The notes below the pieces were generated by a model that was not told where the DNA came from, did not search any database, and worked only from the letters and a program-made list of their open reading frames with translations. DNA of 64,000 bases, from positions 2,017,890 through 2,081,889 of the forward strand of contig NZ_LUKD01000001.1 of the NCBI RefSeq assembly GCF_001592745.1, given 5' to 3'. Both the position numbers and the translations under genes were made by a program. Source of the stretch: Bdellovibrio bacteriovorus (GTDB lineage Bacteria; Bdellovibrionota; Bdellovibrionia; Bdellovibrionales; Bdellovibrionaceae). Positions 1-64,000 of this stretch are shown piece after piece. Every line of letters begins with the position of its first letter. The stretch's first letter is position 1.

Positions 1-244
1 AAAGGCGAACAACACTGCCGTCAGTTTTACGCATGGAAAGACCACGGCATTTTTCGGTGTAAAACATTGTGCCGTCTGGAAGAAACGCAAGGTCCCAGGG
101 ATTCTGCAACCCGGTCATAAAATTTGTTTTTACTAACGTGGGCTCGCGAGAAGATCCTAAAGACTCTTCTGCGCCATTTGAACTGCCATTTGCACACGCT
201 GCCTGCAGGACCACATAAGCCAAGAGTAGCTTTTTCAGAGACAT
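1..244 (-). CDS. glucose/sorbosone dehydrogenase-like lipoprotein (partial, 3' end outside window)
   Basis: This is the N-terminal 81 codons of a gene running off the left edge. The start is the ATG at 244, chosen because GGAGGTG lies just upstream and the frame gives a lipoprotein signal peptide starting MSLKKLLLAYVVLQAAC, with the lipobox cysteine at residue 17. The mature part contains GLQNPWDLAFLPDGTMFYTE, the typical first blade of the PQQ-dependent sugar dehydrogenase (GSDH) beta-propeller family. Family members oxidise sugars at the outer face of a membrane; the substrate cannot be told from this fragment. An overlapping longer open frame through 27-497 is a shadow in another frame. 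Confidence 0.75.
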   Translation of the reverse strand, partial: MSLKKLLLAYVVLQAACANGSSNGAEESLGSSREPTLVKTNFMTGLQNPWDLAFLPDGTMFYTEKCRGLSMRKTDGSVVRL

Positions 245-380
245 CCATCACCTCCATGAATTCTGATAACGAGGCAAGGGTACACAAGGCGTAGACTGGG
301 ATCAAAGAATTGAAATATGTATGTTGATAGTTGTGAGAGTCACACGGCTGATTTAAAGGGTGGGGCAGCGGAAATGAAAT

Positions 381-411
381 AAAAAAGGGAACTGGTGTCT
401 GCCAATTCCCT
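381..411 (-). terminator. Rho-independent terminator
   Basis: Read on the minus strand, AGGGAATTGG and CCAGTTCCCT form a hairpin with one mismatch, followed by TTTTTTA. It lies 25 nt after the stop of the small secreted protein gene at 436-771, so it probably ends that transcript before the dehydrogenase-like gene. Confidence 0.75.
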
Positions 412-435
412 ATCGAAAGTCTTAATTCTAAGATC

Positions 436-771
436 CTATTTCTTTTGGCAAGTGACTTCAATAATATCGCCATCCAGCGCCAATCCGCCACGCCCATTAG
501 CTTCGTAAATTAAAGCAACACCACGACGAGAAGCTCCGCCATCTAGATCATTGTCCTTGATTGCGATCACGCTGCCGTTGTTGTTATGAGTGACAAGGAA
601 ACGCTCTTTAGACTCGCTCAAGTGGTGGATCGTCAAAGTCTCTTCGCCACCATCGCGATCCACTGTGACAAAATCAAAGCGGTTGGTTTGCGTAATGCAC
701 TCCACACCCGCAGATGCAGCTTGAACAGATAAACCGATTGATAAAGACAGTAGCGTAGCCATGATTTTCAT
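436..771 (-). CDS. small secreted hypothetical protein
   Basis: This 111-residue protein has a short signal peptide ending near the run QAASAG (about residue 22). The mature part of about 90 residues has two cysteines, one near its start and one four residues from the end, which could form a disulfide. The rest alternates polar and hydrophobic residues, suggesting a small beta-rich periplasmic protein. The start has a good GGAGA ribosome-binding site and the gene is followed by its own terminator, so it looks like a monocistronic unit. I recognise no family. Confidence 0.7.
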   Translation of the reverse strand: MKIMATLLSLSIGLSVQAASAGVECITQTNRFDFVTVDRDGGEETLTIHHLSESKERFLVTHNNNGSVIAIKDNDLDGGASRRGVALIYEANGRGGLALDGDIIEVTCQKK

Positions 772-966
772 AATTTCTCTCCTTTTTTAAACGTAAAGAT
801 CCGACTTGAAGAGTGCGAAAGCCGTGCCCTGGTTTTAACGCTTTCAGCAGGGATTGAACACCTGGCGTCTGCCTGCGAATAGGACAGGTGACGGTGAGGG
901 GCGCTGGGCTATAGAAATGGAAGTCTCAATATGAGACAAGAGGCATGAACGTTGAATCGGCTGTGA

Positions 967-994
967 TAAAGAGATCCAAGGCGAACTCCGATAA
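967..994 (+). promoter_or_regulatory. candidate sigma-28 (FliA) promoter
   Basis: TAAAGAGA at 967-974, a 12-nt spacer and TCCGATAA at 987-994 resemble the FliA consensus TAAAGTTT-N11-GCCGATAA. The -10-like box ends 10 nt before the ATG at 1005, the same geometry as in front of flaG. The site lies inside the longer reading frame that would begin at 945, which argues for the 1005 start. Confidence 0.5.
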
Positions 995-1004
995 GTTCTT
1001 CATT

Positions 1005-2051
1005 ATGAACGTCATGGGACTTCTTCTATCTTTAATGATTTTTTCTGCGGCTCACGCAGAGGAAAGTTGTTCGACTATTGATTACCGCCAGGAGCTTGGC
1101 CCGAACCGGGATCAAGGCGAACTGAGCTGGTGTTTTGCTTACACTTCGGCGGACCTTATTTCTCAACGAGTGAAAACCCGTGTTTCGGCGACCGACATCG
1201 CTTCAACTTTCATCTTGGCTGACCCTTATAAGCTGGAAGAGTCTACTCAGCCTGAGGTGAAAAACTATCTGCAGGAAAATCCAGAAATTTACACACGTCT
1301 TCAAGGAATTCGCCTAGCATCCGCGGGCAAATACGATCCGGAGCATATCTTACGCAAAGAGGGTTTGATGGATACCGGAGGCCAGGAAGATGCTGCTATT
1401 ATTTTGGCAAATACCAAAGGCATGTGCACAGAGAAGAACTTTCCCTCTACAGAATCCAATCAGACAAAGTTTTTTGGCCAGATCACAAAACTGTATAAGA
1501 AGCGAAACGAAGCACATATAAAACAGAACAACTGCGGTCTATTTCAGTCCCAGGCCGATTTCACTTCCGCCGTCGTTGATCCCTTTTCCGTTGCCATCAC
1601 CAGCGTGTATGAAGATGAACGCGATCGCCGTTGTCAGCGCAAGCCGTGGCCTGTTCCTCTCGTTCCAGTCATGACGAAGTTCGGTGATAGCCTTGAAGAA
1701 TACGAAGCGCGTATCAAAAAAGGCGAGATCAACAAAGAAGAGGGATCTAAAAAGCTTTTTGCAACCATTGATCATGCGTTAGAAAATGGCCGTATTGCTG
1801 GCATTGGATATAACGCGTACTCATTGATGGCTCCCGAAGAAGGGGAAGACAACAAGCATGCGGATCATTCAAGCGTGATCGCCGCGCGCAAGAAGATTGG
1901 CGGAAAATGCCAATACTTGATTCGAAATACCTGGGGCAGCGATTGCTCTATTTACTACGCAAAATTTCACAAACGCTGTGAAAAAGGCAACGTGTGGGTC
2001 ACCAAAGAAGAACTGAAAGAATCGTTGTATAGCGTCGTCTATATGAAATAG
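1005..2051 (+). CDS. secreted papain-like (C1A family) cysteine protease
   Basis: The protein is predicted to be exported and to cut peptides by a Cys-His-Asn mechanism. Numbering from the ATG at 1005, a signal peptide occupies residues 1-18 (cleavage after AHA). The active-site block DQGELSWCFAY gives the oxyanion Gln37 and nucleophile Cys43, the histidine is probably His288 in DHSSV, and the asparagine is Asn308 in IRNTWG. At about 348 residues it is longer than mature papain enzymes, with an insert between the Cys and His blocks. An in-frame ATG at 945 would add 20 residues before the signal peptide; I prefer 1005 because it leaves a normal signal peptide and sits just after a FliA-like promoter. 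The next gene is flagellar. Substrate unknown. Confidence 0.8.
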   Translation: MNVMGLLLSLMIFSAAHAEESCSTIDYRQELGPNRDQGELSWCFAYTSADLISQRVKTRVSATDIASTFILADPYKLEESTQPEVKNYLQENPEIYTRLQGIRLASAGKYDPEHILRKEGLMDTGGQEDAAIILANTKGMCTEKNFPSTESNQTKFFGQITKLYKKRNEAHIKQNNCGLFQSQADFTSAVVDPFSVAITSVYEDERDRRCQRKPWPVPLVPVMTKFGDSLEEYEARIKKGEINKEEGSKKLFATIDHALENGRIAGIGYNAYSLMAPEEGEDNKHADHSSVIAARKKIGGKCQYLIRNTWGSDCSIYYAKFHKRCEKGNVWVTKEELKESLYSVVYMK

Positions 2052-2073
2052 GCCCCGACGAAGGTGACGAAAT

Positions 2074-2101
2074 TTAAGTTTGCTCTTCGAAAATCCGATA
2101 A
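2074..2101 (+). promoter_or_regulatory. candidate sigma-28 (FliA) promoter of flaG-fliD-fliS
   Basis: TTAAGTTT at 2074-2081, a 12-nt spacer and TCCGATAA at 2094-2101 closely match the flagellar sigma factor consensus. The position directly before the late flagellar genes makes this biologically sensible. Only 9 nt separate the -10-like box from the flaG start codon, so the transcript may be nearly leaderless. Confidence 0.7.
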
Positions 2102-2110
2102 GAACCTCGT

Positions 2111-2485
2111 ATGAATATCAAAGGAATGATTTCAAATATTCTGCCCAACACTGAGGTTCGCTCTGTCGACCGCACGGGGCAGGCTATTAAGTCAGATCAA
2201 ACCAATGACCGCGACGCCAACGGACAAGAGATGTACGGTGGCAACCAAGAGCAGCGCGAGCCCATGACGGATGAACAGCTTGAAAAAGCCATGGAGCATC
2301 TGCGCAACCTTCCTGCGATGAAAGAACACAAGTGGACGGTAGAGCTTGATGCGGATGAAAAAGGCCGCTTCGTCATCGTGAAAGACAATCTGGGCACGGT
2401 CATTCGCCGCATTCCAGAGTTGGAATTATGGACTCTTCCCTCTGATAACTCTCACCGTGGGCAGTTGCTGAAGCGATCTGCTTAA
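2111..2485 (+). CDS. flaG: FlaG-like flagellar protein
   Basis: This 124-residue protein has a disordered, polar N-terminal half and a C-terminal block reading VIVKDNLGTVIRRIPELEL. That matches the FlaG family pattern of a short beta-hairpin, a V-x-D-x-x-T/G-x-V-I-R segment and a final IP motif. FlaG proteins affect flagellar filament length or export and are commonly encoded just before fliD, as here. No clear ribosome-binding site precedes the ATG at 2111; an in-frame ATG at 2126 is an alternative. The gene starts a co-directional flagellar group behind a FliA-like promoter. Confidence 0.75.
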   Translation: MNIKGMISNILPNTEVRSVDRTGQAIKSDQTNDRDANGQEMYGGNQEQREPMTDEQLEKAMEHLRNLPAMKEHKWTVELDADEKGRFVIVKDNLGTVIRRIPELELWTLPSDNSHRGQLLKRSA

Positions 2486-2657
2486 TTATTTTCGTTCTAA
2501 CTGCAATTGCTTCCTAGATCGACGTCCAGAGAAATCACCCTCTGTCAAAATCCCTGCTGTCTAAAATTCATTAGAGCCCGGAAACGCTCTCCACTGGCCC
2601 TTTCGAGAGACATTTAATTGACTCACGGTTCTTGCCTCACTTTGACACAATGAATTC

Positions 2658-4025
2658 ATGGCAGGAATACGTTTTTCAGGGATGGCCTCTGGCTTACCAC
2701 CAAATATCGTTGAGCAGCTGATGGAAGCTGAGCGTATTCCTGTGAAACAAATGGAAGTGCAGAAAACCAAGCAGGAAGACAAATTAAAACTTGTCACTGA
2801 GTTGGAAACGAAAGTCAGCGATATCACCAAAAATCTGGGTGAACTGACTTCGACAAGCGGATTCATCGACAAGAAATTTGTTAGCGGTGATCCGAATGTG
2901 ATTGAGGGACAGGTGGATCCCAATTCGGCAATTCCAGGGGACTATTCGATTGAAGTTGTGCAGCTGGCGCAAAAGCCCGCGGCGATTTCAAACGGTTTTC
3001 CCGATAAGAATGAAACGCAAATCGGTGTGGGCTACATCAAGTTCGATACACCCGAAGGCGTGAAAGAAGTTTATATTAACGGCAAAAATTCGACGTTAGA
3101 AGGCGTTATGAAACAAATCAACGCTGCAAACGTGGGATTGAAAGCACAAGTTTTGGAAGACCGAAAGGATGCGGATAATCCTTTTAAACTTTTGATCTCT
3201 GGTCTTTCCACAGGAAAAGACAGCCAGGTGACTTTCCCGAAGATTTATCTTTTGGATGGGGACCAGGATATGTACTTCGATCAATCCCGCCCGGCGCAAA
3301 ACGCGAAGGTGAAGGTAGACGGATTTGAAATCGAGCTTCCTGATAATAAATCCACGGATTTGATTCCGGGAGTGACGTTGGACTTTAAATCGGCGGCTCC
3401 GGGACGTGAAATCCGTATGAGCGTGAAAGAAAACTTGGAAGTGATCAGCGGAAAAATCAAAAGTTTCGTTGATTCTTACAATGCGGCCTTGGATTTCATC
3501 CAAAAGCAAAACAAATTGCAGGCGGGTGACGGGAAGAATCCAAAGCTGGGTCCTTTGGGCGGTGATGGAATGCTTCGTTCCATCGAAAACTCACTTCGTC
3601 GCGTGATTTTAAATCCGACGATGGGGGTTGATACTCCGATCCGCCGTGTGGGTGAATTGGGAATTGAGTTTAACAGAAACGGTACTTTGAACTTCAACCA
3701 GGACAAATTCAACAAAGTGTTGAATGCGAACCCGGCAGGAGTGGCCGCCTTCTTCCGAGGCGACGGTTTCAATACGGGCTTCGTGTCAGGATTGAAAAGA
3801 GAAATCGGAAACCTGCTAAACGGTCAGTTCGGTACGATTGCCAATCGCAAAAAGGGACTGACAGATCGTATTAATCAGGTCAACGGACGTATCGAAACCA
3901 AAGAGCGTCAGTTGGAAAGAAAAGAAGAAAGTCTGCGACGTAAATTCGCGGATCTGGAATCGAAAATGTCGGACATGCAGGCGCAACAGGCACGTTTCGC
4001 GGCAATGGCTCCGAAAGCAGGGTAG
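2658..4025 (+). CDS. fliD: flagellar filament cap protein FliD
   Basis: FliD forms the cap at the tip of the growing flagellum and helps flagellin subunits fold into the filament. The 455-residue product shows the family order: an N-terminal segment (GMASGLPPNIVEQLMEAE) needed for export and coiled-coil interaction, a variable middle, and a conserved C-terminal half including SFVDSYNAALDFI (FliD_C) and RVGELGIEFNRNGTLNF. It ends in a long charged coiled coil over roughly the last 80 residues. Length is normal. fliS follows after 40 nt, the usual order. A 172-nt gap separates it from flaG. Confidence 0.93.
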   Translation: MAGIRFSGMASGLPPNIVEQLMEAERIPVKQMEVQKTKQEDKLKLVTELETKVSDITKNLGELTSTSGFIDKKFVSGDPNVIEGQVDPNSAIPGDYSIEVVQLAQKPAAISNGFPDKNETQIGVGYIKFDTPEGVKEVYINGKNSTLEGVMKQINAANVGLKAQVLEDRKDADNPFKLLISGLSTGKDSQVTFPKIYLLDGDQDMYFDQSRPAQNAKVKVDGFEIELPDNKSTDLIPGVTLDFKSAAPGREIRMSVKENLEVISGKIKSFVDSYNAALDFIQKQNKLQAGDGKNPKLGPLGGDGMLRSIENSLRRVILNPTMGVDTPIRRVGELGIEFNRNGTLNFNQDKFNKVLNANPAGVAAFFRGDGFNTGFVSGLKREIGNLLNGQFGTIANRKKGLTDRINQVNGRIETKERQLERKEESLRRKFADLESKMSDMQAQQARFAAMAPKAG

Positions 4026-4065
4026 TTAAGTTAAGAACTTTTTAGAGTTTTAGGTGTGAGGGACT

Positions 4066-4461
4066 ATGAACAAGAATGCGTATCAGAAATATAAAACGAC
4101 GTCGGTACAAAGTGCCAGTCGCGAAAAAATTCTTTTGATGCTCTATGAAGGAGCCATCAAATTCACCAAGCTTGCAATCAAAGCTGCTGAAGAAAAGAAG
4201 ATTGCAGACCGTGGAATGAATATCGGCCGTGCTTTCGATATCATCATGGAATTAAACAACACGCTGGACCACAAGGTCGGCGGTGATGTCGCTGTTCAGC
4301 TGGAACAGCTTTATATGTTCATGATGGAACAATACACCAAAGCCAACATCTCGGGCGATCCAGAACCTTTAAGAGCAAATCTAAAGCTTCTGAACACGCT
4401 TTATGATGGTTGGGTGCAAGCAGTTGAAAAATTGAAAAAAGAAACAGATAAAGCAGGCTAA
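4066..4461 (+). CDS. fliS: flagellin export chaperone FliS
   Basis: FliS binds the C-terminus of flagellin in the cytoplasm, preventing premature polymerisation and delivering it to the flagellar type III apparatus. The 131-residue product has the family signature near its start (SASREKILLMLYEGAIKFTK), a four-helix-bundle pattern and a typical length. It follows fliD and precedes a FliT-like gene, the common fliD-fliS-fliT arrangement. Confidence 0.93.
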   Translation: MNKNAYQKYKTTSVQSASREKILLMLYEGAIKFTKLAIKAAEEKKIADRGMNIGRAFDIIMELNNTLDHKVGGDVAVQLEQLYMFMMEQYTKANISGDPEPLRANLKLLNTLYDGWVQAVEKLKKETDKAG

Positions 4462-4480
4462 AAATTCCCACGGAGGGGAC

Positions 4481-4906
4481 ATGACTAGGATTATCACGTT
4501 GTTGAACGAAAAGAATCACTACCTCGAGAAGTTCTATTCACTGAACGAAGTAGAGTTGGCGAATTTTGCTCAAGGGCAATTCGATAACTTGGAACACTTC
4601 TATCAGACTCGTGAAAGAATTCTTGAAGTTCTAAAGTACGTTGATGCACAAATTGAAAAAGTGCACGACGAAGAAGCTCAACAAAACGCAATCACTGAGG
4701 GCGAACGCCGTGAAGTGAAAGAGGCGTTGGCAATCAAGGATGAATATGTTGCCCGCATTATCGAACAAGATATCCAAGTCTTGGCCTGCATCGAGATGGC
4801 GAAAAACTCTATCATCAAGGAATTGCAAGAAGTTCGACGTTCACGCAAAGCGGTGGGTAGCTATAAAAGCAAGACCTTCAGTAATCGCTTGAACGAAGAG
4901 GTCTAG
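4481..4906 (+). CDS. FliT/FlgN-like flagellar chaperone (predicted)
   Basis: The 141-residue protein is all-helical and strongly charged, with no signal peptide, consistent with the helical-hairpin chaperones of the FliT/FlgN class that guard FliD or the hook-filament junction proteins. Sequence similarity to any one member is low by eye, so assignment rests mainly on position: 19 nt after fliS, in the slot where fliT normally lies. A GGAGGGG ribosome-binding site precedes the ATG. Confidence 0.6.
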   Translation: MTRIITLLNEKNHYLEKFYSLNEVELANFAQGQFDNLEHFYQTRERILEVLKYVDAQIEKVHDEEAQQNAITEGERREVKEALAIKDEYVARIIEQDIQVLACIEMAKNSIIKELQEVRRSRKAVGSYKSKTFSNRLNEEV

Positions 4907-5051
4907 GAAAATATTTCCTGACAAAATCATGACGGCGAGTTCAGGCAAAGAGTCAAATCTCCTCACTGAACTTGCCTCAGATCAAATTAAAATGAAATGA
5001 AGCTTTGGCATCTGTGTTGCTCCTACCAGTCTTTCGAGGAGACCTATTCAG

Positions 5052-6101
5052 ATGTTGGAAAATCAGATCGTTCAAAAGTCCAGTGAAGTTTCTGGAAGCA
5101 TTTCAAATACCGAATCACAAATTGAAGAGTCCGGTAAAATCTATTTTGATCCGCAACAAGCTATCGCGGAATTTGAAGCCGAATCACAAACAGAAAAAGA
5201 AACTTCTGTTCAAGATCCTCGTGTTGCTAAGTTTATTCAAAATGCAAAATTGTTGATGAAGCACAAAGAGTACGCTTTGGCGATGAATCTTCTTCGTCAA
5301 GCCAGCAATGTGGACTCTAAAAATCCTGCCACTTTGCAGTTGCTTGCTTCATGCCTAGAGACAACGTCTCGCCTGGATGAGGCTTTGATCGCGCGCAAGA
5401 CATTGGCGAAAGTGGACTATAGTTTTGAGAACATGTGCCGTTATGCCACGACTCTCTATAAACTAGGTCGCGATCAGGAAGCTCTCGATAAATACTTTGA
5501 GGCTTTGGCGATCCTGACTGAAGAAAACGATCATCTTTTTGAAGTCTATAAGAATATGGGAAACATCTTTGTTCGTCAGGGCGATTTTGATGGTGCGGAA
5601 GAGTACTATAATAAAGCCTACACAATGAATGCTCAAAGTGACGTACTGCTTGTGAACTTCGGTACTTTGGAAGTTCAAAGAAACGATTTTGAAAAATCCT
5701 TATATTGCTTCCGTAAAGCTGTTGAAATCAATCCTGAAAATGACAAAGCTTGGGTGGGCCTTGCGATGGTTCACAACCAATTTGGTGATAGCGACCTTGC
5801 TTGGGCCAATATTGAATCTGCTTTGGATATCAATCCGCAAAACCGTACTGCCGTGCACTTAGCGGCGAACTGGGGCTTGCGTGACGGTAAAATCCAAAAA
5901 GCTATCGATGCTCTTCAGTCTTATCTTTCTTCTGTGGAAGAAGATGAAGACATGTCTTTAGTTCTTATCAATCTTTTCTGCTCAGCGGGGCAGGTCGACA
6001 AGGCTCTGATTGAAATGGAAAGAGTCCTTTTGTGGAACCCGGATCATAAAGAAGTTCGCGCTTTAAAAAAGAAAATTCTTCAATCGCAAAAGGTGGCTTA
6101 A
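5052..6101 (+). CDS. TPR-repeat protein of the glycosylation cluster
   Basis: After a polar N-terminal stretch of about 60 residues, this 349-residue protein consists of consecutive 34-residue tetratricopeptide repeats, seen as recurring W/L-G-Y-A-F-A-P patterns such as AWVGLAMVHNQFGDSDLAWA. It has no signal peptide. TPR proteins are scaffolds; similar ones are found beside flagellin-glycosylating enzymes, and the next genes are Rossmann and GT9 proteins overlapping or nearly touching it. The start is supported by GAGGAG nine bases upstream. The exact partner cannot be told. Confidence 0.75.
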   Translation: MLENQIVQKSSEVSGSISNTESQIEESGKIYFDPQQAIAEFEAESQTEKETSVQDPRVAKFIQNAKLLMKHKEYALAMNLLRQASNVDSKNPATLQLLASCLETTSRLDEALIARKTLAKVDYSFENMCRYATTLYKLGRDQEALDKYFEALAILTEENDHLFEVYKNMGNIFVRQGDFDGAEEYYNKAYTMNAQSDVLLVNFGTLEVQRNDFEKSLYCFRKAVEINPENDKAWVGLAMVHNQFGDSDLAWANIESALDINPQNRTAVHLAANWGLRDGKIQKAIDALQSYLSSVEEDEDMSLVLINLFCSAGQVDKALIEMERVLLWNPDHKEVRALKKKILQSQKVA

Positions 6102-6103
6102 TC

Positions 6104-6712
6104 ATGTCGATCACATTTTCTGAAAATCACGAGTCCTCTTTAGTGGCGTTTGAATCTGGTGAGTCTTTGGCTTCGTTGCGTGATCCTCGCGGTGAAGGTC
6201 TTAAGTGGGTTTATTCTTTGGGTGCGATTCCAACATCTCATGTCGTCGTCGTGGGTTTGGGCTCCGGATTTCATATCGCGGCATTGGCCGACGTCGATCC
6301 CAGTTTAAAAATCAGCGTTGTGGAGTCTCGCGAATCTTTGATTCCCGTATTCCGGTCGCAGTTTCCTGAGCTGCAAGACCGCGTTGAGATCGTTATCATT
6401 CAAGACGTTCAAGACATCTATAAAGGAGAATTCTTCCAGGAAATCCTGAACAATCGTTCTTACGTTCTTTCTTTTAAAGAATGTTGGGGTCAGAACGTTC
6501 AGTTCTTTTCTGAGGTGTTCGCGGGTCTTACGGGACGTTCCGTAGAGTCCGTAAAATATCACTTTGAAGAGTTCAGCATCAATATGAAAGCGCTTTATCT
6601 AGAGCAGAACAAGCTCTTGTCCATCAAGGATGTGATCCCAGTGGTGGAAGCCTCTGTGATGCCAGAGAACAAAAAACAGATTTTCCGTATTCTCGGTGAA
6701 TTGGTGAAATAA
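6104..6712 (+). CDS. Rossmann-fold protein resembling motility accessory factor (MAF)
   Basis: The 202-residue protein contains a nucleotide-binding Rossmann core: HVVVVGLGSGFHIAALADVD, with GLGSG at residues 51-55, followed by an acidic strand end (VVES). The same element occurs in MAF (DUF115) proteins that modify flagellin with nonulosonic acids, and in SAM-dependent enzymes. At this length it would be only a fragment of a full MAF protein, so its function is uncertain. It starts 2 nt after the TPR gene and its stop overlaps the next start (TAATG). Confidence 0.55.
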   Translation: MSITFSENHESSLVAFESGESLASLRDPRGEGLKWVYSLGAIPTSHVVVVGLGSGFHIAALADVDPSLKISVVESRESLIPVFRSQFPELQDRVEIVIIQDVQDIYKGEFFQEILNNRSYVLSFKECWGQNVQFFSEVFAGLTGRSVESVKYHFEEFSINMKALYLEQNKLLSIKDVIPVVEASVMPENKKQIFRILGELVK

Positions 6713-8289
6713 TGAAGATATTAGTTCTGTCGCTCTTGAGATTGGGCGACATTATTCAACAAGCTCCATTGCTTAAAGGCCTGCGTGAGAAAAATCCTCA
6801 CGCCGAAATTCATTTGCTCTTAAATCGTCAGTTCGCCAATGTCGAAAAGATTTTGGATGGGGTGGTCGATCATTATATCTATTTCGAGCGTGAAACTTTG
6901 CAAAAGGGCTTAAGTGACGCTTCGGCGAACATTTTATGGTCGTATCAGCAGGTGGAAAAACTTGTGGAAAGCCTTAATGGGCAAGGGTTTGATCAAGCGA
7001 TCAACTTGACTCATAACAAACTAAGCGCTTATTTGCTGGGGACTCTTGAGATCGCGGATAAGCGTGGTCTTTACCAGGCGGAGGGACGCTTTCAAGGTTT
7101 GTCGAACCGTTGGCTTAGATACTTTAACGATCGCTTTTCTGGAACTCAAAAATCTTTGTTCCATTACGTCGAGCTTCTGGGGAAAGCTTTTGATATCCCA
7201 GTGCAGACGGAAATTGCGACGACGCCACGTAAAAAAAGCAAACTCGTGCTGCTTCAGTGTCTTACAAGCGACTCCAAGAAAAACTGGGGACTTGAACGAT
7301 TCGCTCAATTGAAGCGCACAATAGAAATTTCTTTGGTGGATTACGAAGTCATGGTTCTGGGGGCCTCTTTTGAAAGAGAAACCTTGTTGGAGTTCTTCTC
7401 TGAAAAAGATCTTCTAATCTGTGATCTGCCCGAAGCGCGCAAGCACTTGCAAAGTGCGGCTTTGTTGGTCACCGGAGATACAAGTATTAAACACATGGCG
7501 GCTCAGATCGGCACCCCGATTGTGGAAATCGCTATTGGAAGCAGTGATCCTTCAAAAACGGCAGCTTATTCTTCTCAAGCCTTGGTTATTCAAACTCAAG
7601 CTGGCTGTGCGCCTTGCGTGCACTCGCAAGCTTGTCCTCAGCCAACTCATCTTTGCGCTGAGGATGTATCCGTTGAACAGGTTTTCGGTGCGGTATGGGA
7701 CCAGTTGAGCGGCGAAAAGATGGCGCAAAGAAGTTTACAGCTCTCTTTAGAAAAAGCCGTGTGGACTTTGTATTTAGATAAGGCGAATTCCCAAGTTGAG
7801 CCCTTTTATGCTTTGGCAGCGGCTGAGTTTTTAAACTCTCATCCGACGGAAGAACTGCAGAATGTTTTGTCTGCTTGGAATGAAAAGTCGGAACAATACC
7901 GTCAGTGGTTGAAGAAAGCCTTTGAAGTATTGCCAACGCGCGAAGAACTGGCAGTTAAAAGAAGTTTCCAAACTTCCGATATTTCGGACTTAATTCTTTG
8001 CGCTCAGGATATTCTGAAGTCGAAAAAAGATGAGGTCGGTTATTTCCAGGTTTTTGTGGAAGCTTTGTTATCTCGCTTTAATCAACCTGTGCAAATCTAT
8101 GATCGTGTGTCAGCAGCTTTGCAAGAAGTTGAAGAATTATTAACTATTCGTGAATCATTCACTCGTCATTTGCAAACAATCTCCATGGAAGGGGCATATT
8201 ATGCAAAAGGAATTGGACAATTATCTATCAGTGGCTTTGAAGAGACTCGAAAAAGCCTACAGCCAAATCCTCAAAACGCAGAGCTATAA
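6712..8289 (+). CDS. glycosyltransferase family 9 protein with C-terminal extension
   Basis: The N-terminal 340 residues are a GT9 (heptosyltransferase-type, GT-B fold) enzyme: the start MKILVLSLLRLGDIIQQAPL carries the family LGD motif, and LVTGDTSIKHMAAQIGTP near residue 255 is the nucleotide-sugar site. A four-cysteine cluster (CAPCVHSQACPQPTHLC) follows, as in many family members. About 170 further residues are predicted helical and are not part of GT9. Its place after fliD/fliS and a MAF-like gene favours flagellin or surface glycosylation rather than core LPS synthesis, though LPS heptosylation cannot be excluded. Confidence 0.8.
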   Translation: MKILVLSLLRLGDIIQQAPLLKGLREKNPHAEIHLLLNRQFANVEKILDGVVDHYIYFERETLQKGLSDASANILWSYQQVEKLVESLNGQGFDQAINLTHNKLSAYLLGTLEIADKRGLYQAEGRFQGLSNRWLRYFNDRFSGTQKSLFHYVELLGKAFDIPVQTEIATTPRKKSKLVLLQCLTSDSKKNWGLERFAQLKRTIEISLVDYEVMVLGASFERETLLEFFSEKDLLICDLPEARKHLQSAALLVTGDTSIKHMAAQIGTPIVEIAIGSSDPSKTAAYSSQALVIQTQAGCAPCVHSQACPQPTHLCAEDVSVEQVFGAVWDQLSGEKMAQRSLQLSLEKAVWTLYLDKANSQVEPFYALAAAEFLNSHPTEELQNVLSAWNEKSEQYRQWLKKAFEVLPTREELAVKRSFQTSDISDLILCAQDILKSKKDEVGYFQVFVEALLSRFNQPVQIYDRVSAALQEVEELLTIRESFTRHLQTISMEGAYYAKGIGQLSISGFEETRKSLQPNPQNAEL

Positions 8290-8374
8290 CCAGGATGCGG
8301 AAAGAGTTCAGTTGCTAAAAGAACTTATCAAGGAACAAGTGAAAAATGAAAATACTCGTCACACAACTCGCTAG
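8201..8374 (+). CDS. small helical protein nested between two GT9 genes
   Basis: A 57-residue frame starts at the ATG at 8201, ten bases after AAGGGG. It overlaps the end of the preceding GT9 gene by 89 nt and the start of the next by 29 nt. The product, beginning MQKELDNYLSVALKRLEKAY, is a single charged amphipathic helix typical of small coiled-coil proteins. A longer frame from 8150 exists but lacks a good ribosome-binding site. The overlaps are large for this tightly packed genome, so it may be a shadow frame; the strong Shine-Dalgarno site and protein-like composition favour a real gene. Confidence 0.5.
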   Translation: MQKELDNYLSVALKRLEKAYSQILKTQSYNQDAERVQLLKELIKEQVKNENTRHTTR

Positions 8375-9812
8375 ACTTGGCGATATTTACATGTCATGGC
8401 CGGCGATGCGCGCTTTACGTCGTGCGCACCCAGATGCAGAAATTCATTTCCTCACTCGTCCTCGATTCGAAGGCGCCGTGGAAGGATTGACGGCGATTGA
8501 TAAACATCTTTCTTTGCCGGTCAGTTCAATTCTTGCTCCTTTGGTGCAAGAAAATGCAGATATTGAATCAGCTTTGCAAACATTGAACGAATCCGTAGAT
8601 GCACTTCGCGATGAAAACTATGATTGGATTATCAATCTGACGTTTTCCCCGGCATCGAGCTATCTTACTCATGCTGTCACAAATCCGGCAGCTACGGTAA
8701 CGGGTTACACTCGTTATAACGACGGAAGTTTGTGCCTGTCTGACGAGGTCAGCTCTTATTTCTATGCGCAAGTGGGTATTGATAAGCCTAACCGCGTTCA
8801 CGTCGTGGATGTTATGGCTTCGATGTTGAATTTAGAATACATCGAGTCTGACTTCGCAGCTCCGCAAGTTGGCAGTTTTGCCACGACTCTTCCGGAGACT
8901 TATTTAGTCTTGCACGTGGGTGCGAGTGAAAAACACAAGTCTTTGTCTCCGGAAAATTGGGCGAAAGTGCTTCAACCGCTTGCCGCAACGCAAATCCCGA
9001 TCGTTCTTATTGGAGCGCAGGGTGAAGCAGAACTGGCCGAAGAAATCCAAGCTCACGCGATCGAAAATGAATTCGTCAACCTAGTAGGTCAGACGAAAAT
9101 TTCTGATATCTTCGCGGTCTTACAAGACGCCGAACTTTTAATTGGCTGCGACAGTGCACCGATCCACATGGCTTCTTTGACGGATACGCCGACATTCAAT
9201 GTCAGTATCGGTGAGGTGAACTATTGGGAAACCGGGCCAAAATCCACTTTGGGATTCATTTATCGCGCTGAGAATGAAGAAGCTCTGAATGCCGCTCGTG
9301 TTGGTGAGTGCATTCTAGGTCTCTTACAAGGTCAGGCGGCGCCGGAGCTTATCACTCGCGCAGCCGGTCTTGTCAGTTACGAAAAGAATGAAACGGCTCA
9401 AGAGCGTTTTCAATGGGACTTAGTACAAGCACTTTATTTGGGTGGGGCTTATCCTTTAGCGGATCGCATGGAAATTCTTCAAGGTGCAAGCCAGTTGGCT
9501 GATATCAATCAGTTCGCCATGGAGCAAATCCGTCTTATTCCCGAGAAGGGCTTGCAAAATGTCGGTCCTTTCTTGGATCGCGCAGAAGAAGTGATCGAAA
9601 GTATTAGCCGAATGGTTCCGGAACTGAGTCCTCTTATTAGCTGGTATCAAGCGGAGAAAGTCCGTGTAGGTCCCGGCACTTTAGAGGAAATCTGTACCGC
9701 AGCTTTGGATGTGCATGAACGATTGGCTCGCCATGTTCATGTCTACGTTCCTCAAGAGGCTCTGATCGAACAAGAGCAAGAGCGCAAGGAGGTCTGCGAT
9801 GGAACGCTTTAA
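8346..9812 (+). CDS. second glycosyltransferase family 9 protein with C-terminal extension
   Basis: This 488-residue protein begins MKILVTQLARLGDIYMSWPA, the GT9 acceptor-side motif, and has LLIGCDSAPIHMASLTDTP, the donor-binding motif with the conserved Asp-Ser and His. Unlike its upstream paralogue it lacks the four-cysteine cluster. The last 150 residues form a helical extension outside the GT9 fold. The pair probably adds successive sugars to the same acceptor, plausibly flagellin. The start has AAGGA about 11 nt upstream; the 3' end overlaps the next gene by 14 nt. Confidence 0.8.
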   Translation: MKILVTQLARLGDIYMSWPAMRALRRAHPDAEIHFLTRPRFEGAVEGLTAIDKHLSLPVSSILAPLVQENADIESALQTLNESVDALRDENYDWIINLTFSPASSYLTHAVTNPAATVTGYTRYNDGSLCLSDEVSSYFYAQVGIDKPNRVHVVDVMASMLNLEYIESDFAAPQVGSFATTLPETYLVLHVGASEKHKSLSPENWAKVLQPLAATQIPIVLIGAQGEAELAEEIQAHAIENEFVNLVGQTKISDIFAVLQDAELLIGCDSAPIHMASLTDTPTFNVSIGEVNYWETGPKSTLGFIYRAENEEALNAARVGECILGLLQGQAAPELITRAAGLVSYEKNETAQERFQWDLVQALYLGGAYPLADRMEILQGASQLADINQFAMEQIRLIPEKGLQNVGPFLDRAEEVIESISRMVPELSPLISWYQAEKVRVGPGTLEEICTAALDVHERLARHVHVYVPQEALIEQEQERKEVCDGTL

Positions 9813-10482
9813 AGTGTCCGGCCAAGAGCTACGCGATTTTTATAAAGAAAATATCGTGCTGGGAAAAGTCTTTACCGATATCGAAAATGACCTTCGTTCA
9901 ACGAATCAGGTTGTTTGTCGCTATATCGTAAATGGATTGGAAATCAACGAAACGGAAGAAGCCCGTTTTGCCACGGTTCCTTTAGAGCAGATCGACACGT
10001 TAGAATATCTTACGGAAAACAGCCGTGATCTGACTTCGATTGTTTTAAAGGGTTGGATTGATGCATTGCCTGAACTTATTCAGAGCACCGAAAACCTGGC
10101 AAAAAGAATGCGCGTTCAAGGACTCAGTGGTCTTTTAAAACCGATTCATGATCTCGTACAAAACTGTGAATTCCTTATCGACAGCACGATGACGGTGAAG
10201 GAAATGATGGGGGATCAATTCCTGGTTTCCAGTCCAGTTGATTGGTTTAAGGCGGAGCAAGCCAGCAAGAATACCGTTTTGCAGGCACTGCGCGCCTTGG
10301 AAAATAAGGATTTTGTTCTTTTAGCCGATGTCCTAGAGTATGATTTGAACAATGTTCTGCAAATGTGGTTAGATCATTTGCGAGTGTTGGAGAAATCACT
10401 GAATGGCGAATACACAGGATCTCATATCCATTCCGAACAAACTGGATCCCATCCTGTGGATCGGAAACGTCTCGCCAATTAG
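9799..10482 (+). CDS. hypothetical protein of the glycosylation/motility cluster
   Basis: The 227-residue protein is cytoplasmic by appearance, mostly helical and acidic, with no signal peptide or membrane segment. The start is supported by AAGGAGG six bases upstream. It overlaps the preceding GT9 gene by 14 nt and the following kinase gene by 80 nt, so co-translation is likely. I do not recognise a family. Its position suggests a partner of the glycosyltransferases or of the kinase. Confidence 0.7.
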   Translation: MERFKVSGQELRDFYKENIVLGKVFTDIENDLRSTNQVVCRYIVNGLEINETEEARFATVPLEQIDTLEYLTENSRDLTSIVLKGWIDALPELIQSTENLAKRMRVQGLSGLLKPIHDLVQNCEFLIDSTMTVKEMMGDQFLVSSPVDWFKAEQASKNTVLQALRALENKDFVLLADVLEYDLNNVLQMWLDHLRVLEKSLNGEYTGSHIHSEQTGSHPVDRKRLAN

Positions 10483-12439
10483 ACTGCCGCATTTCTTTCC
10501 CTTTCAAAAAAGGGAAGTAGAAATCATTTTCAAGGCCTCCTGTGGTGAGGCCTTGTCTCTTTTGAAAACCCAGAAATTTTCCTCGATCTTAGTCCAGAAT
10601 ACGGCCGGTGATGACAGTCTGGAATTCTTGGTCCAAGCCCGGTTATATCAGCCCATGGCTCCACGGCTTTTGATTGCCGAAGATTTAAGTGAAAGTGAAG
10701 TGCGCGAGGGGATTAATAAAGCCCAAGTGTATCGCTTTATGCGCTGGCCTTTATCAGAGCGTGAAATCTGGGCGCAGTTGGAAAGCGCTTTGCAAAAACA
10801 TTCCATGTATTTGTCGCGCTCCCTCTTGTTGCGGGAATCATCGCATCAGAATAAGCAGCTTGAGGCTTTGACGCATTCTTTAGAGGCGATGGTCGAAGAG
10901 CGCACGCAGTATATTGAACTGTCCCATCACGAAGAATCTGAAAAGCTGAACCGTGAAAGACAGCTTGTCCGTTTTATCAAAGATCTTGCGACGCAAACCT
11001 CGTTTGAGGATATCTTAGGAATCTTACGTAAAGAACTGCGCAAATTTCATAAGATGGGTGATCCCATCTTGGCTTATCGCTTAGGCGGCAATAAAACTTT
11101 CTTTTTGAGTTTTCAACTGGGGCATTTTACTCAAACCGAGTCTTTGACTCCCTACGAGTTTCCCAAAACACCGCAAGTACCCAGTGCCGAATTGATTCGC
11201 TATTTTGCCAACCATTTTGGTCGTCCTTTTATTAAGGCCTATGTTGTTCCCTTAGAGCTGCGTTTGACCAGTCACTTTGTAGGTGGTGAAGGCGAAGCCG
11301 TCTTGTGTATTGAAAACTCACTCTCTGATAAAGAGATGGGGCCCTTCATCGACTTTATGAGCGATCGCATGCGACCCTTAAGCATGGCACTGGATCGTGT
11401 TCTTTTGGAAAGCCAGCTCTCTAGTTTTTCCTATCGTTGGGAGAAAACTTTCGATGGTATGCGCGATCCTATTGCCATCGTCGACGTCGATTACAATGTG
11501 GTTCGCGCGAATAGAAAATTCTCGGATCGGTTTCTGCAACATAAGTGTTATGAAAGCTTCGCGCATCGCAAGTCACAGTGTGAAGGTTGCCCCGTTCCTC
11601 AAGCTATGAAAGAGGGACACCCTCAAGCAGGGCAGATTCAGGTCGATGGGCGTATTTATCAGGTTCATAGTTATCCTGTGCTCTTAGATCAGGGAACACG
11701 CCCTACAAATGTGGTAAATCAATACGTGGACATCACGCAGTCTCGCGAGCTTTATTTGCGGATGTTACAGAATGAAAAAATGGGTGCGATCGGCATGCTT
11801 GCCGGTAACATCGCGCATGAGTTGAATAATCCACTCACCGGCTTAAGAGCTTTAACTCAAGTCCTGTTGCAAGAGGCGCCTCAAGAAGGAAACCTCCACG
11901 CGGATCTGGTTGAAATCGAAAAAGCCACGGCGCGATCGCAAAGAATTATTAAAAACCTTTTGGACTTTTCAAAAGGCGAAGATCAGCCATCGGAATACAT
12001 CAGTGTTGATGAGATCATCGAACGCACGTTGCCGATGTTGAAGTCTGCTTTGCGCACACATCGTCTGGAAGTGGATTTACAAACATTGGGACAAACCGTC
12101 TTCGTAGAGCCCCATCTATTGCAACAAGTGGTGTTTAATCTGATTAACAATGCTTGTCAGGCGATGAAAGATCCCGGCCGTCTGAAAGTGACGACGCGCT
12201 CTGAAGGAAAGTTTGTTATCACTGAAATCGAAGACACGGGCCCGGGGATACCTCTGGAAATCCAACGACGTATTTTTGAACCGTTCTTTACGACAAAAAA
12301 AGAAGGACATGGGACCGGTCTTGGGTTAAGTATGTCTAAGTCCATCATTGAAAAATTTGGCGGCACTATTCAGTTCCATAACGTCGAACCTCACGGGAGC
12401 TGTTTTACAATCGAGCTGCCCCGCAAGGATTCGGAGTAA
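10403..12439 (+). CDS. sensor histidine kinase with pseudo-receiver and PAS domains
   Basis: The 678-residue cytoplasmic kinase has: residues 1-135, a receiver-like fold that has lost the phospho-Asp (Q in SSILVQN) and the conserved Lys (R in RFMRWPL); a coiled coil around 150-190; a GAF-like region 190-340; a PAS domain near 345-455 with a Cys-rich HKCYESFAHRKSQCEGC segment; a HisKA dimerisation helix with phospho-accepting His472 in GNIAHELNNPL; and an ATPase domain with NNACQAM (N box), EDTGPGIP (G1), FEPFFTTKKEGHGTGLGLS. It overlaps the previous gene by 80 nt. The response regulator gene starts 3 nt after its stop, so the two form a pair. Confidence 0.88.
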   Translation: MANTQDLISIPNKLDPILWIGNVSPIRLPHFFPFQKREVEIIFKASCGEALSLLKTQKFSSILVQNTAGDDSLEFLVQARLYQPMAPRLLIAEDLSESEVREGINKAQVYRFMRWPLSEREIWAQLESALQKHSMYLSRSLLLRESSHQNKQLEALTHSLEAMVEERTQYIELSHHEESEKLNRERQLVRFIKDLATQTSFEDILGILRKELRKFHKMGDPILAYRLGGNKTFFLSFQLGHFTQTESLTPYEFPKTPQVPSAELIRYFANHFGRPFIKAYVVPLELRLTSHFVGGEGEAVLCIENSLSDKEMGPFIDFMSDRMRPLSMALDRVLLESQLSSFSYRWEKTFDGMRDPIAIVDVDYNVVRANRKFSDRFLQHKCYESFAHRKSQCEGCPVPQAMKEGHPQAGQIQVDGRIYQVHSYPVLLDQGTRPTNVVNQYVDITQSRELYLRMLQNEKMGAIGMLAGNIAHELNNPLTGLRALTQVLLQEAPQEGNLHADLVEIEKATARSQRIIKNLLDFSKGEDQPSEYISVDEIIERTLPMLKSALRTHRLEVDLQTLGQTVFVEPHLLQQVVFNLINNACQAMKDPGRLKVTTRSEGKFVITEIEDTGPGIPLEIQRRIFEPFFTTKKEGHGTGLGLSMSKSIIEKFGGTIQFHNVEPHGSCFTIELPRKDSE

Positions 12440-12442
12440 GCG

Positions 12443-12796
12443 TTGAAGATTCTGATTGTGGATGATGAAGCGTTAGTACGTCGTTCGTTGAGCCGTGCTT
12501 TGAAAAGCAAAGGCTTCGACGTCATGGAAGCCACAAATGGTCACGAAGGCTTGCAATCCTGGAAAAGTTGGTCGCCAGATCTGGTTTTCTTAGATGTGCT
12601 GATGCCGGGAATGACGGGGCCTGAAGTCTTAAAAGAGATGGGCTCAAGCAACTCCGCCAAAGTCATTCTGATGTCGGCGTTTTCGGGCGAACACAATATG
12701 CAAACGGCCCAACAGATGGGTGCGAATCTTTTTGTTCCCAAACCTTTTGAAGATATTTTCGCCGTCGTCAAGATGGCTGAGGACCTTTTAGCATGA
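12443..12796 (+). CDS. single-domain response regulator (CheY-like)
   Basis: The 117-residue receiver domain has acidic residues D7 and D8, phospho-acceptor Asp51 (FLDVLMPGMTG), Ser78/Ala79 switch positions and Lys100 (VPKPF). There is no output domain, so it acts by protein contact, as CheY or Spo0F-type relays do. The start codon is TTG at 12443, preceded by GGAG. It lies 3 nt after the histidine kinase gene and overlaps rsmD by 4 nt (ATGA), so the kinase above is its likely partner. Confidence 0.88.
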   Translation: MKILIVDDEALVRRSLSRALKSKGFDVMEATNGHEGLQSWKSWSPDLVFLDVLMPGMTGPEVLKEMGSSNSAKVILMSAFSGEHNMQTAQQMGANLFVPKPFEDIFAVVKMAEDLLA

Positions 12797-13368
12797 GAAT
12801 TATTTCGGGTAAGTACCGCGGGCACCAGCTTGTGGCCTTTAAAGCTGATCATATTCGTCCCACCACGGATCGCGTAAAAGAAACGCTGTTTAACAAAATC
12901 CAGTTTCAAATCGATGGTGCCAACGTCGCTGATTTGTTTTGTGGCACAGGCAATTTGGGCATTGAAGCGTTATCTCGTGATGCTAAGTTCTGCACCTTCG
13001 TAGAAAAAAATCCCAAATCTTTGACCATCACTCGTCAGAACTTAGAAAAGCTTAAAGTCCCTAATTCGGAATATAAGATCATCAATATGGACGTCATTGC
13101 TTTCTTGAAATCGTACCAGGGAGAAGCTTTCGATATTATTTTGGCGGACCCTCCCTTTACGGAAAAAATGGCTCATTCAGTCATGGAGGCTGCGAGCGTG
13201 AGCGCGGGCTTTGCCGAACACACAATTATGGCGATAGAATCTGAAAAGAAAGAGCGCATGGAAGAGCGTTATGGTTCCTTGGTGCGCTATGACCAGAAAG
13301 ACTACGGCGACAAATATTTGAATATGTTTTGTCACGAGGCGGCCCTAAAGGAAGAGAACAATGAGTAA
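12793..13368 (+). CDS. rsmD: 16S rRNA (guanine966-N2)-methyltransferase RsmD
   Basis: RsmD methylates G966 of 16S rRNA in the assembled small subunit using SAM. The 191-residue product shows the family start MRIISGKYRGHQL, the RPTTDRVKE motif, the SAM-binding FCGTGNLG (residues 49-56) and catalytic DPPF (119-122). Length is typical. It overlaps the response regulator by 4 nt and coaD by 8 nt; the rsmD-coaD order is common across bacteria. Confidence 0.93.
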   Translation: MRIISGKYRGHQLVAFKADHIRPTTDRVKETLFNKIQFQIDGANVADLFCGTGNLGIEALSRDAKFCTFVEKNPKSLTITRQNLEKLKVPNSEYKIINMDVIAFLKSYQGEAFDIILADPPFTEKMAHSVMEAASVSAGFAEHTIMAIESEKKERMEERYGSLVRYDQKDYGDKYLNMFCHEAALKEENNE

Positions 13369-13843
13369 GATTGCAGTTTATCCAGGAAGTTTTGATCCAA
13401 TCACTATGGGCCACGTGGATATCATCAATCGTATTGCGGCCGTGTATGATCAGGTCATTGTCTTGGTTGCACAGTCGTCACAAAAATCCTCTATGTTCAG
13501 CGCAGAAGAACGTAAAGTCTTGATTGAAAAATCTTTGTCTCATGTGAAGAATGTGAAGGTCGATATTTTCGGTGGTCTGACTGTCGATTATATGAAAAAG
13601 GCTAAAGCTCAAGTCATCGTGCGCGGTCTTCGTGCCGTCGTGGATTTTGAGTACGAGATGACCATGGCTAACATGAACAAAAAACTGGCTCCGGAAATTG
13701 AAACGCTTTTGGTGTTCGCAAGTCCTGAGTACTATTACATCTCTTCTCGAGGTGTGAAAGAAGTGGCCGTCAATGGCGGTGCATTAAAAGGCTTAGTGCC
13801 CGACGTGGTGATAGAGGCTTTAGAGAAAAAGATCAAAAAATAA
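13361..13843 (+). CDS. coaD: phosphopantetheine adenylyltransferase CoaD
   Basis: CoaD transfers AMP from ATP to 4'-phosphopantetheine, giving dephospho-CoA, the fourth step of coenzyme A synthesis. The 160-residue product has the nucleotidyltransferase motif YPGSFDPITMGH near the N-terminus and the C-terminal ISSRGVKEVA motif that binds ATP phosphates. Length is normal. It overlaps rsmD by 8 nt. Confidence 0.95.
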   Translation: MSKIAVYPGSFDPITMGHVDIINRIAAVYDQVIVLVAQSSQKSSMFSAEERKVLIEKSLSHVKNVKVDIFGGLTVDYMKKAKAQVIVRGLRAVVDFEYEMTMANMNKKLAPEIETLLVFASPEYYYISSRGVKEVAVNGGALKGLVPDVVIEALEKKIKK

Positions 13844-13855
13844 AAGGAGTGGGCT

Positions 13856-15058
13856 TTGCTTCAACTTTCTAAAAGAGCACAAAACTTAAAGACGTCTCCT
13901 ACTTTATTTCTCGTCGCAAAAGCCAGAGAGCTGGCTTCACAAGGTCACGATGTGATCTCACTCACTGTGGGTGAACCCGATTGGCCCACGTTCAAAGCAC
14001 CTTCCGATGCCGGCATTGAAGCCATTCAAAAAGGTATTACGAAGTACACACCTGCTAACGGGACTTTAGAACTTCGTAAAGCCATCACAGAAAAAATGAA
14101 GCATGAATTAGGCTTTGAATACACGCCCAAAGAAATCACGGTGGCATCGGGTGCGAAATATATTATCTTCGCGGCTTTGCAGATGTTGTGCTCTCCCGGT
14201 GATGAAGTCATCGTGGCGACACCTTACTGGGTCAGTTATCCGACGATGATTGAACTTGCCGATGGCGTGCCTCATATCGTCGAATGCGGTGAGCTTGAAA
14301 ATTTCAAAATCACTCCGGAAAAGTTAGAAAAAGCCATCAATCTTAAAACGCGGGCATTCTTGTTCTGTTCACCGAGCAATCCCACGGGATTGTCTTACAC
14401 GGCAGACGAATTAAAAGCTTTGGCAGAGGTTCTACGCAAACATCCACAGGTGGCGATTATTTCTGACGACATTTACAACCGTCTGGTTTTTGATGGCAGC
14501 AAAGTGGCGCCGCATATTCTTTCAGTGGCTCCAGATCTTCGTGAGCGCACAGTTTTAGTGAATGGCGGATCGAAAGCTTACTCGATGACCGGCTGGCGCA
14601 TTGGTTGGGCGGCGGGCCCTGAAAAACTAATTACAGCGATGGCCGATTATCAAAGTCAGTCGACGGGTTCTCCTTCGAGTATTTCTCAACACGCTCTTCT
14701 TGCGGGCCTTCGCACCAGCGAATCTGACATTAACGGCGTGGTTGAAAAATTGATTTCAAGAAAAGTTTCAGGGTTGAAAGAGCTTCAGGCGATTGAACAC
14801 TTTAAAGTGGCTGAACCTCAAGGCGCCTTTTATTTCTGGGTCGACATCCGCAACTGTCTTGGTAAAACCTATCAGGACCGTGTCGTACGAACTTCTAAGG
14901 ACTTCTGCGATATCTTGTTAGAAAAGTTTTTCGTCGCGACTGTGCCGGGGGCCGAGTGTGGGACTGAAGGTTTTATGCGTTTAAGTTTCGCCGTATCGGA
15001 AGACACTATGAAACGCGCCGTTGGAAGAATGCGCGATTTTGTGGGGCAACTGGTTTAG
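13856..15058 (+). CDS. class I pyridoxal-phosphate aminotransferase (aspartate aminotransferase type)
   Basis: The 400-residue enzyme transfers amino groups between amino acids and 2-oxo acids, most likely aspartate and 2-oxoglutarate. Visible landmarks are LTVGEPDWPTF near residue 40, the substrate-arginine region, CSPSNPTG (Asn contacting PLP), DDIYNRLVF (Asp and Tyr) and NGGSKAYSMTGWRIGW, where Lys is the PLP-binding residue. This is the 1-gamma subgroup of bacterial AspB-like enzymes. The start is TTG at 13856, 5 nt downstream of GGAGTG. It ends the long plus-strand cluster and is followed by a terminator. Confidence 0.88.
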   Translation: MLQLSKRAQNLKTSPTLFLVAKARELASQGHDVISLTVGEPDWPTFKAPSDAGIEAIQKGITKYTPANGTLELRKAITEKMKHELGFEYTPKEITVASGAKYIIFAALQMLCSPGDEVIVATPYWVSYPTMIELADGVPHIVECGELENFKITPEKLEKAINLKTRAFLFCSPSNPTGLSYTADELKALAEVLRKHPQVAIISDDIYNRLVFDGSKVAPHILSVAPDLRERTVLVNGGSKAYSMTGWRIGWAAGPEKLITAMADYQSQSTGSPSSISQHALLAGLRTSESDINGVVEKLISRKVSGLKELQAIEHFKVAEPQGAFYFWVDIRNCLGKTYQDRVVRTSKDFCDILLEKFFVATVPGAECGTEGFMRLSFAVSEDTMKRAVGRMRDFVGQLV

Positions 15059-15074
15059 TGAACGCCTTAGAATA

Positions 15075-15104
15075 AAAAAAGGAGAGTGCGAACTCTCCTT
15101 TTTT
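15075..15104. terminator. bidirectional terminator
   Basis: GGAGAGT and ACTCTCC form a stem flanked by A-rich sequence on the left and TTTTTTATTT on the right. It can stop the aminotransferase cluster from the left and the VWA lipoprotein gene from the right. Confidence 0.88.
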
Positions 15105-15124
15105 ATTTCCATATCAGATTTTCT

Positions 15125-16336
15125 CTAAAATAGATTTTTGAAGAAAGAAACAATCTTAGCAAAGAAGCCTTGCTCCGCCAGCGGAGTCGCTTTAGTCGCT
15201 GAACTTGGGCTGCGGCCGTCGTCAGGGCACGAGTATTTCAAATCAATCGTGCGGCCTGCTGGAACCGGAGTATCAAACACCAAGTTCATACCTTCGATGC
15301 GTGAAGAGACAACTCCCGCAGAAGGAGTGATTGTCACGGTGATGTTTCCATCCACCGGAGCACATTCTAAAGGAACAGAGCTTAATGAATCTTGAATGCG
15401 ATCTAAGAAAAGATTTAAGTTCGTCGAGAAGTCTGATTCGCAGATGGAACCAACACCACCGCCGGTCATCTGTGAAAGTTCGGCGTATTTAAATCCGTAG
15501 TGAGATTTTGCTCCACCCGCATCTTGAGAAGCTTTGCACGAGCTGTCGCCTGGCTTCACGATGATAGAGTTCACGGTAAAGCGGCGATCGGCACCGAAAG
15601 TGTCGCGGAAAGACTGAACGAAAACTTCGGGTTTATCCTCATCTTCAAGAGGCTTCAATTCTCCAGAGTAAACTTGTTGAGAAGAATCTCCACCAATGCT
15701 GCGCTCATCTTCATCCGAAATAATGATATAAGCCACAGCAGAATCAGGACGATAACAACCATTGTTGCCTGAATAGCGAAGGTCCCCGTTATAAACGTGG
15801 CGCCACATAGCTTTAATAGCACGTTCGTCGTCAGAACCAACCCAACCGGCATTAATGTAGTTAATTGTGTTAGAGAAGATTTGCGAAAGATTCGATGTTC
15901 CTCTTTGCAAAACCATTCCTAAAGAAGTGGAAGCCGTCGAAGAGCTTTGCCAGTAAATCGAAGCACCCCAAGCCGTTTGCGTGGAAGAAACGGGAAGAGC
16001 ACGAGTCACCGTCGCACACATCTGCCAATCAATATTGGAATTCTGAAGCTTGGTTACGAAGGGGGCTAAATTCGCCGCAAGCTTTTGGTTATCAGGAAGC
16101 ATTGAGTTTGAATCATCGACAACAAGAACGATATCCAACTTGTTATCGCGGGCGCTGACGGTATTTGTATAATTTACTTCGCGGATCGAGCCGCCAGGAA
16201 CGGGGCCGGGATCGACATTGCTATCATCCACATCTCCCGCTGACTTTGAAGAAAATTGCACAGGTCCACAAGCGGTCAATGACAGCACCGCCGTCAAAGA
16301 GGCCCACACCAACCCCTTAGATAATTTGAGCAACAT
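15125..16336 (-). CDS. von Willebrand factor A domain lipoprotein
   Basis: Using the ATG at 16336 (AGGGGAG eight bases upstream) the product has 403 residues. A lipoprotein signal ends in LSLTAC with Cys23. A proline-glycine linker leads to a VWA domain whose metal-binding MIDAS motif DDSNS is at residues 74-78 in IVLVVDDSNSM; such domains bind protein ligands through a divalent ion. A C-terminal domain of about 90 residues and a final amphipathic stretch rich in Phe follow. An in-frame ATG at 16387 would add 17 non-signal residues and is less likely. The ligand is unknown. Confidence 0.82.
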   Translation of the reverse strand: MLLKLSKGLVWASLTAVLSLTACGPVQFSSKSAGDVDDSNVDPGPVPGGSIREVNYTNTVSARDNKLDIVLVVDDSNSMLPDNQKLAANLAPFVTKLQNSNIDWQMCATVTRALPVSSTQTAWGASIYWQSSSTASTSLGMVLQRGTSNLSQIFSNTINYINAGWVGSDDERAIKAMWRHVYNGDLRYSGNNGCYRPDSAVAYIIISDEDERSIGGDSSQQVYSGELKPLEDEDKPEVFVQSFRDTFGADRRFTVNSIIVKPGDSSCKASQDAGGAKSHYGFKYAELSQMTGGGVGSICESDFSTNLNLFLDRIQDSLSSVPLECAPVDGNITVTITPSAGVVSSRIEGMNLVFDTPVPAGRTIDLKYSCPDDGRSPSSATKATPLAEQGFFAKIVSFFKNLF

Positions 16337-16495
16337 ATCCCACGCTCCCCTTTGTTGCATAATAACACACCATTTTTTGTGTACCAAAGCAGGGCGGAGT
16401 CCAGGTCCTGGTTTGATACGATTGTGACCTAAGTCTCGTTGTGAGACGGACCTTCGGCAGTTTAGAATTTAATTAATGTTCGGCGGGGAGGCCTA

Positions 16496-17428
16496 GTGAG
16501 TTTCTGGTTCTTACTACAAGTGCTTGTGAATTTAATTCTATTAGCAGGTGTTGTTGGTTTGTGGGTTCGTTTAAACCGTCCTCCTAAAGATGATCCAAGA
16601 CTCAGTAAAGGCTTGCAGCTTTTGCAAAGCAAAATCGCCGTATTGGAAGACCTTTCAGACAGAACTGAAACTCAGGTTAATCAGTTAACGGCTTTGTTGG
16701 AACAGAAAGTAAAAGACATTCAAACCAAAATTCAGGCTTCTGATAAACAGCTTGCGAAAATCGAACAGAGCATGCAAAAAAGTTTGGAAGTCGCAAAGAT
16801 CTTCCAAGATCGTATTCCTCACAACGAAATCTTAGAACGCAAAAACACGATTAAATACGTTAAAGCTGCTCGTTTAGCGCATCAGGGTCACAGCATCGAT
16901 GATATCGCTTCTCAAGTGCCAGAACTTTCTCGCGGGGAAATTGAATTCATTGCGAACGTGAACCGTGATCAATTGATGTTCTGTGAAGACAGTTTACCGG
17001 AATGGGCGCAAGGCGAAGCCGATATGCACGATTCAGCATCGGATTTGAGTGACGTGGATAACATGTCCTTCATGGCGCCATTGCAAAGAGATTCGGCGCA
17101 TGACATGAGCACTGTATTTGAAGTTCCCAAAACCGACAATGAAGCACTTAAAAAATTAGGCGAAGCTTTTAAAGCGGCTTGCATTGAAGTGGAAGAAAAA
17201 GAAACAGCGGCGCAACAAACCGCCAACAATGTTTCAGCTCTATTCAATGTCACTCAGAATATCGCGCAAACTTTCTTAAGCGAAAAACCGACGCCGGTGG
17301 CTCCGACAGCGGCTCCGAAGGCGCAGACCTTAGCAACGACGGCTCCAACATCTGCTCAGGGAAAAAAAGACAACGTGATTCGTCCCGTTGAATTCCGTCG
17401 CTTAGATATGACGAAAGATTTAGGATAA
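16496..17428 (+). CDS. membrane-anchored coiled-coil protein with DUF2802-like domain
   Basis: The 310-residue protein starts with one transmembrane helix (residues 2-24), followed by a coiled coil over about 35-110. A segment at about 125-160 (AARLAHQGHSIDDIASQVPE) resembles the DUF2802 helix-turn-helix-like domain found in genes near bacterial flagellar and chemotaxis clusters. The C-terminal half is acidic, then Ala/Thr/Pro-rich and probably disordered. The start is GTG at 16496 with GGGGAGG upstream. The next gene starts 4 nt after its stop. Confidence 0.65.
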   Translation: MSFWFLLQVLVNLILLAGVVGLWVRLNRPPKDDPRLSKGLQLLQSKIAVLEDLSDRTETQVNQLTALLEQKVKDIQTKIQASDKQLAKIEQSMQKSLEVAKIFQDRIPHNEILERKNTIKYVKAARLAHQGHSIDDIASQVPELSRGEIEFIANVNRDQLMFCEDSLPEWAQGEADMHDSASDLSDVDNMSFMAPLQRDSAHDMSTVFEVPKTDNEALKKLGEAFKAACIEVEEKETAAQQTANNVSALFNVTQNIAQTFLSEKPTPVAPTAAPKAQTLATTAPTSAQGKKDNVIRPVEFRRLDMTKDLG

Positions 17429-17432
17429 AACT

Positions 17433-17675
17433 TTGGCTTCACGGAGCTTTATAAAATCTTTGCAGAAAGGTCAGATTCTTCAGGCGATTGTGGAAGAAGT
17501 GACTTCTTCCAAGGAAGCTCTGTGCAACTTTCAAGGTGATCTTTTGCTCGTGGGTAACCACACCGGTCTGCCGCTAAAAAACGGCGACCCCATCAAATTA
17601 CAAGTCATCAGCACTCAGCCTTTGCAATTTCAAATATTCGACGCCAAGAATATGCGATTTCAACGAGTCGTTTAA
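17433..17675 (+). CDS. small conserved-looking hypothetical protein
   Basis: The 80-residue protein starts at TTG 17433, six bases after AGGAT. It is predicted as a small beta-rich domain, with no signal peptide and a single cysteine. It lies 4 nt downstream of the DUF2802-like gene, so the two probably work together. Hydrophobic strands alternate with glycine turns (GDLLLVGNHTGLPL), reminiscent of the FliN/PilZ-like small barrels, but I cannot place it in a family. Confidence 0.6.
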   Translation: MASRSFIKSLQKGQILQAIVEEVTSSKEALCNFQGDLLLVGNHTGLPLKNGDPIKLQVISTQPLQFQIFDAKNMRFQRVV

Positions 17676-17734
17676 TATTTCTAGGGCTGCTGACATCCCT
17701 CCCTTATCCTGAAAGAACAGGAAGAGAGGTGCGT

Positions 17735-18172
17735 ATGGTTACAAAGATTGAAAAAACAATCTCCCTTAAAGCTCCGCGCGAAGATATTTGGCGGGCCCTT
17801 ACCAAGAAGAATGAACTCTCTCAATGGTGGAATGAAGGTGTGATCCTTCAGCCTGATATCGGTGGTATCTTTCAAGAGCCCTGGATTGATAGCGAAGGTC
17901 AAAAACACCTGGCGTCGGGACGTGTTGTTTATTCCCGCGAAAACCACGATATTGTTTTTACCTGGCATGAACACGAATGGCGCCCGGAATGGGAAACTGA
18001 ATGTATGCTGAAGATCGAAGACAAAGGCGAAGAGCGGACGGTGACCTTACAACATTATGGTTGGGAACACTTTCCCGATGCACAACGCGAATCCTTACAG
18101 AAAGAATTCGACGTCGTGTGGGATATCCATCTTAAAGATTTAAAAAAATATATCGAATCAGGTCCTCATTAA
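17735..18172 (+). CDS. SRPBCC (AHSA1/START-like) domain protein
   Basis: The 145-residue product has the AHSA1-type fold: it opens with IEKTISLKAPREDIWRALT, continues with WWNEGVILQPDIGG and ends with a long helix, the elements lining a hydrophobic ligand pocket. Family members bind lipids or small hydrophobics or act as Hsp90-activator-like proteins. I chose ATG 17735 because GAGG lies five bases upstream; a GTG at 17729 would add two residues. The terminator stem overlaps the stop codon. Confidence 0.8.
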   Translation: MVTKIEKTISLKAPREDIWRALTKKNELSQWWNEGVILQPDIGGIFQEPWIDSEGQKHLASGRVVYSRENHDIVFTWHEHEWRPEWETECMLKIEDKGEERTVTLQHYGWEHFPDAQRESLQKEFDVVWDIHLKDLKKYIESGPH

Positions 18173-18184
18173 GAGGACCTTTCT
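18160..18184. terminator. terminator overlapping the SRPBCC stop codon
   Basis: AGGTCCTC (18160-18167) pairs with GAGGACCT (18173-18180), followed by TTCTTT. The TAA stop of the upstream gene lies in the loop. The convergent minus-strand gene ends at 18185, so the hairpin may serve both. Confidence 0.7.
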
Positions 18185-18553
18185 TTAGAAGCAGTTATAG
18201 CGCGGAGCTTTGCCGGATTCTTCGATAGAAGCGCAAGCCACGTGGCCTCGGCGAACGGTCACATCGTCAAACTGCTCTTCTGATTTCGGAGAAAATGACA
18301 GATAGAGCTCTTCGGCGATCTCACCAGTAATGCCGCCTTCTGAGCTCATGCAATAGACTTGTTTATTCTTATGAAGCGCACAAGACACATTCGCCGAAAC
18401 TAGAAGAACCCCATCGCCGGCATTTTGTGGAGACTCCATAGTTGCTAAGAATCCAAAAAGCAATCCGCCCTTAGCGGGATCTGTTATTTTCAGTTCGGCA
18501 TGGGCTTGAAGAGTCAGGACCAGGGTCGCGATAGTAAGTACGATCTTTTTCAT
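18185..18553 (-). CDS. small secreted hypothetical protein
   Basis: The 122-residue product has a clear signal peptide (MKKIVLTIATLVLTLQAHA, cleavage after residue 19). The mature protein of about 100 residues has four cysteines, probably forming two disulfides, and alternating hydrophobic segments. A GGAG ribosome-binding site precedes the start. I do not recognise a family. A 240-nt gap with no evident gene follows toward 18794. Confidence 0.7.
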   Translation of the reverse strand: MKKIVLTIATLVLTLQAHAELKITDPAKGGLLFGFLATMESPQNAGDGVLLVSANVSCALHKNKQVYCMSSEGGITGEIAEELYLSFSPKSEEQFDDVTVRRGHVACASIEESGKAPRYNCF

Positions 18554-18793
18554 AAAAAACTCCTTATTTATAAATGTTCATGTGGTTTCTATAGCTACAC
18601 CCGTGCCATTCAGGGGGCTGTTTGCGAAATTTTCCAAAACACCTTTCAGTGTCAGAAGCTTAGACAGTCTTGAAAATAGCGCTCCAAGAATGTCATTATG
18701 AAAAGGCGATGTGATGGAACAGTTTTTCCAGTCATCAAGAATATTTGCGGCATGATTTCGAAAAGTTCTGCATACTTTTATTAAGAGGTTCTT

Positions 18794-19195
18794 ATGAACG
18801 CGTTAAGGTATTGGATGGCAGGGGTTTTGGTGAGTTTGTCTTGCTCGATGGCGTCGGCCGCCACTCCGGCATTGTGCGGTGGTCTTCAGTTACCCAAAGA
18901 GGCTTATAAGGCCTGCTTGAAAAGCCAGCTCCCTTTAGATGGTTTGTATGCTTGTGCGAAAAGCTTTAATCGCAATGATGTGATCGCCCAGTGTGTTTCC
19001 AGCAATCAACCGACGGATGTCATTTATACCTGTGGGCAGATCAATCATATTGAAACCCAAAAGAAATGCCTTGCGGGAAATAAAACTTCCGAACAGCTCG
19101 TGAAATGCATGATCTCTAATAACAACATCAAACGATTAGATTCTTGTGTTGGGAATTCATCCGCAAAATCAGTGAGTCCTGAGGGCCAGCACTAA
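18794..19195 (+). CDS. secreted cysteine-repeat protein (13-residue period)
   Basis: The 133-residue product has a signal peptide (cleavage near ASA, residue 22) and a mature region in which eight cysteines recur every 13 residues, with one 12-residue spacing: CGGLQ.., CLKSQ.., CAKSF.., CVSSN.., CGQIN.., CLAGN.., CMISN.., CVGNS... Within a unit the pattern is C-x-x-S/G, then an acidic residue and a hydrophobic pair, suggesting short helices stacked as a disulfide-bonded solenoid. I know no named family with this spacing. It is a single gene with AAGAGG upstream and a strong terminator behind. Confidence 0.75.
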   Translation: MNALRYWMAGVLVSLSCSMASAATPALCGGLQLPKEAYKACLKSQLPLDGLYACAKSFNRNDVIAQCVSSNQPTDVIYTCGQINHIETQKKCLAGNKTSEQLVKCMISNNNIKRLDSCVGNSSAKSVSPEGQH

Positions 19196-19196
19196 T

Positions 19197-19230
19197 AAAA
19201 AAAGCGCTGCTTTGTGGGCAGCGCTTTTAA
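19197..19230. terminator. strong bidirectional terminator
   Basis: AAAAGCGCTGC and GCAGCGCTTTT form an 11-bp perfect stem with a seven-base loop, with A-rich and T-rich flanks. It separates the cysteine-repeat gene from the convergent gene ending at 19252. Confidence 0.92.
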
Positions 19231-19251
19231 ATTCTTTTTAAAATTTTAAAA

Positions 19252-19764
19252 CTACTTCGAACTTTCTTTGATGAACAAAGTCAGATAGTGGCGAACCATG
19301 TATTCCAGTTTCACAGGCAAACCTTGGTACATCCACACAAGCTCGCCGAATGCACCCCATTTCGCTTCAACAATATGCTCGTCCATAACGTTCGTCGCTG
19401 TTTGTTGAGCTTCTGTAGAACCCGGAGTTGGAATGTAGTTCGTTCCAATAAAATTGAAACGAATGCTGATTTGTCCCGGCGCTTTTAAAGAGAAGATCAT
19501 TTTAAAGCCGTTACGGAACAGCATGAAGTCGGCGTGAGTTTTCGCGATACCGTAAATTTTGATACGACCCAAAGCCGAAGGTTTCAACTCGTTGAATGAA
19601 GTGGAGGCGTCAACAAATTCAGTTTTTAGCTCTAGCAGGAATTGAATGCTTTCGTTGATCAGAATTTTTTCTGAATCAAATCCGAAGCTCATATCCACGA
19701 GGCCAGACTCTTCCATTTGTTGTTCAGCTTTCACAAGTTCTTTAATCCAGCTGATTTTTTCCAT
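19252..19764 (-). CDS. hypothetical cytoplasmic protein
   Basis: The 170-residue protein starts with GGGAGG ten bases upstream. It has no signal peptide or membrane segment and reads as an N-terminal helix followed by an alpha/beta domain with several beta-strands (GRIKIYGIAKTHADFMLF). The composition is normal for a conserved cytosolic protein. I recognise no family, and the neighbours give no clue because it is flanked by terminators on both sides. Confidence 0.72.
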   Translation of the reverse strand: MEKISWIKELVKAEQQMEESGLVDMSFGFDSEKILINESIQFLLELKTEFVDASTSFNELKPSALGRIKIYGIAKTHADFMLFRNGFKMIFSLKAPGQISIRFNFIGTNYIPTPGSTEAQQTATNVMDEHIVEAKWGAFGELVWMYQGLPVKLEYMVRHYLTLFIKESSK

Positions 19765-19887
19765 GAACCCTCCCGGTTGACAGCATAACGCAGCATCCTC
19801 GCCGCTAGTTGTCGATTACTTTAATAATTTCGAGGGCCTGGGTCTTTGTCAAGACTGGTAAGTTTGGCTCGGCGCGAAAGGGGGACT

Positions 19888-19926
19888 CCCATCGCCCGAG
19901 GAGGGGGATCCTTTGTGGGCGATGGG
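19888..19926. other. long perfect hairpin in intergenic region
   Basis: CCCATCGCCC (19888-19897) and GGGCGATGGG (19917-19926) form a perfect 10-bp stem around a 19-nt G-rich loop, followed on the plus strand by GCTTTTC. A second stem, TTCAGC with GCTGAA, lies just to its right. It may terminate the large gene ending at 19972 or be a structured RNA. Confidence 0.55.
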
Positions 19927-19971
19927 GCTTTTCAGCACTCATTAGTAAGACGCTGAAGAGCCTAAAGAGGG

Positions 19972-22914
19972 TTAAAACCCAGTGATCTGAAGGGCGCTTC
20001 CGATGACTCCCTCAGAACCGGCGGGGGTGTTGAAAGCCACGTAATATCCGACGACTAAGCTCACGGGGATGACGTAGCCCAAAGTGGTTTCTAATTTAAG
20101 TTCCACCCCCGAACTCCAATACCAACGTTTCATGTCGGTAGTTTCATAGACGGAGCGAACATCGTTCACAAAAAGTCCATCCGCAGCGGCACCATCGGCA
20201 ATAACGGCTGCTGAAAGACGACGCAAGAAAAGAGGATCCGTTCCTGAACCGCGATAAAAATCCATCACGGGCAAGCGGTATTCTGCATTCACTACCGCCA
20301 GGTTTTTTCCGAACAGCTGACCTCGTTTGTAACCGCGCAAAATATATTGGGGCAGAGGACTGTCTGGAACGAAGACCAAAGGCTCCGTCGCGACACCGTA
20401 AACCGCAGAAACTCGATCTGGCGTGTACACACCATTCGTTCGTAACATCAAGGCGTGATGTTTCGGCAAATAGTGAGACAGATAAATTTCTCCACCGGCT
20501 AAAAACTGCGTGTGGCTTAAGTATCCATCTTGAGCGATGTAATCATAAGCTCCCAGGTAAGCGCCGCCGCCACTTTCCGGAGAAATCTGCGCGCCCGCTT
20601 TTGAATAGTTCGCGTGACTCAACATCGCATAGGGGCCGGTGCGTTTGGTGTTTGTATTTACGGTTTCGCGTTCAAGATATTGCCAGCCGATTTGCAAATT
20701 CGTGTATTTTGAAACCCAGAACATACTTGGTAAGACTGCGGCGGCAAGACCGTAGTCATTCAGCTCATTAGATACAGTGCCTAAGTAAGAACTGCGTTTG
20801 TAAGCCAAAGCCGTCCAGGGAAGAGCCGTGGTTTGATTCAAATAAGTTCCCACAAGACTTCCACGGTTAAGCCCCGTGTCCCACGACCCAATGAGTGTAT
20901 AGCTGTGTTTTTTCAGGGGATCAAAACCCGAAGTCTGCGCTGTCAGGATGATGCCGGTTTCGCTGGAAGAACCTGACACAAAAGGCATCCAGTACTGAGG
21001 CCACAGGTAACCATAAGGAGAATAATCTTCAAGCGTTGATTGGTTTAAAGCGGCACGAGCCTCTTCGATCTTTTTTTCATCAGGTTTTACTTCAGGATAA
21101 CGATCCGCCATCAAACCTTTGATTTCGGGAAGTTCGGAAGGCGCATTTCTCCACTCTTCCGACTTGATTGCGACAACCTTGGGGCCTTGGGATGTCATAT
21201 GAGTCGCAAAAATATCTTTACTGAGAGGATCAAAATCGGCTGTAAAAAATGCCGTCAACGTATTTGAAACCGGGCGCGCTTTTTTAAGATCATTGTCGGC
21301 AAGATAAAGATTCAAAACACCACTTTGCCCGGAAGTGAAAAGCAGACCCTCAGGTGTTTTCTTTGCGAAACGAATATTTTTATATTCCGGGAATAGAAGC
21401 TCTGATTTTTGCGACGACAGAGAATAGCTATAAAGATGTTCTGACCCATCCACTTTGCGCAAAGAGAATAAAAGAAGATCCTGATTCCAGAACAGGGGAT
21501 AAGAGATTCTTTCTTGCAGTTCCGGAGAGTAAACAATCTCTTCTTTCCAAGTGCCTTGAGTGTCTTTTAAAATTCCTAAGTGAGTTTTCCCACCATCTAA
21601 TTTTACAAAGACAATGGCTAAGCCATCGGGGGCGACGGAAGGCTCTCTTCCCCGAAGTTTCTGTGTCAGGCGTGTGGTTTTTTTGTGAACCAGATCGTAA
21701 ACATGCAAATCAGAAAAACGCTCGATGCGATTCACATAGTCGATCTTGTCATAGACGATTTTTTCCGAATTCGGAAACCAACTGACTCTTTGGATACTGC
21801 CGGTAGGAGGTCCATCTCGCGGAGAGGCCGGTTCAAATTCCTGATTGAATTTTTCAACCGTATCCGAGCTTTGTGCATCCAAAAAGCTTTGTGAATCGTT
21901 CGCGCGAGTGATGATTTTCACGGAACGGGAGCTGGCATCGTCTTCAGTCACAACCGCCAGGTGTTTTCCATCCGGGGAAATAGACGGGGCGGTCACAGAG
22001 ACAAAATTATTTTTCGGAATTACGACTTGAGTGATTTTGCCTTCGCGAATGGTTTTTAGCTGTGTCTGCGCGCGAATGACGACTTCATCCAGCATCTGAT
22101 TGTATTGGGCCGTGTAGTTCATTCCTAAAATTTCTTTGGCCGGAGTTTCGATGAAATAAGGAACCCGGCCCCCTTGGCGCTCGTTCAGGTCTTTGGCGAC
22201 GTGAAGACCGTGCTCAGTGAACATCTGACTCCACATAAGGGAGCCAAACAAATAAGCTCGCATGCCTTCGGGCCAAGTGGGAATGTACTCGTTGGCTTCG
22301 GCAATGTCGTAAGAGTAAAAAGTTTTGTCTTCGACCATCGCGCGAATCGTCGCATCTTGATAAAAGGATCGCAGGCGGCCGTGGTTTCCTAAGCGCGTTT
22401 CCATTTCAACCGCCACGCCTTCCTTCCACCATGTTGGCAAAAGAATATTCGGTGCGATGATATTTCCAAAAACGAAACGCAAAGGTTTCATGATTCCATT
22501 GGCGGGTTCAAAATTGAGAATGTGAGTGTATTCATGGGCAAGAAGTTCAAAGGCCCAGTCACCCGTGTCAGCCAAGCTCTCTTCCGGGCCCGGCAAAACG
22601 GGGTAAGCCATAATGTGAGGGTAGGGAATGCGAGTGGCATATCCATTTGTGACGTCAGTTTTATCGTTTATAATAACGATGGTTTTTTCGGGCAGAGAGT
22701 GAAAATAAGAGCGGAGTTCGGCGTAGGCTTTTTCCAGTTTTTCGGCGTAAAGAAGACCAAGGTCCTGCTGCTTGGCATTAAAGATGATTTCAAAATGAGG
22801 AGTCTTCAGAGTCTTCCACTTTAATTCAGGCGGAACCTCAAGTTGTGCGAACGCTGAGAGAGGAAAAAGAAAAATGAAAGAGAACCAAAGATGTAAAACA
22901 CGCCGTCTGTGCAT
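19972..22914 (-). CDS. secreted gluzincin-like protease fused to TolB-type propeller and outer-membrane barrel
   Basis: The 980-residue protein has a signal peptide (residues 1-23). Next is a zinc-metallopeptidase domain with HEYTH at 127-131 and a probable third ligand Glu165 in WWKEG. A beta-propeller of TolB/WD40-like repeats covers roughly 290-600 (APSISPDGKHLAVV, PSVAPDGLAIVFV). The C-terminal 330 residues alternate aromatic and polar residues with many glycines and end in phenylalanine, as in surface-antigen/BamA-like outer-membrane beta-barrels. The arrangement predicts an outer-membrane protein with a periplasmic or surface protease module. It is a single gene with a weak AAGAGA ribosome-binding site. 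Confidence 0.82.
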   Translation of the reverse strand: MHRRRVLHLWFSFIFLFPLSAFAQLEVPPELKWKTLKTPHFEIIFNAKQQDLGLLYAEKLEKAYAELRSYFHSLPEKTIVIINDKTDVTNGYATRIPYPHIMAYPVLPGPEESLADTGDWAFELLAHEYTHILNFEPANGIMKPLRFVFGNIIAPNILLPTWWKEGVAVEMETRLGNHGRLRSFYQDATIRAMVEDKTFYSYDIAEANEYIPTWPEGMRAYLFGSLMWSQMFTEHGLHVAKDLNERQGGRVPYFIETPAKEILGMNYTAQYNQMLDEVVIRAQTQLKTIREGKITQVVIPKNNFVSVTAPSISPDGKHLAVVTEDDASSRSVKIITRANDSQSFLDAQSSDTVEKFNQEFEPASPRDGPPTGSIQRVSWFPNSEKIVYDKIDYVNRIERFSDLHVYDLVHKKTTRLTQKLRGREPSVAPDGLAIVFVKLDGGKTHLGILKDTQGTWKEEIVYSPELQERISYPLFWNQDLLLFSLRKVDGSEHLYSYSLSSQKSELLFPEYKNIRFAKKTPEGLLFTSGQSGVLNLYLADNDLKKARPVSNTLTAFFTADFDPLSKDIFATHMTSQGPKVVAIKSEEWRNAPSELPEIKGLMADRYPEVKPDEKKIEEARAALNQSTLEDYSPYGYLWPQYWMPFVSGSSSETGIILTAQTSGFDPLKKHSYTLIGSWDTGLNRGSLVGTYLNQTTALPWTALAYKRSSYLGTVSNELNDYGLAAAVLPSMFWVSKYTNLQIGWQYLERETVNTNTKRTGPYAMLSHANYSKAGAQISPESGGGAYLGAYDYIAQDGYLSHTQFLAGGEIYLSHYLPKHHALMLRTNGVYTPDRVSAVYGVATEPLVFVPDSPLPQYILRGYKRGQLFGKNLAVVNAEYRLPVMDFYRGSGTDPLFLRRLSAAVIADGAAADGLFVNDVRSVYETTDMKRWYWSSGVELKLETTLGYVIPVSLVVGYYVAFNTPAGSEGVIGSALQITGF

Positions 22915-23034
22915 AAAGTCTCTTAGCCGTACAGCAACACAATATCATTTAGGAAATCTAAGGTTTGACAATGAGCCGCTATAAATTAAAGTTTTTATCT
23001 AATGATAACTATTGGATCTTCATAGGAGGACATC

Positions 23035-23541
23035 ATGTTTCGTAAATTAGCTCTTGGTCTTGTTGCCTGCGCGGTTGTTGCTGGTTGTAAAGGAAAACAA
23101 ACTCAATCGGATCAATCCATTGAAACTTTGCCTGCAGGCGGCCAATCTACTGCCATTGACTCATCACCACTTAGTTATGATCCAATGGGTTCTGACTCTG
23201 GAAAAATTGCGGGTCTAGAAACTGTTCACTTCGGTTACGATAAATCGAGCTTGGATGCGGCTTCTAAAAAAGTGATCGCTTCTAACGTTGAGTGGATGAA
23301 ATCAAACCCAGGCGTGAAAGTTCAAATCGAAGGTCACTGTGACAACCGCGGTACTATCGAGTACAATGTGGCTCTAGGTGAAAGACGCGCTAACGCAGTG
23401 AAAGCTTATATGGTAAGCTTGGGTATTGCTGGCGATCGTTTGAGCGTTATCAGCTACGGTAAAGAAAAACCACTTGATATGGGTGACACTGAAGCAGCTT
23501 GGGCGAAAAACCGCCGTGCGAACTTTGTTCCTGCTCAGTAA
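23035..23541 (+). CDS. pal: peptidoglycan-associated lipoprotein Pal
   Basis: Pal anchors the outer membrane to peptidoglycan as part of the Tol-Pal system needed for envelope constriction at division. The 168-residue product has a lipobox VVAGC (Cys18), a flexible linker and an OmpA-like peptidoglycan-binding domain with VHFGYDKSSLDAASKKVI, IEGHCDNRGTIEYNVALGER, ending SYGKEKPLD...NRRANF. AGGAGG lies seven bases before the ATG. It heads an operon with two further envelope lipoproteins. Confidence 0.95.
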   Translation: MFRKLALGLVACAVVAGCKGKQTQSDQSIETLPAGGQSTAIDSSPLSYDPMGSDSGKIAGLETVHFGYDKSSLDAASKKVIASNVEWMKSNPGVKVQIEGHCDNRGTIEYNVALGERRANAVKAYMVSLGIAGDRLSVISYGKEKPLDMGDTEAAWAKNRRANFVPAQ

Positions 23542-23563
23542 TTTAAGTTAAGAAAGGTGTGCA

Positions 23564-23875
23564 GTGAGACTACAGAGACTTTTCATCGGAGTTCTACTTT
23601 TTACGGTGATTGTCAGCTGTCAAACAGTCCCTGCACCCGTTGAGGATTATTCCCTCGCAAGAGCTGCACTAGATGCGGCTCGTTCTGTTCAAGCGGCCCG
23701 CCATTCCCCAGGTTATTGGCATCAAGCTGAAGAAGCTTATCGCAAAGGCCGTATCTATTTTGAAGATCGTGATTATTCGAAAGCTAAAGAACAATTTGTG
23801 CGCGCACGTGTTTCTGCAGAAAAAGCAGAAAACTCAGCACGATTGATTCGTCAAAGAACAGGAGATGTTCTATGA
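23564..23875 (+). CDS. DUF4398-like lipoprotein
   Basis: The 103-residue product has a lipobox TVIVSC (Cys19) and a short helical domain beginning DYSLARAALDAARSVQAARH, a pattern of the DUF4398 family often found beside OmpA/Pal-type genes. The start is GTG at 23564 with AAAGG upstream. It lies 22 nt after pal and overlaps the CpoB-like gene by 4 nt, so it is probably a Tol-Pal-associated envelope factor. Confidence 0.7.
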   Translation: MRLQRLFIGVLLFTVIVSCQTVPAPVEDYSLARAALDAARSVQAARHSPGYWHQAEEAYRKGRIYFEDRDYSKAKEQFVRARVSAEKAENSARLIRQRTGDVL

Positions 23876-24546
23876 AGAAAATCCTAGTGGCTCTTGTTGC
23901 CACTCCTCTATTTCTGACTGGTTGTTTGAAAACGCGTAACGAAGTTCGTGAAACTGAACAACGCCAAGTCATGCAGCAACAAGTAACGACACTGCAAAGA
24001 AGCAATGCGGATGTTTCAAACCGCTTTGCCGACATCGAAGAACAAATGAGAAGTCTGAATGGCCGTGTGGACGTGGTTGAAAACCGTGTCGGCCAAGGAA
24101 ACTCGGGCATAGAAAATGCCGTTAGAAACACACAACAACAAAATCAAGACTTAAACCAAAAAGTCACGCTTCTTCAAGAGGCTCTGACGAAAATGGAAAA
24201 AGACATTTACACTTTGAATGCTGAAATCCAATCATTGAAGGCCGAACGAGTTGCTGGCCAGGCAGAAAGATCTGCGAAGCAAGCCAAGAAAAATGTTTAT
24301 GAAGTCGGTGAAGAATTCTTCAATAAAAAAGACTGGAAACAGGCTATCTTAAACTACCAAAAATACCGTGACGACAATCCGAAAGGGTCTAAGTTCGCGG
24401 ATGCGACTTATAAAATCGGTGTGTCCTTCCAAGAGTTGGGCATGAAAGATGAAGCAAAAACTTTTTACGACGAAGTGGTCAGCAAGTTTCCTAAATCAGA
24501 TGAAGCTCGTCGTTCTAAAACTCGCTTGAAGGGTTTAAAAAAATAA
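23872..24546 (+). CDS. CpoB/YbgF-like TPR lipoprotein
   Basis: CpoB proteins coordinate outer-membrane constriction with peptidoglycan synthesis and bind TolA. The 224-residue product has a lipobox LFLTGC (Cys18; most CpoB proteins are soluble periplasmic), an N-terminal coiled coil (about 25-130) and two to three C-terminal TPR units (YEVGEEFFNKKDWKQAILNY; KIGVSFQELGMKDEAKTFYD). It overlaps the preceding lipoprotein gene by 4 nt and the operon starts with pal. tsaD follows 4 nt later. Confidence 0.82.
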   Translation: MKKILVALVATPLFLTGCLKTRNEVRETEQRQVMQQQVTTLQRSNADVSNRFADIEEQMRSLNGRVDVVENRVGQGNSGIENAVRNTQQQNQDLNQKVTLLQEALTKMEKDIYTLNAEIQSLKAERVAGQAERSAKQAKKNVYEVGEEFFNKKDWKQAILNYQKYRDDNPKGSKFADATYKIGVSFQELGMKDEAKTFYDEVVSKFPKSDEARRSKTRLKGLKK

Positions 24547-24550
24547 ATTC

Positions 24551-25588
24551 GTGATTGAACGTGTATTAGCCATTGAAACCAGCTGTGATGACACTTCCGT
24601 AGCGATCGTAGATCGCAGTGGTTGGGTGCACTCTGTTGTCGCGGCTTCTCAAGATTTAGAACACGAAATCTATGGCGGTATCGTTCCTGAAATCGCGGCT
24701 AGAAATCACTCCATCGCTCTGATTCCCTTGATTGAAGAGGCTTTTAAAAAAGCCGGAATGACTTGGAAAGACGTGCAGGGAATTGCCGTCACCAATCGTC
24801 CTGGTCTGATTGGCGCCTTAATTGTGGGGCTTGTGACGGCGAAATCCTTGTCGCAGGCAAAAGGTCTTCCATTTCTAGGGGTGAATCACCTAGAAGGTCA
24901 CTTGTTAGCGCCTTTCTTGCGTGATTCTCAATATGCTCCCCCTGAAGACTTCGGATATCCTTACGTAGGATTAGCCATCAGTGGTGGTCACACCAGTCTT
25001 TATCAAATCAAAGGTTTGGGTGATTACAAAGTTCTGGGCGCAACGAAAGACGATGCAGCCGGGGAGTGTTTTGATAAATTTGCGAAGATGGCGGGTCTGG
25101 GTTTTCCAGGCGGTGTGCGTATCGATCAAATGGCAAAAACCGGAAACCCCCATGCTTTTGAATTTCCTCGCAGCATGATTCATGACGAAACTTTCGATAT
25201 GAGCTTTTCCGGCTTAAAGTCATCGGGTCAGCGCATGTTGGAACAATTAGGACCAGAACTAGTGCAAGAGCAGCTTCCTGATCTTTGTGCTTCTTTCCAA
25301 GAAGCCATTGTCGATGTTCTTATTGCTAAATTAGATCGAGCGGCCAAAGTATTTAGATCTAAGCGCGTGATCTTAACTGGCGGCGTGAGTGCGAACTCTC
25401 GTCTGCGCGCACGTGCAGAAGAATGGGCCGCGAAGAAAGGTCTGACCCTCGTAGTTCCACCAATCCGCTATTGCACGGATAATGCCGCAATGATCGGGTA
25501 TGCCGGCGTTCTAAGAATGAATGCCGGGGAATTTTCCAACATCGACCTCGGACCTTCACCACAAGTTTTGACAACGGATTTTAGATGA
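24551..25588 (+). CDS. tsaD: tRNA N6-adenosine threonylcarbamoyltransferase TsaD
   Basis: TsaD transfers the threonylcarbamoyl group to A37 of ANN-decoding tRNAs, completing the t6A modification. The 345-residue product has the ASKHA start (LAIETSCDDTSVAIV), the metal-binding His113 and His117 in NHLEGH, AISGGHTSLY and GGVSANSRLR. Length is typical. The start is GTG at 24551. It overlaps rsmA by 4 nt. A gene for the t6A-modifying methyltransferase TrmO lies about 24 kb away in this window. Confidence 0.95.
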   Translation: MIERVLAIETSCDDTSVAIVDRSGWVHSVVAASQDLEHEIYGGIVPEIAARNHSIALIPLIEEAFKKAGMTWKDVQGIAVTNRPGLIGALIVGLVTAKSLSQAKGLPFLGVNHLEGHLLAPFLRDSQYAPPEDFGYPYVGLAISGGHTSLYQIKGLGDYKVLGATKDDAAGECFDKFAKMAGLGFPGGVRIDQMAKTGNPHAFEFPRSMIHDETFDMSFSGLKSSGQRMLEQLGPELVQEQLPDLCASFQEAIVDVLIAKLDRAAKVFRSKRVILTGGVSANSRLRARAEEWAAKKGLTLVVPPIRYCTDNAAMIGYAGVLRMNAGEFSNIDLGPSPQVLTTDFR

Positions 25589-26412
25589 GCCAATCAAGAG
25601 AACGCTTAGAGCAAACGCTGCAAGAACTTGGCATTCTTGCCAAAAGATCGTTAGGTCAAAACTTCTTGGTCAGCGATGTCGTCATTGAGCGCATCATCAA
25701 TCAGGTGAAAGAATTCAACCCCGAAGAGCTGATTGAAGTGGGCCCAGGTCCTGGAGCTTTAACTTACTTTTTAAAACAAATGAATGTGCCTTTGACTTTA
25801 ATTGAGCTGGATCGTGTGATTGCGAATTACTGGCGTGAGCAAGGGCAAAATGTCCTTGAAGAAGACGCTCTAAAACTCGATTGGTCGCGCTTCTATTCAG
25901 ACAAAAAAGTCGTTTTCGTCAGCAATCTGCCTTATCAGATTTCTTCAAGCATCGTCATTGAGCGTTCGATGGAAGCTCCGGGTGTTGAGCACATGGTTCT
26001 GATGTTCCAAAAAGAAGTGGCTCAAAGAATCCGTGCCGTGGCGAAGTCAGAGCATTACGGACTTTTAAGTGTTATTGCTCAAGTCTTCTGGAAGACGGAA
26101 ATGGTGACTGAGGCGGGACCGAGGGATTTTTCGCCCCCTCCACGTGTCGCCAGCCGAGTGCTGTGCTTTTCGCGTCTGCAAAGCGAAGTTAAAAATCGCC
26201 AGGCCTTTCTCACTTTTGTTAAAGCCGCCTTTGCCCAACGCCGCAAGCTTTTAAAGAAAAATTTGTCTGGTCTTTTAAGTCAAAAGAAGCTAACTGAAGA
26301 GCAATTGGTGGGCTGGATCACCGGCATGGGTTTTACAGAAACGGCCCGTGCGGAAGAACTCAGCCCCGCGCAGTTTGTGACCTTGTATAAGCACTTTGGA
26401 TTTGAAGCATGA
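25585..26412 (+). CDS. rsmA: 16S rRNA dimethyladenosine transferase RsmA (KsgA)
   Basis: RsmA dimethylates A1518 and A1519 at the 3' end of 16S rRNA. The 275-residue product shows LGQNFLVSD, the SAM site VGPGPGALT, and the catalytic NLPYQISS motif, with the C-terminal helical domain of this family. It overlaps tsaD and smpB by 4 nt each, so the three are translationally coupled. Confidence 0.94.
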   Translation: MSQSRERLEQTLQELGILAKRSLGQNFLVSDVVIERIINQVKEFNPEELIEVGPGPGALTYFLKQMNVPLTLIELDRVIANYWREQGQNVLEEDALKLDWSRFYSDKKVVFVSNLPYQISSSIVIERSMEAPGVEHMVLMFQKEVAQRIRAVAKSEHYGLLSVIAQVFWKTEMVTEAGPRDFSPPPRVASRVLCFSRLQSEVKNRQAFLTFVKAAFAQRRKLLKKNLSGLLSQKKLTEEQLVGWITGMGFTETARAEELSPAQFVTLYKHFGFEA

Positions 26413-26861
26413 GCATTTTAATTGTTCAAGAGAACAAAAAAGCCCGATTTGATTACACGATCGTAGAAACCTACGAGGCGGGCTTGCAGCTTATGGGAAG
26501 CGAAGTGAAATCCCTGCGCAATAAAGATGTGCAACTAAAAGACTCTTACATTTCTTTTCGGGGTGATGAAGCTTTCTTGCAGAACGCACATATCGCCGAA
26601 TACAAAGCTTCCAGTTACAACAACCATGCTCCAGAAAGACTTCGTAAGCTTTTACTGAATCGCAAAGAGTTGGATGAGATTTTCGGTGCCTTAAAGGAAA
26701 AAGGCTATTCTTGCGTGCCGCTTAAAATCTATTTTAAAAACGGCCGTGCGAAATTAGAAATTGCGTTGGTGAAGGGTAAAAAGACTCACGACAAGCGTGA
26801 GGCTATTAAGAAACGCGACGTCTCTGATCAAATTCGCTCAAGTCTACGACGGAATCGTTAG
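26409..26861 (+). CDS. smpB: SsrA-binding protein SmpB
   Basis: SmpB binds tmRNA and takes it into stalled ribosomes for trans-translation. The 150-residue product has the OB-fold core with ETYEAGLQLMGSEVKSLR and the basic C-terminal tail with the KGKKTHDKRE segment that reads the mRNA channel. It overlaps rsmA by 4 nt. Its last 56 nt overlap, in the opposite direction, the end of the HAMP-like gene. Confidence 0.95.
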   Translation: MSILIVQENKKARFDYTIVETYEAGLQLMGSEVKSLRNKDVQLKDSYISFRGDEAFLQNAHIAEYKASSYNNHAPERLRKLLLNRKELDEIFGALKEKGYSCVPLKIYFKNGRAKLEIALVKGKKTHDKREAIKKRDVSDQIRSSLRRNR

Positions 26862-27465
26862 TAATAAACTCTTCACGAATACCTAGGCGCGCGCGTTTTT
26901 CTGCCAGCAAATGTTTCCAAGCGGCATAAGCTTCGCGGTTTTGCGGATCAATGCTTAATTTTTCTAAAAGCTTTAGTTCAGTTTCAGTATTCGCCTTTAA
27001 AGCGCGATAGAAATAGTCATACGTCATCGCAAGGTCACGATAGTCGTCTTCTTCTGGCAAGTGATAATCAGGAATATGCCACTGACCCAACATCAATTGG
27101 TGCATGTGTCTTTCCATCGTCACTAGTGGCGAGAGTAGATTCTTCGTCATACGAATTCCCAAGAACAAAGTAACTCCCATAAGGAACAGGAAACTGGCGC
27201 TTAAGAAAATTTTAAGCCACGTCACTTCGCGCTCAAGATGCTCTACCAAGTAAGGATGTGTGTCGTAAGCAAGACTTTTGAAGAGATCATAATTCTGAAC
27301 GATGAAGTAATAGGCTGGAAGAAGAAATAAAACCGCGCCACCCGCAACGGCTGTCACCATGTACCAACAGTATTTGTACTGAAAGCTTTTATTTAAAATG
27401 AAGCGGCGAGGACCTTGTCCATGGGGCACACGCTGGGGTTCGATAACTCTTCGTCCGTATAACAT
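26806..27465 (-). CDS. two-TM membrane protein with HAMP-like segment
   Basis: The 219-residue protein has transmembrane helices at about 33-56 and 88-108, with a short extracytoplasmic loop of about 30 residues. After the second helix comes a HAMP-like segment (LLSPLVTMERHMHQLMLGQW) and a helical cytoplasmic tail. There is no kinase or MCP output domain. GAGG precedes the ATG. The 3' end overlaps smpB by 56 nt in convergent orientation. It could be a membrane signal-relay protein; function unknown. Confidence 0.7.
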   Translation of the reverse strand: MLYGRRVIEPQRVPHGQGPRRFILNKSFQYKYCWYMVTAVAGGAVLFLLPAYYFIVQNYDLFKSLAYDTHPYLVEHLEREVTWLKIFLSASFLFLMGVTLFLGIRMTKNLLSPLVTMERHMHQLMLGQWHIPDYHLPEEDDYRDLAMTYDYFYRALKANTETELKLLEKLSIDPQNREAYAAWKHLLAEKRARLGIREEFITNDSVVDLSEFDQRRRVS

Positions 27466-27550
27466 ATGACCTCTTATCGGTCTGTTGTGTTTTCAAAAGA
27501 GTCCAATTATTCTCAAAAGTATACATTCGCCGAAATAAAGAGGAGTCTTC

Positions 27551-28324
27551 ATGCGTAGTCCGGTTCAAGATACAAAGCGCCGTTGGATTTTCACCGTATT
27601 CCTGACAACTCTGCTGGTATTTGGTGCTGAAAAACTCTGGGCCTTAGATGAGCCGACAAATCGCCCCGACAATGACACGACCTTGGTCGACGACAAGTAT
27701 TCGTTAAAAGCCGACCGCGAAGCCTTTGATAAATTGCGCAAAGATATTCCGCCTGAACGCCAAAAAGAAAACGATGAAAAAGCTTTTATGGATCAGCTGA
27801 TGTCGGATTTTTCACGTTCGCCTTCCGAAGTGCGCTCCAAGTTTTCTAGCATCATCAATAAAAAGCGCGAGCTCTTTAACAAAGACATGACGAAAAGTCG
27901 CGAGCAGTTTAATAAAACTCAAAAGAAAGAGCGCGACGAATTTTCCAAAAAACAGGGCGACGCGCGAAAAGACTTTTCAAAAAAGAAAGTTACTTCCGAT
28001 GAACGCAAAGAGTTCTTTGAAGAGCTTGATGGCGAAAGAAAAGACTTTTATTCCAAGCAAAAAGAACAGCGCGATGAGTTTGAAGCCGATATGCGCGATA
28101 AAAGAAAAAACTTTGACGATTACGCTCGTTCTAAAACGGATGAATTCAATCAGTTACACCGTGATTATACGAAACGCTATGACGAGAATAAAAAAGCACA
28201 GTCGGACCTGAAAAAACAGGCTGAAGAAAAACGGAAACAGTTACAGAAGAGTATTGATCAAGAGTACGAGGGCATTCGTCAGAAGGATCCGACAATCCTG
28301 GAGCCCACAACCCAAGGTCAGTAA
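27551..28324 (+). CDS. exported or anchored protein with 11-residue helical repeats
   Basis: The 257-residue protein has one hydrophobic N-terminal segment (about residues 11-31, signal or anchor). From about residue 105 to 212 it is a highly charged helix in which an aromatic residue recurs every 11 positions: F109, F120, F131, F142, F154/F155, F166, F177, F188, F199, Y210, mostly in R-D/K-E/D-F. This is a hendecad pattern, typical of slightly right-handed coiled coils or long rigid helices. A GAGGAG ribosome-binding site precedes the ATG. Likely a periplasmic structural protein; no family recognised. Confidence 0.7.
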   Translation: MRSPVQDTKRRWIFTVFLTTLLVFGAEKLWALDEPTNRPDNDTTLVDDKYSLKADREAFDKLRKDIPPERQKENDEKAFMDQLMSDFSRSPSEVRSKFSSIINKKRELFNKDMTKSREQFNKTQKKERDEFSKKQGDARKDFSKKKVTSDERKEFFEELDGERKDFYSKQKEQRDEFEADMRDKRKNFDDYARSKTDEFNQLHRDYTKRYDENKKAQSDLKKQAEEKRKQLQKSIDQEYEGIRQKDPTILEPTTQGQ

Positions 28325-29008
28325 TCACGAAGGTCTTTTAAAGACTTCTTTATGAATCTCCATTGTCAAAGCGAAAAGTTTGTTTTCGATCATCGTTGAT
28401 AGTGGAGTGAATTCAATCCCAAAGGTCTGAATCACCTTATTGCCTTCGTCGACTTTGATGTGACGGACCAGGCCTTGAATTTCAATCGGCGATCTTTTCC
28501 CAATCACCAAATGTCCGGTGACTTTATCGCCGATCTTCATCAGCGGAGCATCCATTCGGTAAATCACGCGACAGCCTTGGCTGCTCAGATCGGCCAATTG
28601 ACCGATGATTTTCTGCGGCTGTTCGTTCACCAGAACGATGTTGTAAAAAGCTTGATAGCCTTCCGGGATGCGCACGCGGTAGTTTTGGCGGCGTTGAAGA
28701 TGATAGAGTTCTTCAGCGACGGGCACGACGACTTTTTCCTGATGAATTTGCGCGAAGCCTTGGAAGTAGTATTTTTCTCCACCCAAAAAGAAATGACCTA
28801 GGTATTCTTCTTGAGGTTTTAAAGTCGTGATGGATTCGACAGTGCATTCAAGGCATTTGGTTTTAGAATTAAAAAAGTTCACGCGCAGTTTGCAAATCGA
28901 TTCTTCTTTACCTTTACAAAGAAGCTCTCCTTGAGCTTGAGCAAGATCCTGCCAAAGCTTGATCTTTTCGTCTTCGCGACCTACTAGGGTGAAGATGTCT
29001 TTATCCAT
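28325..29008 (-). CDS. PilZ-domain protein (predicted cyclic-di-GMP binder)
   Basis: The 227-residue protein has an N-terminal YcgR-like beta domain and a C-terminal PilZ domain with both halves of the cyclic-di-GMP signature: RQNYR (107-111, RxxxR) and DLSSQG (140-145, D/NxSxxG). YcgR-type proteins slow or steer flagellar motility when cyclic-di-GMP is high. Its start lies inside the 3' end of the FtsJ-type gene (25-nt overlap), so the two are co-transcribed. It ends directly against the convergent hendecad-repeat gene. Confidence 0.85.
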   Translation of the reverse strand: MDKDIFTLVGREDEKIKLWQDLAQAQGELLCKGKEESICKLRVNFFNSKTKCLECTVESITTLKPQEEYLGHFFLGGEKYYFQGFAQIHQEKVVVPVAEELYHLQRRQNYRVRIPEGYQAFYNIVLVNEQPQKIIGQLADLSSQGCRVIYRMDAPLMKIGDKVTGHLVIGKRSPIEIQGLVRHIKVDEGNKVIQTFGIEFTPLSTMIENKLFALTMEIHKEVFKRPS

Positions 29009-29883
29009 ACCGTGACCTCGTGCTTGTTGTGATGCAGATGTTGCACACGTGCATTTTCTAAAGACTGGAACTTTTTGAGAGTCGCAAAGTCCGTCTTACC
29101 TTGAAATTTTATCGTGCAAACGAAGTTCGAGCATAGTCCTGAACTCTGCCACATTTGAACAAGTTCCAGAAGTTTTTCGGGATAGCAGATGATATCAGAA
29201 AAAAACCAATCAATGGCCCCAATGTCCTCGGGCTTCACCGTGAAAGCATTCGTCTTCATAAAGTGAATGCGCGGAAGTTGGGCGATGTGGGGTTCTAAAG
29301 GTGCGCGGTCGATACTGACAACCTCGCAACCGATCTGTTGAAGCACCCAGGTCCACCCTCCGGGACAGCTTCCAAAGTCGACAACTCTTTGTCCTGCTTT
29401 AGGCAGAATTCCATACACCGTGAAAAGCTCCCAAAGCTTCAGGTAAGCCCGCGACGGCGGATTCTTTTTATCCTCATTAAACTGCACTTCCCCTAAAGGA
29501 AATGGGGAGTTGGTTTTGCTTGAGGCTAAAAGCGTGTTCTTATCTATCAATGTCCAAGCCCCTAGATTGTCTTCGGGGAGGGCCCCTAAGAAATCCACGA
29601 TACGGGGTTTTACTTTTAGCAGTTGTTCTTGAATAAGTTGTGCGCGTCGATGATGGTCGAATGTATAAGGCACCCACAGCTTGCCTAAACCCTTTAAAGC
29701 TTTTGCCGCCTGGCTGATGGATTCAAAAGATATGATTTCGGGGTTGAGCCAAATATTTTGGGCCCAGACAGAGTGCTGCAAGGGCCCATCAGTAAGAACC
29801 AGGCTTCCATGGACTGAGCGAACATTTTTAAGTTCCTCAAGAAGCTCTGGCAGAAATTGTTCTGTGGTTAAGTATGCGATCAT
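28984..29883 (-). CDS. RlmM/FtsJ-type 2'-O-ribose RNA methyltransferase
   Basis: The 299-residue protein has an N-terminal domain of about 130 residues and a C-terminal FtsJ fold. Landmarks are PPSRAYLKLWE (catalytic Lys), VVDFGSCPGGWTWVL (SAM site), FFSDIICYPEK (catalytic Asp and the CYP loop seen in RlmM), CTIKFQGK (second Lys) and HNKHEVTVW (catalytic Glu). This K-D-K-E set marks 2'-O-methyltransferases; the CYPEK and HEV parts favour the RlmM group, which acts on C2498 of 23S rRNA. Substrate is inferred. Confidence 0.82.
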   Translation of the reverse strand: MIAYLTTEQFLPELLEELKNVRSVHGSLVLTDGPLQHSVWAQNIWLNPEIISFESISQAAKALKGLGKLWVPYTFDHHRRAQLIQEQLLKVKPRIVDFLGALPEDNLGAWTLIDKNTLLASSKTNSPFPLGEVQFNEDKKNPPSRAYLKLWELFTVYGILPKAGQRVVDFGSCPGGWTWVLQQIGCEVVSIDRAPLEPHIAQLPRIHFMKTNAFTVKPEDIGAIDWFFSDIICYPEKLLELVQMWQSSGLCSNFVCTIKFQGKTDFATLKKFQSLENARVQHLHHNKHEVTVWIKTSSP

Positions 29884-29904
29884 GAATTAAAAACCAGTCC
29901 AGCT

Positions 29905-29923
29905 CCGCGGCCCGAAGGCCGCT
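29905..29923. repeat. GC-rich hairpin, possible REP-like element
   Basis: GCGGCC, CGAA, GGCCGC form a tight GC stem, followed on the right by TGCGCCTTCTGCGCTGCCGC, which can fold again. The stretch is far more G+C-rich than its neighbours and lies between two minus-strand genes. It could be a mobile repeat or an attenuator without a T-run. Confidence 0.5.
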
Positions 29924-29945
29924 GCGCCTTCTGCGCTGCCGCGCC

Positions 29946-30248
29946 TTAAGCTGCTTTAGTTGCCACAGCTGGAGTCAGAAGTCCACGACTGTTCCAAGTC
30001 GTCATGCAATCATTCCAGAATTTTTCTTTCAATTTGATATCGGCAGGACCCATTTTCACTTTGGGGAAATCCTGTTTAGTGAAGTGCTCAGTGAAATGAG
30101 CTTCGTCACATGCGCGTACGATCTTCAACATCAGGTTGAAGTGAGCCTCCGTCATTGGCTTGTTGTCCACGAGCATTTTTCTGAGACCAGCCTCTGGTGT
30201 GTGCAATAAAAAGTTATAGAGGTTTGGTACATCATAAGTTTGACTCAT
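29946..30248 (-). CDS. hypothetical cytoplasmic protein
   Basis: Starting at ATG 30248 (GGGAG eight bases upstream) the product has 100 residues; an ATG at 30275 would add nine residues and lacks a ribosome-binding site. It is helical, without signal peptide, and begins MSQTYDVPNLYNFLLHTPEA. Nothing identifies a family. It is divergent from the lysozyme-like gene across a 200-nt region with inverted repeats. Confidence 0.7.
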   Translation of the reverse strand: MSQTYDVPNLYNFLLHTPEAGLRKMLVDNKPMTEAHFNLMLKIVRACDEAHFTEHFTKQDFPKVKMGPADIKLKEKFWNDCMTTWNSRGLLTPAVATKAA

Positions 30249-30317
30249 TTTGAAACTCCCTTTGTTTTGTTTCATTCCTCATATCGGCGAATCAAAAGGG
30301 GAGCTTGAACGTTTCTT

Positions 30318-30333
30318 TAGGACCATAGTCCTA
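30318..30333. promoter_or_regulatory. inverted repeat, possible operator
   Basis: TAGGAC, CATA, GTCCTA is a perfect 6+4+6 inverted repeat in the region between two divergent genes (starts at 30248 and 30450). A second repeat, CCTAG (30429-30433) and CTAGG (30441-30445), overlaps the AGGAGG ribosome-binding site of the plus-strand gene and could hide it in a hairpin. Confidence 0.4.
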
Positions 30334-30449
30334 GCGTGTCTGATTAATAATTTTTCAGTTTATCCAGACTTGCCGATGATCCAGGAAAAATGGTCCAGGT
30401 AAAGTCTAGGTTCCCTTAAGTCCTAAGACCTAGCTCCGATCTAGGAGGC

Positions 30450-31670
30450 ATGAAAACACAAAAAATCAATACAAACATCTTGGCAGCTTTGATCGCAACA
30501 ACACTTTTCTCTAGCTCGACATTCGCTATGGCTAAAAAGCCGGTCAGCGGGGGCGGAGGTACAACGACTCCTCCAACCACGACTCCCAGCAATCCCACGA
30601 CACCGACGACGCCACCTCCAGCGCGCGAGCCGGCGGCGGTCACCGATTCAATCACTCCGGAAGGCTTTAATGTCTTTTCCGAAGTATCTTACCCGGTCGG
30701 TTCCGTTGTCGATACCAACTACAAAAACTATCGTGAGTTGATCCCGACAAGAAATGCGCAACAAGCTCACGCCACAGATATGTGCGATACGAACCTAGAC
30801 CAGAACGACCGTTTCTCTGATCGTATTGCTTATGCGGTGGAACTAAAAATGCAGCCCGCGAAAGCACAATTAGGCTACGTGGCTTCTTACTTTGGTTTAA
30901 ATAGTGATGTGAATACTTACTTGCCGAACAGTTTGATTTCTCATCCATTGTGTAACGTGACGTCGTCTACGTTGAACACGACATTAAATGGCAAGAATGT
31001 TCCTGGCGCTTCGACGATTAAAAAAATCAATGAATTCGCAGATCGCATGAACTCTTACCGTCGTGAAGCTTTGTCTGGAAACAGAGAAGGTTATGTCAAA
31101 GCTTCAAAACTTTGGTCAAAATTCATGATGTGTCTTTCGTATATGGAATCTTTGACGACTGCGGATAACTCGAAATCACAAAGTGTGGCAGCAAAATATG
31201 CTCCATCAGGTTATCGTCGTCCAGCCGGCGTGAACTTTTATGAAGACCCTTATCAACCTGCAGAGTCTCGTTTGAATATCGGTCTTTTCCAATTCACTCC
31301 CGATGCCGGTGGCAATATCCAAGCTTGTATTCGTGAATGGAATGCTCTTTATCCAAAATGCGGTATCTCTCAGAAAGCTAGCCAGTCTGAATTGATCCGT
31401 ATCTTGGGAAGCTCGCTGCAAACGTTCAACTCGTTCTGTGCCGCTTCGAAGGTCACAGGTTCTTTTGCCGTACAAGTGAATACGACGAAGTCAGCAAACA
31501 CGCATCCATATAACGTGAATTCAAATGGCAAGTTGAAAGCTCCGGCTGAACGTTGCGTGAGCCCGCACATGGCCGTCGGCCGCTCTTACAATCATTTCGG
31601 GCCTTTCCAAAATACGTCAGGCTATACAACAGAGACGATCATCAACTGTGCGTTGACGGGCGAATACTAA
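30450..31670 (+). CDS. secreted protein with lysozyme-like (transglycosylase) signature
   Basis: The 406-residue product has a signal peptide (cleavage after about residue 26), then a Thr/Pro/Gly-rich linker over about 33-60. The main domain contains MMCLSYMESLT followed, about 65 residues on, by NIGLFQFTPDAGGNIQACIR. The E-S ... G-L-F-Q spacing resembles the catalytic Glu and GLMQ motif of goose-type/SLT lytic transglycosylases, which cleave peptidoglycan. The assignment is by motif only. Several cysteines suggest disulfides. AGGAGG lies close before the ATG. Confidence 0.65.
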   Translation: MKTQKINTNILAALIATTLFSSSTFAMAKKPVSGGGGTTTPPTTTPSNPTTPTTPPPAREPAAVTDSITPEGFNVFSEVSYPVGSVVDTNYKNYRELIPTRNAQQAHATDMCDTNLDQNDRFSDRIAYAVELKMQPAKAQLGYVASYFGLNSDVNTYLPNSLISHPLCNVTSSTLNTTLNGKNVPGASTIKKINEFADRMNSYRREALSGNREGYVKASKLWSKFMMCLSYMESLTTADNSKSQSVAAKYAPSGYRRPAGVNFYEDPYQPAESRLNIGLFQFTPDAGGNIQACIREWNALYPKCGISQKASQSELIRILGSSLQTFNSFCAASKVTGSFAVQVNTTKSANTHPYNVNSNGKLKAPAERCVSPHMAVGRSYNHFGPFQNTSGYTTETIINCALTGEY

Positions 31671-31692
31671 AAAATTAAAGCCTTCTAAAAAG

Positions 31693-31727
31693 AAAAAACC
31701 CTGATGTTTCCATCAGGGTTTTTTTTT
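31693..31727. terminator. strong bidirectional terminator
   Basis: AACCCTGATG, TTTC, CATCAGGGTT followed by seven further T, with an A-run on the left. It ends the lysozyme-like gene and overlaps the stop codon of the convergent marR gene. Confidence 0.93.
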
Positions 31728-32241
31728 AATCTTGTCCTAGTCTCGGGATCGTTCGAATCATTCTTTCCATATATCCGTTGATCTGATGTTTTTCGGTCTC
31801 ATTAAACTCGCTCCAGAATTGTGTGATACGAGTATGATATTCAGGAATAATTTCATCGCAAAGGGCGCTTCCCTTGTCCGTAATAAGAATCACGAAAGAA
31901 CGGCCGTCTTTTTCATGCGTCGTTCTTTTCACAAGTTCCGCTTTTTCCAAACTGTTAATCAGTCCAGAGATGGTCGCTTGCGTGACACCCACTTTTTGCG
32001 CAAGCTCAGAAGGCATCATACCTTGAGGCGTTCTTTGTAGAAGGATCATCAATGTAAAGCGGCCCGACGACAAGTTGTAACGAGAAAAGAAACTATCCAG
32101 ATTAATTTCCATTTCTGTTGTGACTTTGCGAAGTAAGATATGCGAATACAGCGTCAAAGAATCCATGTCAGGATAAAGAGGACTCTCAGACTTTTCTAAG
32201 GCTTCCCGAGTCGGAATCTCGGTAAAATACAGCTTTGCCAT
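31726..32241 (-). CDS. MarR family transcriptional regulator
   Basis: The 171-residue protein is a dimeric winged-helix DNA-binding protein. It shows the recognition region GMMPSELAQKVGVTQATISGLINSLEKAELVKR and the wing THEKDGRSFVILITDKG, both typical of MarR. The start is backed by GGAG. A near-perfect palindrome about 40 nt upstream suggests self-regulation. There is no obvious target gene beside it; the ligand is unknown. Confidence 0.9.
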   Translation of the reverse strand: MAKLYFTEIPTREALEKSESPLYPDMDSLTLYSHILLRKVTTEMEINLDSFFSRYNLSSGRFTLMILLQRTPQGMMPSELAQKVGVTQATISGLINSLEKAELVKRTTHEKDGRSFVILITDKGSALCDEIIPEYHTRITQFWSEFNETEKHQINGYMERMIRTIPRLGQD

Positions 32242-32280
32242 AGGAATCTCCGATCGTAGAGGTTAAGCAGCCTTAGTAGT

Positions 32281-32300
32281 TTAATTAGGGGTCTAATAAA
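32281..32300. promoter_or_regulatory. candidate MarR operator
   Basis: TTAATTAG, GGGT, CTAATAAA forms an 8+4+8 inverted repeat with seven of eight pairs matching. It lies 40 nt upstream of the marR start, where an autorepressor would bind. Confidence 0.5.
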
Positions 32301-32384
32301 GCGCAAGAAAAAGGACGCAAAACTTACACCCAGGGCCTATTATATGCGCTTTAGAAAACTAACTGAGAATAGAACTGACGAAAA

Positions 32385-32416
32385 AAAAATGGAAGGGGCT
32401 CAACCCTTCCATTTTT
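32385..32416 (-). terminator. Rho-independent terminator
   Basis: Read on the minus strand, GGAAGGG pairs with CCCTTCC, extended by ATTTTTTTTT after the stem. It ends the small secreted protein gene at 32446-32841. Confidence 0.9.
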
Positions 32417-32445
32417 CATCAATGCAGACTCTAAAAAGATGAGAT

Positions 32446-32841
32446 CTATTCTAGAGTGTAAACAACGACTTTCACAGAATCTTTAGCTGCAAGAGAGCGA
32501 CCCAAGCAAGCGCGAGATGCTTCGAAAGTTGAAGATCTTTCTTTCGTACCGAAAGTGATCAACAAAACGCCGTTCATTGTTTCGCCATAAACTTGGCAAC
32601 GCTCGTCATCTAGTCTGAAAGCGCGACCTTTGCTTACTGGAACTTCGCCAGCAGACGTGTACTTGATAGCGCAAGAAAAGAAGCTTTGCGGTTTGTCTGT
32701 TTCGCCAGAAACGTTTTTCAAGCAAGTGGCATTAACATCGTTGATTTCTCTTTCAACTGCGATCACGTTTCCAACTTTGCGATCGTTAGCTTGAGCAGAG
32801 AAAGCCAAAAGCATAGAAGCTACAACAAAAAATAATTTCAT
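32446..32841 (-). CDS. small secreted hypothetical protein
   Basis: The ATG at 32841 (GGAGG six bases upstream) gives 131 residues with a signal peptide MKLFFVVASMLLAFSAQA; a start at 32862 adds seven residues without a ribosome-binding site. The mature protein of about 113 residues has four cysteines and ends in alternating valines (KVVVYTLE). It may be a small disulfide-bonded periplasmic domain. Family unknown. It has its own terminator. Confidence 0.72.
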   Translation of the reverse strand: MKLFFVVASMLLAFSAQANDRKVGNVIAVEREINDVNATCLKNVSGETDKPQSFFSCAIKYTSAGEVPVSKGRAFRLDDERCQVYGETMNGVLLITFGTKERSSTFEASRACLGRSLAAKDSVKVVVYTLE

Positions 32842-32921
32842 AAATCCCTCCGTATTAGACACCGATAGCCTTTCACCTTTTCAGGGAAGCTCAAGGTCTT
32901 TGGCACCGTGTCTATGAGAAA

Positions 32922-33038
32922 TCATTCCGCGTCAGGATGAGAGGCTTCAAACTTCAAAGCTCCCACGGACCACAAGACCGCTTGATGAGCTACCCAGCAG
33001 AGCAGAATTATGAACGAGATAGAAACTTCGTAGGGCAT
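32922..33038 (-). CDS. 38-residue single-pass membrane mini-protein
   Basis: A short frame from ATG 33038 is preceded by a perfect GGAGG four bases upstream. The predicted protein MPYEVSISFIILLCWVAHQ... has one hydrophobic helix (about residues 5-27) and a polar acidic tail, the usual form of small membrane proteins. It lies between map and the small secreted gene on the same strand, 78 nt after map. Function unknown. Confidence 0.6.
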   Translation of the reverse strand: MPYEVSISFIILLCWVAHQAVLWSVGALKFEASHPDAE

Positions 33039-33116
33039 AAGACCTCCGTGGAAAGCAGACCTACAGAGGATTTTAGGCGTTAAACGGAGGTAGAATCAAA
33101 GAGACCGAATTTGTAT

Positions 33117-33875
33117 TTAGACAGGATCAGGAATGGTTACGATCAAGGCACGGTCTTTTAAAACCACCATCGTGTGTTCAAACTGAGCGGTGCGGTGCTC
33201 GCGTCCTGCAACCAGCGTCCAATGATCCGGCTCTTCATCAACGACACGGGCCCCAGTTGAAACAAAGGGCTCAATCGTGATGACATGGCCCTCTTTCAAT
33301 TTTCTTTTGTCGCGTTTGTCATAATAAGCCGCGATGAATTTTGGTTCTTCATGAAGACCGCGGCCGACGCCGTGGCTTCCTAAATTCTCAATCACGGTAT
33401 AGCCGTTTTCAGTAGCGACCTTTTCGATCTGATAGCCAATCATATTGATGTACGCGTCGGCTTTCACAATACTGATCGCCGCTTCCAAGGCCTGTTTTGT
33501 AACATCAAGCAGTCGCTGATCCGCGGCTTTACCTGGAGGAATAATAAAGGAGCCACCGTTATCGGCGTAATATCCATCCAACTCTGCCGAGACATCGATA
33601 TTAATTAAATCGCCGCGTAGAATTTGCTTTTGAGACGACGGAACGCCATGAGCGACCTCATGGTTTAAGCTAATGCAATTGTAACCTGGAAAGTTGTAAG
33701 TCAGCATAGGGCCCGAGCGTGCTCCGTGCTTTTCTAGGAATTTTCCGCCAAGCTCATCAAGCTCTTTGGTTGTCATACCGGGCTCAATGGAGCGTGCCAT
33801 GTACTGCAGGCAGTTGGCGACGACCTTACCAATTTTTTTTAGACCTTCGAGATCTGCTTCCGTCTTTACGATCAT
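33117..33875 (-). CDS. map: methionine aminopeptidase (type I)
   Basis: The enzyme removes the initiator methionine from new proteins. The 252-residue product has the five metal ligands in their usual contexts: HGVPS region, NIDVSAELDGYYADNG (two Asp), GSHGVGRGLHEEP (His), ITIEPF (Glu) and QFEHTMVV (Glu). Length is typical of type I. No clear ribosome-binding site precedes the ATG. The divergent nnrD start is only 26 bp away. Confidence 0.95.
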   Translation of the reverse strand: MIVKTEADLEGLKKIGKVVANCLQYMARSIEPGMTTKELDELGGKFLEKHGARSGPMLTYNFPGYNCISLNHEVAHGVPSSQKQILRGDLINIDVSAELDGYYADNGGSFIIPPGKAADQRLLDVTKQALEAAISIVKADAYINMIGYQIEKVATENGYTVIENLGSHGVGRGLHEEPKFIAAYYDKRDKRKLKEGHVITIEPFVSTGARVVDEEPDHWTLVAGREHRTAQFEHTMVVLKDRALIVTIPDPV

Positions 33876-33901
33876 GCAAGGCTAGTTATACACTGATCCG
33901 G

Positions 33902-34747
33902 ATGAAAAAAGCCACTCCGCAGAGATATTTCCTTAAGAAACATGGGGCTAAGAAACTTTTACCCAAAGTTTCAACGTCGGATAATAAGTCGTCCCGTGGT
34001 CGCAGTCTGATTTTAGCCGGCAGTGCAGAGTACCCGGGCGCCGGAGTCTTGGCGGCGAAAGCCGCACTTCGCACGGGCAGTGGTTACGTGACACTGGCGC
34101 AAAAAAATATCGCGGTTTCGTCATTGGAAAATCCTGATTTTTTGCTTTGTGATCTTAACAAAAAATCTTGGCATGAGTTGAAATTCGACGTGATTCTGGT
34201 TGGGCCCGGATTTGGAGTTAATAGTTTTACAGCCCAAGTTATTCGCGAATTAAAGAATAAAAAAATCGAAAAAGTGATCTTAGATGCGGATGCTCTTACA
34301 GTGTGCGCGAATGAAAATCTATTTCCTTTGCCGGCGACTTGGATCGTCACTCCGCACACGGGTGAACTCGCTCGTTGCTTAAAGATCAGTGTAGAGGAAA
34401 TCAATGCGGATCGCTATGCTGCCGCTCGGTTCGCTCAAAATCTTTTTCAGTGTGTGGTGATTTTAAAAGGGCACGAAACCCTGATCGCAAACCGCCAGCG
34501 AATTTATACCAATAAAACGGGAAATGCGGCCTTAGCGAAGTCCGGGACTGGGGATGTGCTGGCAGGAATCTTAACGGCCTTACGCGGGCAGGGGCTGACA
34601 GCGACACAGGCGGCTGTCTTAGGGGTTTATATCCATGGAGCGACGGCCAATCTTTGGGCTTCGCGCCAGAAAGACCTTTTATCGATGATGGCCTCGGACG
34701 TAATCGAATATATCCCATCTGTACTGCGTATTCTTCGTGGGAATTGA
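33902..34747 (+). CDS. nnrD: ADP/ATP-dependent NAD(P)H-hydrate dehydratase
   Basis: The enzyme repairs hydrated NADH and NADPH. From ATG 33902 the product has 281 residues, the usual length of the stand-alone C-terminal (NnrD) domain, without the epimerase half. It shows ILAGSAEYPGAGVLAAKAAL, DADALTV, TPHTGELAR, LKGHETLI and GTGDVLAGIL, all family blocks. A longer frame reaching back to 33719 would run through the antisense of map and is rejected. Confidence 0.9.
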   Translation: MKKATPQRYFLKKHGAKKLLPKVSTSDNKSSRGRSLILAGSAEYPGAGVLAAKAALRTGSGYVTLAQKNIAVSSLENPDFLLCDLNKKSWHELKFDVILVGPGFGVNSFTAQVIRELKNKKIEKVILDADALTVCANENLFPLPATWIVTPHTGELARCLKISVEEINADRYAAARFAQNLFQCVVILKGHETLIANRQRIYTNKTGNAALAKSGTGDVLAGILTALRGQGLTATQAAVLGVYIHGATANLWASRQKDLLSMMASDVIEYIPSVLRILRGN

Positions 34748-34836
34748 AAAAAGTTCTCACTAGCAGAGCTGACACAACCTTGTCTTTCCTTTTTGAGGCC
34801 TCCTAGGTAAAAACGGCCGCAAACAGGGAGAATTTC

Positions 34837-35787
34837 ATGAATAAAGGGCTTTTGCTCGCAGCTCTTGTGACTTGGACTTTCGCGGCCCAAGCACAAACGT
34901 CTACCACGACACTTTCAACGACTTCTTCAGCCCCAAGCTCTGAAGTGGTGACTCAAGAATCCACAATGAAAGTGGATAGCGTTCTAAAGAACAAAAAATT
35001 CGAAGACGATAAAGACATCACAGATTCTCGTTTGAAAGCAGATTCTGGATCTCTTTCAAGATATTCCCTGAAATTTTCTTTGTCTTACTATGGTCCTCCG
35101 ATCGGTGACCTTTCCAACAAAAAACAACCAAATCCAGACGGTTCTATCGGGAACAACGACACCTCATTGAGCGGTTCTATCAGCGGTCGTTACCGTCTTG
35201 ATAGCAAAAGCGCGATCAGCATGGGGACGGGTGTTAGTGCTTTGACGCCTTTCCACGGTTCCGAGCGCACGGATGTAAAAACACCGTTTGTGAACTATGA
35301 CCGCAACACGCGTCTGGGTGACGTACAAATGAGAAACTCTTACGGAGTTTCTGTGACGACAGTTCAAGAGTACATCGACGTGGGTCAGTATGCGACTTTA
35401 AGCTACGATAACTCTTTGGTTTACAACTTGGGTGCCTCTGGCTTTGCAGTAGGTATGGATGCCAGCTTAAGCTACTTCCTTTACAATCGTGATTATCAAG
35501 CTAAAGACCGCACGGCGGGTCGTTACTACCTAGGCTGGTATCCGCAAGTGAAGTACAATGTGACAGACAAATTCAACATGTACACTTCAGTTGCTGTTGG
35601 TTTCACAAACCCACGTGCTCGTGAAGATCAATTCGCTATGTTGAACAGAACAACAAGCCAACGCCTAGGTGCAGGTTACGCCTTCACTCGTGACATCTAT
35701 CTTTCAACATTCCTAAATTTCTACCCCAAAGATCTAAGAACAGAGTCTACGACAGTCAGCTTCTCTACCGTCTTCTCGATCCTGTAG
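34837..35787 (+). CDS. predicted outer-membrane beta-barrel protein
   Basis: The 316-residue product has a signal peptide (cleavage after AQA, residue 19), a Ser/Thr-rich disordered stretch and, from about residue 75, repeated amphipathic strands such as YSLKFSLSYYG, SGSISGRYRL and MYTSVAVGFT. Short turns and aromatic girdle residues suggest a barrel of 10-12 strands; the C-terminus does not end in the usual Phe. GGGAG lies before the ATG. Function unknown; a strong terminator follows. Confidence 0.7.
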   Translation: MNKGLLLAALVTWTFAAQAQTSTTTLSTTSSAPSSEVVTQESTMKVDSVLKNKKFEDDKDITDSRLKADSGSLSRYSLKFSLSYYGPPIGDLSNKKQPNPDGSIGNNDTSLSGSISGRYRLDSKSAISMGTGVSALTPFHGSERTDVKTPFVNYDRNTRLGDVQMRNSYGVSVTTVQEYIDVGQYATLSYDNSLVYNLGASGFAVGMDASLSYFLYNRDYQAKDRTAGRYYLGWYPQVKYNVTDKFNMYTSVAVGFTNPRAREDQFAMLNRTTSQRLGAGYAFTRDIYLSTFLNFYPKDLRTESTTVSFSTVFSIL

Positions 35788-35826
35788 GTGCCTGCTTCTT
35801 TTTTGGGTCTACACCGCGTAAAAGTA

Positions 35827-35856
35827 AAAAGGGAACTCATTGAGTTCCCTTTTTTA
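35827..35856. terminator. strong bidirectional terminator
   Basis: GGGAACTCA and TGAGTTCCC form a perfect 9-bp stem with a one-base centre (in practice a 3-5 nt loop), with AAAAA before and TTTTTT after. It ends the barrel-protein gene. The rest of 35857-36023 has no ORF; AATCG-CTG-CGATT followed by T6 near 36000 is a weak second terminator. Confidence 0.9.
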
Positions 35857-36023
35857 TTTTTCAACGTCGTTCAAAGGCGCCTCTAGAGCGATTTTCGCTG
35901 TATCAAAAATAAATTTTCACTAAAACCCCTGACGATCTTCTAAACACTGCTTGAAGTTTGATCAGACTTTCTTGTTTCAATCCAAGAATCGCTGCGATTT
36001 TTTAAAAATTTGAAAAATTCCCC

Positions 36024-36050
36024 TCAACTCTACAAAGGTCCAGCCGATAA
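36024..36050 (+). promoter_or_regulatory. sigma-28 (FliA) promoter
   Basis: TCAACTCT (36024-36031), an 11-nt spacer and a perfect GCCGATAA (36043-36050). The FliA consensus is TAAAGTTT-N11-GCCGATAA; TCAA is a common -35 variant in other bacteria. Transcription would start near 36057, 13-14 nt upstream of the ribosome-binding site at 36069-36074. Confidence 0.7.
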
Positions 36051-36080
36051 GTTTACTACCTTGAATGAAAGGAGCCTTGA

Positions 36081-36170
36081 ATGGCGAAATCCAAAGTAGT
36101 ACGTCACGAATATATTCTTAGTCAGGAGATTCGTGAATTGGCTCTACACAGGGAGACAGGTCCACCTTGA
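36081..36170 (+). CDS. 29-residue micro-protein in its own transcription unit
   Basis: The frame starts at ATG 36081, six bases after a strong AAAGGAG, and encodes a short basic then amphipathic peptide (MAKSKVVRHEYILSQEIREL plus nine residues). It is enclosed by a FliA-type promoter ending at 36050 and a strong terminator at 36198-36230, giving a transcript of about 175 nt. It has no signal peptide; residues 8-22 could form one helix. No family recognised. The transcript might instead act as a small RNA, but the ribosome-binding site argues for translation. Confidence 0.6.
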   Translation: MAKSKVVRHEYILSQEIRELALHRETGPP

Positions 36171-36197
36171 AAGAATAATTAAAAGGTGAAATTGGTG

Positions 36198-36230
36198 AAA
36201 CCAGAATCGACAAGGGATTCTGGTTTTTTT
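36198..36230 (+). terminator. strong terminator of the micro-gene
   Basis: AAACCAGAATC, a seven-base loop, GATTCTGG and seven T. It lies 28 nt after the micro-ORF stop and four bases before the stop of the convergent Nudix gene. Confidence 0.92.
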
Positions 36231-36234
36231 ATTT

Positions 36235-36858
36235 CTAATTCTGCGGTCCCAAGCTGCGCAGCCGATTGAGCAGATCAATCACCATCATGTAGGTCAGTCC
36301 CCACAGTGGTGGATCACGATCTAAATAAATCGCAGGCAAGTGGTGGTCATGACCGTTGTCACGTTTGATCTTATAATGTGTCTGCCTTTGCGGATTTTGG
36401 ATCTCTTTCAAAGGAATCCAAAAGAAGTCGGCGACTTCGGATGCATCTAGTGTCAGCGCAAAATCACGATTCGTATAAAAAACAAAAGGACGAATATAAA
36501 AATCCAGCATGGAGCCCGCTTTGCGTGCCTGGACATCGTCCAGTCGACCTAACAATTCATCCACGGTTAGATCGACTCCGACTTCCTCTTTTGTTTCGCG
36601 AAGCGCGGCATCTAAATCGGTCTTATCATAGTTTTCACGTATACCGCCGGGAAACGCGAGGTGACCCGCCCAGCGATCTTCGGGGTGAAAAGCTCTTTGA
36701 ATAAACGCAATCTCTAATTGTTCAAAAGAGTGTCCGCGCAAGATCGCAGCGACACATGCATGACGTGTCAATTTGGATGCAAGATCCACGGGAGGTTGAG
36801 ACTGAAAAAGAGAATGAAGTATGTCTTTCAAGGTAAAATCCTTCGCAAGTTCTATCAT
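36235..36858 (-). CDS. Nudix hydrolase (CoA-pyrophosphatase type)
   Basis: The 207-residue enzyme cleaves a nucleoside diphosphate linked to another group, probably CoA or a derivative. The Nudix box begins at GG (71-72) and ends REtkEEvG (87-94), and the upstream AGHLAFPGG is the motif typical of NudL-type CoA pyrophosphatases. No clear ribosome-binding site precedes the ATG at 36858. Confidence 0.85.
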   Translation of the reverse strand: MIELAKDFTLKDILHSLFQSQPPVDLASKLTRHACVAAILRGHSFEQLEIAFIQRAFHPEDRWAGHLAFPGGIRENYDKTDLDAALRETKEEVGVDLTVDELLGRLDDVQARKAGSMLDFYIRPFVFYTNRDFALTLDASEVADFFWIPLKEIQNPQRQTHYKIKRDNGHDHHLPAIYLDRDPPLWGLTYMMVIDLLNRLRSLGPQN

Positions 36859-36985
36859 AGCACGAGGCGGAGCAGAATCTTAGATTTTCATCTTGTTTTC
36901 AGTGAGGTCGAAGGGCACTCTAGACTCTGGACAAGGTCCGTACAATTCAGCAAAACGAAGGACCACTTATTGGAGGACTAAAAGA

Positions 36986-37246
36986 ATGAAAGCTCTATTC
37001 GCTATCACGGTACTTTTCGCAGGTTCTGTTTCTTTCGCTGCGCCAGATTGCACTAAAGAAGCAAAAGACAAATGGATGCCAGAAGCCAAAATGAAAGAGA
37101 TGATTTTGTCTCAAGGGTATAAAATCAAAAAATTCAAAGTGGATGGCAATTGCTACGAAATTTATGGTTGGGACAAAGCGGGTGCGAAAGTAGAAATCTA
37201 CTTCAACCCTGTGGACGGTTCTATCGTGAAAGAATACAAAAAGTAA
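36986..37246 (+). CDS. periplasmic PepSY-domain protein
   Basis: From ATG 36986 (GGAGG ten bases upstream) the product has 86 residues: a signal peptide ending after about 19 residues (VSFAA) and a PepSY-type domain with GYKIKKFKVDGNCYEIYGWD and a final FNPVDGSIVKEYKK. Small PepSY proteins next to cytochrome b genes are seen in electron-transfer clusters, and a di-heme cytochrome b gene follows after 26 nt. Confidence 0.8.
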   Translation: MKALFAITVLFAGSVSFAAPDCTKEAKDKWMPEAKMKEMILSQGYKIKKFKVDGNCYEIYGWDKAGAKVEIYFNPVDGSIVKEYKK

Positions 37247-37272
37247 TTTTACTTTGAACAAGGGACTAGGCC

Positions 37273-37800
37273 ATGAATGCGGGTGAAAAAAGAATCTACG
37301 TTTGGGATCCTTTTATCCGCGTATTTCATTGGACGCTGGTCCTTTGTATTTTTCTAAATTATTTTATCACCGAAGAAGGCGATACGGTGCATGAAGTGAT
37401 TGGATACGTGGCGGCGGGGTTTGTTATCGCCCGTGTTGTTTGGGGATTTATTGGCGGACCCACCGCACGGTTCCGCAATTGGCTCGCCAATCCCGTGACG
37501 GTATATAAATATCTGCGAGATTATAAAAATCGTAAAGCCTATGTGACTCACAATCCTATCGCAGGATGGGTGATGATCTTTTTATTAACCTGTGTGATTG
37601 GGCTCGGCATCACCGGTTATATGATGGGAACTGACACTTACTTCGGCGAAGAGTGGGTCGAAGAACTTCACCACAACATTGGTAATGTCATGATGGGTGG
37701 AGTTGCAATTCATGTTCTAGGCGTTCTTTTAGCCAGCTACCACGAGAAACAGAATCTCGTGGCAGGCATGATTCACGGTTACAAAAATCAAAAAGACTAA
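37273..37800 (+). CDS. di-heme cytochrome b561-type membrane protein
   Basis: The 175-residue protein has four transmembrane helices and histidines in suitable places for two b hemes: His19 in FHWTLVLC, VHEV in the second helix region, HHNIGN and AIHVLGVLLASYHE in the fourth. The family couples quinone or periplasmic donors to an acceptor. With the PepSY protein before it, it probably forms a small transmembrane electron-transfer pair. Its last 4 nt overlap the convergent Cys-rich gene. Confidence 0.85.
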   Translation: MNAGEKRIYVWDPFIRVFHWTLVLCIFLNYFITEEGDTVHEVIGYVAAGFVIARVVWGFIGGPTARFRNWLANPVTVYKYLRDYKNRKAYVTHNPIAGWVMIFLLTCVIGLGITGYMMGTDTYFGEEWVEELHHNIGNVMMGGVAIHVLGVLLASYHEKQNLVAGMIHGYKNQKD

Positions 37801-38222
37801 CGGCAGTCGCGACGAGACACAGTCTCTGAAGTTTCGCTGCAGCTTACGATACGGCAGTTGTTATAGCGATATTGACATTGATAGATAGCGTCTCTTTCTG
37901 AGCTATAACGATCAGGTCCACGGCCTTGCATTGTCATGCGGTAGCCACGGTAATCTGTTCCTTCCGCAGTACATGAATAGAAACTGGATTTACATGTCTC
38001 TACGCAGTTGCCGTGCTTTGCTAAACACTCACGACAGCTTCCGTGTCCACCCCAGTGTTCTTCCCAACCATCATCAGTGGCCGAGCAAGTTATGTTCGGG
38101 CGATGTGGTTCATAAGGACCAGGACGACCTGGGCGATCTGGCTTGATCCAACCAAAAATGCCTGCGGCGAACGCGTTTGCAGTGAATAGTGTGATCATTA
38201 AAACGGTGGTTAGTGCTTTCAT
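37797..38222 (-). CDS. secreted Cys-rich hypothetical protein
   Basis: The 141-residue product has a signal peptide (cleavage after about residue 19), a Pro/Arg/Gly-rich stretch (PDRPGRPGPYEPHRP) and a C-terminal domain with ten or more cysteines, several as CxxC or Cx6C, likely fully disulfide bonded. GGAGGG precedes the ATG. It has no recognised family. Confidence 0.72.
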   Translation of the reverse strand: MKALTTVLMITLFTANAFAAGIFGWIKPDRPGRPGPYEPHRPNITCSATDDGWEEHWGGHGSCRECLAKHGNCVETCKSSFYSCTAEGTDYRGYRMTMQGRGPDRYSSERDAIYQCQYRYNNCRIVSCSETSETVSRRDCR

Positions 38223-38298
38223 GGTTTTCCCTCCAAGTTGGTTAACAAAGAGGGATATATCAAAGAAGATGCCAAAGAATTCAGAGTCACTCTGACAC

Positions 38299-38916
38299 TT
38301 AAATCAAATAGAGCAGTATGCAGAAGTACTGACACGCACTGCCACCCAGGACAAAAAGATGCCAGATGCCATGGAAGTGGCGCACCTTTTCATCGAAAAG
38401 AAAAAAGACAATGCCCACGGTGTACAGGATTCCACCCAACGTCAACCACACCATGGCCGCTGTTGATAAGACTGCCGTTAAAGGTTTCAGAGCCACAACA
38501 ATCAACCATCCCATCACGACATAAATAATCATGGAAGGTGTGCGTGTGCGATGCGCGAGTGTCAGTTCGTAAATGATTCCCAAGGCAGCCAGTGTCCAGT
38601 TGATTCCAAAAATCCACCAACCCCATGGTCCTCGCAAAGTAATCAAAGTAAAAGGTGTGTAAGTTCCAGCGATAAGCAGATAGATAGCGATGTGATCTAG
38701 CTTTTGAAGGATTTGTTTCGCGCGACCTTGCATGCTGTGATAAAGAGTCGAGATCGTATAAAGAAAGACTAACATCCCACCGTAAACGCTGGTGCCGACA
38801 ATCTTCCACACGTCGCCATGCACGCTAGCCAAAGTGACAAGCACAGACGTACCTGCCACCGACAATGCGGCACCCACAAGATGCGTGATACTGTTAAAGC
38901 GTTCACCGTGGTAGAT
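38299..38916 (-). CDS. hemolysin III / PAQR-family membrane protein, apparent AUC start
   Basis: The seven-helix protein has the PAQR motifs STLYHS, LDHIAIYLLIAGTYTPF and HGIWHLFVLGGS that bind a metal ion; family roles include membrane homeostasis and possible hydrolase activity. The only ATG/GTG/TTG in frame before the conserved region is GTG at 38877, which would cut off YHGERFNSITHL, a segment conserved at the family N-terminus. An in-frame TGA lies a few codons upstream. GGAGG lies four bases before ATC at 38916-38914, exactly where the usual initiator Met sits, so I place the start there. Gene length would be 205 codons, normal for the family. Confidence 0.7.
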   Translation of the reverse strand: MYHGERFNSITHLVGAALSVAGTSVLVTLASVHGDVWKIVGTSVYGGMLVFLYTISTLYHSMQGRAKQILQKLDHIAIYLLIAGTYTPFTLITLRGPWGWWIFGINWTLAALGIIYELTLAHRTRTPSMIIYVVMGWLIVVALKPLTAVLSTAAMVWLTLGGILYTVGIVFFLFDEKVRHFHGIWHLFVLGGSACQYFCILLYLI

Positions 38917-38996
38917 AAGGCCTCCAGTGAAAACAGGATATCACAATTTTTCTTTTTAAGCTGAGTTACAAAAAATTATGCAAAGAAAAGAGGACA

Positions 38997-39028
38997 GATG
39001 AAAGCTCGTTAAGAAGAGAGCTTTCATC
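38997..39028. terminator. hairpin after the MFS gene
   Basis: GATGAAAGCTC and GAGCTTTCATC make a perfect 11-bp stem with a ten-base loop. The T-rich side is better on the plus strand; on the minus strand it may still end the transporter transcript. Confidence 0.7.
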
Positions 39029-39033
39029 TTATT

Positions 39034-40236
39034 TTAAGTCGCATGTTTGTCTTTTATAAGGACAATCCAAGCCACGAAGCACACGACCGCAGCAAAGAAG
39101 TACGGTGCACCTGGAATATAAACTCCAGTTTTGTCGGCTGTAAAGACGGCAAAGAGTTTTGTAGTTACAAGGGGGTTAATGATTGCAGCAAGACTCGTCA
39201 AGCTGACAAGAGTCCCTTGCAGCTCACCCTGTTCTTGAGGTGGAGTATTGTGAGTCACTAAGGATTGAAGTGCAGGACCACACACCCAAAACACCGAGGA
39301 CGCCGTTAAAATGGCGTACATCATCCATCCTTGGTTGGCTAAGCCATAGAAAATACAAGCCACACCAAATCCCACGGTTCCCCACACAACTGTTCGACGT
39401 TCCCCTAATTTAGGAATTAAAAGTCGCGTCAGCCATCCTTGGGAAATCGCGGAAAGGACCCCGACAAGCGCCAAAGACAGCCCCACTTCTGAAGTTGTCC
39501 AACCGAAGCGAGTCTCTGTGTACAATGTCCAAATCGAAGGATGAGTTTGCCCTGCAAGTTGAAAGCAGAAGTACACGATCAACAGTGCTAACAAATGCTT
39601 AGCTTGGAAAATTTTTGAAAGCGAGCTGAAGGGATTTGTTTTTTGCAAAACCACTTTGCGTCGCATTTCTTGAGGTAGGGATTCTGGCAAAATGAAAAAT
39701 CCAAAAAGAAAGTTTAGAAGATTCATTCCCGCGGCTACTAAGAAAGGATAGTGCGGACCATAGTGACCCAAAAGTCCCCCGATCGCGGGACCAATAATAA
39801 AGCCCAAGCCAAAAGCGGCACCAATCATACCAAAATTTGCAGAGCGATTGCTGTCATCACTGACATCGGCGATATACGCCATAGCCACCGTGATGTTCGC
39901 ACCTGTAAGGCCCGCCAAGATACGTCCAATAAATAAAATTTCAATCGTCGGTGCGTAGGCCATTAAAATGTAATCAATGCCTGCGACAAACAGGGATACT
40001 AAAAGAACGGAACGTCGTCCGAAGCGATCTGAAAGGGCTCCTAAAAGAGGAGAAGCCACAAACTGCATCAGTGCGTAGATGGAGATAAAATAGCCGAAGT
40101 ATTCAGACACTGAAGTTTCGCTAGAGACAAACCTTCGCATGATATCGGGAAGGGACGGAATCACTAGACCCACGCCGATCATATCCAAAGTCACCGTAAT
40201 AAAAATAAAGAGCAATCCAGCTTTTGATTTCGTCAT
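39034..40236 (-). CDS. MFS transporter of the TetA-like drug-export family
   Basis: The 400-residue protein (from ATG 40236) has 12 transmembrane helices and the major-facilitator motif A, GALSDRFGRRSVLL, in the loop between helices 2 and 3, with the TetA-type N-terminus (TVTLDMIGVGLVIPSLPDI). Such proteins export drugs by proton antiport; tetracycline resistance itself cannot be claimed from sequence. An ATG at 40275 would add 13 residues. No ribosome-binding site is clear at either. No repressor gene sits beside it. Confidence 0.85.
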   Translation of the reverse strand: MTKSKAGLLFIFITVTLDMIGVGLVIPSLPDIMRRFVSSETSVSEYFGYFISIYALMQFVASPLLGALSDRFGRRSVLLVSLFVAGIDYILMAYAPTIEILFIGRILAGLTGANITVAMAYIADVSDDSNRSANFGMIGAAFGLGFIIGPAIGGLLGHYGPHYPFLVAAGMNLLNFLFGFFILPESLPQEMRRKVVLQKTNPFSSLSKIFQAKHLLALLIVYFCFQLAGQTHPSIWTLYTETRFGWTTSEVGLSLALVGVLSAISQGWLTRLLIPKLGERRTVVWGTVGFGVACIFYGLANQGWMMYAILTASSVFWVCGPALQSLVTHNTPPQEQGELQGTLVSLTSLAAIINPLVTTKLFAVFTADKTGVYIPGAPYFFAAVVCFVAWIVLIKDKHAT

Positions 40237-40355
40237 AAAAACGAGGCTACGAAAGTGCCCTAATTTTGTCAGCAATAAGATTTGGGAGCCCAGCGATTTT
40301 CTTTAACCGAAGCAAGGGGCTGCGGCATCTTATTTATAAGAACGGGAGGGCAAGG

Positions 40356-40595
40356 ATGCGCTTCTTAATAGCTTTAATAACTTTGACGGGATCGATCTCT
40401 TTTGCGGAAGTAAAAAACTTTAACGGTTTGGTGGCAGAGGCCACTCAACAAGAAAAGAGGATGCATAGAAAGCTACTTCAATCGATACAGAATGTTCAGG
40501 TGTCTATCGCCTATAACGATAAATTAGATCAGATTCGATCGGCCCGGGAACCCGCTTCAGAAGCGATCAAGGTTCGACTGGTGTCGGCGGAATAA
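40356..40595 (+). CDS. small secreted hypothetical protein
   Basis: ATG 40356, with GGGAGGG seven bases upstream, opens a 79-residue protein with a signal peptide (MRFLIALITLTGSISFA) and a mature polar helical part of about 62 residues. A longer frame from 40266 lacks a ribosome-binding site. It is followed at once by a terminator. Family unknown. Confidence 0.72.
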   Translation: MRFLIALITLTGSISFAEVKNFNGLVAEATQQEKRMHRKLLQSIQNVQVSIAYNDKLDQIRSAREPASEAIKVRLVSAE

Positions 40596-40625
40596 AAAAA
40601 AGGGGATCGTAAGATCCCCTTTTTG
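40596..40625. terminator. strong bidirectional terminator
   Basis: AAGGGGATC, GTAA, GATCCCC with T-runs on the right and an A-run on the left. It serves the small secreted gene and the convergent RRM gene. Confidence 0.92.
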
Positions 40626-40647
40626 ATTTTCTTATTTAGAAGAAAAA

Positions 40648-40992
40648 TTAGTAACGAGAACGACCACCGCGATCGCCGCCACCGAAGCCGCCGCGAGAGT
40701 TACCGCGACCGCCACCGAAACCGCCACCACGATTTTCACGAGGAGCCATTGGTTTAGCTTCGCTAACGTTCATGTTACGGCCACCTTGTTCAGAACCGTT
40801 CAATTTTTCGATAGCTGTTTGAGCTTCTTCATCAGAAGCCATTTCAACGAAACCGAAACCTTTGCTACGACCTGTTTCGCGATCAGTGATGATGCGAGCA
40901 GATTCAACTGTGCCGAATTGTGCAAAGATGTCGCCCAAAGATTGATCATCTAGTGAATAAGAAAGATTTCCAACGTACAATTTTTTGCCCAT
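40648..40992 (-). CDS. glycine-rich RRM RNA-binding protein
   Basis: From ATG 40992 (CGGAGGAA upstream) the product has 114 residues. One RRM domain shows RNP2 LYVGNL (5-10) and RNP1 KGFGFVEM (44-51), and the C-terminal 35 residues are Gly/Arg-rich. This matches cyanobacterial Rbp and other bacterial cold-induced RNA-binding proteins, which bind single-stranded RNA, possibly as chaperones. About 200 nt of leader precede it. An extension to 41046 is unlikely. Confidence 0.9.
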   Translation of the reverse strand: MGKKLYVGNLSYSLDDQSLGDIFAQFGTVESARIITDRETGRSKGFGFVEMASDEEAQTAIEKLNGSEQGGRNMNVSEAKPMAPRENRGGGFGGGRGNSRGGFGGGDRGGRSRY

Positions 40993-41196
40993 TATTTCCT
41001 CCGTAGGATGGGGGACTCTTAAGGGAATGAGCACTATGCTTTTCACACTAAAGAAGACCGATAATTGCTGAAACTGTTTGTAGCCTGCCTGTCTTTAAAT
41101 TGAAAGAGGAAAGAAAGAGAAAATAAAAAATGATTGGGTAATCGATAATAACCGTTCTCAAGTCGCGTATATTCGATCCTAGACCTTCGTTAGGGC

Positions 41197-41733
41197 CTAT
41201 GCGGTCTTATTTTCAAGCCTTTTTAGGTAACTTTTCAGGTTCAAAAGGGCCCTATCGGGGTTGCCCCCACCCAAGACATACAGGTCCAAGCCCAGGGCAT
41301 AGATAAATACATCCTCCGCGAACTTCTTCATGCGGGAGGGGAGAAGTTCGCGGAGGGAGCCGATCACCTGTTCATTTTCATGCAGACGCGAAGTCTTTCG
41401 CGGGTTCTGCAACGTCGATATCAAACTCAAACGCCGATCGTCTTTGTTGGAGCTTTGCAAAGAAGAATGCCACGCCTGACACACAAGAGCTTTCCAGTTT
41501 TTTTGGGGAGGGGCGCTGGAAAGATCCTTATGCAGCCGTGGCTCAAGGAGCTTTTGACATTCATTGATCAAATTTTCTTTCGTGCCGAAGTGATGGACGA
41601 GCATGCGTGTGGTGGTGTGAAGCTGTCGTGCCACTTCGTTCAAGGACAAGTCCCAAGCGCCGTGTTTACGAAACACCTTAAGAGTTGCTTTTAGAATTTC
41701 TTCGCGTCGTGCGAAATCCTTGGGTCTTGCCAT
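41197..41733 (-). CDS. TetR-family transcriptional repressor
   Basis: The 178-residue protein has an N-terminal helix-turn-helix (ARREEILKATLKVFRKHGAW, then a turn and HTTTRMLVHHFGTKENL) and a variable ligand-binding C-terminal domain. It is transcribed away from the kinase-like gene, and a 28-bp palindrome fills the gap between them, so it probably controls that gene and itself. Ligand unknown. Confidence 0.88.
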   Translation of the reverse strand: MARPKDFARREEILKATLKVFRKHGAWDLSLNEVARQLHTTTRMLVHHFGTKENLINECQKLLEPRLHKDLSSAPPQKNWKALVCQAWHSSLQSSNKDDRRLSLISTLQNPRKTSRLHENEQVIGSLRELLPSRMKKFAEDVFIYALGLDLYVLGGGNPDRALLNLKSYLKRLENKTA

Positions 41734-41740
41734 GAATCTC

Positions 41741-41768
41741 CATTCATGTACTAATTAGTTCATAAATG
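41741..41768. promoter_or_regulatory. 28-bp palindrome, predicted TetR operator
   Basis: The sequence from 41741 to 41768 pairs with itself at 12 of 14 positions, with the perfect core ACTAATTAGT at 41750-41759 and outer arms CATT/AATG. It begins 8 bp upstream of the repressor start codon and ends 42 bp before the divergent kinase gene. Confidence 0.75.
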
Positions 41769-41809
41769 ATTTTTGATGGCAACAGAAATATATTTTTTTT
41801 GAAAGAAAA

Positions 41810-42700
41810 GTGATGGATTTACCTGAAGAGTTTCGGAAAAACATCGTCGAGGTTTACGGCGAAGATGGAAAAAGGTGGTTGGCGAATTTGCCAGCACATT
41901 TGCAAACCCTCTCACGCCTCTATGATTTGCGTTCTTTAAGGCCGATGAAAAATCTGAGCTACAACTTCGTAGCAACGGTGGAAAACTCGAAACAAGAAAA
42001 ATGGGTTCTAAAAACAGGGCCCGCGGGAGCCGATTATCGCAAAGAGACTTCGTGGTTAAAGCAGAATGCTAAGGTCTCTCCGCGTGTGCATTTCTTTGAT
42101 CAGGAGAACAATGCATTCTTCATGGACTTTGTACCTTCAACTCAGACTTTGCAAGACCTCGTCTATGAAGGGCATGATGACCAGGCGACGCATGTCTTAG
42201 CGGATCTGATTGTGAAAATGTATGGCGATGGGAAGGGCATCCCGCAAGGAGTTCCGCACTTATCCACATTGATTTCCTCGTTCGACTTTCTTCACGGAAA
42301 ATTACCCCAGGCTTTTGTGTCGAAAGCCCGCACTTTGTGGCAAGAACTTACCACTTTCAGTCCTGGTGATGTTTTTCTGCATGGAGATCTTCATCACGAC
42401 AACGTTCTTATCACATCGGATGGTGCGAAGGTGATTGATCCCCATGGTTATGTCGGTGATCCGGCATCGGAAGTGGGATCTATGATTTACAATCCGTTAG
42501 GGTGGGAGGCTTTGCACGATGAAAAAGTCTTACAACGTCGGTTGTACATTCTGAGTGAATGTGTGCCTTACGATGCAAAAAAGATCCGCGCCTGGGCTTT
42601 TGTGAAAACCGTTCTTTCCATTGCGTGGACGGTCGAAGGTTCTGGAAAGGTGCCGTCGCATGAACTGCGAATTGCAGAAATTTTAGAAAATGAACTCTGA
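41810..42700 (+). CDS. aminoglycoside/hydroxyurea-type phosphotransferase (APH fold)
   Basis: The 296-residue protein has the APH kinase fold: an ATP-binding N-lobe with a conserved Lys (KWVLKTGPAG), the catalytic HGDLHHDNVL block near residue 191 and KVIDPHGYVGDPASEVG with the metal-binding Asp. The VIDPhG-vGDPa-E form is that of the APH(6)/hydroxyurea resistance kinases. It may phosphorylate an antibiotic or a metabolite. The start is GTG 41810 or ATG 41813. It is divergent from tetR, from which it is separated by an operator-like palindrome. Confidence 0.8.
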   Translation: MMDLPEEFRKNIVEVYGEDGKRWLANLPAHLQTLSRLYDLRSLRPMKNLSYNFVATVENSKQEKWVLKTGPAGADYRKETSWLKQNAKVSPRVHFFDQENNAFFMDFVPSTQTLQDLVYEGHDDQATHVLADLIVKMYGDGKGIPQGVPHLSTLISSFDFLHGKLPQAFVSKARTLWQELTTFSPGDVFLHGDLHHDNVLITSDGAKVIDPHGYVGDPASEVGSMIYNPLGWEALHDEKVLQRRLYILSECVPYDAKKIRAWAFVKTVLSIAWTVEGSGKVPSHELRIAEILENEL

Positions 42701-42777
42701 CACTTTGGCAGTGGTCAATGCCCGGATTCTTGATTGCAGGGGGCCTTCGTGTTCGAATGGGGAAAAAGGATAAAGCC

Positions 42778-43332
42778 ATGAAAATGATGAGAAAAGCCGA
42801 CAACGAAATCATGCCTTGGAAAAACGGAATGGGAGTCACGGCCCAAATCGATATTTATCCAGAATCGGCAAAGTTTCCAGACGGTGATTTTTTATGGCGA
42901 TTAAGTTCGGCGACGGTGTCGGCGTCGGCCCCTTTTTCCAAGTTTGAAAACTGTGATCGTTTGCTGGCCGTGTGGAAAGGGAAGGGTATGAAGTTGAATG
43001 ATCATGATTTACCTCCTTTGACTCCCTATAAGTTTTCCGGCGACTCAGCGATGGAAGGGGTTCTGCATGACGGAGAAGTCATGGACTTGGGCATTATCTA
43101 TCGTCGCGGAAAAGTGACCGTTGATATGACTTCGGAAGAATTTACGAAAGAAGTCGTCGCACTGAATCTGGAACCTGGTGTGCATTACTTCTTCTGTGTT
43201 TCCGGCAGCATGGCCGTGGGACAAAATCTTTTAGAAGAAGGTGATACAGTGCGGGTGGATGGTGCTCAGGCCGTGAAATTGTCAGGCAAGTTAGGCACAA
43301 AATATTTCCACATTGCGGCAATGCCACACTGA
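42778..43332 (+). CDS. hutD: HutD/Ves-family protein
   Basis: The 184-residue product has the HutD cupin pattern: MPWKNGMGVTAQIDIYPES, FLWRLSSATVSASAPFSKFENCDRLLAVWKGKGMKL. HutD proteins often accompany histidine utilisation genes and may act as small-molecule sensors; no other hut gene is near. I prefer ATG 42778 (AAGGAT seven bases upstream) to the ATG at 42718. It follows the kinase gene by 77 nt and could be co-transcribed. Confidence 0.8.
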   Translation: MKMMRKADNEIMPWKNGMGVTAQIDIYPESAKFPDGDFLWRLSSATVSASAPFSKFENCDRLLAVWKGKGMKLNDHDLPPLTPYKFSGDSAMEGVLHDGEVMDLGIIYRRGKVTVDMTSEEFTKEVVALNLEPGVHYFFCVSGSMAVGQNLLEEGDTVRVDGAQAVKLSGKLGTKYFHIAAMPH

Positions 43333-43404
43333 TGCGGCAGCTCCTCGCTTCCCAAGAACTAGATCATGTGCTCTAGTACGATCTATTCAAGCAAGTGAGG
43401 ACTC

Positions 43405-44682
43405 ATGAAAAAGGCCAACAAAAAGGCGATGTCGCCGCGAACTCAAGCAATTCACGGTGAATTCCAATCCAGCTCGTGGGAGTTTTCTCACCATTTAATT
43501 CCACCGATGACAGCGTCGACAACCTTCCGTTTGGAATCCTTGTCTCGTGGGGCTGAGGGTTTTAGTACCTTTGGTGCCCAAACCGAATCCGGAAAACCTA
43601 TTTGGATCTATGACCGACTGGAAGAACCAACAACGAAGATGTTGGAAGATCAATTAGCGATTCTTGAAAAAGGCGAGTGCGCTGTGACGTTCGGAAGTGG
43701 TATGGGGGCGATCGCTTCCACTTTCATGTCTCTACTAAAAACCGGCGAGCGCATTGTGGCCCACAAGACTTTGTACGGCTGTACTTACAGTCTTATCACG
43801 AACTGGCTTCCGCGCTTGGGCGTCGAAAATTCTTTAATCGACATTAATGACTCAACGTCTTTAGCAAAGCTGTTGGCTGATGAAAAAACTCGCGTCGTTT
43901 ACTTTGAAACGGTGTCTAATCCGATTTTGGAGATTGCCGACTTAGAAAAAATCGTCAGTCTTGTCAAAGCCGCGAATAAAAAAAGAAAAAAGGATCAACA
44001 AATTTATACGGTGGTCGACAATACCTTCGCGACACCTTGGGCCTTGCGCCCGCTTGAATGGGGTATTGATTTTGTCATTCAAAGTTTGACGAAAAATATC
44101 TCTGGTTTTGGCACCGAGATGGGCGGAGCCGTTATTGCTCCTAAGTCTTTCGAAAGCATGTTGCGTGTGGCTCGTAAAGATTTCGGTGCTATCATTCACC
44201 CTTATTCCGCGTGGCACATCTTGGTTTATGGTATTTCGACTCAAGCCATCCGCTTTGAACAACAACAGGCGACGGCATTTAAAATTGCACAATTCTTGGA
44301 GAAGCATCCCAAGGTGCAAAGTGTGACCTACCCAGGTTTGAAAAGTCATCCGCAGTACAAGCTTGCAAAGAAATATTTGAAATCTCCAGAGTCTCAATTT
44401 GCTCCGGGCACGATGATCTCCTTCCAACTTAAAGGGGATATGAAAAAGTGTCAGAAGTTCGTGGATGACATAGCTAAGAACTCTTACGCGATCACCTTGG
44501 CAGTCAGCCTGGGTTTAACGAAGACTTTGATTGAAGTGCCAGGCTTTATGACTCATTCGGCGATTCCCAACGAAAAGCGTGGGGAAAGCGGTATTGATCC
44601 TCGTGCGATTCGTTTAAGCATTGGTTTAGAGAACGCGCAGGATATTATCGATGATCTTGCCGAGGCTCTTAAAAAGGTTTAG
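43405..44682 (+). CDS. PLP-dependent trans-sulfuration enzyme (Cys/Met metabolism family)
   Basis: The 425-residue enzyme has the family blocks YDRLEEPTTKMLEDQLAILE, TFGSGMGAIAST, YFETVSNP, VVDNTFATPW and SLTKNISGFG, where Lys230 binds PLP. This family includes methionine gamma-lyase, cystathionine synthases and O-acetylhomoserine sulfhydrylase; the GFG after the PLP lysine and overall layout fit methionine gamma-lyase-like enzymes but specificity is not certain. GTGAGG precedes the ATG. Confidence 0.88.
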   Translation: MKKANKKAMSPRTQAIHGEFQSSSWEFSHHLIPPMTASTTFRLESLSRGAEGFSTFGAQTESGKPIWIYDRLEEPTTKMLEDQLAILEKGECAVTFGSGMGAIASTFMSLLKTGERIVAHKTLYGCTYSLITNWLPRLGVENSLIDINDSTSLAKLLADEKTRVVYFETVSNPILEIADLEKIVSLVKAANKKRKKDQQIYTVVDNTFATPWALRPLEWGIDFVIQSLTKNISGFGTEMGGAVIAPKSFESMLRVARKDFGAIIHPYSAWHILVYGISTQAIRFEQQQATAFKIAQFLEKHPKVQSVTYPGLKSHPQYKLAKKYLKSPESQFAPGTMISFQLKGDMKKCQKFVDDIAKNSYAITLAVSLGLTKTLIEVPGFMTHSAIPNEKRGESGIDPRAIRLSIGLENAQDIIDDLAEALKKV

Positions 44683-44687
44683 GTGGA

Positions 44688-44727
44688 ACACTGTCTCAGA
44701 CTAAGAAGTTTCATTCTGAGAAAGTGT
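44688..44727. other. imperfect hairpin after the trans-sulfuration gene
   Basis: ACACT, GT, CTCAGA and TCTGAG, AA, AGTGT fold into an 11-bp stem with a 2x2 internal loop, with a 14-nt apical loop. It begins 6 nt after the stop codon and lacks a T-run, so it may be an RNA-stabilising end or a factor-dependent terminator. Confidence 0.45.
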
Positions 44728-44776
44728 TGAAGGTGACAGACACTGTAAAAAGGGCTGACGATCAACTGCCATAAAC

Positions 44777-44792
44777 TGGCACCAGAGTTGGT
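44777..44792 (+). promoter_or_regulatory. weak candidate sigma-54 promoter
   Basis: TGGCACCAGAGTTGGT matches the -24/-12 consensus TGGCACG-N4-TTGCW with the right spacing, but the invariant -12 GC is GG. It lies 25 nt upstream of the ATG of the 3D-domain gene, which has no clear ribosome-binding site. Confidence 0.3.
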
Positions 44793-44816
44793 CTCAACCT
44801 TGCTTTTAGTGTTTGC

Positions 44817-45569
44817 ATGACAAATCAAAGTGGTCGCGAAAAAAATAAAAGAAGTGCGCTAAAGACAACGGTTCAAGTGTTTGCCGTGGGGGCGATGTTG
44901 ATTGCCGCCAATGCCAGCAATGCGCAGTTGTGCCCTAAAAATATTGCGACGACGACGACATACTTCGTGCCTCATATTAAGGATTATTGCTCATCGCCGA
45001 CTCCGTGTGCGGCTTTCAAGAAAGAAGTTCGCTTACAGGGTTCTGGCACTTTATCAGGTGGCCGTATTCTGACTTACACAGGTAAGATCGTAAAAATGGA
45101 TAACTGTGACACGGCCATTGGTGCGAGTGGAAAGTGTCTGATTCCTTTTATTTCGGTTGCGGCGGATCCACGTCATCACAGTATGGGTGATATTATTCAA
45201 ATGTCTTCTTTAAAAGGAAAGATCATCACTTTGCCTAATGGTAAAACAATGATCCATCCCGGTTATCTTATCGTGCACGACACAGGTGGTGCGATCAAAG
45301 GCGCCAACCGGTTTGATATCTTTACCGGTGGCTTCGATATGAATAACGATCACAATGCCTTCGGAACTTTAGGAAAGCCTGAAACGCAAATGGTCGATAA
45401 GACTGATTGCGCTAGCCGTAAGCAGTTCACGGTGATTCGTCGAAGTGCTCCTAATTATGAAAATGCTTTAGTTGCCATCGAGGATTCTGTCAGCGAATCT
45501 ATTGAAGAGAAAAAAGTTATGTATGCCTCAGTTATGGAGTCAGCTCCAGCACGCGCGGGAATTCAGTAA
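44817..45569 (+). CDS. secreted 3D-domain protein (MltA C-terminal-like)
   Basis: The 250-residue product has a basic N-terminus and a signal peptide (cleavage near SNAQ, about residue 37). The mature protein carries the 3D domain, with three conserved aspartates: VAADPRHHSMGD, VHDTGGAIKGANRFDIFTGG. The domain is found in lytic transglycosylases and resuscitation-type proteins that act on peptidoglycan. Six or more cysteines suggest disulfides. There is no obvious ribosome-binding site. The next gene overlaps its stop by 1 nt (TAATG). Confidence 0.82.
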   Translation: MTNQSGREKNKRSALKTTVQVFAVGAMLIAANASNAQLCPKNIATTTTYFVPHIKDYCSSPTPCAAFKKEVRLQGSGTLSGGRILTYTGKIVKMDNCDTAIGASGKCLIPFISVAADPRHHSMGDIIQMSSLKGKIITLPNGKTMIHPGYLIVHDTGGAIKGANRFDIFTGGFDMNNDHNAFGTLGKPETQMVDKTDCASRKQFTVIRRSAPNYENALVAIEDSVSESIEEKKVMYASVMESAPARAGIQ

Positions 45570-46021
45570 TGAGTAAAACGGTTTTCATATTGGTTTTGTT
45601 TTTAAGCATGATGTCCATGGGTGTTGCCAAAGCGGCAGAGAGTTCTGAGATCGACATGTCTGCACCTCCATTCTGGATGTCATCCCACGAGGAATTTAAG
45701 GACCTTCGTGAAGAGCAAAAAAAATTCTATCTTGAAAAACTGGTACAAGAGTTCAAGAAAGTAGATACTTTAGACAAAGTTACTTTGCATGAACTCAAAG
45801 AGGCGGCGGAGTGGACACCTTCATGGAATACCATTCGTCGTAAGCTTTATGTGGCTTGCCAAGACAAAGAATTGGAAAAGACTTGTGAAGAAATTGCGGA
45901 TCTTCGCATCACAGCTCTAGAAATGGGATCTCCACGAGCCCCACAAATAGAGTCCGAACCGGCTGGAAAGCCTGCCTCAGACTTAGACGCTAAAAAGAAA
46001 TCAGAGCCGGCTAAAAAGTAA
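45569..46021 (+). CDS. small secreted helical protein
   Basis: The 150-residue product has a signal peptide (cleavage after KAA, about residue 23), a helical middle with two cysteines and a Lys/Ala/Pro-rich tail. It starts at the last base of the 3D-domain gene stop codon, so the two are translationally coupled and the protein is probably a partner of the 3D-domain protein. Family unknown. Confidence 0.7.
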   Translation: MSKTVFILVLFLSMMSMGVAKAAESSEIDMSAPPFWMSSHEEFKDLREEQKKFYLEKLVQEFKKVDTLDKVTLHELKEAAEWTPSWNTIRRKLYVACQDKELEKTCEEIADLRITALEMGSPRAPQIESEPAGKPASDLDAKKKSEPAKK

Positions 46022-46114
46022 TCCTTTCTGCTAAATTACAAACTCCTCATCTAAAAGGCCCTCTCTTTGCCTGTCTCTGCATTTGCATATAGACTTAAAG
46101 AGTTGGGAGGTCCC

Positions 46115-46393
46115 ATGAGCCGAGCCGTGCGTTTTCAACCAGATCCTTTGGATCATGCCCTTATTGACTATTTAGATGAAGATACTTTTGATCCCACTGC
46201 GGTTGGCATCATTTTAAATGAATCATTTACTGGCTGCGCCTTGGTGGTGAAAGCCAGTCCCAATCTTGTGCCGAATCAAACTATCAAAGTGAAAGTGGGA
46301 CGTTTAGATCCTATGTCGGCACGCGTGGTTTGGATGGAGCCTTTAGATACCACGCTTGTAAAAATCGGTATCGAGTTTTTAGAGAATATTTAA
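46115..46393 (+). CDS. degenerate PilZ-like protein
   Basis: From ATG 46115 (GGGAGG four bases upstream) the product has 92 residues. It has the second half of the PilZ signature, NESFTG (NxSxxG), and the beta-barrel pattern that follows (QTIKVKVGRL, ARVVWMEPL, VKIGIEFLE), but no N-terminal RxxxR. Such proteins may fold like PilZ without binding cyclic-di-GMP. An upstream TTG at 46067 would add 16 residues. It overlaps the convergent DUF2914 gene by 4 nt. Confidence 0.65.
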   Translation: MSRAVRFQPDPLDHALIDYLDEDTFDPTAVGIILNESFTGCALVVKASPNLVPNQTIKVKVGRLDPMSARVVWMEPLDTTLVKIGIEFLENI

Positions 46394-47484
46394 AAGACGT
46401 CGTTAAAGAACATGCGGTTCGGATTGGCTTCGGTCACTTTGGTGACTTTGAAGTAGATCCGACCGATCTCTCGGCCATCCGTTGTTTCTACACTCACACG
46501 CCATCGACCTTCCGAATAATTCTGCTTTGAAGAAAATCCGCGATATCCTGTTTTGCGGCCTCCAGCAATACTCATCGGAATTTTATCGGTGGTCTGCCAT
46601 CCTGCACGGGGATCCAAATAGTACCAATGCAAAATCACGGAATCACTAAAGCGAGCGGGAGAAAAGATCTGAGCAAAAATGTAAATCGTGTCGCCGGGCT
46701 CGGCGGTGAAGTCTTGGTCTCCATGAGTCCAGAATTTCCACTGGGGAGTTTCATAAGAGAGAATGTATTGGCCTTCGGATTTTTCGACACCGTGATATAC
46801 GCCGATGCTTTGAATCGAAAGTGGTACTGGTGGAATCCAGCCCAAGAAATAAAACACCAAGAAGAGTGCGACGATGGCTCCGCTCGGCGCCAACAATCTT
46901 TTCTTAAGATAGTTCAAGTCTGTGGAACGAGACTTCAACAGAAGAAAAATGCCGTACATCACAAGAATCGTCAGGAGAATGGATAGAAGGAAAGGGATAA
47001 CGCCCACGAATCCTAAAAGCACAGGAACCGTCATCGAGAAAAACGAAAAAATACAGATCACAAAGAGCGCGATTTTGATTGAGATATCGCCCTTACGGAT
47101 CCTTTGTAATTCGTTAGCAACCATCACCGCTAGTAACAGGACGATGAAAATGATTGAAGAAAACATCGAGGCACTTTTGATAAAGAAAAGCGAATAGATG
47201 CTAAGAAGACTTCCGAAAAGAAAGTGCACCAGAAGCTGACGATAATCCCAGGCCTTTTCAAAGCGTTTTGGAATTTGGACTAGGCCTTGCGTCGCCAAGA
47301 AATCCCAGTAAAGAACCGTCCCTAGAATTAGCAGATAGGCAACCTGTTGACCAATTCCAAAAAGGTTGTCGATATCCGACAGCGTAAAAAGATCAAAAAA
47401 GAAACCGCCTAAGAAAAAGGCGATATCCACTTTCACTTCGTTTTCTTGGTACAGCTTATACAGGCGTTCCTTCAGTGCAGTCAT
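46390..47484 (-). CDS. polytopic membrane protein with C-terminal DUF2914 domain
   Basis: The 364-residue protein has about seven transmembrane helices in its first 235 residues and a C-terminal extracytoplasmic domain of about 110 residues with HWYYLDPRAGWQTTDKIPM and RWRVSVETTDGREIGRI, a DUF2914 signature. The domain resembles small beta-sandwiches. Function is unknown. GGTGGGG precedes the ATG. It lies 9 nt after the lipoprotein gene at 47494-48624, so the two share a transcript. Confidence 0.78.
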   Translation of the reverse strand: MTALKERLYKLYQENEVKVDIAFFLGGFFFDLFTLSDIDNLFGIGQQVAYLLILGTVLYWDFLATQGLVQIPKRFEKAWDYRQLLVHFLFGSLLSIYSLFFIKSASMFSSIIFIVLLLAVMVANELQRIRKGDISIKIALFVICIFSFFSMTVPVLLGFVGVIPFLLSILLTILVMYGIFLLLKSRSTDLNYLKKRLLAPSGAIVALFLVFYFLGWIPPVPLSIQSIGVYHGVEKSEGQYILSYETPQWKFWTHGDQDFTAEPGDTIYIFAQIFSPARFSDSVILHWYYLDPRAGWQTTDKIPMSIAGGRKTGYRGFSSKQNYSEGRWRVSVETTDGREIGRIYFKVTKVTEANPNRMFFNDVF

Positions 47485-47493
47485 AACCCCACC

Positions 47494-48624
47494 TTAGCGC
47501 GAGAGAGCTCGAAGGACCATGTTTTCTTTATCCCGTGAACTGAGGCATTCTTTATTGTCGTTGCTAGATTCGTCGACAATATAAAAGGCATTGGGTAGGT
47601 TTTCCCAATGTCGCAGGTCCGGACCTAAAGTGTATTCAACGAGATCCCCCGAGGCCATAATAATTCCCCCTCCGCCTTGAATGGCAGCGCGGCAAAGATC
47701 GTCAGAGCGAAATTGGCTAGCCACAACACATCCAGACACTCCGACGGCGACGCCGGCACTGACGCCCAGGATTCCGTAAGTTACTCCAAAGGGAACTCGT
47801 AAAAGACTTTTTGTGTAAAGAAGGGGATGATAATCCACCTCATAACGGCGAGAAAGTTTGTCAATCCATGAAGACGTTGGAATCACTAAATCAGTCGCAG
47901 ACGAGCAAGCCTTGGGAAAGCCCCCGGCAGCAGAAATTTTGTAAGGCCCTTTTTCTCTTTTAATGAAATCGGCTTTCCAAATCAACCCGGGTAAGGTGCC
48001 AACTCCATAGATTTTCCAATTTCGCTTTGTCGAAACGCCATCGCTATCAATTTCCATCAATCTTGCTTGCGCGAACTTTGCCACGGCCTTTGAGGATTTT
48101 TTATCTTCACTCAGTCTTTTCCAGTACGGGCGAGCGACTTGGGGATCAAAACGAGTCCATAAGGTCGCATGAAGAGCCGTTATAACGGGATCATTTCCGT
48201 GATTGTAAAGCTGAGCTTGCTCGTCAGTCATACTCTGACGAAGCTCAACTTGGGCGGCGTTTTCGTCATTTAAATTTAAATAGCTTAACGAGATAAGAAG
48301 GCTTAGGTAGGAGCGTTCATAAGATTCTAAAATATACTCTGTCAGAGTTCCTTCAGGAGTTGCCAGCTCGCCTATTTCAGAAGTGATACTATAGAATTTA
48401 TCGCGGTGATGAGATCGAATGTACGACCCTAAAACAATAACTTCATTGAAGCAGCCCATTTCAAACAAAGTGCTGACTCGATTGAGTTGAAGATCAGAGG
48501 ATTCCAGAACTCCGTCAGAGAAACTTTGCTGGCAGGGCACCGAAGTGAACTTCTTTGGTTTTGTTATTTGAGGTCTGCTGGCGCAAGCACTCAGCACTAA
48601 AAACAATAAACAAAGTTTTTTCAT
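47494..48624 (-). CDS. hypothetical lipoprotein with helical repeat domain
   Basis: The 376-residue product has a lipobox LVLSAC (Cys14). Residues 45-200 read as TPR-like helical pairs (YLSLLISLSYLNLNDENAAQVELRQ), and a glycine-rich hydrophobic segment lies near residues 280-325 (GVTYGILGVSAGVAVGVSGC). This suggests a membrane-associated domain. No ribosome-binding site stands out. It precedes the DUF2914 membrane protein gene by 9 nt. Family unknown. Confidence 0.7.
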   Translation of the reverse strand: MKKLCLLFLVLSACASRPQITKPKKFTSVPCQQSFSDGVLESSDLQLNRVSTLFEMGCFNEVIVLGSYIRSHHRDKFYSITSEIGELATPEGTLTEYILESYERSYLSLLISLSYLNLNDENAAQVELRQSMTDEQAQLYNHGNDPVITALHATLWTRFDPQVARPYWKRLSEDKKSSKAVAKFAQARLMEIDSDGVSTKRNWKIYGVGTLPGLIWKADFIKREKGPYKISAAGGFPKACSSATDLVIPTSSWIDKLSRRYEVDYHPLLYTKSLLRVPFGVTYGILGVSAGVAVGVSGCVVASQFRSDDLCRAAIQGGGGIIMASGDLVEYTLGPDLRHWENLPNAFYIVDESSNDNKECLSSRDKENMVLRALSR

Positions 48625-48698
48625 GAGTATGAGCTTATCAGCTTTTTCATTCGAGGGAGTGATTTCAATAGGAAATATGCGTCAGGATGACGCGAAGG

Positions 48699-49436
48699 CT
48701 ATTCCAGAGCGTAAACAACGAAAAGTCCTTCTTGTATCTCGTACTTAACGTCGTGTTCTAAAACGTCAAAGCCGTAGCGGCGGCCCCAGGTTTCTTTTTC
48801 TGAAACGGGGTGTTGGCGTTTTTGAAATGCTGGGCGGGGATCTAATTCTAAAATACTGATGATCAGGCTGCGCAGATTCTTTTCTCCAACGGGATCCTGC
48901 TTTTGAATTTCCGCGTCTGCTTCGGGAGTAAAACGCACCTCAAATCGCGGAATAGGTTCCGAAGCCCATCCTGCATTCGCGTCGGGGATAGAGTCGGCGT
49001 AAGGAATGTAGGGCTTGATATCTAAGACGGGTGTTCCATCAATAAGATCCACACTGCCGACATAAATTTCAGGCCCACCTTCCGCATCTAAATCGATTTT
49101 CTCAATGCTAACAGCGGATAGACCAATGGGATTTGGGCGGTGAGGAGAGCGTGAGGCTAAGACGCCTACTTTGCGATTTCCACCCAAGCGCGGAGGACGA
49201 ATGCTGGGCTTCCAGTTTTTTCCGCCGTGTTCGTGGAAAACAAAGACGATCCAAAGATGGCTGAATTCCTCAAGACTTTTAAGCGCGGTTTTTAAATCGG
49301 GATCGGGAAGAAGCTTGATAACACCTTTGGCTTCCGCCGCAAGGCCTGGCTGACGTGGAACTCCGAACTTGTCTTTGAACGGAGTCCTGACGTGACCGAT
49401 AGCTGCGAATTCGAAAGCCTCACCGTGTTTTTTCAT
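48699..49436 (-). CDS. trmO: tRNA (t6A37)-methyltransferase TrmO (TsaA)
   Basis: TrmO adds a methyl group to N6 of threonylcarbamoyl-A37 in certain tRNAs using SAM. The 245-residue product has the beta-barrel core with IGHVRTPFKDKFGVPRQPGL, LWIVFVFHEHG, KVGVLASRSPHRPNPIGLS and DLIDGTPVLDIKPYIPYAD, plus the extra C-terminal domain of full-length TrmO. Its start overlaps the ileS stop by 1 nt, so it is coupled to ileS. Confidence 0.9.
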   Translation of the reverse strand: MKKHGEAFEFAAIGHVRTPFKDKFGVPRQPGLAAEAKGVIKLLPDPDLKTALKSLEEFSHLWIVFVFHEHGGKNWKPSIRPPRLGGNRKVGVLASRSPHRPNPIGLSAVSIEKIDLDAEGGPEIYVGSVDLIDGTPVLDIKPYIPYADSIPDANAGWASEPIPRFEVRFTPEADAEIQKQDPVGEKNLRSLIISILELDPRPAFQKRQHPVSEKETWGRRYGFDVLEHDVKYEIQEGLFVVYALE

Positions 49437-52400
49437 TATGAGCGAGGCAGAGCTGTAACGCCGATTTTGATCACTTCGCCATCGATGTCTGAAGTTTCAG
49501 TGTGCACACCTTTTGGATCTGCATTTAAATCTAAAACATTCAAATTCTTCGTCAAAGTTTCAGAAACGATCATATCTTTATGAGCATTCAATGCTTCAAG
49601 CAAAGCGCCCGCACAAGCGATATCCAAAGTGATTTTGTCATCCATTTGGAAATCGGCCGTTTTACGAGCGACTTGAATCTTACGCATGATCTCGCGAGCC
49701 AGACCTTCGCGTTCTTGCTCTGGAGTCACTGTTGGATCCACTTCGATCGAAACCACTTGGTGCACAGACAAGTTCGCGTTGTCGCCTTTTGGAGCGCGGC
49801 GGATTTCAACGTCAGAAAGCTGAATCTCTTCACCTTCCACTGTGATGGTTTCGCCGTTTTCAAGTTTCAACAAATCTTGCAATTGCAATTTTTGAATCGC
49901 AGCGCCTACAGACTTCATCTTAGGTCCCAGGCGTTTGCCCAGAACAGGGAAGTTGGCTTTCGCTGTGATTTGCACGAATTGGTCTTCGTTCGCATCATAG
50001 TTCACTTTACGGAAGTTCAATTCGTCGATGAAGTAAGGTTCAAAACGTTTCAACGTCTCAAGGACTTTTGCACTTCTGTGGATGATGCGGATTTCACGTA
50101 GAGGGATTTTCGCTTTCACCTGAATTTTTTCGCGGTGATTACGTCCCAAAGTTACTAGCACATCCATAGCTTTCACGGCTTCTTCCAATTCAGGGCGAAG
50201 CAATGAAAGATCGGCTTCTGGGAAGCTTTCTAAGTGCACAGAGTCTTTTTTGTTTGGAAGAACTTGCGCCAAGTTTTTGTAAGTCGTCTCGGACATGAAG
50301 GGAGCAAATGGCGCCATCAAACGAGCCAGCGTCACAAGAACTTCATGCAAAGTTTCGTAAGCAAAACGCTTTTCTTCCGGCATGCCGTCTTGCCAGAAGT
50401 GGCTGCGGTTAAAGCGGATGTAGGTGTTCGTCAAATCCTCGATGAATTGAAGAAGATGAGGAACAACGTTGTACAGGCGGTAAGCGTCCATCTCTTTATG
50501 TGTATTTGCGATCAGACCGTTTAAGCGAGAAAGAACCCACTGATCCAGAATGTTCGGAGATTTTTTCGCGTCACCTTTGGGTACGAAACCGTCGATGTTT
50601 GCGTAGTTCGCAAAGAACGAATACGAGTTCCACCATCTCAAAAGGATTTTACGAACGACATCGTAAACACCTTTTTCAGAGAACTTAAGCTCTTGGGCTT
50701 TCACTACCGGAGAATCGATCAAATACAAGCGAAGTGCGTCGGCACCATGCTGATTCAATACTTCCATTGGATCAGGATAGTTACGAAGGCTCTTCGACAT
50801 TTTGCGACCGTCTTCAGCCAAAACAAGCCCGTTCACCACGACATTTTGGAACGGAGCTTGGTTGAACAATGCAGTTCCGATGACGGACAATGTGTAGAAC
50901 CAACCACGAGTTTGATCCAAACCTTCCGCGATGAATTGCGCCGGGAAGGCTTTTTTGAACTCTTCCACATTCGCGTTCGGGAAACCCCACTGAGCGTAAG
51001 GCATAGAACCAGATTCAAACCAGCAATCCAAAACACCATCCACACGCTTCAACGGAGATTTTCCTGTTGGAGAAGGGATTTCGATTTCGTCCACGAATTC
51101 GATGTGAAGATCGTTTACTTTTTTGCCGGATAATTTTTCAAGTTGTTCACGAGAACCGACACAGATCACTTCACCTTCTTTGTTTCTCCAAAGAGGCAGT
51201 GGAGTTCCCCAGAAACGGTTGCGTGAAATCGCCCAGTCACGAGCATTTTCTAACCAGTTTCCGAAGCGACCATCACGAAGGTGGTCTGGAACCCACGACG
51301 TGTTTTTATTGTTCGCAACAAGGTTCTCTTTGATTTTCTCTACAGCCACAAACCAAGAGGACACCGCACGGTAGATCAGTGGAGTGTCGGAACGATAGCA
51401 GTAAGGGTAACTATGTTGAATCGTGTCTTGTTTGAAAAGGTTCCCGCGTTTTTTAAGATCGGCGATGATGTCTTTATCAGCCTCTTTCACGCGTTTACCC
51501 GCGTAGTCGGGCACTTCGCTAGTGAACATACCGTCGTCATCGACAGGATTCACTAAAGGGATGCCTGCTTTAGAGCATGCATAGTAGTCCTCTTCACCGA
51601 ATGCCGGAGCCATGTGAACCACACCAGTACCGCTGTCCGTTGTTACGTGGTCTGAAGAGATAATACGGAAAGCCCCTTTATCTGCGCGATCGCCGAAGTA
51701 AGGGAATAAAGGTTCGTAAGTTAAATCGACAAGGTCTTTACCCTTCATCATTTGCAAAACTTCAACTTCTTCATCCGGTTTTTTGAAAACAGAAGGTAGA
51801 AGGGCCTGCGCCAAGATCAATTTGCGACCCGAAGACTTTTCTTGAACTTTGACGTAGTCGATATCCAGACCCACGGCCAATGCCAGGTTCGAAGGCAAGG
51901 TCCAAGGAGTCGTCGTCCAAGCCATGACGGCTGTATCCGGTTGATTGATAAGTTTAAACATCACCGTGATCGCAGGGTCTTGAACCATTTTATAGTTCTG
52001 ATTGGCTTCGAAGTTTGAAAGCGAAGTCGAGATTCCTACAGAGTAAGGAACGACTTTGTAGCCTTCATAGATCAAACCTTTTTCGAAAAGCTGTTGGAAC
52101 ACCCACCAAACGCTCTCCATGAAGGAAACATCCATCGTGAAGTAAGGATTTTCCATATCCACCCAACGACCCACACGGCGAACGGTGGTTTTCCATTCTT
52201 CAGAATATCTTTTCACGATACCGCGGCAGGCGTTGTTGTAATTGGCAACACCCATTTTGAAAACATCTTTGCGGCTTTCGATTTTGTGAGCTTTGTTGAT
52301 TTCATACTCAACGGGAAGACCGTGACAGTCCCAACCAAAACGACGAGGAACAGTGTAGCCTTTCATCGTCCAGTAACGAGGAACCACGTCTTTCAAGACA

Positions 52401-52612
52401 CCCGCAAGCAAGTGTCCGTAGTGAGGAAGACCCGTTGCAAACGGAGGACCGTCGTAAAAGCTGTAAGTCTTTTTTCCTTTTGGATCTAAAGACTTCGCGA
52501 AAATCTTTTCCTGATCCCAGAAATCTAAAATGGACTCTTCCTGCTTCGAAAGATTCACATCGGGTTTTACAGAATTATAAGGGGCTGTACGAGTGGTGTT
52601 TGCGTTTGTCAT
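49436..52612 (-). CDS. ileS: isoleucyl-tRNA synthetase, long eukaryote-like type
   Basis: The enzyme charges tRNA-Ile and edits valine. The 1058-residue product has the HIGH-type signature HYGH at residues 64-67, KMSKS at 604-608 and the editing domain between. Length and motifs such as TSLSNFEANQNYK match the eukaryote-like (type 2) bacterial enzymes rather than the roughly 940-residue type with a C-terminal zinc finger; members of this type are often poorly inhibited by mupirocin. trmO follows with a 1-nt overlap. Confidence 0.94.
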   Translation of the reverse strand: MTNANTTRTAPYNSVKPDVNLSKQEESILDFWDQEKIFAKSLDPKGKKTYSFYDGPPFATGLPHYGHLLAGVLKDVVPRYWTMKGYTVPRRFGWDCHGLPVEYEINKAHKIESRKDVFKMGVANYNNACRGIVKRYSEEWKTTVRRVGRWVDMENPYFTMDVSFMESVWWVFQQLFEKGLIYEGYKVVPYSVGISTSLSNFEANQNYKMVQDPAITVMFKLINQPDTAVMAWTTTPWTLPSNLALAVGLDIDYVKVQEKSSGRKLILAQALLPSVFKKPDEEVEVLQMMKGKDLVDLTYEPLFPYFGDRADKGAFRIISSDHVTTDSGTGVVHMAPAFGEEDYYACSKAGIPLVNPVDDDGMFTSEVPDYAGKRVKEADKDIIADLKKRGNLFKQDTIQHSYPYCYRSDTPLIYRAVSSWFVAVEKIKENLVANNKNTSWVPDHLRDGRFGNWLENARDWAISRNRFWGTPLPLWRNKEGEVICVGSREQLEKLSGKKVNDLHIEFVDEIEIPSPTGKSPLKRVDGVLDCWFESGSMPYAQWGFPNANVEEFKKAFPAQFIAEGLDQTRGWFYTLSVIGTALFNQAPFQNVVVNGLVLAEDGRKMSKSLRNYPDPMEVLNQHGADALRLYLIDSPVVKAQELKFSEKGVYDVVRKILLRWWNSYSFFANYANIDGFVPKGDAKKSPNILDQWVLSRLNGLIANTHKEMDAYRLYNVVPHLLQFIEDLTNTYIRFNRSHFWQDGMPEEKRFAYETLHEVLVTLARLMAPFAPFMSETTYKNLAQVLPNKKDSVHLESFPEADLSLLRPELEEAVKAMDVLVTLGRNHREKIQVKAKIPLREIRIIHRSAKVLETLKRFEPYFIDELNFRKVNYDANEDQFVQITAKANFPVLGKRLGPKMKSVGAAIQKLQLQDLLKLENGETITVEGEEIQLSDVEIRRAPKGDNANLSVHQVVSIEVDPTVTPEQEREGLAREIMRKIQVARKTADFQMDDKITLDIACAGALLEALNAHKDMIVSETLTKNLNVLDLNADPKGVHTETSDIDGEVIKIGVTALPRS

Positions 52613-52866
52613 AGGTCCTCAATATCTATCAGGTTTCCGCTTTAGATGCATCTTTTTCGGGCCTTAGCGGGACTTCCATCCCAAGACAACAGCGCAACGC
52701 ATTAAGACAATGCTTTCGCGGGCTTTTTCTTATTCTCGAGTTCTCGGAGGTCCGAGCGTTCAAGGAAGTCCGTCTGAGGTGAATGGATTCGCTTAAGCTC
52801 GTGCGAAATTGAGTCAGATAAAAAACGAGTTCTAGGGAATAATATGAGCACTCATTTTTGAGTGTC
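52613..52866. other. intergenic region between ileS and the chemoreceptor gene
   Basis: No convincing gene. An open frame on the minus strand (52629-52880) starts with TTG, lacks a ribosome-binding site and reads as non-protein. CTCGGA (52743-52748) and TCCGAG (52751-52756) form a short inverted repeat in what would be the ileS leader. Confidence 0.5.
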
Positions 52867-52893
52867 TCAAGCTGGTCCAAGTTCCACCGAAAT
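52867..52893 (+). promoter_or_regulatory. weak candidate sigma-28 promoter of the chemoreceptor gene
   Basis: TCAAGCTG, an 11-nt spacer and ACCGAAAT. The -35 part and spacing match FliA sites, but the -10 differs at three positions from GCCGATAA. It lies 80 nt before the chemoreceptor start, a class of gene often read by FliA. Confidence 0.35.
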
Positions 52894-52973
52894 TAGGGCA
52901 ATCATGATGCTCGTCATCTTGTTCCATGGTCCATCCACATTACGCTGAAATAGTTGTGGTATCGGAGGAACGC

Positions 52974-54506
52974 ATGAAACTCGCAACTAAAGTGGTCTGT
53001 ATCGTGGGATTAGCGGCGACATTAGCCACGATCACATCCACGCGAATTGCATGGAAGGAAATCGAAGAACAAGGTCAGAGCGATCTGTTGTCGAGAAGTC
53101 AGGCCATTTTAAATCAACTCGAAGGAACTCGTGATTACGTCGCCCAACAGGGGGGCCTCGCTGAATTAATGGCACAAAATGCCTTACGGTATCCAGATGG
53201 GAACATCCCCAAAGACGTCAAAACTCAGATTCTAAAACGTGTACCGATTTTTGCGGCGATGAAGGTCGGACAAGATCAGGCTGTCAGAACAGGCTATCAA
53301 TTCAGGGTTTTTTCTCCAGAGCCACGCAATGCCGAAAATAAAGCAAATGCAAAAGAGCAAGTTATCTTCGATCGCTTTCAGCACGATAAGGATCTTAAAG
53401 AGATCGTGACTTCTGATGACGACAAAATCGTCGTCTATCGTCCGGTTCGCTTGAGCGAGCAGCAAGGGTGTTTATTGTGCCACGGAAATCCCTCGCAAAG
53501 CCCATTTAAAAATGGAAAAGATGTTCTGGGGCTTCCCATGGAAAACTGGGAAGATGGACGCCTTCATGGTGTTTTCGCGATCACCTCCAGTATGGAAGCT
53601 ACACACGCGGCAAGCCAGGCTTCCGTAAAAGACATCATTCGTATAGCTTTGATCGGTCTGTTCGCCAGTGTGGCTATTGCGTGGTGGATTTTAAGAAAAC
53701 CGATGGGTACTTTGAGAAATGCTGTCAGTTCCATTAAAAACTCCAGCTCTCAACTGACATCGGCAAGTCATGAAATTTCCAACGCCTCTCAAAACCTAAG
53801 TGCTTCGACGACTCAGGCGGCCGCAGCGCTCGAGGAAACCTCAGCATCGATAGAGGAAATCACTAGCATGGTCAAACGCAATACCGACAATGCGAGTACG
53901 GCCAAAGAAATTTCTTTGCATGCCATGCACACCGCAAAACTAGGTGAAGGTCAAATTCAGACGCTGATTGAATCCATGAAACAAGTGGCCGACTCCGCAA
54001 AAAAAGTTAATGAAATCACCGCAGTGATTGACGATATTGCGTTTCAGACAAATCTTTTGGCTCTCAATGCCGCAGTCGAAGCCGCTCGCGCCGGTGAGCA
54101 TGGACGAGGATTTGCGGTTGTCGCGGATGCCGTGCGAGCGTTAGCACAAAAATCAGCGGTCTCTGCCAAAGAGATTTCTGATTTAATTCGTCTGAGCACA
54201 GAACAAATCGATAATAGCTATAACTTTGCGGTTCAAAGCGGCGATACATTACATGCCATTGTTCAAGAAGCGGAGAAAGTATCAACGTTGAATAACGAAA
54301 TCGCGCAAGCCAGTACAGAGCAGAATGCGGGAATCGAGCAGATCAGTAAAGCAGTGCATGAACTGGATAAGGTGACTCAAAGTAATGCGGCATCCTCGGA
54401 AGAGGCCGCGGCGGCTTCTGTCGAACTTTCCCAACAGTCAGACTATTTGGATGAAATGGTTGCCAGTGTGGAAACGGTGGTCGATGGGAATAAAAAAGCC
54501 AGTTAA
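52974..54506 (+). CDS. methyl-accepting chemotaxis protein with DUF3365 heme-type sensor domain
   Basis: From ATG 52974 (CGGAGG six bases upstream) the product has 510 residues: a transmembrane helix at 5-25, a periplasmic DUF3365-type domain with a c-type heme motif CLLCH at 166-170, a second transmembrane helix near 220-240, a very short linker and a full signalling domain with the conserved hairpin tip [21 protein letters not shown]. It should pass redox or ligand signals to CheA/CheW. The first frame start at 52926 would put a polar stretch before the helix and is rejected. Confidence 0.88.
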
Positions 54507-54520
54507 TTGAAGACGAAAAA

Positions 54521-54552
54521 AAGCGGCTGTTCTTTTTTCAAAGACAGCCGCA
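54521..54552. terminator. bidirectional terminator
   Basis: GCGGCTGT and ACAGCCGC form a perfect 8-bp stem with a 13-nt loop, flanked by A7 on the left and ATTTT on the right. It separates the chemoreceptor gene from the convergent redoxin gene. Confidence 0.85.
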
Positions 54553-54559
54553 TTTTAAA

Positions 54560-55156
54560 TTAATATTTCACGCTGCAACCGTAAGGTTTGCTTGTCTCTT
54601 TCGCGATCTTTTCGCCTTTTTCAGCGCTCGCCACGGCACGAACGATGTAGTTTTCCGACGAAGCAATCGTTTTAGGATCTGCGGAATCATTGCTGTCGAT
54701 CGCGCCATTATAGCGAAGAACACCTTGAGGATCGATCAGGTACATGTGCGGAGTTGTTTTTGCTCCGTAAGCTTTTCCCATAACTCCTTTTTCATCAAGA
54801 AGAATAGCCGAAGCTTTGGAGCCCTCCTTCTGAGCATTCTTCACCGCATCTGTCGCAGCCAAGTGACCTTGTTTGCCTGGAGCTGAAGAAATCACGGACA
54901 ACCACACGATGTTTTTAGCTGTCATGTCACCTTGGATTTTTTGCATGTTCTTGCTGTCATAGTGTTTACGCACGTAAGGGCAGTCTTTGTTATACCACTC
55001 AAGAACAACATACTTCCCTTTGTAATCAGCAAGCTTGTGAGTTTTTCCTGTGGCATCGACAACAGAAAAATCAGGAGCGGGACTACCGATTTTGGCTTCG
55101 GCCATAGCCAAAGAACTTGCACATGTAACCAGTAACATTGCGAACAGTTTTTTCAT
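54560..55156 (-). CDS. periplasmic thioredoxin-fold redoxin (AhpC/TSA type)
   Basis: The 198-residue product has a signal peptide (cleavage after AMA, about residue 19) and a thioredoxin-like domain with VVLEWYNKDCPYVRKHY; the single CP-x-V cysteine in place of CxxC is typical of a redoxin/thiol peroxidase-like group. A final Cys lies in KPYGCSVKY. AAGGAG precedes the ATG, which overlaps the stop of the DsbD-like gene by 1 nt, so the membrane protein is its probable reductant. Confidence 0.85.
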   Translation of the reverse strand: MKKLFAMLLVTCASSLAMAEAKIGSPAPDFSVVDATGKTHKLADYKGKYVVLEWYNKDCPYVRKHYDSKNMQKIQGDMTAKNIVWLSVISSAPGKQGHLAATDAVKNAQKEGSKASAILLDEKGVMGKAYGAKTTPHMYLIDPQGVLRYNGAIDSNDSADPKTIASSENYIVRAVASAEKGEKIAKETSKPYGCSVKY

Positions 55157-57162
55157 TACTTTGTCTCCTTGTTAAAAAGTTCTAAGATAATTCCTTTGGT
55201 TAAAATCTCGGGTAAAAGCAGAGGTCTGTTGGAGCCCGCCGCGTAGTACACATAAAGCGGCAGAGAGTTGCGACCGTATCCGGCTAAGGCCTCAGTGATA
55301 GCCGGGTTCTTGTCGGTCCAGTCCGCTTGGTAAAGTTGTACAGAGTTCGCCGTAAAAGCGCTTTGAACTTCCGAGGTGTGCAGAACCAGTTTCTTATTCA
55401 CCTGGCAGGTGATGCACCAAGCAGCCGTGAAGTCGATAAAGACGGCTTTTCCTGCGGCGATATCTTGCGCGACAGATTCCTTGCTAAAAGTTTTCCAGGA
55501 GTCGCTTTGAGAAACCTTGGAAACAGTGATCGATTCGTGTGGCATCAAAGCCAAAACTAGGAATGAAAGCAAAAAGCCAAGCAATAAAAGAACTTGCTTC
55601 CATCTTTCATTATGAACTTGGCGGGAACCCCAGATCCACAGAGCGATGATTAAATAAATTCCTAATAAAAAGAGTAAGCTGGCAATAGTCACTTGATGTG
55701 ACAAGACCCAAAGCAACCACAGCACTGTCGCAAAAAGTGGAAAAGCTAAAAACTCTTTGAGTTTTTCCATCCACGCGCCCGGCTTTGGCAGATATTGAAC
55801 GGTCTTCGGGAAATAAGCCAAAACCAAGAATGGAAAAGCCATTCCCAAACCTAAGCCAGCAAAGACAAGCAAAGTATTTATGGCGGGCATGGCCAGTGAA
55901 GCTCCCAGAGCTGCGCCCATGAAAGGGGCCGTGCATGGAGTTGCAACCAATGTCGCTAGCACTCCAGTTAAGAAAGACCCCGCACGATCCGAAGATGTCT
56001 TCTTTGCACCTAGATATGTTAGCGACTGACCGATTTCAAAAGTCCCCAAAAAATTAAGTCCCAGCCAGAAGAACAAAATAGAGATTCCAGCGGCGACAGT
56101 GGGGGATTGTAACTGGAAACCCCAGCCGATTTGTTCTCCACCGGCGCGCAATAGCATCAATATTCCGCCCAGTGCTAAGAAGGACATCATGACGCCCAAA
56201 GTGTAATAAAGACCTGAGGTTCGCAGGCTTTGCGCATTTTTCTCTGGACCTAAGAAGCTCAACACTTTGATGGAAAGTACGGGAAACACACAGGGCATGA
56301 AGTTTAAAATGAACCCACCCACCAGGGCCCAAAGCAGAACAAAAACCAAAGAAGTCGGCGCGGTTTTCTGCAAAGAAATTTCGTATCCTTGCTTTTGACC
56401 TTCGGTATTTTCAGTCACTAGAAGAAAACGAGCTCCTTCGAAATCCGTTTTTGAAGTATCTTGCAAAGCGAGATCAATTTCAAAGTTATGATCCTCAGGT
56501 GTGAGCACAGGAACGGTCGCTTTAAAACTTTCCCCGTCTTCTGGAAAGACCTCGAGGTTTTTCAGAGCAGTTTGCGCGGGAAGGTTAAGGACGGTTTTTA
56601 AAGTTGCGCCCTCTATTTTTCGAGGGACCCAGGAAAAGGACGAAGGAGCCGGTGTAGGAAAAGAGAATTTTGAGAAGGTCTCCGCCGGAGGACCTCGTTG
56701 AGAAGAATAAGGAATTTCTGTTTTCAGCTCAGTAAAGTAAGGGACGCACTCGATTCTACAGATAAGAAATTCTAAGCGGAGCGACGCCTGAACAGGGTTT
56801 GGCTTTGTCTCCGGCTCAAGATCGAAAGCAAAAAGAGCTTCCTCGGAATAACCGAAGTTTATCAAACCTTCCACGGGAATACGTTCTGGCAGAGGCCAAT
56901 GCTCTTTTGTAATCCTGGCATTCGTAAAGTTCCAAGTCCATTTTGGCGCGGCACCTGAATCACCCGAATTTTTCCAGTAAATATGCCAATGGTCTTGGAT
57001 TTTAAAATGAATCCCCAAAGAGGGCTTTTGGTCTTCATTCCAAGATGTATGGGACGAAATAAGTTTAACTTCTCCTTGAGGAAACGAAAAAGAATCCACT
57101 GCAAAAGAAGCACACGAAAACGCCGTAACGAAGACTGTAAGAAGCCGTGAAAGAAAATGCAT
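55156..57162 (-). CDS. DsbD/ScsB-like membrane thiol-disulfide interchange protein
   Basis: The 668-residue protein passes reducing power from cytoplasmic thioredoxin to the periplasm. It has a signal peptide, a periplasmic N-terminal domain (about 25-260), eight transmembrane helices with FMPCVFPVLSIKVLSF and TPCTAPFMGAALG (the Cys pair used in transfer) and a C-terminal thioredoxin domain with WCITC near residue 582. This is the DsbD/ScsB group. It is coupled to the redoxin gene by a 1-nt overlap. Confidence 0.88.
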   Translation of the reverse strand: MHFLSRLLTVFVTAFSCASFAVDSFSFPQGEVKLISSHTSWNEDQKPSLGIHFKIQDHWHIYWKNSGDSGAAPKWTWNFTNARITKEHWPLPERIPVEGLINFGYSEEALFAFDLEPETKPNPVQASLRLEFLICRIECVPYFTELKTEIPYSSQRGPPAETFSKFSFPTPAPSSFSWVPRKIEGATLKTVLNLPAQTALKNLEVFPEDGESFKATVPVLTPEDHNFEIDLALQDTSKTDFEGARFLLVTENTEGQKQGYEISLQKTAPTSLVFVLLWALVGGFILNFMPCVFPVLSIKVLSFLGPEKNAQSLRTSGLYYTLGVMMSFLALGGILMLLRAGGEQIGWGFQLQSPTVAAGISILFFWLGLNFLGTFEIGQSLTYLGAKKTSSDRAGSFLTGVLATLVATPCTAPFMGAALGASLAMPAINTLLVFAGLGLGMAFPFLVLAYFPKTVQYLPKPGAWMEKLKEFLAFPLFATVLWLLWVLSHQVTIASLLFLLGIYLIIALWIWGSRQVHNERWKQVLLLLGFLLSFLVLALMPHESITVSKVSQSDSWKTFSKESVAQDIAAGKAVFIDFTAAWCITCQVNKKLVLHTSEVQSAFTANSVQLYQADWTDKNPAITEALAGYGRNSLPLYVYYAAGSNRPLLLPEILTKGIILELFNKETK

Positions 57163-57308
57163 CCTTTAGTTATAGGAAAAATTCTATGCAACGCCAACAT
57201 TACTGCGTTTAGCTGGCCGTATTAAATGCGATGCGGGAAGGAACTGTTTAAAATCAAATAAGAAGCCGACGGACGCATCCCTCAGTATCTTGTCAACAAC
57301 AGGACCTC

Positions 57309-58580
57309 TTAGAAGTACAGTCGTAAGAAATCCAGTTCTTGGATAGTCTCTTGGGCTGAAATTAATTTTAAAGTATCCAATAGATCGAACAGATCATTCT
57401 TGTTCAAAAAATCTTCTGTATCCCGCAAATGTATTGCGGGTTTAAATCTCCCGCTGGAAACTCGATTAAGAAGGGCCGTTTCCAAATTTATTTGTGCCGT
57501 TAATAGGGGACTGAACTTTGCCTGTTCTTTACGATATTTCAGCAGTTGATCGGCAATGTCATATTTTCCTTCTAGAACGTGTTGTGCAAGCTGGGCTTTT
57601 TCGAAAAGTGAATGCATGCGGCTGGCCGGTAGATATCGCCTCTGACTTTTAAAAGTTGAAATGTCATTGGAATGAAAATTTTTTGAAAGCTTCAGCAGCA
57701 TTTGGGCAGTGCAGATCCCGCGGCGCCATTCGATTTTCTGCGAAACTGTTCCCATTTTTATAAAGGAAGAAAAGGACTTCGTTAAAGAACCTGCTCTAAA
57801 ATAAAGGAGCCCCAACGCCTGATAAAGCTGAGCGACTTCGATCAGACACGATTTATTATAAGTGAAGCAGTAAAGAAGAGCCCCGCGAAAGAGTTCTTCG
57901 GCGTCTTTATATTTCGCTTGGTGATAGTGAAGATGTCCCTGAAGAAGTTGGTATCGAACTTTGGATAAACTAAAAACTGGCACGGATAGAAAAGATGAAG
58001 AAATCTTTCGAAGATGTTGCTGCGTTTTTTCGATGTCGCCTTGAAAATATTCAGTCAAAGCCATCTCGATTTTCAGCTCGAAGCTGAGGTTTTCACCAAG
58101 AAAGTGATCCTTATTGAGTTGCAACTGATCCCAAGCGGCTTTGAGATAGGCTTTGCCGGCGCGCAAACTTCCGAGGTTTAAAAAACTCCTTCCAACAGCT
58201 TTGTGAAGCAAAAGCGCCTGATGTGTCGGCAGGTCCACATTTTTAAAGTGTTTGAGAATCTTAAGATAATTTCGCCAGTCTTCATCACAGTGATTTTTTT
58301 GCATATAAGGATCTGACAATAATACTTCTAAAGCTTTGTTCGCGGGACTGATCCGCAAGCGGTTCTTGTTTTGAATTAGCTGTGTAGTATCCGTCTGCAG
58401 CAGTTCAGCCAAATCCTTAAGCTGTTCTTTTTTTATTTTTTTAGAAGACTTGTTAACCCAGCGCTGAACCGTTTTTGTCGAGATCTTCAAATGCTTTGCA
58501 ATAGCCGCATGGGAAAGCTTTTGCTCCCTTATCAGCTGAAGAAAGATGTCGTGATGAAGTATGTAGGACTCCGTGCTCAT
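57309..58580 (-). CDS. HTH-TPR regulator-like protein
   Basis: The 423-residue protein has an N-terminal helix-turn-helix of the Cro/XRE-like type (AIAKHLKISTKTVQRWVNKS, about residues 26-45) followed by TPR-like helical repeats to the C-terminus (HLHYHQAKYKDAEELFRGALLY). The arrangement resembles peptide-responsive regulators of the RRNPP class, although small peptide genes nearby are not evident. The role is inferred only. No strong ribosome-binding site is seen. Confidence 0.65.
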   Translation of the reverse strand: MSTESYILHHDIFLQLIREQKLSHAAIAKHLKISTKTVQRWVNKSSKKIKKEQLKDLAELLQTDTTQLIQNKNRLRISPANKALEVLLSDPYMQKNHCDEDWRNYLKILKHFKNVDLPTHQALLLHKAVGRSFLNLGSLRAGKAYLKAAWDQLQLNKDHFLGENLSFELKIEMALTEYFQGDIEKTQQHLRKISSSFLSVPVFSLSKVRYQLLQGHLHYHQAKYKDAEELFRGALLYCFTYNKSCLIEVAQLYQALGLLYFRAGSLTKSFSSFIKMGTVSQKIEWRRGICTAQMLLKLSKNFHSNDISTFKSQRRYLPASRMHSLFEKAQLAQHVLEGKYDIADQLLKYRKEQAKFSPLLTAQINLETALLNRVSSGRFKPAIHLRDTEDFLNKNDLFDLLDTLKLISAQETIQELDFLRLYF

Positions 58581-58594
58581 AGAACCCGGCTCTT

Positions 58595-58939
58595 TTATTT
58601 ACTGTCGAAGGGATAATAAGGCACTTCCACGATGCTTCTAAAACCATTCCTGCCGGAAAGCGATGCTACCAGAGTTCTTAAAGCTCCGATATTTTTCCCT
58701 TGAGCTCCGATGATTTTTCCGATGGATTTTTGTGAACAGTTAACTTTGAATATCGTCGTTTTTTCGCCGTGAGTGATTTCAACGGACACATCGTTTTCGC
58801 CCGACATAAAGACCAATATTGTCGTCAGAATGTCCCGAATGCGCACGCTGACTTCAGCGCGAGACAAAGTCGCTTCACCAGCGTTTTCCACAACAATATT
58901 TACATCCATGGGGTCATACTTCTTTTTAATAACCTGCAT
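58595..58939 (-). CDS. KH-domain RNA-binding protein (KhpA-like)
   Basis: From ATG 58939 (AGGGA seven bases upstream) the product has 114 residues. The C-terminal half is a KH domain with the GxxG loop GAQG (78-81) in SIGKIIGAQGKNIGAL; KhpA/Jag-type proteins bind RNA and affect cell division and translation. A longer frame to 59212 reads as a non-protein run over a hairpin array and is rejected. Confidence 0.82.
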   Translation of the reverse strand: MQVIKKKYDPMDVNIVVENAGEATLSRAEVSVRIRDILTTILVFMSGENDVSVEITHGEKTTIFKVNCSQKSIGKIIGAQGKNIGALRTLVASLSGRNGFRSIVEVPYYPFDSK

Positions 58940-59066
58940 TGTAATCCCTTTTTGACAAAGTCGGCTCACAGTATCGAGTGTCAGAAGGCACGGCTCAACT
59001 GGACACTTTGGACATTCCTGAAATTCTGTTTTGGCTTTCGGCGAAAAAAAGAAACAGCGGTGTAAA

Positions 59067-59137
59067 TTCGGCAGCAGCCGAAACTGCGGCAGAACGTGCC
59101 GCCGATTTTTCGGCAGTTCTTTCCTCATCTCGATGAG
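59067..59137 (-). ncRNA. four tandem hairpins upstream of the KH gene, candidate structured leader
   Basis: On the plus strand the region holds TTCGGC-AGCA-GCCGAA, GCGGCA-GAACG-TGCCGC, GCCGA-TTTT-TCGGC and CTCAT-CTCG-ATGAG, each a perfect stem. It lies about 130 nt upstream of the KH gene on the strand of that gene, so it may be the 5' leader of the KH mRNA and a site of self-binding. The strand is inferred. Confidence 0.4.
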
Positions 59138-59203
59138 TTTCGACTTAAGACCTAGTTTCGGTGGACCCCTGCTTGCATTCTTTGAAGACCATAGGGAGAA
59201 CAC

Positions 59204-60271
59204 ATGAAACACCTACTTTCAAAAACATTGATATTGATATTCACGATTCTTATTTTTGCCGGTTGCAGCGGTGGCGGAAGCGGACAGAAAATTGTCGGAC
59301 GCGATCAGTTTGTATACGTATTGAGCCGCGGCGATAGCAAGATTTATCAGTATCATCTTTCCAAGGACGGTGAGCTTTCACCATTGTCAGCTCCCACAAT
59401 CAACACTGGAACTATGCCTTCTTTCATGATCATGGACAGTTCACAGCAGTATTTATATGTCGCAGATGAATACGATAATACTATTTCCCAATTTAAAATT
59501 GGTACGGATGGTGTGTTGACGGAGATCGCATCAGCCATCGCAACCGAGGATACTCCTGTTCATCTTGCATTAAGTCCCGACGCGAAATTTCTGTATGCTT
59601 CAAGTATGACCGAACCGAACATCACGCGCTTTTCGATCAGCGATGATGGGACTTTGAGTTTGAGCGGTTTCATTCCATACGCAGATTCATCTTTAGGAAT
59701 TCATGTTTCTCCGTCAGGGGAATATGTATACGTCATCAGTCACTACAACGATTCTATTGCCCAGTTTCGTTGGCAGGCTGATGGAAGTTTTCAACCCTTG
59801 AGTCCGGCTTCGGTTCAAGCAGAAAGCTGCCCATCGGGTCCCGTCGGCGTAACTGCCTTGAAGCAAGGATCTTTTTTGTATGCAGCAAGTTGCTGGACGG
59901 ATTTAGTGGAATCTTTTGCAATAGAGGCTGATGGCACCCTGACTAAGAAAGCCACCGTCTCCACGGGAGTCGCTCCTCAGGGACTGCTGATTTCAGGAAG
60001 TCAGATGTTCGTTGCAAATTCAGGAAGCAGCGATATTTCGTTGTATTCCATTCAGCAGGATGGATCCTTGATTCACCAATCACCCACGTCGGTCGCCGCC
60101 GGAATAGCTCCCGTCGGTATGACAGTGGATGCTGCGAATACTTTTGCCTATGTTCTTGATTCCGCTACCGATCAGATCATGCGCTACAAACTTTCTATCT
60201 ATGGGTTGGTCAAGGACGACGCATTTTCAATAGCGACGGGCGGGTATCCTGTACAAATTTTGATGAAGTGA
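59204..60271 (+). CDS. lactonase-type seven-bladed beta-propeller lipoprotein
   Basis: The 355-residue product has a lipobox LIFAGC (Cys21). The body repeats a blade of about 45 residues (QFVYVLSRGDSKIYQYHLSK, YLYVADEYDNTISQFKIG, FLYASSMTEPNITRFSIS, and so on), as in the 6-phosphogluconolactonase/YncE group. The enzyme may hydrolyse a lactone or only bind a ligand; the active residues cannot be judged by eye. GGGAG precedes the ATG. Confidence 0.78.
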   Translation: MKHLLSKTLILIFTILIFAGCSGGGSGQKIVGRDQFVYVLSRGDSKIYQYHLSKDGELSPLSAPTINTGTMPSFMIMDSSQQYLYVADEYDNTISQFKIGTDGVLTEIASAIATEDTPVHLALSPDAKFLYASSMTEPNITRFSISDDGTLSLSGFIPYADSSLGIHVSPSGEYVYVISHYNDSIAQFRWQADGSFQPLSPASVQAESCPSGPVGVTALKQGSFLYAASCWTDLVESFAIEADGTLTKKATVSTGVAPQGLLISGSQMFVANSGSSDISLYSIQQDGSLIHQSPTSVAAGIAPVGMTVDAANTFAYVLDSATDQIMRYKLSIYGLVKDDAFSIATGGYPVQILMK

Positions 60272-60576
60272 CTCGATATTGATCATTCATGGAACGGTAA
60301 GGAACACTCTATTGCCAAGTCGAGTTTGTTGCTCGCGGTGACCGAATTTCTTTCGTTCAGATGAAATAGAAATATGAGTGGGAACTCACTCTTTAAAAAA
60401 GCTAGATCCTTGGTTTTCCGAGGGAAAATTTTAAGTTTATAATACTCTTACATGAGTGTTTGTTTACGGACCTCGCGAAATCAAACGAATGGCCTTGAGA
60501 GGATTTTCTCACATTGTCGCTGTCTCAGGATAAGAACTGAGCGATATTCGCAGAACATAATACCCCTAACGGGACT
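60272..60576. other. intergenic region before the giant surface protein gene
   Basis: No ORF with a ribosome-binding site was seen. It holds TGAGT-GGGA-ACTCA (60375-60388) and TTTTCC-GAG-GGAAAA followed by TTTT (60414-60432), either of which may end the propeller gene transcript. TATAAT at 60438-60443 lacks a matching -35. Confidence 0.5.
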
Positions 60577-60604
60577 TTAACACTTCGTGAGGAATTCCCG
60601 ATAA
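60577..60604 (+). promoter_or_regulatory. candidate sigma-28 (FliA) promoter
   Basis: TTAACACT, a 12-nt spacer and CCCGATAA (60597-60604), with 10 nt to the start codon at 60615. Spacing and position are the same as at the papain-like protease and flaG promoters; the -35 is weaker (TTAA kept). Confidence 0.5.
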
Positions 60605-60614
60605 ATAAAGAGTC

Positions 60615-63600
60615 ATGTTCTGGGTTTACACGCAGGAAGTCCTGCTTTCATCTATTCTTGAACGTTGCCGCTGGGTCGGGAATTTGTTTGTCGCAGTCAT
60701 TGCTGCGACAATTTTGTCGTCTTGTACGCTTGATACTCAATTGATAAGTGGCAAATCTCTCGAATTTTTCTCGGTAACTAGTGAAAGTGAAGGCCGTATA
60801 AATGGAAGCAACATGGCGGCAACTCCATTCAAAGGAAGCTGCGTTCCTGGTTCTAAAGTTACGATTACAGAAGCCACGGCAATACTAAATCATGAATTCA
60901 CATGTGATAACACCGGTTCTTGGTCGCGATCTTTGGACCTTTCGGTGTTACCTGCAAACTATATTGGGGAACTTGTTTTTACGATGATTGCGCCCACGGG
61001 GCAGTCCTTTGAACAGAAGTATCCAGTAGAAAAAGATGTCGTGCCTCCAACCGTCACGATAGATGCGCCAGTTGCCGTGACGCCAATGAATGAAGGTTCT
61101 TATCCGATCACGGGAAATTGTTCTGAAAATGGAAAAACAGTGACGCTGATCGCGGGAACAATTTCCACAACAACGGTCTGTACTGCGGGAGCCTACTCTG
61201 CGAATTTAGATGTATCATCGGTCTTGAGTTCACCTATTTCAATTTCAGCGTCGCTAGTCGATGCGGCGGGTAATGTTGGAAATGCTTCGGCTTCAGCATC
61301 TCGCACCGGTGCTCCTCCTGTTATCACGTCTTTTGCGCTAAATAATGGGAATACAGTAACAACCAATAACGTTGTGACTGTCGATATGTCCGTCACTGAT
61401 GTGACAGAAATGTATCTTACCGAAGTCGCTGGCTGTGCATCGGGTGGAAGTTGGGTTTCATATTCCGCAACTGCGTCTTGGACTTTGCCGGCTCTGAATG
61501 CGACGAACACATTGTATGCGAAATTTAGAAATGCTTCGGGCGAAACCCTATGTGTTTCTGACAGCATTGTTCACGATTCTACGTCCCCAACGATTACGAT
61601 TGATTCTCCGGCAGCAAATAGCTATGTGAATATCGCCAATGTTTCGGCCTTCACCATCAGCGGAAGTTGTTCTGAATTAAATCGTTCCATCACAATTACA
61701 GGCCCAAGCGGATACACCGCGACCACGACTTGTTTGGGAACTTCGTATTCTGCGATTTTAGATTTAACGGCGCTTCCTCAGGGGAACTTCATTCTTTCAG
61801 CTTCTTTGTCAGATGAAGCGGGAAATTCGGGTTCTGCGAATTCTGCCAACTATATTAAAGATACGGCTGCACCGGCGGCGGGAACAATCACAATCAATAG
61901 CGGTCAAGCGGGTACAACGAATCTCAATGTGACGTTAACTGTCTCGAATGTCGCTGGCACATCGGAATATTACATCACGAATGCTGCTGACTGTAGTTCT
62001 GGAGGAGTCTGGGAAAGTTATGTGGCATCAAAGGCCTGGGTCTTACCAACAGCCAATGCCACGAACACTGTTCGCATGAAACGCCGGGATACGGCTGGAA
62101 ATGAGTCGAGCTGTACGTCCGACTCTATCGTTCATACGAGCTCGGTGCCTAGCTTGTCCTTAGCGTCACCGACGGCGGGTTCATATATCGGCTTGATGAA
62201 CGCGGCCTCGTTCACGGTCTCTGGAGCCTGTTCAGAAGAAGGTATCGCAGTGACATTGACAGCGAATGGAGTCACGCAAACATCACCTCCGCTTTGTACA
62301 GGAGGCTCTTGGACAAAAACTTTAAATCTTTCTTCAGGAACTTATGGGCAGGGCAATGTGACTGTCGTCGCCAACCACGCTCGTATGACGGGTGTCGCGG
62401 CTCCCTCGGTAACAGTTGTTTTTGTTAAAGACACGGTAGCACCGACGGCAACGATGGCCATCAATAACGGTGATGCCTACACAAATAACTTAGCTGCGAC
62501 GCTGAACCTTTCAATGGCGGGTGGTGCGACAGAAATGTACATTACCAACAACGCGCTTTGCCTGACTGGAGGCACTTGGGAGCCGTTTGCTGTTACGAAA
62601 TCTTGGACGCTTCCTACAGCGAACGACAACAACTGGATTTACTATAAAGCTCGCGATGCGGCTGGTAACGAGACGAATTGTTTGTCGGATACGATTATCC
62701 ACGACACCGTCATTCCTTCTCTCGCAGTTACCATGGCAGTTGGTACGTATATTAATGGTGTCAACCAAACGGCTTTCGAAATTACTGGGACTTGTTCTGA
62801 ATACGGTCGACCGATCACTCTTTCTTTGGCAGGAGAACCAAGTATCACCGGAACAACAACATGTGCCGGCGGCTTTTGGTCAATGACAGTAAATGCTAGC
62901 GGTATTGCAGATAATACTTCGTCGACCTATTCATTCAGTTTCGTTCATACTCGCCCGAGCGGAAATATGATAACGGCCTTTGGCCATTTCTATAAGGATA
63001 CGGTTCCTCCTGGCAATGCGACACTGACGAATGCTCCTTCCGGAACGAATGCAAATAGTGCCCTGAACGTGACGGTGGGTGGAGCGGGCGTGAATCTATT
63101 TAAATATTTCCTGATCCGTCCAGGAGAAACAAATTCGTGTTCGGCACCTACGAGCTACTTGGGAAGCGATAACTTCCTGTCTTCGACGATTTCAGACCGA
63201 ATCCTGGTGAATGGTGATTACAAACTTTGTGTTTGGGGTCGCGATACAGCGGGTAATTGGTCTCCGGCACATACGGAAGCTTCATGGACTCGGGATGCTT
63301 TGACCGCCGTGATTACAGGAGCGCCCACAGGAGTTTCATCAGCAACTTCTGTCAATATCACGGTTTCAGGAACAAGCGTTACGCAGTATAAGAAGGCATT
63401 TATCACATCAGGCACTTGTGCGACGGCGACTTACAGTGGGCAAGTTCCAGTGGGAACTGCGATCACTGACAATATCAGTGCGATTCCGAATGGTCCTGTC
63501 ACTTTATGTGTGATTGGTTCAGATACTTTCGGTACTTGGCAGTCAGAAACGGCGGCGACAGAAGTTACTTGGATTAAAGATGCTATTTCAACAGTGCAGA

Positions 63601-64000
63601 TTACTTCTGCCTCGCAGAATAGAGTGAACGAAGGTGACAGCGGCCAAAATATCACCTTCACCATCAATCCTGTTAAAAACTATGACGTCATCGTTTACTA
63701 CAAAGTTACTGGAGATGCGTTAAATTCAACTCATCATAATTTGAGTTCGGGTTCCGTGACGATTCCTGCGAATACGGCTTCAGCTACAATCACGGCGAAC
63801 TTTCCAGACAATGCACTCGTAGAAGGCGAAAAAGTTCTGAACGTGCACATCACTCGTACTTCGACGATTGCGGCAATCCTTGGTATTAACTATCAAGCAC
63901 AGTACTTCATTGCGGATGATGAAAAGAATTTGAAAGTGACGGCGGTTGCACTGAACCAAAGACACTCTTGCGCGATTTTATCGGATGGATTTATTCGTTG
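60615..64000 (+). CDS. giant surface lipoprotein with Ig-like, Calx-beta and RCC1-type repeats (partial, 3' end outside window)
   Basis: The frame is open from ATG 60615 to the right edge (1128 codons plus two bases). A lipobox TILSSC gives Cys37. From about residue 60 to 990 two kinds of Ig-like module alternate: one with G-x-C-S-E (ITGNCSEN, ISGSCSEL, VSGACSEE, ITGTCSEY) and one with TEMYIT-type starts, paired cysteines, LPTAN and a DTIIHDT-type exit. A Calx-beta domain follows (RVNEGDSGQNITFTI to FIADDEK), and the window ends at an RCC1-type repeat (RHSCAILSDGFIRC). This predicts a long adhesin-like stalk on the cell surface. No strong ribosome-binding site precedes the ATG. Confidence 0.8.
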   Translation, partial: MFWVYTQEVLLSSILERCRWVGNLFVAVIAATILSSCTLDTQLISGKSLEFFSVTSESEGRINGSNMAATPFKGSCVPGSKVTITEATAILNHEFTCDNTGSWSRSLDLSVLPANYIGELVFTMIAPTGQSFEQKYPVEKDVVPPTVTIDAPVAVTPMNEGSYPITGNCSENGKTVTLIAGTISTTTVCTAGAYSANLDVSSVLSSPISISASLVDAAGNVGNASASASRTGAPPVITSFALNNGNTVTTNNVVTVDMSVTDVTEMYLTEVAGCASGGSWVSYSATASWTLPALNATNTLYAKFRNASGETLCVSDSIVHDSTSPTITIDSPAANSYVNIANVSAFTISGSCSELNRSITITGPSGYTATTTCLGTSYSAILDLTALPQGNFILSASLSDEAGNSGSANSANYIKDTAAPAAGTITINSGQAGTTNLNVTLTVSNVAGTSEYYITNAADCSSGGVWESYVASKAWVLPTANATNTVRMKRRDTAGNESSCTSDSIVHTSSVPSLSLASPTAGSYIGLMNAASFTVSGACSEEGIAVTLTANGVTQTSPPLCTGGSWTKTLNLSSGTYGQGNVTVVANHARMTGVAAPSVTVVFVKDTVAPTATMAINNGDAYTNNLAATLNLSMAGGATEMYITNNALCLTGGTWEPFAVTKSWTLPTANDNNWIYYKARDAAGNETNCLSDTIIHDTVIPSLAVTMAVGTYINGVNQTAFEITGTCSEYGRPITLSLAGEPSITGTTTCAGGFWSMTVNASGIADNTSSTYSFSFVHTRPSGNMITAFGHFYKDTVPPGNATLTNAPSGTNANSALNVTVGGAGVNLFKYFLIRPGETNSCSAPTSYLGSDNFLSSTISDRILVNGDYKLCVWGRDTAGNWSPAHTEASWTRDALTAVITGAPTGVSSATSVNITVSGTSVTQYKKAFITSGTCATATYSGQVPVGTAITDNISAIPNGPVTLCVIGSDTFGTWQSETAATEVTWIKDAISTVQITSASQNRVNEGDSGQNITFTINPVKNYDVIVYYKVTGDALNSTHHNLSSGSVTIPANTASATITANFPDNALVEGEKVLNVHITRTSTIAAILGINYQAQYFIADDEKNLKVTAVALNQRHSCAILSDGFIR

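Follow-up and report, generated by a model that had tools for sequence, protein, structure and literature searches.

Helicobacter HcpB and HcpC are secreted proteins in which tandem alpha/alpha motifs form a superhelix cross-linked by disulfides; as set out in the portions of PMC3851747 that describe this group, Sel1-like repeats are usually 36 to 38 residues long and the Hcp disulfide ties each repeat, at its end, to the beginning of the one that follows. Within a 64,000-nucleotide stretch of Bdellovibrio bacteriovorus DNA (here, the window), we describe a gene whose 133-amino acid product has regularly spaced cysteines and appears, from its profile matches, to belong, as a divergent member, to a family of repeat proteins that has no name in the libraries searched.

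The gene (positions 18794 to 19195 of the window, forward strand, stop codon included) begins with ATG preceded by AAGAGG, and an intrinsic-terminator-like stem, readable from the other strand too, lies past its end (19200 to 19228, forward strand). The first 22 residues (18794 to 18859) have, by eye, the look of a signal peptide with cleavage likely after A20-S21-A22, and the protein is probably exported, presumably via Sec. Cysteines are at residues 17, 28, 41, 54, 67, 80, 92, 105, and 118, the first of which is within the signal peptide, leaving eight in the mature protein at gaps of 13, 13, 13, 13, 12, 13, and 13. An earlier note on this DNA had described this spacing in an exported mature protein, and both the residue positions and a chance calculation bear it out. 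For eight cysteines placed at random in 110 residues, the probability that all seven gaps lie within 1 of one common period (any from 4 to 15) is at most 2.8e-6, and the probability that six are equal with the seventh within 1 is 1.9e-8; the regular spacing is far beyond chance.

Pairwise searches with the window protein give no match in the 23 other genomes of the genus, nor in the genome contigs, viral contigs, phages, or plasmids searched. Relatives were found with cysteine codon patterns and with profiles. Five Cys codons at period 39, used as a DNA pattern, match two exported proteins of the genus (L005 in genome G004 and L011 in G014), in each of which eight Cys are exactly 13 residues apart. 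The corresponding eight-codon pattern matches L097 (Halobacteriovoraceae), which has twelve Cys at such spacing. The eight-codon pattern (TGY) is present in at least 118 stretches of the genome contigs, and all 118 loci were translated in six frames; among the matches listed, L097 is by eye the only relative, and most of the others are low-complexity or simple tandem repeats and were rejected. Scanning 120 viral-contig loci with the same pattern against profile A3 gave a best E of 0.036, and none was accepted.

Profiles A3 (5 array rows) and A9 (9 rows) were both built with the window protein left out. Over 368 genomes of the phylum, A3 matches 22 (threshold E ≤ 0.001) and A9 matches 26; three of each contain only hits that are not arrays on reading (G012, G109, and G174 for A3; G109, G132, and G354 for A9), such that arrays are present in 23 of the 368 by A9. 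Profile searches in related genomes, a check recommended by the earlier note, find relatives, and the window protein is itself recovered by A3 (E 2.6e-4, 23 bits) and, in its own genome, by A9 (E 1.8e-5, 26.5 bits). Three of the 24 genomes in its genus are matched by A9 (G000, G004, and G014), as are 16 of 329 in a deltaproteobacterial phylum, which we take to be Myxococcota or close to it, and 1 of 349 in the Pseudomonas phylum. There are no A9 matches in 396 genomes of the Streptomyces phylum, an empty result that alone is not proof of absence. These three outside phyla are those of L094 (Deltaproteobacteria bacterium isolate Zod_Metabat.76), of a Pseudomonas viridiflava record, and of a Streptomyces griseofuscus record, respectively.

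The earlier note knew of no family with this spacing, and the libraries agree: no Pfam or NCBIfam model scores over its cut-off for the window protein or up to nine same-phylum relatives scanned, and PHROGs has no entry for the window protein. For ten array proteins of the deltaproteobacterial phylum and the Pseudomonas phylum, the sole Pfam match over cut-off is to CBM_14, on 20 residues of L370 (24.3 versus 22.1 bits); no stretch passes alone, and we discount it as a coincidence of Cys spacing. No paper on such a family was found by title or start of abstract; most subscription journals lie outside that search, and a description may exist in print.

The relatives change the definition of the repeat. 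The count covers 36 proteins that we read, namely that of the window, 24 others of its phylum, 10 of the deltaproteobacterial phylum, and 1 of the Pseudomonas phylum; mature starts were chosen by eye and Cys pairs were counted from the C-terminal end. Left out of this count were L192 and L356 (no repeat or in-frame stops), L204 and L206 (a single pair), L197, L198, and L358 (peptidase-like, with one hairpin), L191/L361 and L354 (array cut at one end), G069:C2:399457, and 6 of the 16 matching deltaproteobacterial-phylum genomes. Each array has 2 to 10 counted hairpins, and the 176 C-C intervals within hairpins are 13 residues in 138 cases, 14 in 27, and 12 in 11. Linkers to the next hairpin range from 12 to 26, mostly 12 to 15 in the window's phylum and mostly 17 to 18 in the deltaproteobacterial phylum; the length is 13 in the window protein and elsewhere 17, 18, 20, and up to 26. 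Some arrays are patterned, with G203a alternating 13 and 17, G203b alternating 14 and 12, and G177 repeating 13, 13, 13, 15. The mature Cys count is even in 35 of the 36 proteins (the exception has 17), a rule spanning proteins of 6 to 20 Cys, which are related and thus do not represent 36 independent events. The residues most common around 13-spaced hairpins are V/I at -3, A at -1, the first Cys, F at +4, G/S at +6, L at +11, the second Cys, and then L/I/V. Arrays with 13-residue linkers and those with 17/18-residue linkers match each other in profile-profile comparison (98.0%, E 1.6e-13), partly driven by the Cys residues.

The repeat unit, as the relatives show, is a two-Cys hairpin in which C-x12-C is nearly fixed and the linker is free. 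The one-Cys, 13-residue period proposed as the unit in the earlier note does not hold across the relatives, and is seen in the special case where linker and hairpin are equally long. That note had also named loss of the spacing among relatives as evidence against its reading, and half of this applies, in that alternate spacings are lost and the remaining ones are kept. The repeat length is 26 residues in the window protein (hairpin 13 plus linker 13) and mostly 26 to 31 in relatives.

A hairpin PSSM that excludes the genome under test in each case, applied to 13-residue intervals, separates hairpins from linkers. Its scores are higher for C-x12-C intervals than for 13-residue linker intervals in all 17 proteins holding both (means of 11.1 to 29.8 versus -7.8 to 0.7), a set to which the window protein does not belong. 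The contrast is weaker in the window protein, where hairpin 1 (C28-x12-C41, positions 18875 to 18916), hairpin 2 (C54-x12-C67, 18953 to 18994), and hairpin 4 (C105-x12-C118, 19106 to 19147), all on the forward strand, score 6.13, 6.73, and -2.44 (its lowest scored hairpin), and the linkers score -1.77, 0.84, and -0.88. Hairpin 3 (C80-x11-C92, 19031 to 19069, forward strand) is one residue short and, being 12-spaced, falls outside the scoring. The hairpin C-C distances of 13, 13, 12, and 13 are nonetheless within the family's 12 to 14, and the eight mature Cys are even in number. The divergence of this protein shows in its short third hairpin, a fourth hairpin scoring below zero, and a small hairpin/linker contrast, as well as in the lack of a pairwise match in the 23 other genomes of the genus.

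This small contrast, together with a pairwise identity of about 20% and the absence of a pairwise relative in the genus, genome contigs, or viral contigs, would also fit a chance or convergent exported protein that is not homologous and matches the profiles mainly through its Cys residues. We regard this as unlikely, given the E values at which profiles built without the protein match it and a mature Cys number equal to that of proteins in G004, G279, and others. Moreover, the window protein scores 25.0 bits against A3, whereas shuffles with the Cys held fixed average 7.85 and 3 of 2,000 reach 25.0; the residues between the Cys therefore carry family signal, and membership of the array family is the reading that we prefer.

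Several other features of these and similar proteins were observed. A long extra N-terminal part precedes the array in several deltaproteobacterial members, and a C-x3-C-x3-C-x16/17-C module starts seven array proteins (L011, L180, L182, L183, L185, L186, and L205); the same module lies ahead of an unrelated Cys-rich repeat in L036. Genome G069 has a tandem pair of array genes (L341:5438-6160, reverse strand), both with 14-spaced hairpins. L030 (G014:C188) is a 586-aa protein that has at its end another kind of 13-residue Cys repeat, marked by a G-V-E motif, and is not among the A3 or A9 hits. The long Cys-rich repeat proteins L039, L091, L093, L119, and L153 are matched by the eight-Cys pattern and appear by eye to be unrelated to the arrays; three of the five are from Micrarchaeota or ainarchaeum records.

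Structure prediction, also recommended in the earlier note, was performed with AlphaFold for the mature window protein together with three L097 segments. The window protein is predicted to have eight helices at approximately 13-residue steps (3-7, 12-20, 25-34, 38-47, 51-58, 63-71, 76-85, and 89-96 of 110) each holding one Cys. Confidence is modest: the best model has a mean pLDDT of 62.9 and a pTM of 0.53, and the other four models are at 43 to 45. The model of L097, the longest regular relative, folded alone, is poor (pLDDT 42.8) and was set aside. With Foldseek there is no match at E ≤ 0.001 (best E 5.1), the best VIA-align Z is 3.9, to a designed assembly of helical repeats, and no fold was assigned; PDB sequence searches with A3, A11, and L365 return nothing below E 0.8.

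The earlier note had proposed a disulfide-laddered helical solenoid, and its two parts fare differently. The helical solenoid is supported by the predicted structure with modest confidence, but a continuous ladder is disfavored, because the two-Cys hairpins and variable linkers of the relatives make one disulfide per hairpin the more likely arrangement; the nearly fixed C-x12-C and the even Cys counts support pairing within hairpins. As these disulfides are predicted, and one Cys per helix in the AlphaFold model could line one face of the solenoid, the Cys residues might alternatively stay reduced and bind metal, such as Cu(I) or Zn, or store thiols. We consider this distinctly improbable, since the signal peptide suggests export to an oxidizing compartment, and pairing predicts both the even counts and the nearly fixed Cys pairs with free linkers, neither of which a metal-lined channel would need.

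The window gene is an accessory gene, recently gained or elsewhere lost. It is part of a segment of approximately 1 kb (positions 18173 to 19176) that G005 lacks, although no other genome has flanking DNA so similar; the two flanks are 89.9% and 94.9% identical there by blastn, with 22 bp between them. The segment also includes a divergently oriented ORF for a 122-aa exported protein (18185 to 18553, reverse strand), which has no Pfam match. A neighboring gene for a 170-aa protein (19252 to 19764, reverse strand) is present in 23 of the 24 genus genomes; its surroundings vary among the other 22 genomes that have it, and none has the array gene at that site. We note that the region downstream of this 170-aa gene differs between species, in the manner of an insertion hotspot.

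Array neighborhoods at other loci bear on a further explanation, in which a secreted HExxH peptidase with one such hairpin is inhibited or otherwise partnered by the arrays. A peptidase-like ORF of this type (L005:1956-2855, reverse strand) adjoins the array gene in G004, and proteins resembling it in G109, G174, and G132 have one profile-matched C-x12-C hairpin. However, by eye such a peptidase is beside only 1 of 19 array regions, none adjoins the window gene, and all-against-all blastp of the neighbors at the 19 loci shows no widely common family besides the array, the exceptions being three close relatives and a few two-member pairs; we find a peptidase partnership very improbable. In the exported HExxH peptidase-like proteins at L197:1006-1917, L198:823-1950, and L358:1006-1911, a single C-x12-C hairpin accounts for the profile match.

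Among these readings, we think it probable that the window protein is a secreted alpha-alpha solenoid of two-helix hairpins, each stapled by a disulfide within the hairpin. The protein would be exported by Sec and its Cys residues oxidized in the periplasm, and it would consist of four helix-turn-helix hairpins in tandem, each about 26 residues long. The first-helix Cys ([VI]-x-x-C) would face the second-helix Cys 13 residues on (L-x-C-[LIV]), giving one disulfide per hairpin after export, most likely C28-C41, C54-C67, C80-C92, and C105-C118. Residues beside the Cys would stack the hairpins into a short, rigid alpha-alpha solenoid, a compact scaffold that resists proteases and, with the fast-changing residues on its exposed surface, would bind a partner outside the cytoplasm; array length would change as entire hairpins are gained or lost. 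A binding role is suggested by the repeat architecture, the patchy distribution, the changes in array length, and the long N-terminal part of several deltaproteobacterial members. More tentatively, and with doubt, we raise the idea that the Cx12C array represents a superfamily of exported repeat proteins, as yet unnamed, in Bdellovibrionota and the deltaproteobacterial phylum (probably Myxococcota), with alpha-alpha repeats among the shortest known (26 residues). It would evolve by gain and loss of stapled hairpins and provide a modular surface for binding, directed at other cells or employed inside them, as in surviving and binding in the prey periplasm.

A lone odd ORF thus becomes part of a repeat family that can be defined by one simple rule: hairpin length is fixed, the linker is free, and the Cys are even in number. 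The family is absent from the Pfam and NCBIfam copies searched, and the rule forecasts the four bonds named above. A natural helical scaffold that is small, stapled, and variable in length would be of interest to protein designers and in the study of predatory-bacterial secretomes.

Several described families resemble the array in part and differ from it in other respects. The helix-turn-helix of DUF4476 (PF14771), [IV]xx[IV]xxxFxFExxKL, is spaced by eye like the VxxCxxxFxFDxDKLxC of the arrays, and the best hhalign alignment pairs the two; the match is not significant, with a probability of 0.7% (P 0.078), or 0.3% for the set with mostly 17/18-residue linkers, and was rejected. In six genomes that have arrays, no match to the DUF4476 Pfam model rises above cut-off, and the DUF4476 set A10 gives E 0.0025 to a cytochrome trimer in a PDB sequence search, with no stretch passing alone. 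The Cin1 repeat of Venturia inaequalis (PF20738) is likewise a Cys-rich tandem repeat and matches 21 to 24 residues of two deltaproteobacterial arrays at 20.5 and 21.2 bits; these scores are below the 27-bit cut-off, the window protein has no match, and Cin1 was set aside. The nearest analogue is Hcp, with alpha/alpha repeats and disulfides as in the window protein, where both are predicted, but the repeat here is 26 residues (often 30 to 31 in relatives), not the 36 to 38 given for Sel1-like repeats in those portions of PMC3851747. No Sel1 family in Pfam matches the window protein or eight array relatives scanned at E ≤ 1, and repeat length and profile tests together place the window protein outside the Sel1-like repeat/Hcp family. 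In CHCH (twin Cx9C) proteins, a helical hairpin is pinned by two inter-helix disulfides, with two Cys in each helix that have nine residues between them. The window protein would share with these a disulfide-pinned helical hairpin, but with Cx12C and one Cys per predicted helix.

What the first reader, a model, noticed from the sequence alone, without database searches (positions are those of the whole stretch)
36024..36230. Self-contained micro-gene with a perfect FliA -10 box
Within 207 nt lie a TCAACTCT-N11-GCCGATAA promoter, an AAAGGAG ribosome-binding site six bases from an ATG, a 29-codon ORF and a strong terminator. The consensus and its 11-nt spacing are established for flagellar sigma-28; presence of all parts in order is seen directly. 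The product or transcript would be made with late flagellar genes. I know of no described peptide like it. It could be a motility regulator, an anti-sigma or export-related peptide, or a dual-function small RNA.
Basis: partly seen in the sequence, partly recalled or inferred. Interest (0 to 1): 0.78.

Follow-up and report, generated by a model that had tools for sequence, protein, structure and literature searches.

The report
Hidden mini-protein gene of predatory Bdellovibrio
A tiny gene missed by annotation makes a 29-residue peptide conserved throughout the predatory bacterium Bdellovibrio; in the model strain its transcript is one of the most abundant RNAs of the hunting stage and had been filed as non-coding.

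Summary
The unit (TCAACTCT-N11-GCCGATAA, AAAGGAG, 29-codon ORF, terminator) occurs once in each of 24 Bdellovibrio-genus genomes. The ORF, with a sigma-28-like promoter, also occurs in three sister genera, and was found nowhere else in the phylum. The C-terminal TGPP is invariant or nearly so while its codons drift freely (pN/pS 0.04), and length changes keep the frame, so the peptide itself is selected. The promoter is an island of conservation. In the window's own clade the whole unit is inverted relative to both neighbours, still intact, so it is an independent gene.

In the genome whose length and coordinates match B. bacteriovorus HD100, the ORF lies inside APsRNA5, a published 'small RNA' (388,842 RPKM in attack phase, about 5,300-fold over growth phase, second only to merRNA in that table), listed as non-coding and without a FliA promoter. 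I conclude it is an mRNA.

Codons 16-20 are also frozen at synonymous positions (pS 0.06), so the RNA carries a second, nucleotide-level function; no conserved helix or antisense target was found. What the peptide does is inferred: most likely a helical, trans-acting attack-phase small protein. Translation and FliA dependence are unmeasured.

The parts
36024..36031 (+). -35 box TCAACTCT of a sigma-28-type promoter
   Evidence: mean pairwise identity 0.92 in the genus
36032..36042 (+). 11-nt spacer ACAAAGGTCCA, itself strongly conserved (possible extra protein-binding site)
   Evidence: mean pairwise identity 0.85 against about 0.5 upstream
36043..36050 (+). -10 box GCCGATAA
   Evidence: mean pairwise identity 0.95; same box and spacing in sister genera
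36057..36080 (+). predicted 5' leader of the transcript; in several relatives it carries sequence-divergent hairpins
   Evidence: inference from the promoter; leaders compared
36068..36074 (+). Shine-Dalgarno sequence AAAGGAG
   Evidence: conserved in nearly all genus members
36081..36170 (+). 29-codon ORF, MAKSKVVRHEYILSQEIRELALHRETGPP*, founding member of an undescribed peptide family
36096..36110 (+). codons 6-10, GTAGTACGTCACGAA: low synonymous change (pS 0.19); upstream arm of a non-covarying inverted repeat
36125..36140 (+). GGAGATTCGTGAATTG (last base of codon 15 to codon 20): nearly frozen at synonymous positions (pS 0.06)
36153..36167 (+). codons 25-29, C-terminal ETGPP: residues conserved, codons of TGPP free (pN/pS 0.04 for codons 26-29)
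36197..36231 (+). intrinsic terminator (GAAACCAGAATC...GATTCTGGTTTTTTT)
   Evidence: equivalent terminators in the genus

Best explanation
The region is a real, independent micro-gene. A sigma-28 (FliA)-type promoter makes a roughly 175-nt monocistronic mRNA in the free-swimming attack phase, and this is the orthologue of HD100 APsRNA5. A strong ribosome-binding site directs translation of a 27-31-residue cytoplasmic peptide. The peptide has a variable N-terminus and a fixed core, E-[IL]-[RL]-E-L-x4-E-T-G-P-P. It most likely acts in trans as a short helix with a stiff TGPP tail that docks on an abundant partner during the attack phase. The message also carries a nucleotide-level signal inside the ORF (codons 6-10 and 16-20) that regulates it or acts in its own right. 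Shown by comparison: gene unit, coding selection, nucleotide-level constraint, identity with APsRNA5. Inferred: sigma-28 dependence, abundant translation, the partner and the physiological role.
For: One copy in 24 of 24 genus genomes and in genera g6, g8 and g13 of the same family, absent (bar one marginal hit) from the other phylum genomes searched. Invariant E16, E19, L20, G27, P28, P29 with fixed spacing. Codons 26-29 pN/pS 0.04; alternative frames hold stops; length changes are whole codons. Promoter is a conservation island; sister genera keep two boxes 11 nt apart, e.g. TAAAGCCC-N11-GCCGATAG and TCAACTGG-N11-GCCGATAA. The unit is inverted between its neighbours in three genomes and stays intact. 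The ORF of G006 (605512-605598, minus) lies inside APsRNA5 (605,441-605,617, minus), and a c-di-GMP-I riboswitch lies inside merRNA's coordinates in the same genome, tying G006 to HD100 coordinates. E10 and E19 are GAA while E16 and E25 are GAG, fixed by position, which codon bias cannot explain. AlphaFold2: helix 3-20 then a tail, mean pLDDT 73.
Against: No proteomic or ribosome-profiling evidence was available. The published 5' end of APsRNA5 is 24 nt downstream of CCGATA, further than the 8-12 nt in the paper's FliA-flagged sRNAs, and the paper did not flag FliA for it. The -35 box TCAACTCT matches the canonical TAAAGTTT at only 5 of 8 positions. RNA abundance need not mean peptide abundance. 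No partner is known and the structure model is only moderately confident (pTM 0.31).
Confidence: 0.66

Rival explanations
1. Dual-function RNA: the RNA itself is the main actor (titrating CsrA or another RNA-binding protein, or base-pairing with targets) and the peptide is a second, independent product.
For: Synonymous positions of codons 16-20 are frozen and codons 6-10 nearly so. GGAG occurs at -10, +44 and +71 in most species, 1.50 per ORF against 0.22 expected from synonymous choice. CsrA is present in 65 of 66 family genomes. RNA levels are extreme in HD100 (PMC3627812). In most species the mid-ORF GGAG can fall in the loop of a UCACGAAU/AUUCGUGA hairpin.
Against: The hairpin has no compensatory change and is broken in several species; no consensus fold. 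The downstream GGAGs are missing in several species. CsrA also occurs in genera without the gene. No 12-nt antisense target recurs beyond sister species. TGPP is selected as peptide.
Confidence: 0.3
2. Ribosome-arrest (leader) peptide: ETGPP stalls its own ribosome to control something in cis, or to hold ribosomes.
For: C-terminal PP; fixed spacing of EIREL and ETGPP; free N-terminus; a second micro-ORF M..[RK]PDI* upstream in sister genera.
Against: No downstream gene on the same strand: a terminator follows and the next gene is convergent, in both orientations of the unit. RAPP/RGPP-type arrest needs the Arg (AAPP is inactive; PMC12992588), and here that position is Thr or Val. PP need not be last (PPG*, PPN*, PPVG*, PPMG*).
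Confidence: 0.06
3. Non-coding sRNA with a fortuitous ORF, as APsRNA5 was originally listed.
For: PMC3627812 found no database homologue and a potential secondary structure.
Against: Peptide-level selection on TGPP, in-frame length changes, conserved SD and start, homologues in four genera.
Confidence: 0.03
4. The gene is real but is transcribed by another sigma factor or from another start, and GCCGATAA is conserved for another reason.
For: The HD100 5' end is mapped 24 nt downstream of CCGATA and FliA was not flagged; the spacer is as conserved as the boxes.
Against: Both boxes with the same 11-nt spacing persist across genera, with the canonical TAAAG -35 in g6. The mapped end lies within the 3' arm of a leader hairpin and has no -10-like sequence at the right distance, which fits processing.
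Confidence: 0.12

Closest known systems
APsRNA5 of Bdellovibrio bacteriovorus HD100 (Karunker et al. 2013, PMC3627812)
   Same: Same locus by coordinates: the 29-aa ORF of G006 lies inside it on the same strand; size 176 nt; attack-phase specific.
   Different: Described as non-coding, without a FliA promoter, in one strain. Here it is an mRNA conserved across the genus and three sister genera, with a sigma-28-type promoter just upstream of the mapped end.
Small proteins encoded by annotated sRNAs and dual-function RNAs (such as SgrS/SgrT; own knowledge)
   Same: Short abundant transcript with SD and ORF, plus nucleotide-level constraint.
   Different: No base-pairing target shown; the constrained bases lie inside the ORF; unrelated peptide.
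RAPP/RGPP-type arrest peptides (ApcA, ApdA, ApdP, CruR; PMC12992588, PMC10951233)
   Same: Small ORF ending in -PP with a fixed C-terminal core.
   Different: Lacks the required Arg (T/V-G-P-P) and has no regulated downstream gene; N-terminus predicted as a soluble helix.
merRNA of HD100
   Same: Attack-phase-specific and massively expressed short RNA from the same study.
   Different: merRNA has a c-di-GMP-I riboswitch; this transcript matches no Rfam family.

Membership tests
sigma-28 (FliA) promoter | -10 GCCGATAA-like and TAAAG-like -35 at 11-nt spacing | tested here: met
   -10 and spacing perfect, -35 5 of 8; spacing kept in sister genera, TAAAG in g6; a flagellin gene of this genome has TAAAGGCT-N11-GCCGAAAG
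sigma-28 (FliA) promoter | conserved beyond neighbouring DNA | tested here: met
sigma-28 (FliA) promoter | transcription start about 7-12 nt after the -10 box | tested here: inconclusive
   HD100 APsRNA5 5' end is 24 nt after CCGATA, inside a leader hairpin
sigma-28 (FliA) promoter | loss of transcript without FliA | not testable with these tools
   needs a mutant or depletion strain
protein-coding small gene | amino-acid-level purifying selection, frame kept, SD and start conserved | tested here: met
protein-coding small gene | translation product observed | not testable with these tools
   no ribosome profiling or small-protein mass spectrometry at hand
dual-function RNA | constraint beyond the protein code | tested here: met
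   codons 16-20 pS 0.06; GAA and GAG fixed by position
dual-function RNA | conserved base-paired structure or target | tested here: not met
   no compensatory pairs; no recurrent 12-nt target; shorter or imperfect pairing not excluded
CsrA target or sponge | several GGA motifs in loops, and CsrA present | tested here: inconclusive
   GGAG enriched at three positions but not universal; CsrA present family-wide; no binding test
RAPP-type arrest peptide | R-A/G-P-P core | tested here: not met
   T/V-G-P-P in all homologues; Arg required per PMC12992588
RAPP-type arrest peptide | regulated gene downstream on the same strand | tested here: not met
   terminator and convergent neighbour
known protein family | match in Pfam, NCBIfam, PHROGs or PDB | tested here: not met

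The most novel reading that the evidence does not exclude
One of the most abundant attack-phase transcripts of Bdellovibrio is both an mRNA for a new 29-residue trans-acting peptide family and a regulatory RNA whose signal is written into the synonymous positions of the same codons. Together they would hold the predator in, or release it from, its non-growing hunting state.
Probability: 0.25. Interest if true: 0.88.

Novelty: new member of a known kind. Interest (0 to 1): 0.68.

Why it matters
APsRNA5 has stood since 2013 as a hugely expressed attack-phase 'non-coding' RNA; the one paper naming it in the open library searched gives it no function. Showing that it encodes a conserved peptide, with extra nucleotide constraint, gives a specific testable candidate for how these predators run or leave the hunting phase. 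It also warns that other listed attack-phase sRNAs may be small-protein genes. The peptide family has no known relative.

Tried and rejected
Rfam on the window: nothing. Conserved hairpin inside the ORF: 86% of cells paired but no compensatory change, and no RNAalifold consensus. Antisense seed: the 12-mer complementary to the frozen block occurs elsewhere only at scattered sites, conserved in sister species at most. Conserved promoter spacer as a shared regulon motif: near-matches are many in the genome (309 on both strands against 231 for the reversed control), so uninformative. M..RPDI micro-ORF beyond g6 and g8: not found with a strict pattern. Leader peptide or attenuator: rejected because the unit has its own terminator and no co-directional gene. 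A 'Geobacter' pattern hit (L108) and four actinobacterial ones: L108 lacks SD and promoter and looks like chance; the others were not pursued.

Full report
WHAT IS THERE. The flanking genes are an outer-membrane-like protein (34837-35787, +), with its own terminator at 35826-35854, and a Nudix-like hydrolase (36235-36858, -) (names of the neighbours are from my reading of the sequences). The promoter string alone would be weak evidence (7 exact TCAA-N15-GCCGATA sites in the genome); the evidence is comparative.

DISTRIBUTION. A search with the 29 residues finds exactly one copy in each of 24 genomes of the window's genus. A profile search extends this to three sister genera, g6, g8 and g13, for 33 Bdellovibrionaceae genomes in all. 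The only other hit among 369 phylum genomes is one marginal match at E 0.005. A pattern scan of named genomes returns Bdellovibrio and Bdellovibrionaceae records, including B. bacteriovorus strain kdesi. The conserved core is E-[IL]-[RL]-E-L-x4-[EG]-[TV]-G-P-P with fixed spacing; N-termini vary, and a few residues may follow PP. Pfam, NCBIfam, PHROGs and PDB hold no relative.

IT IS CODING. Across 22 distinct genus sequences, codons 26-29 (TGPP) have pS 0.61 and pN 0.02 (pN/pS 0.04); the other frames contain stops; length differences are whole codons near the N-terminus; SD and start are kept. The promoter is an island of identity (0.92, 0.85 and 0.95 for -35, spacer and -10, against about 0.5 upstream). 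Sister genera keep two boxes 11 nt apart although the sequences differ: TCAACTGG-N11-GCCGATAA and TTAACTCG-N11-GCCGATAA in g8, TAAAGCCC-N11-GCCGATAG and TAAAGTCC-N11-ACCGAAAG in g6. A flagellin gene of the same genome has TAAAGGCT-N11-GCCGAAAG. In 19 genus genomes the unit points towards the outer-membrane-like gene; in the window's genome and two close relatives it points the other way, while the two neighbours keep their mutual orientation. An inversion that carried promoter, ORF and terminator together and left them intact marks a self-contained gene.

THE TRANSCRIPT HAS BEEN SEEN. G006 has a 3,782,950-base contig. Rfam finds its c-di-GMP-I riboswitch at 1,073,868-1,073,951 (-), inside the coordinates published for merRNA of HD100 (1,073,741-1,074,185, -). 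I therefore take G006 to be HD100. Its ORF, 605,512-605,598 (-), lies inside APsRNA5, 605,441-605,617 (-), 176 nt, 388,842 RPKM in attack phase and 73 in growth phase (PMC3627812 Table 2). In that table only merRNA is higher. The authors removed candidates with blastX hits; a 29-residue ORF absent from databases would escape that filter. In the open library APsRNA5 is named in that paper only.

A SECOND LAYER. Codons 16-20, GAG ATT CGT GAA TTG, are almost frozen at synonymous sites (pS 0.06), codons 6-10 partly (0.19), against 0.82 for codons 11-15 between them. Glu is GAA at 10 and 19 but GAG at 16 and 25, so codon preference is not the cause. GGAG at -10, +44 and +71 is enriched beyond synonymous expectation, which would suit CsrA, present throughout the family, or pausing at internal SD-like sites; neither is universal. 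The inverted repeat UCACGAAU/AUUCGUGA forms in the window's RNA but shows no compensatory change. No recurrent antisense target was seen. One untested idea: GGAG-N9-TTG, with L20 always TTG in the genus, could start a nested 10-residue peptide ending in ETGPP; several g6 members have TTA there, so it would be genus-specific at best.

MECHANISM. My best account: sigma-28 switches the gene on with the attack-phase programme; a strong SD gives a soluble peptide that AlphaFold2 models as a helix (3-20) plus tail (mean pLDDT 73); the fixed core and near-invariant TGPP suggest docking on a partner protein in trans; the RNA carries an additional signal. Arrest by GPP is unlikely, since the Arg needed by RAPP/RGPP peptides is absent (PMC12992588) and nothing lies downstream to regulate.

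LIMITS. Translation, FliA dependence, partner and phenotype are untested. The published 5' end lies 24 nt after CCGATA, inside a leader hairpin, either processing or a different start. Synonymous tests treat related species as separate sequences, so absolute probabilities are overstated; the contrast between adjacent codon blocks does not depend on that.

Noticed in passing
L058 (HD100 1338600-1339600) and L059 (3416400-3417100): Two further 'non-coding' attack-phase RNAs of HD100 with FliA promoters, APsRNA6 and APsRNA7, contain SD-preceded ORFs of 89 aa (membrane-protein-like) and 73 aa (lipoprotein-like); they too may be mRNAs. Conservation not tested.
   Followed up: partly
L071, L072, L088-L091 (genera g8 and g6): In the sister genera a still smaller conserved ORF, M-x(0-3)-[RK]PDI*, with its own SD, lies between promoter and ETGPP ORF; the genus of the window lacks it and seems to use that start context for the ETGPP ORF itself.
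   Followed up: partly
window 36032-36042: The promoter spacer (M)CAAAGGTCCA is about as conserved as the boxes, unlike other sigma-28-like sites of the genome; perhaps a regulator site.
   Followed up: partly
L056 and L057 (upstream of HD100 APsRNA2 and APsRNA3): CTGGACCT occurs upstream of APsRNA2 (once, about -53) and APsRNA3 (twice, about -52 and -30).
   Followed up: no
leaders of G006, G010, G012, G016, G021, G035 orthologues: Leaders carry 5' hairpins of unrelated sequence, possibly stabilising the abundant message.
   Followed up: no
G000:C1:1959363-1960649: csrA lies next to a flagellin-domain (possibly hook-associated) gene in the window's genome.
   Followed up: no
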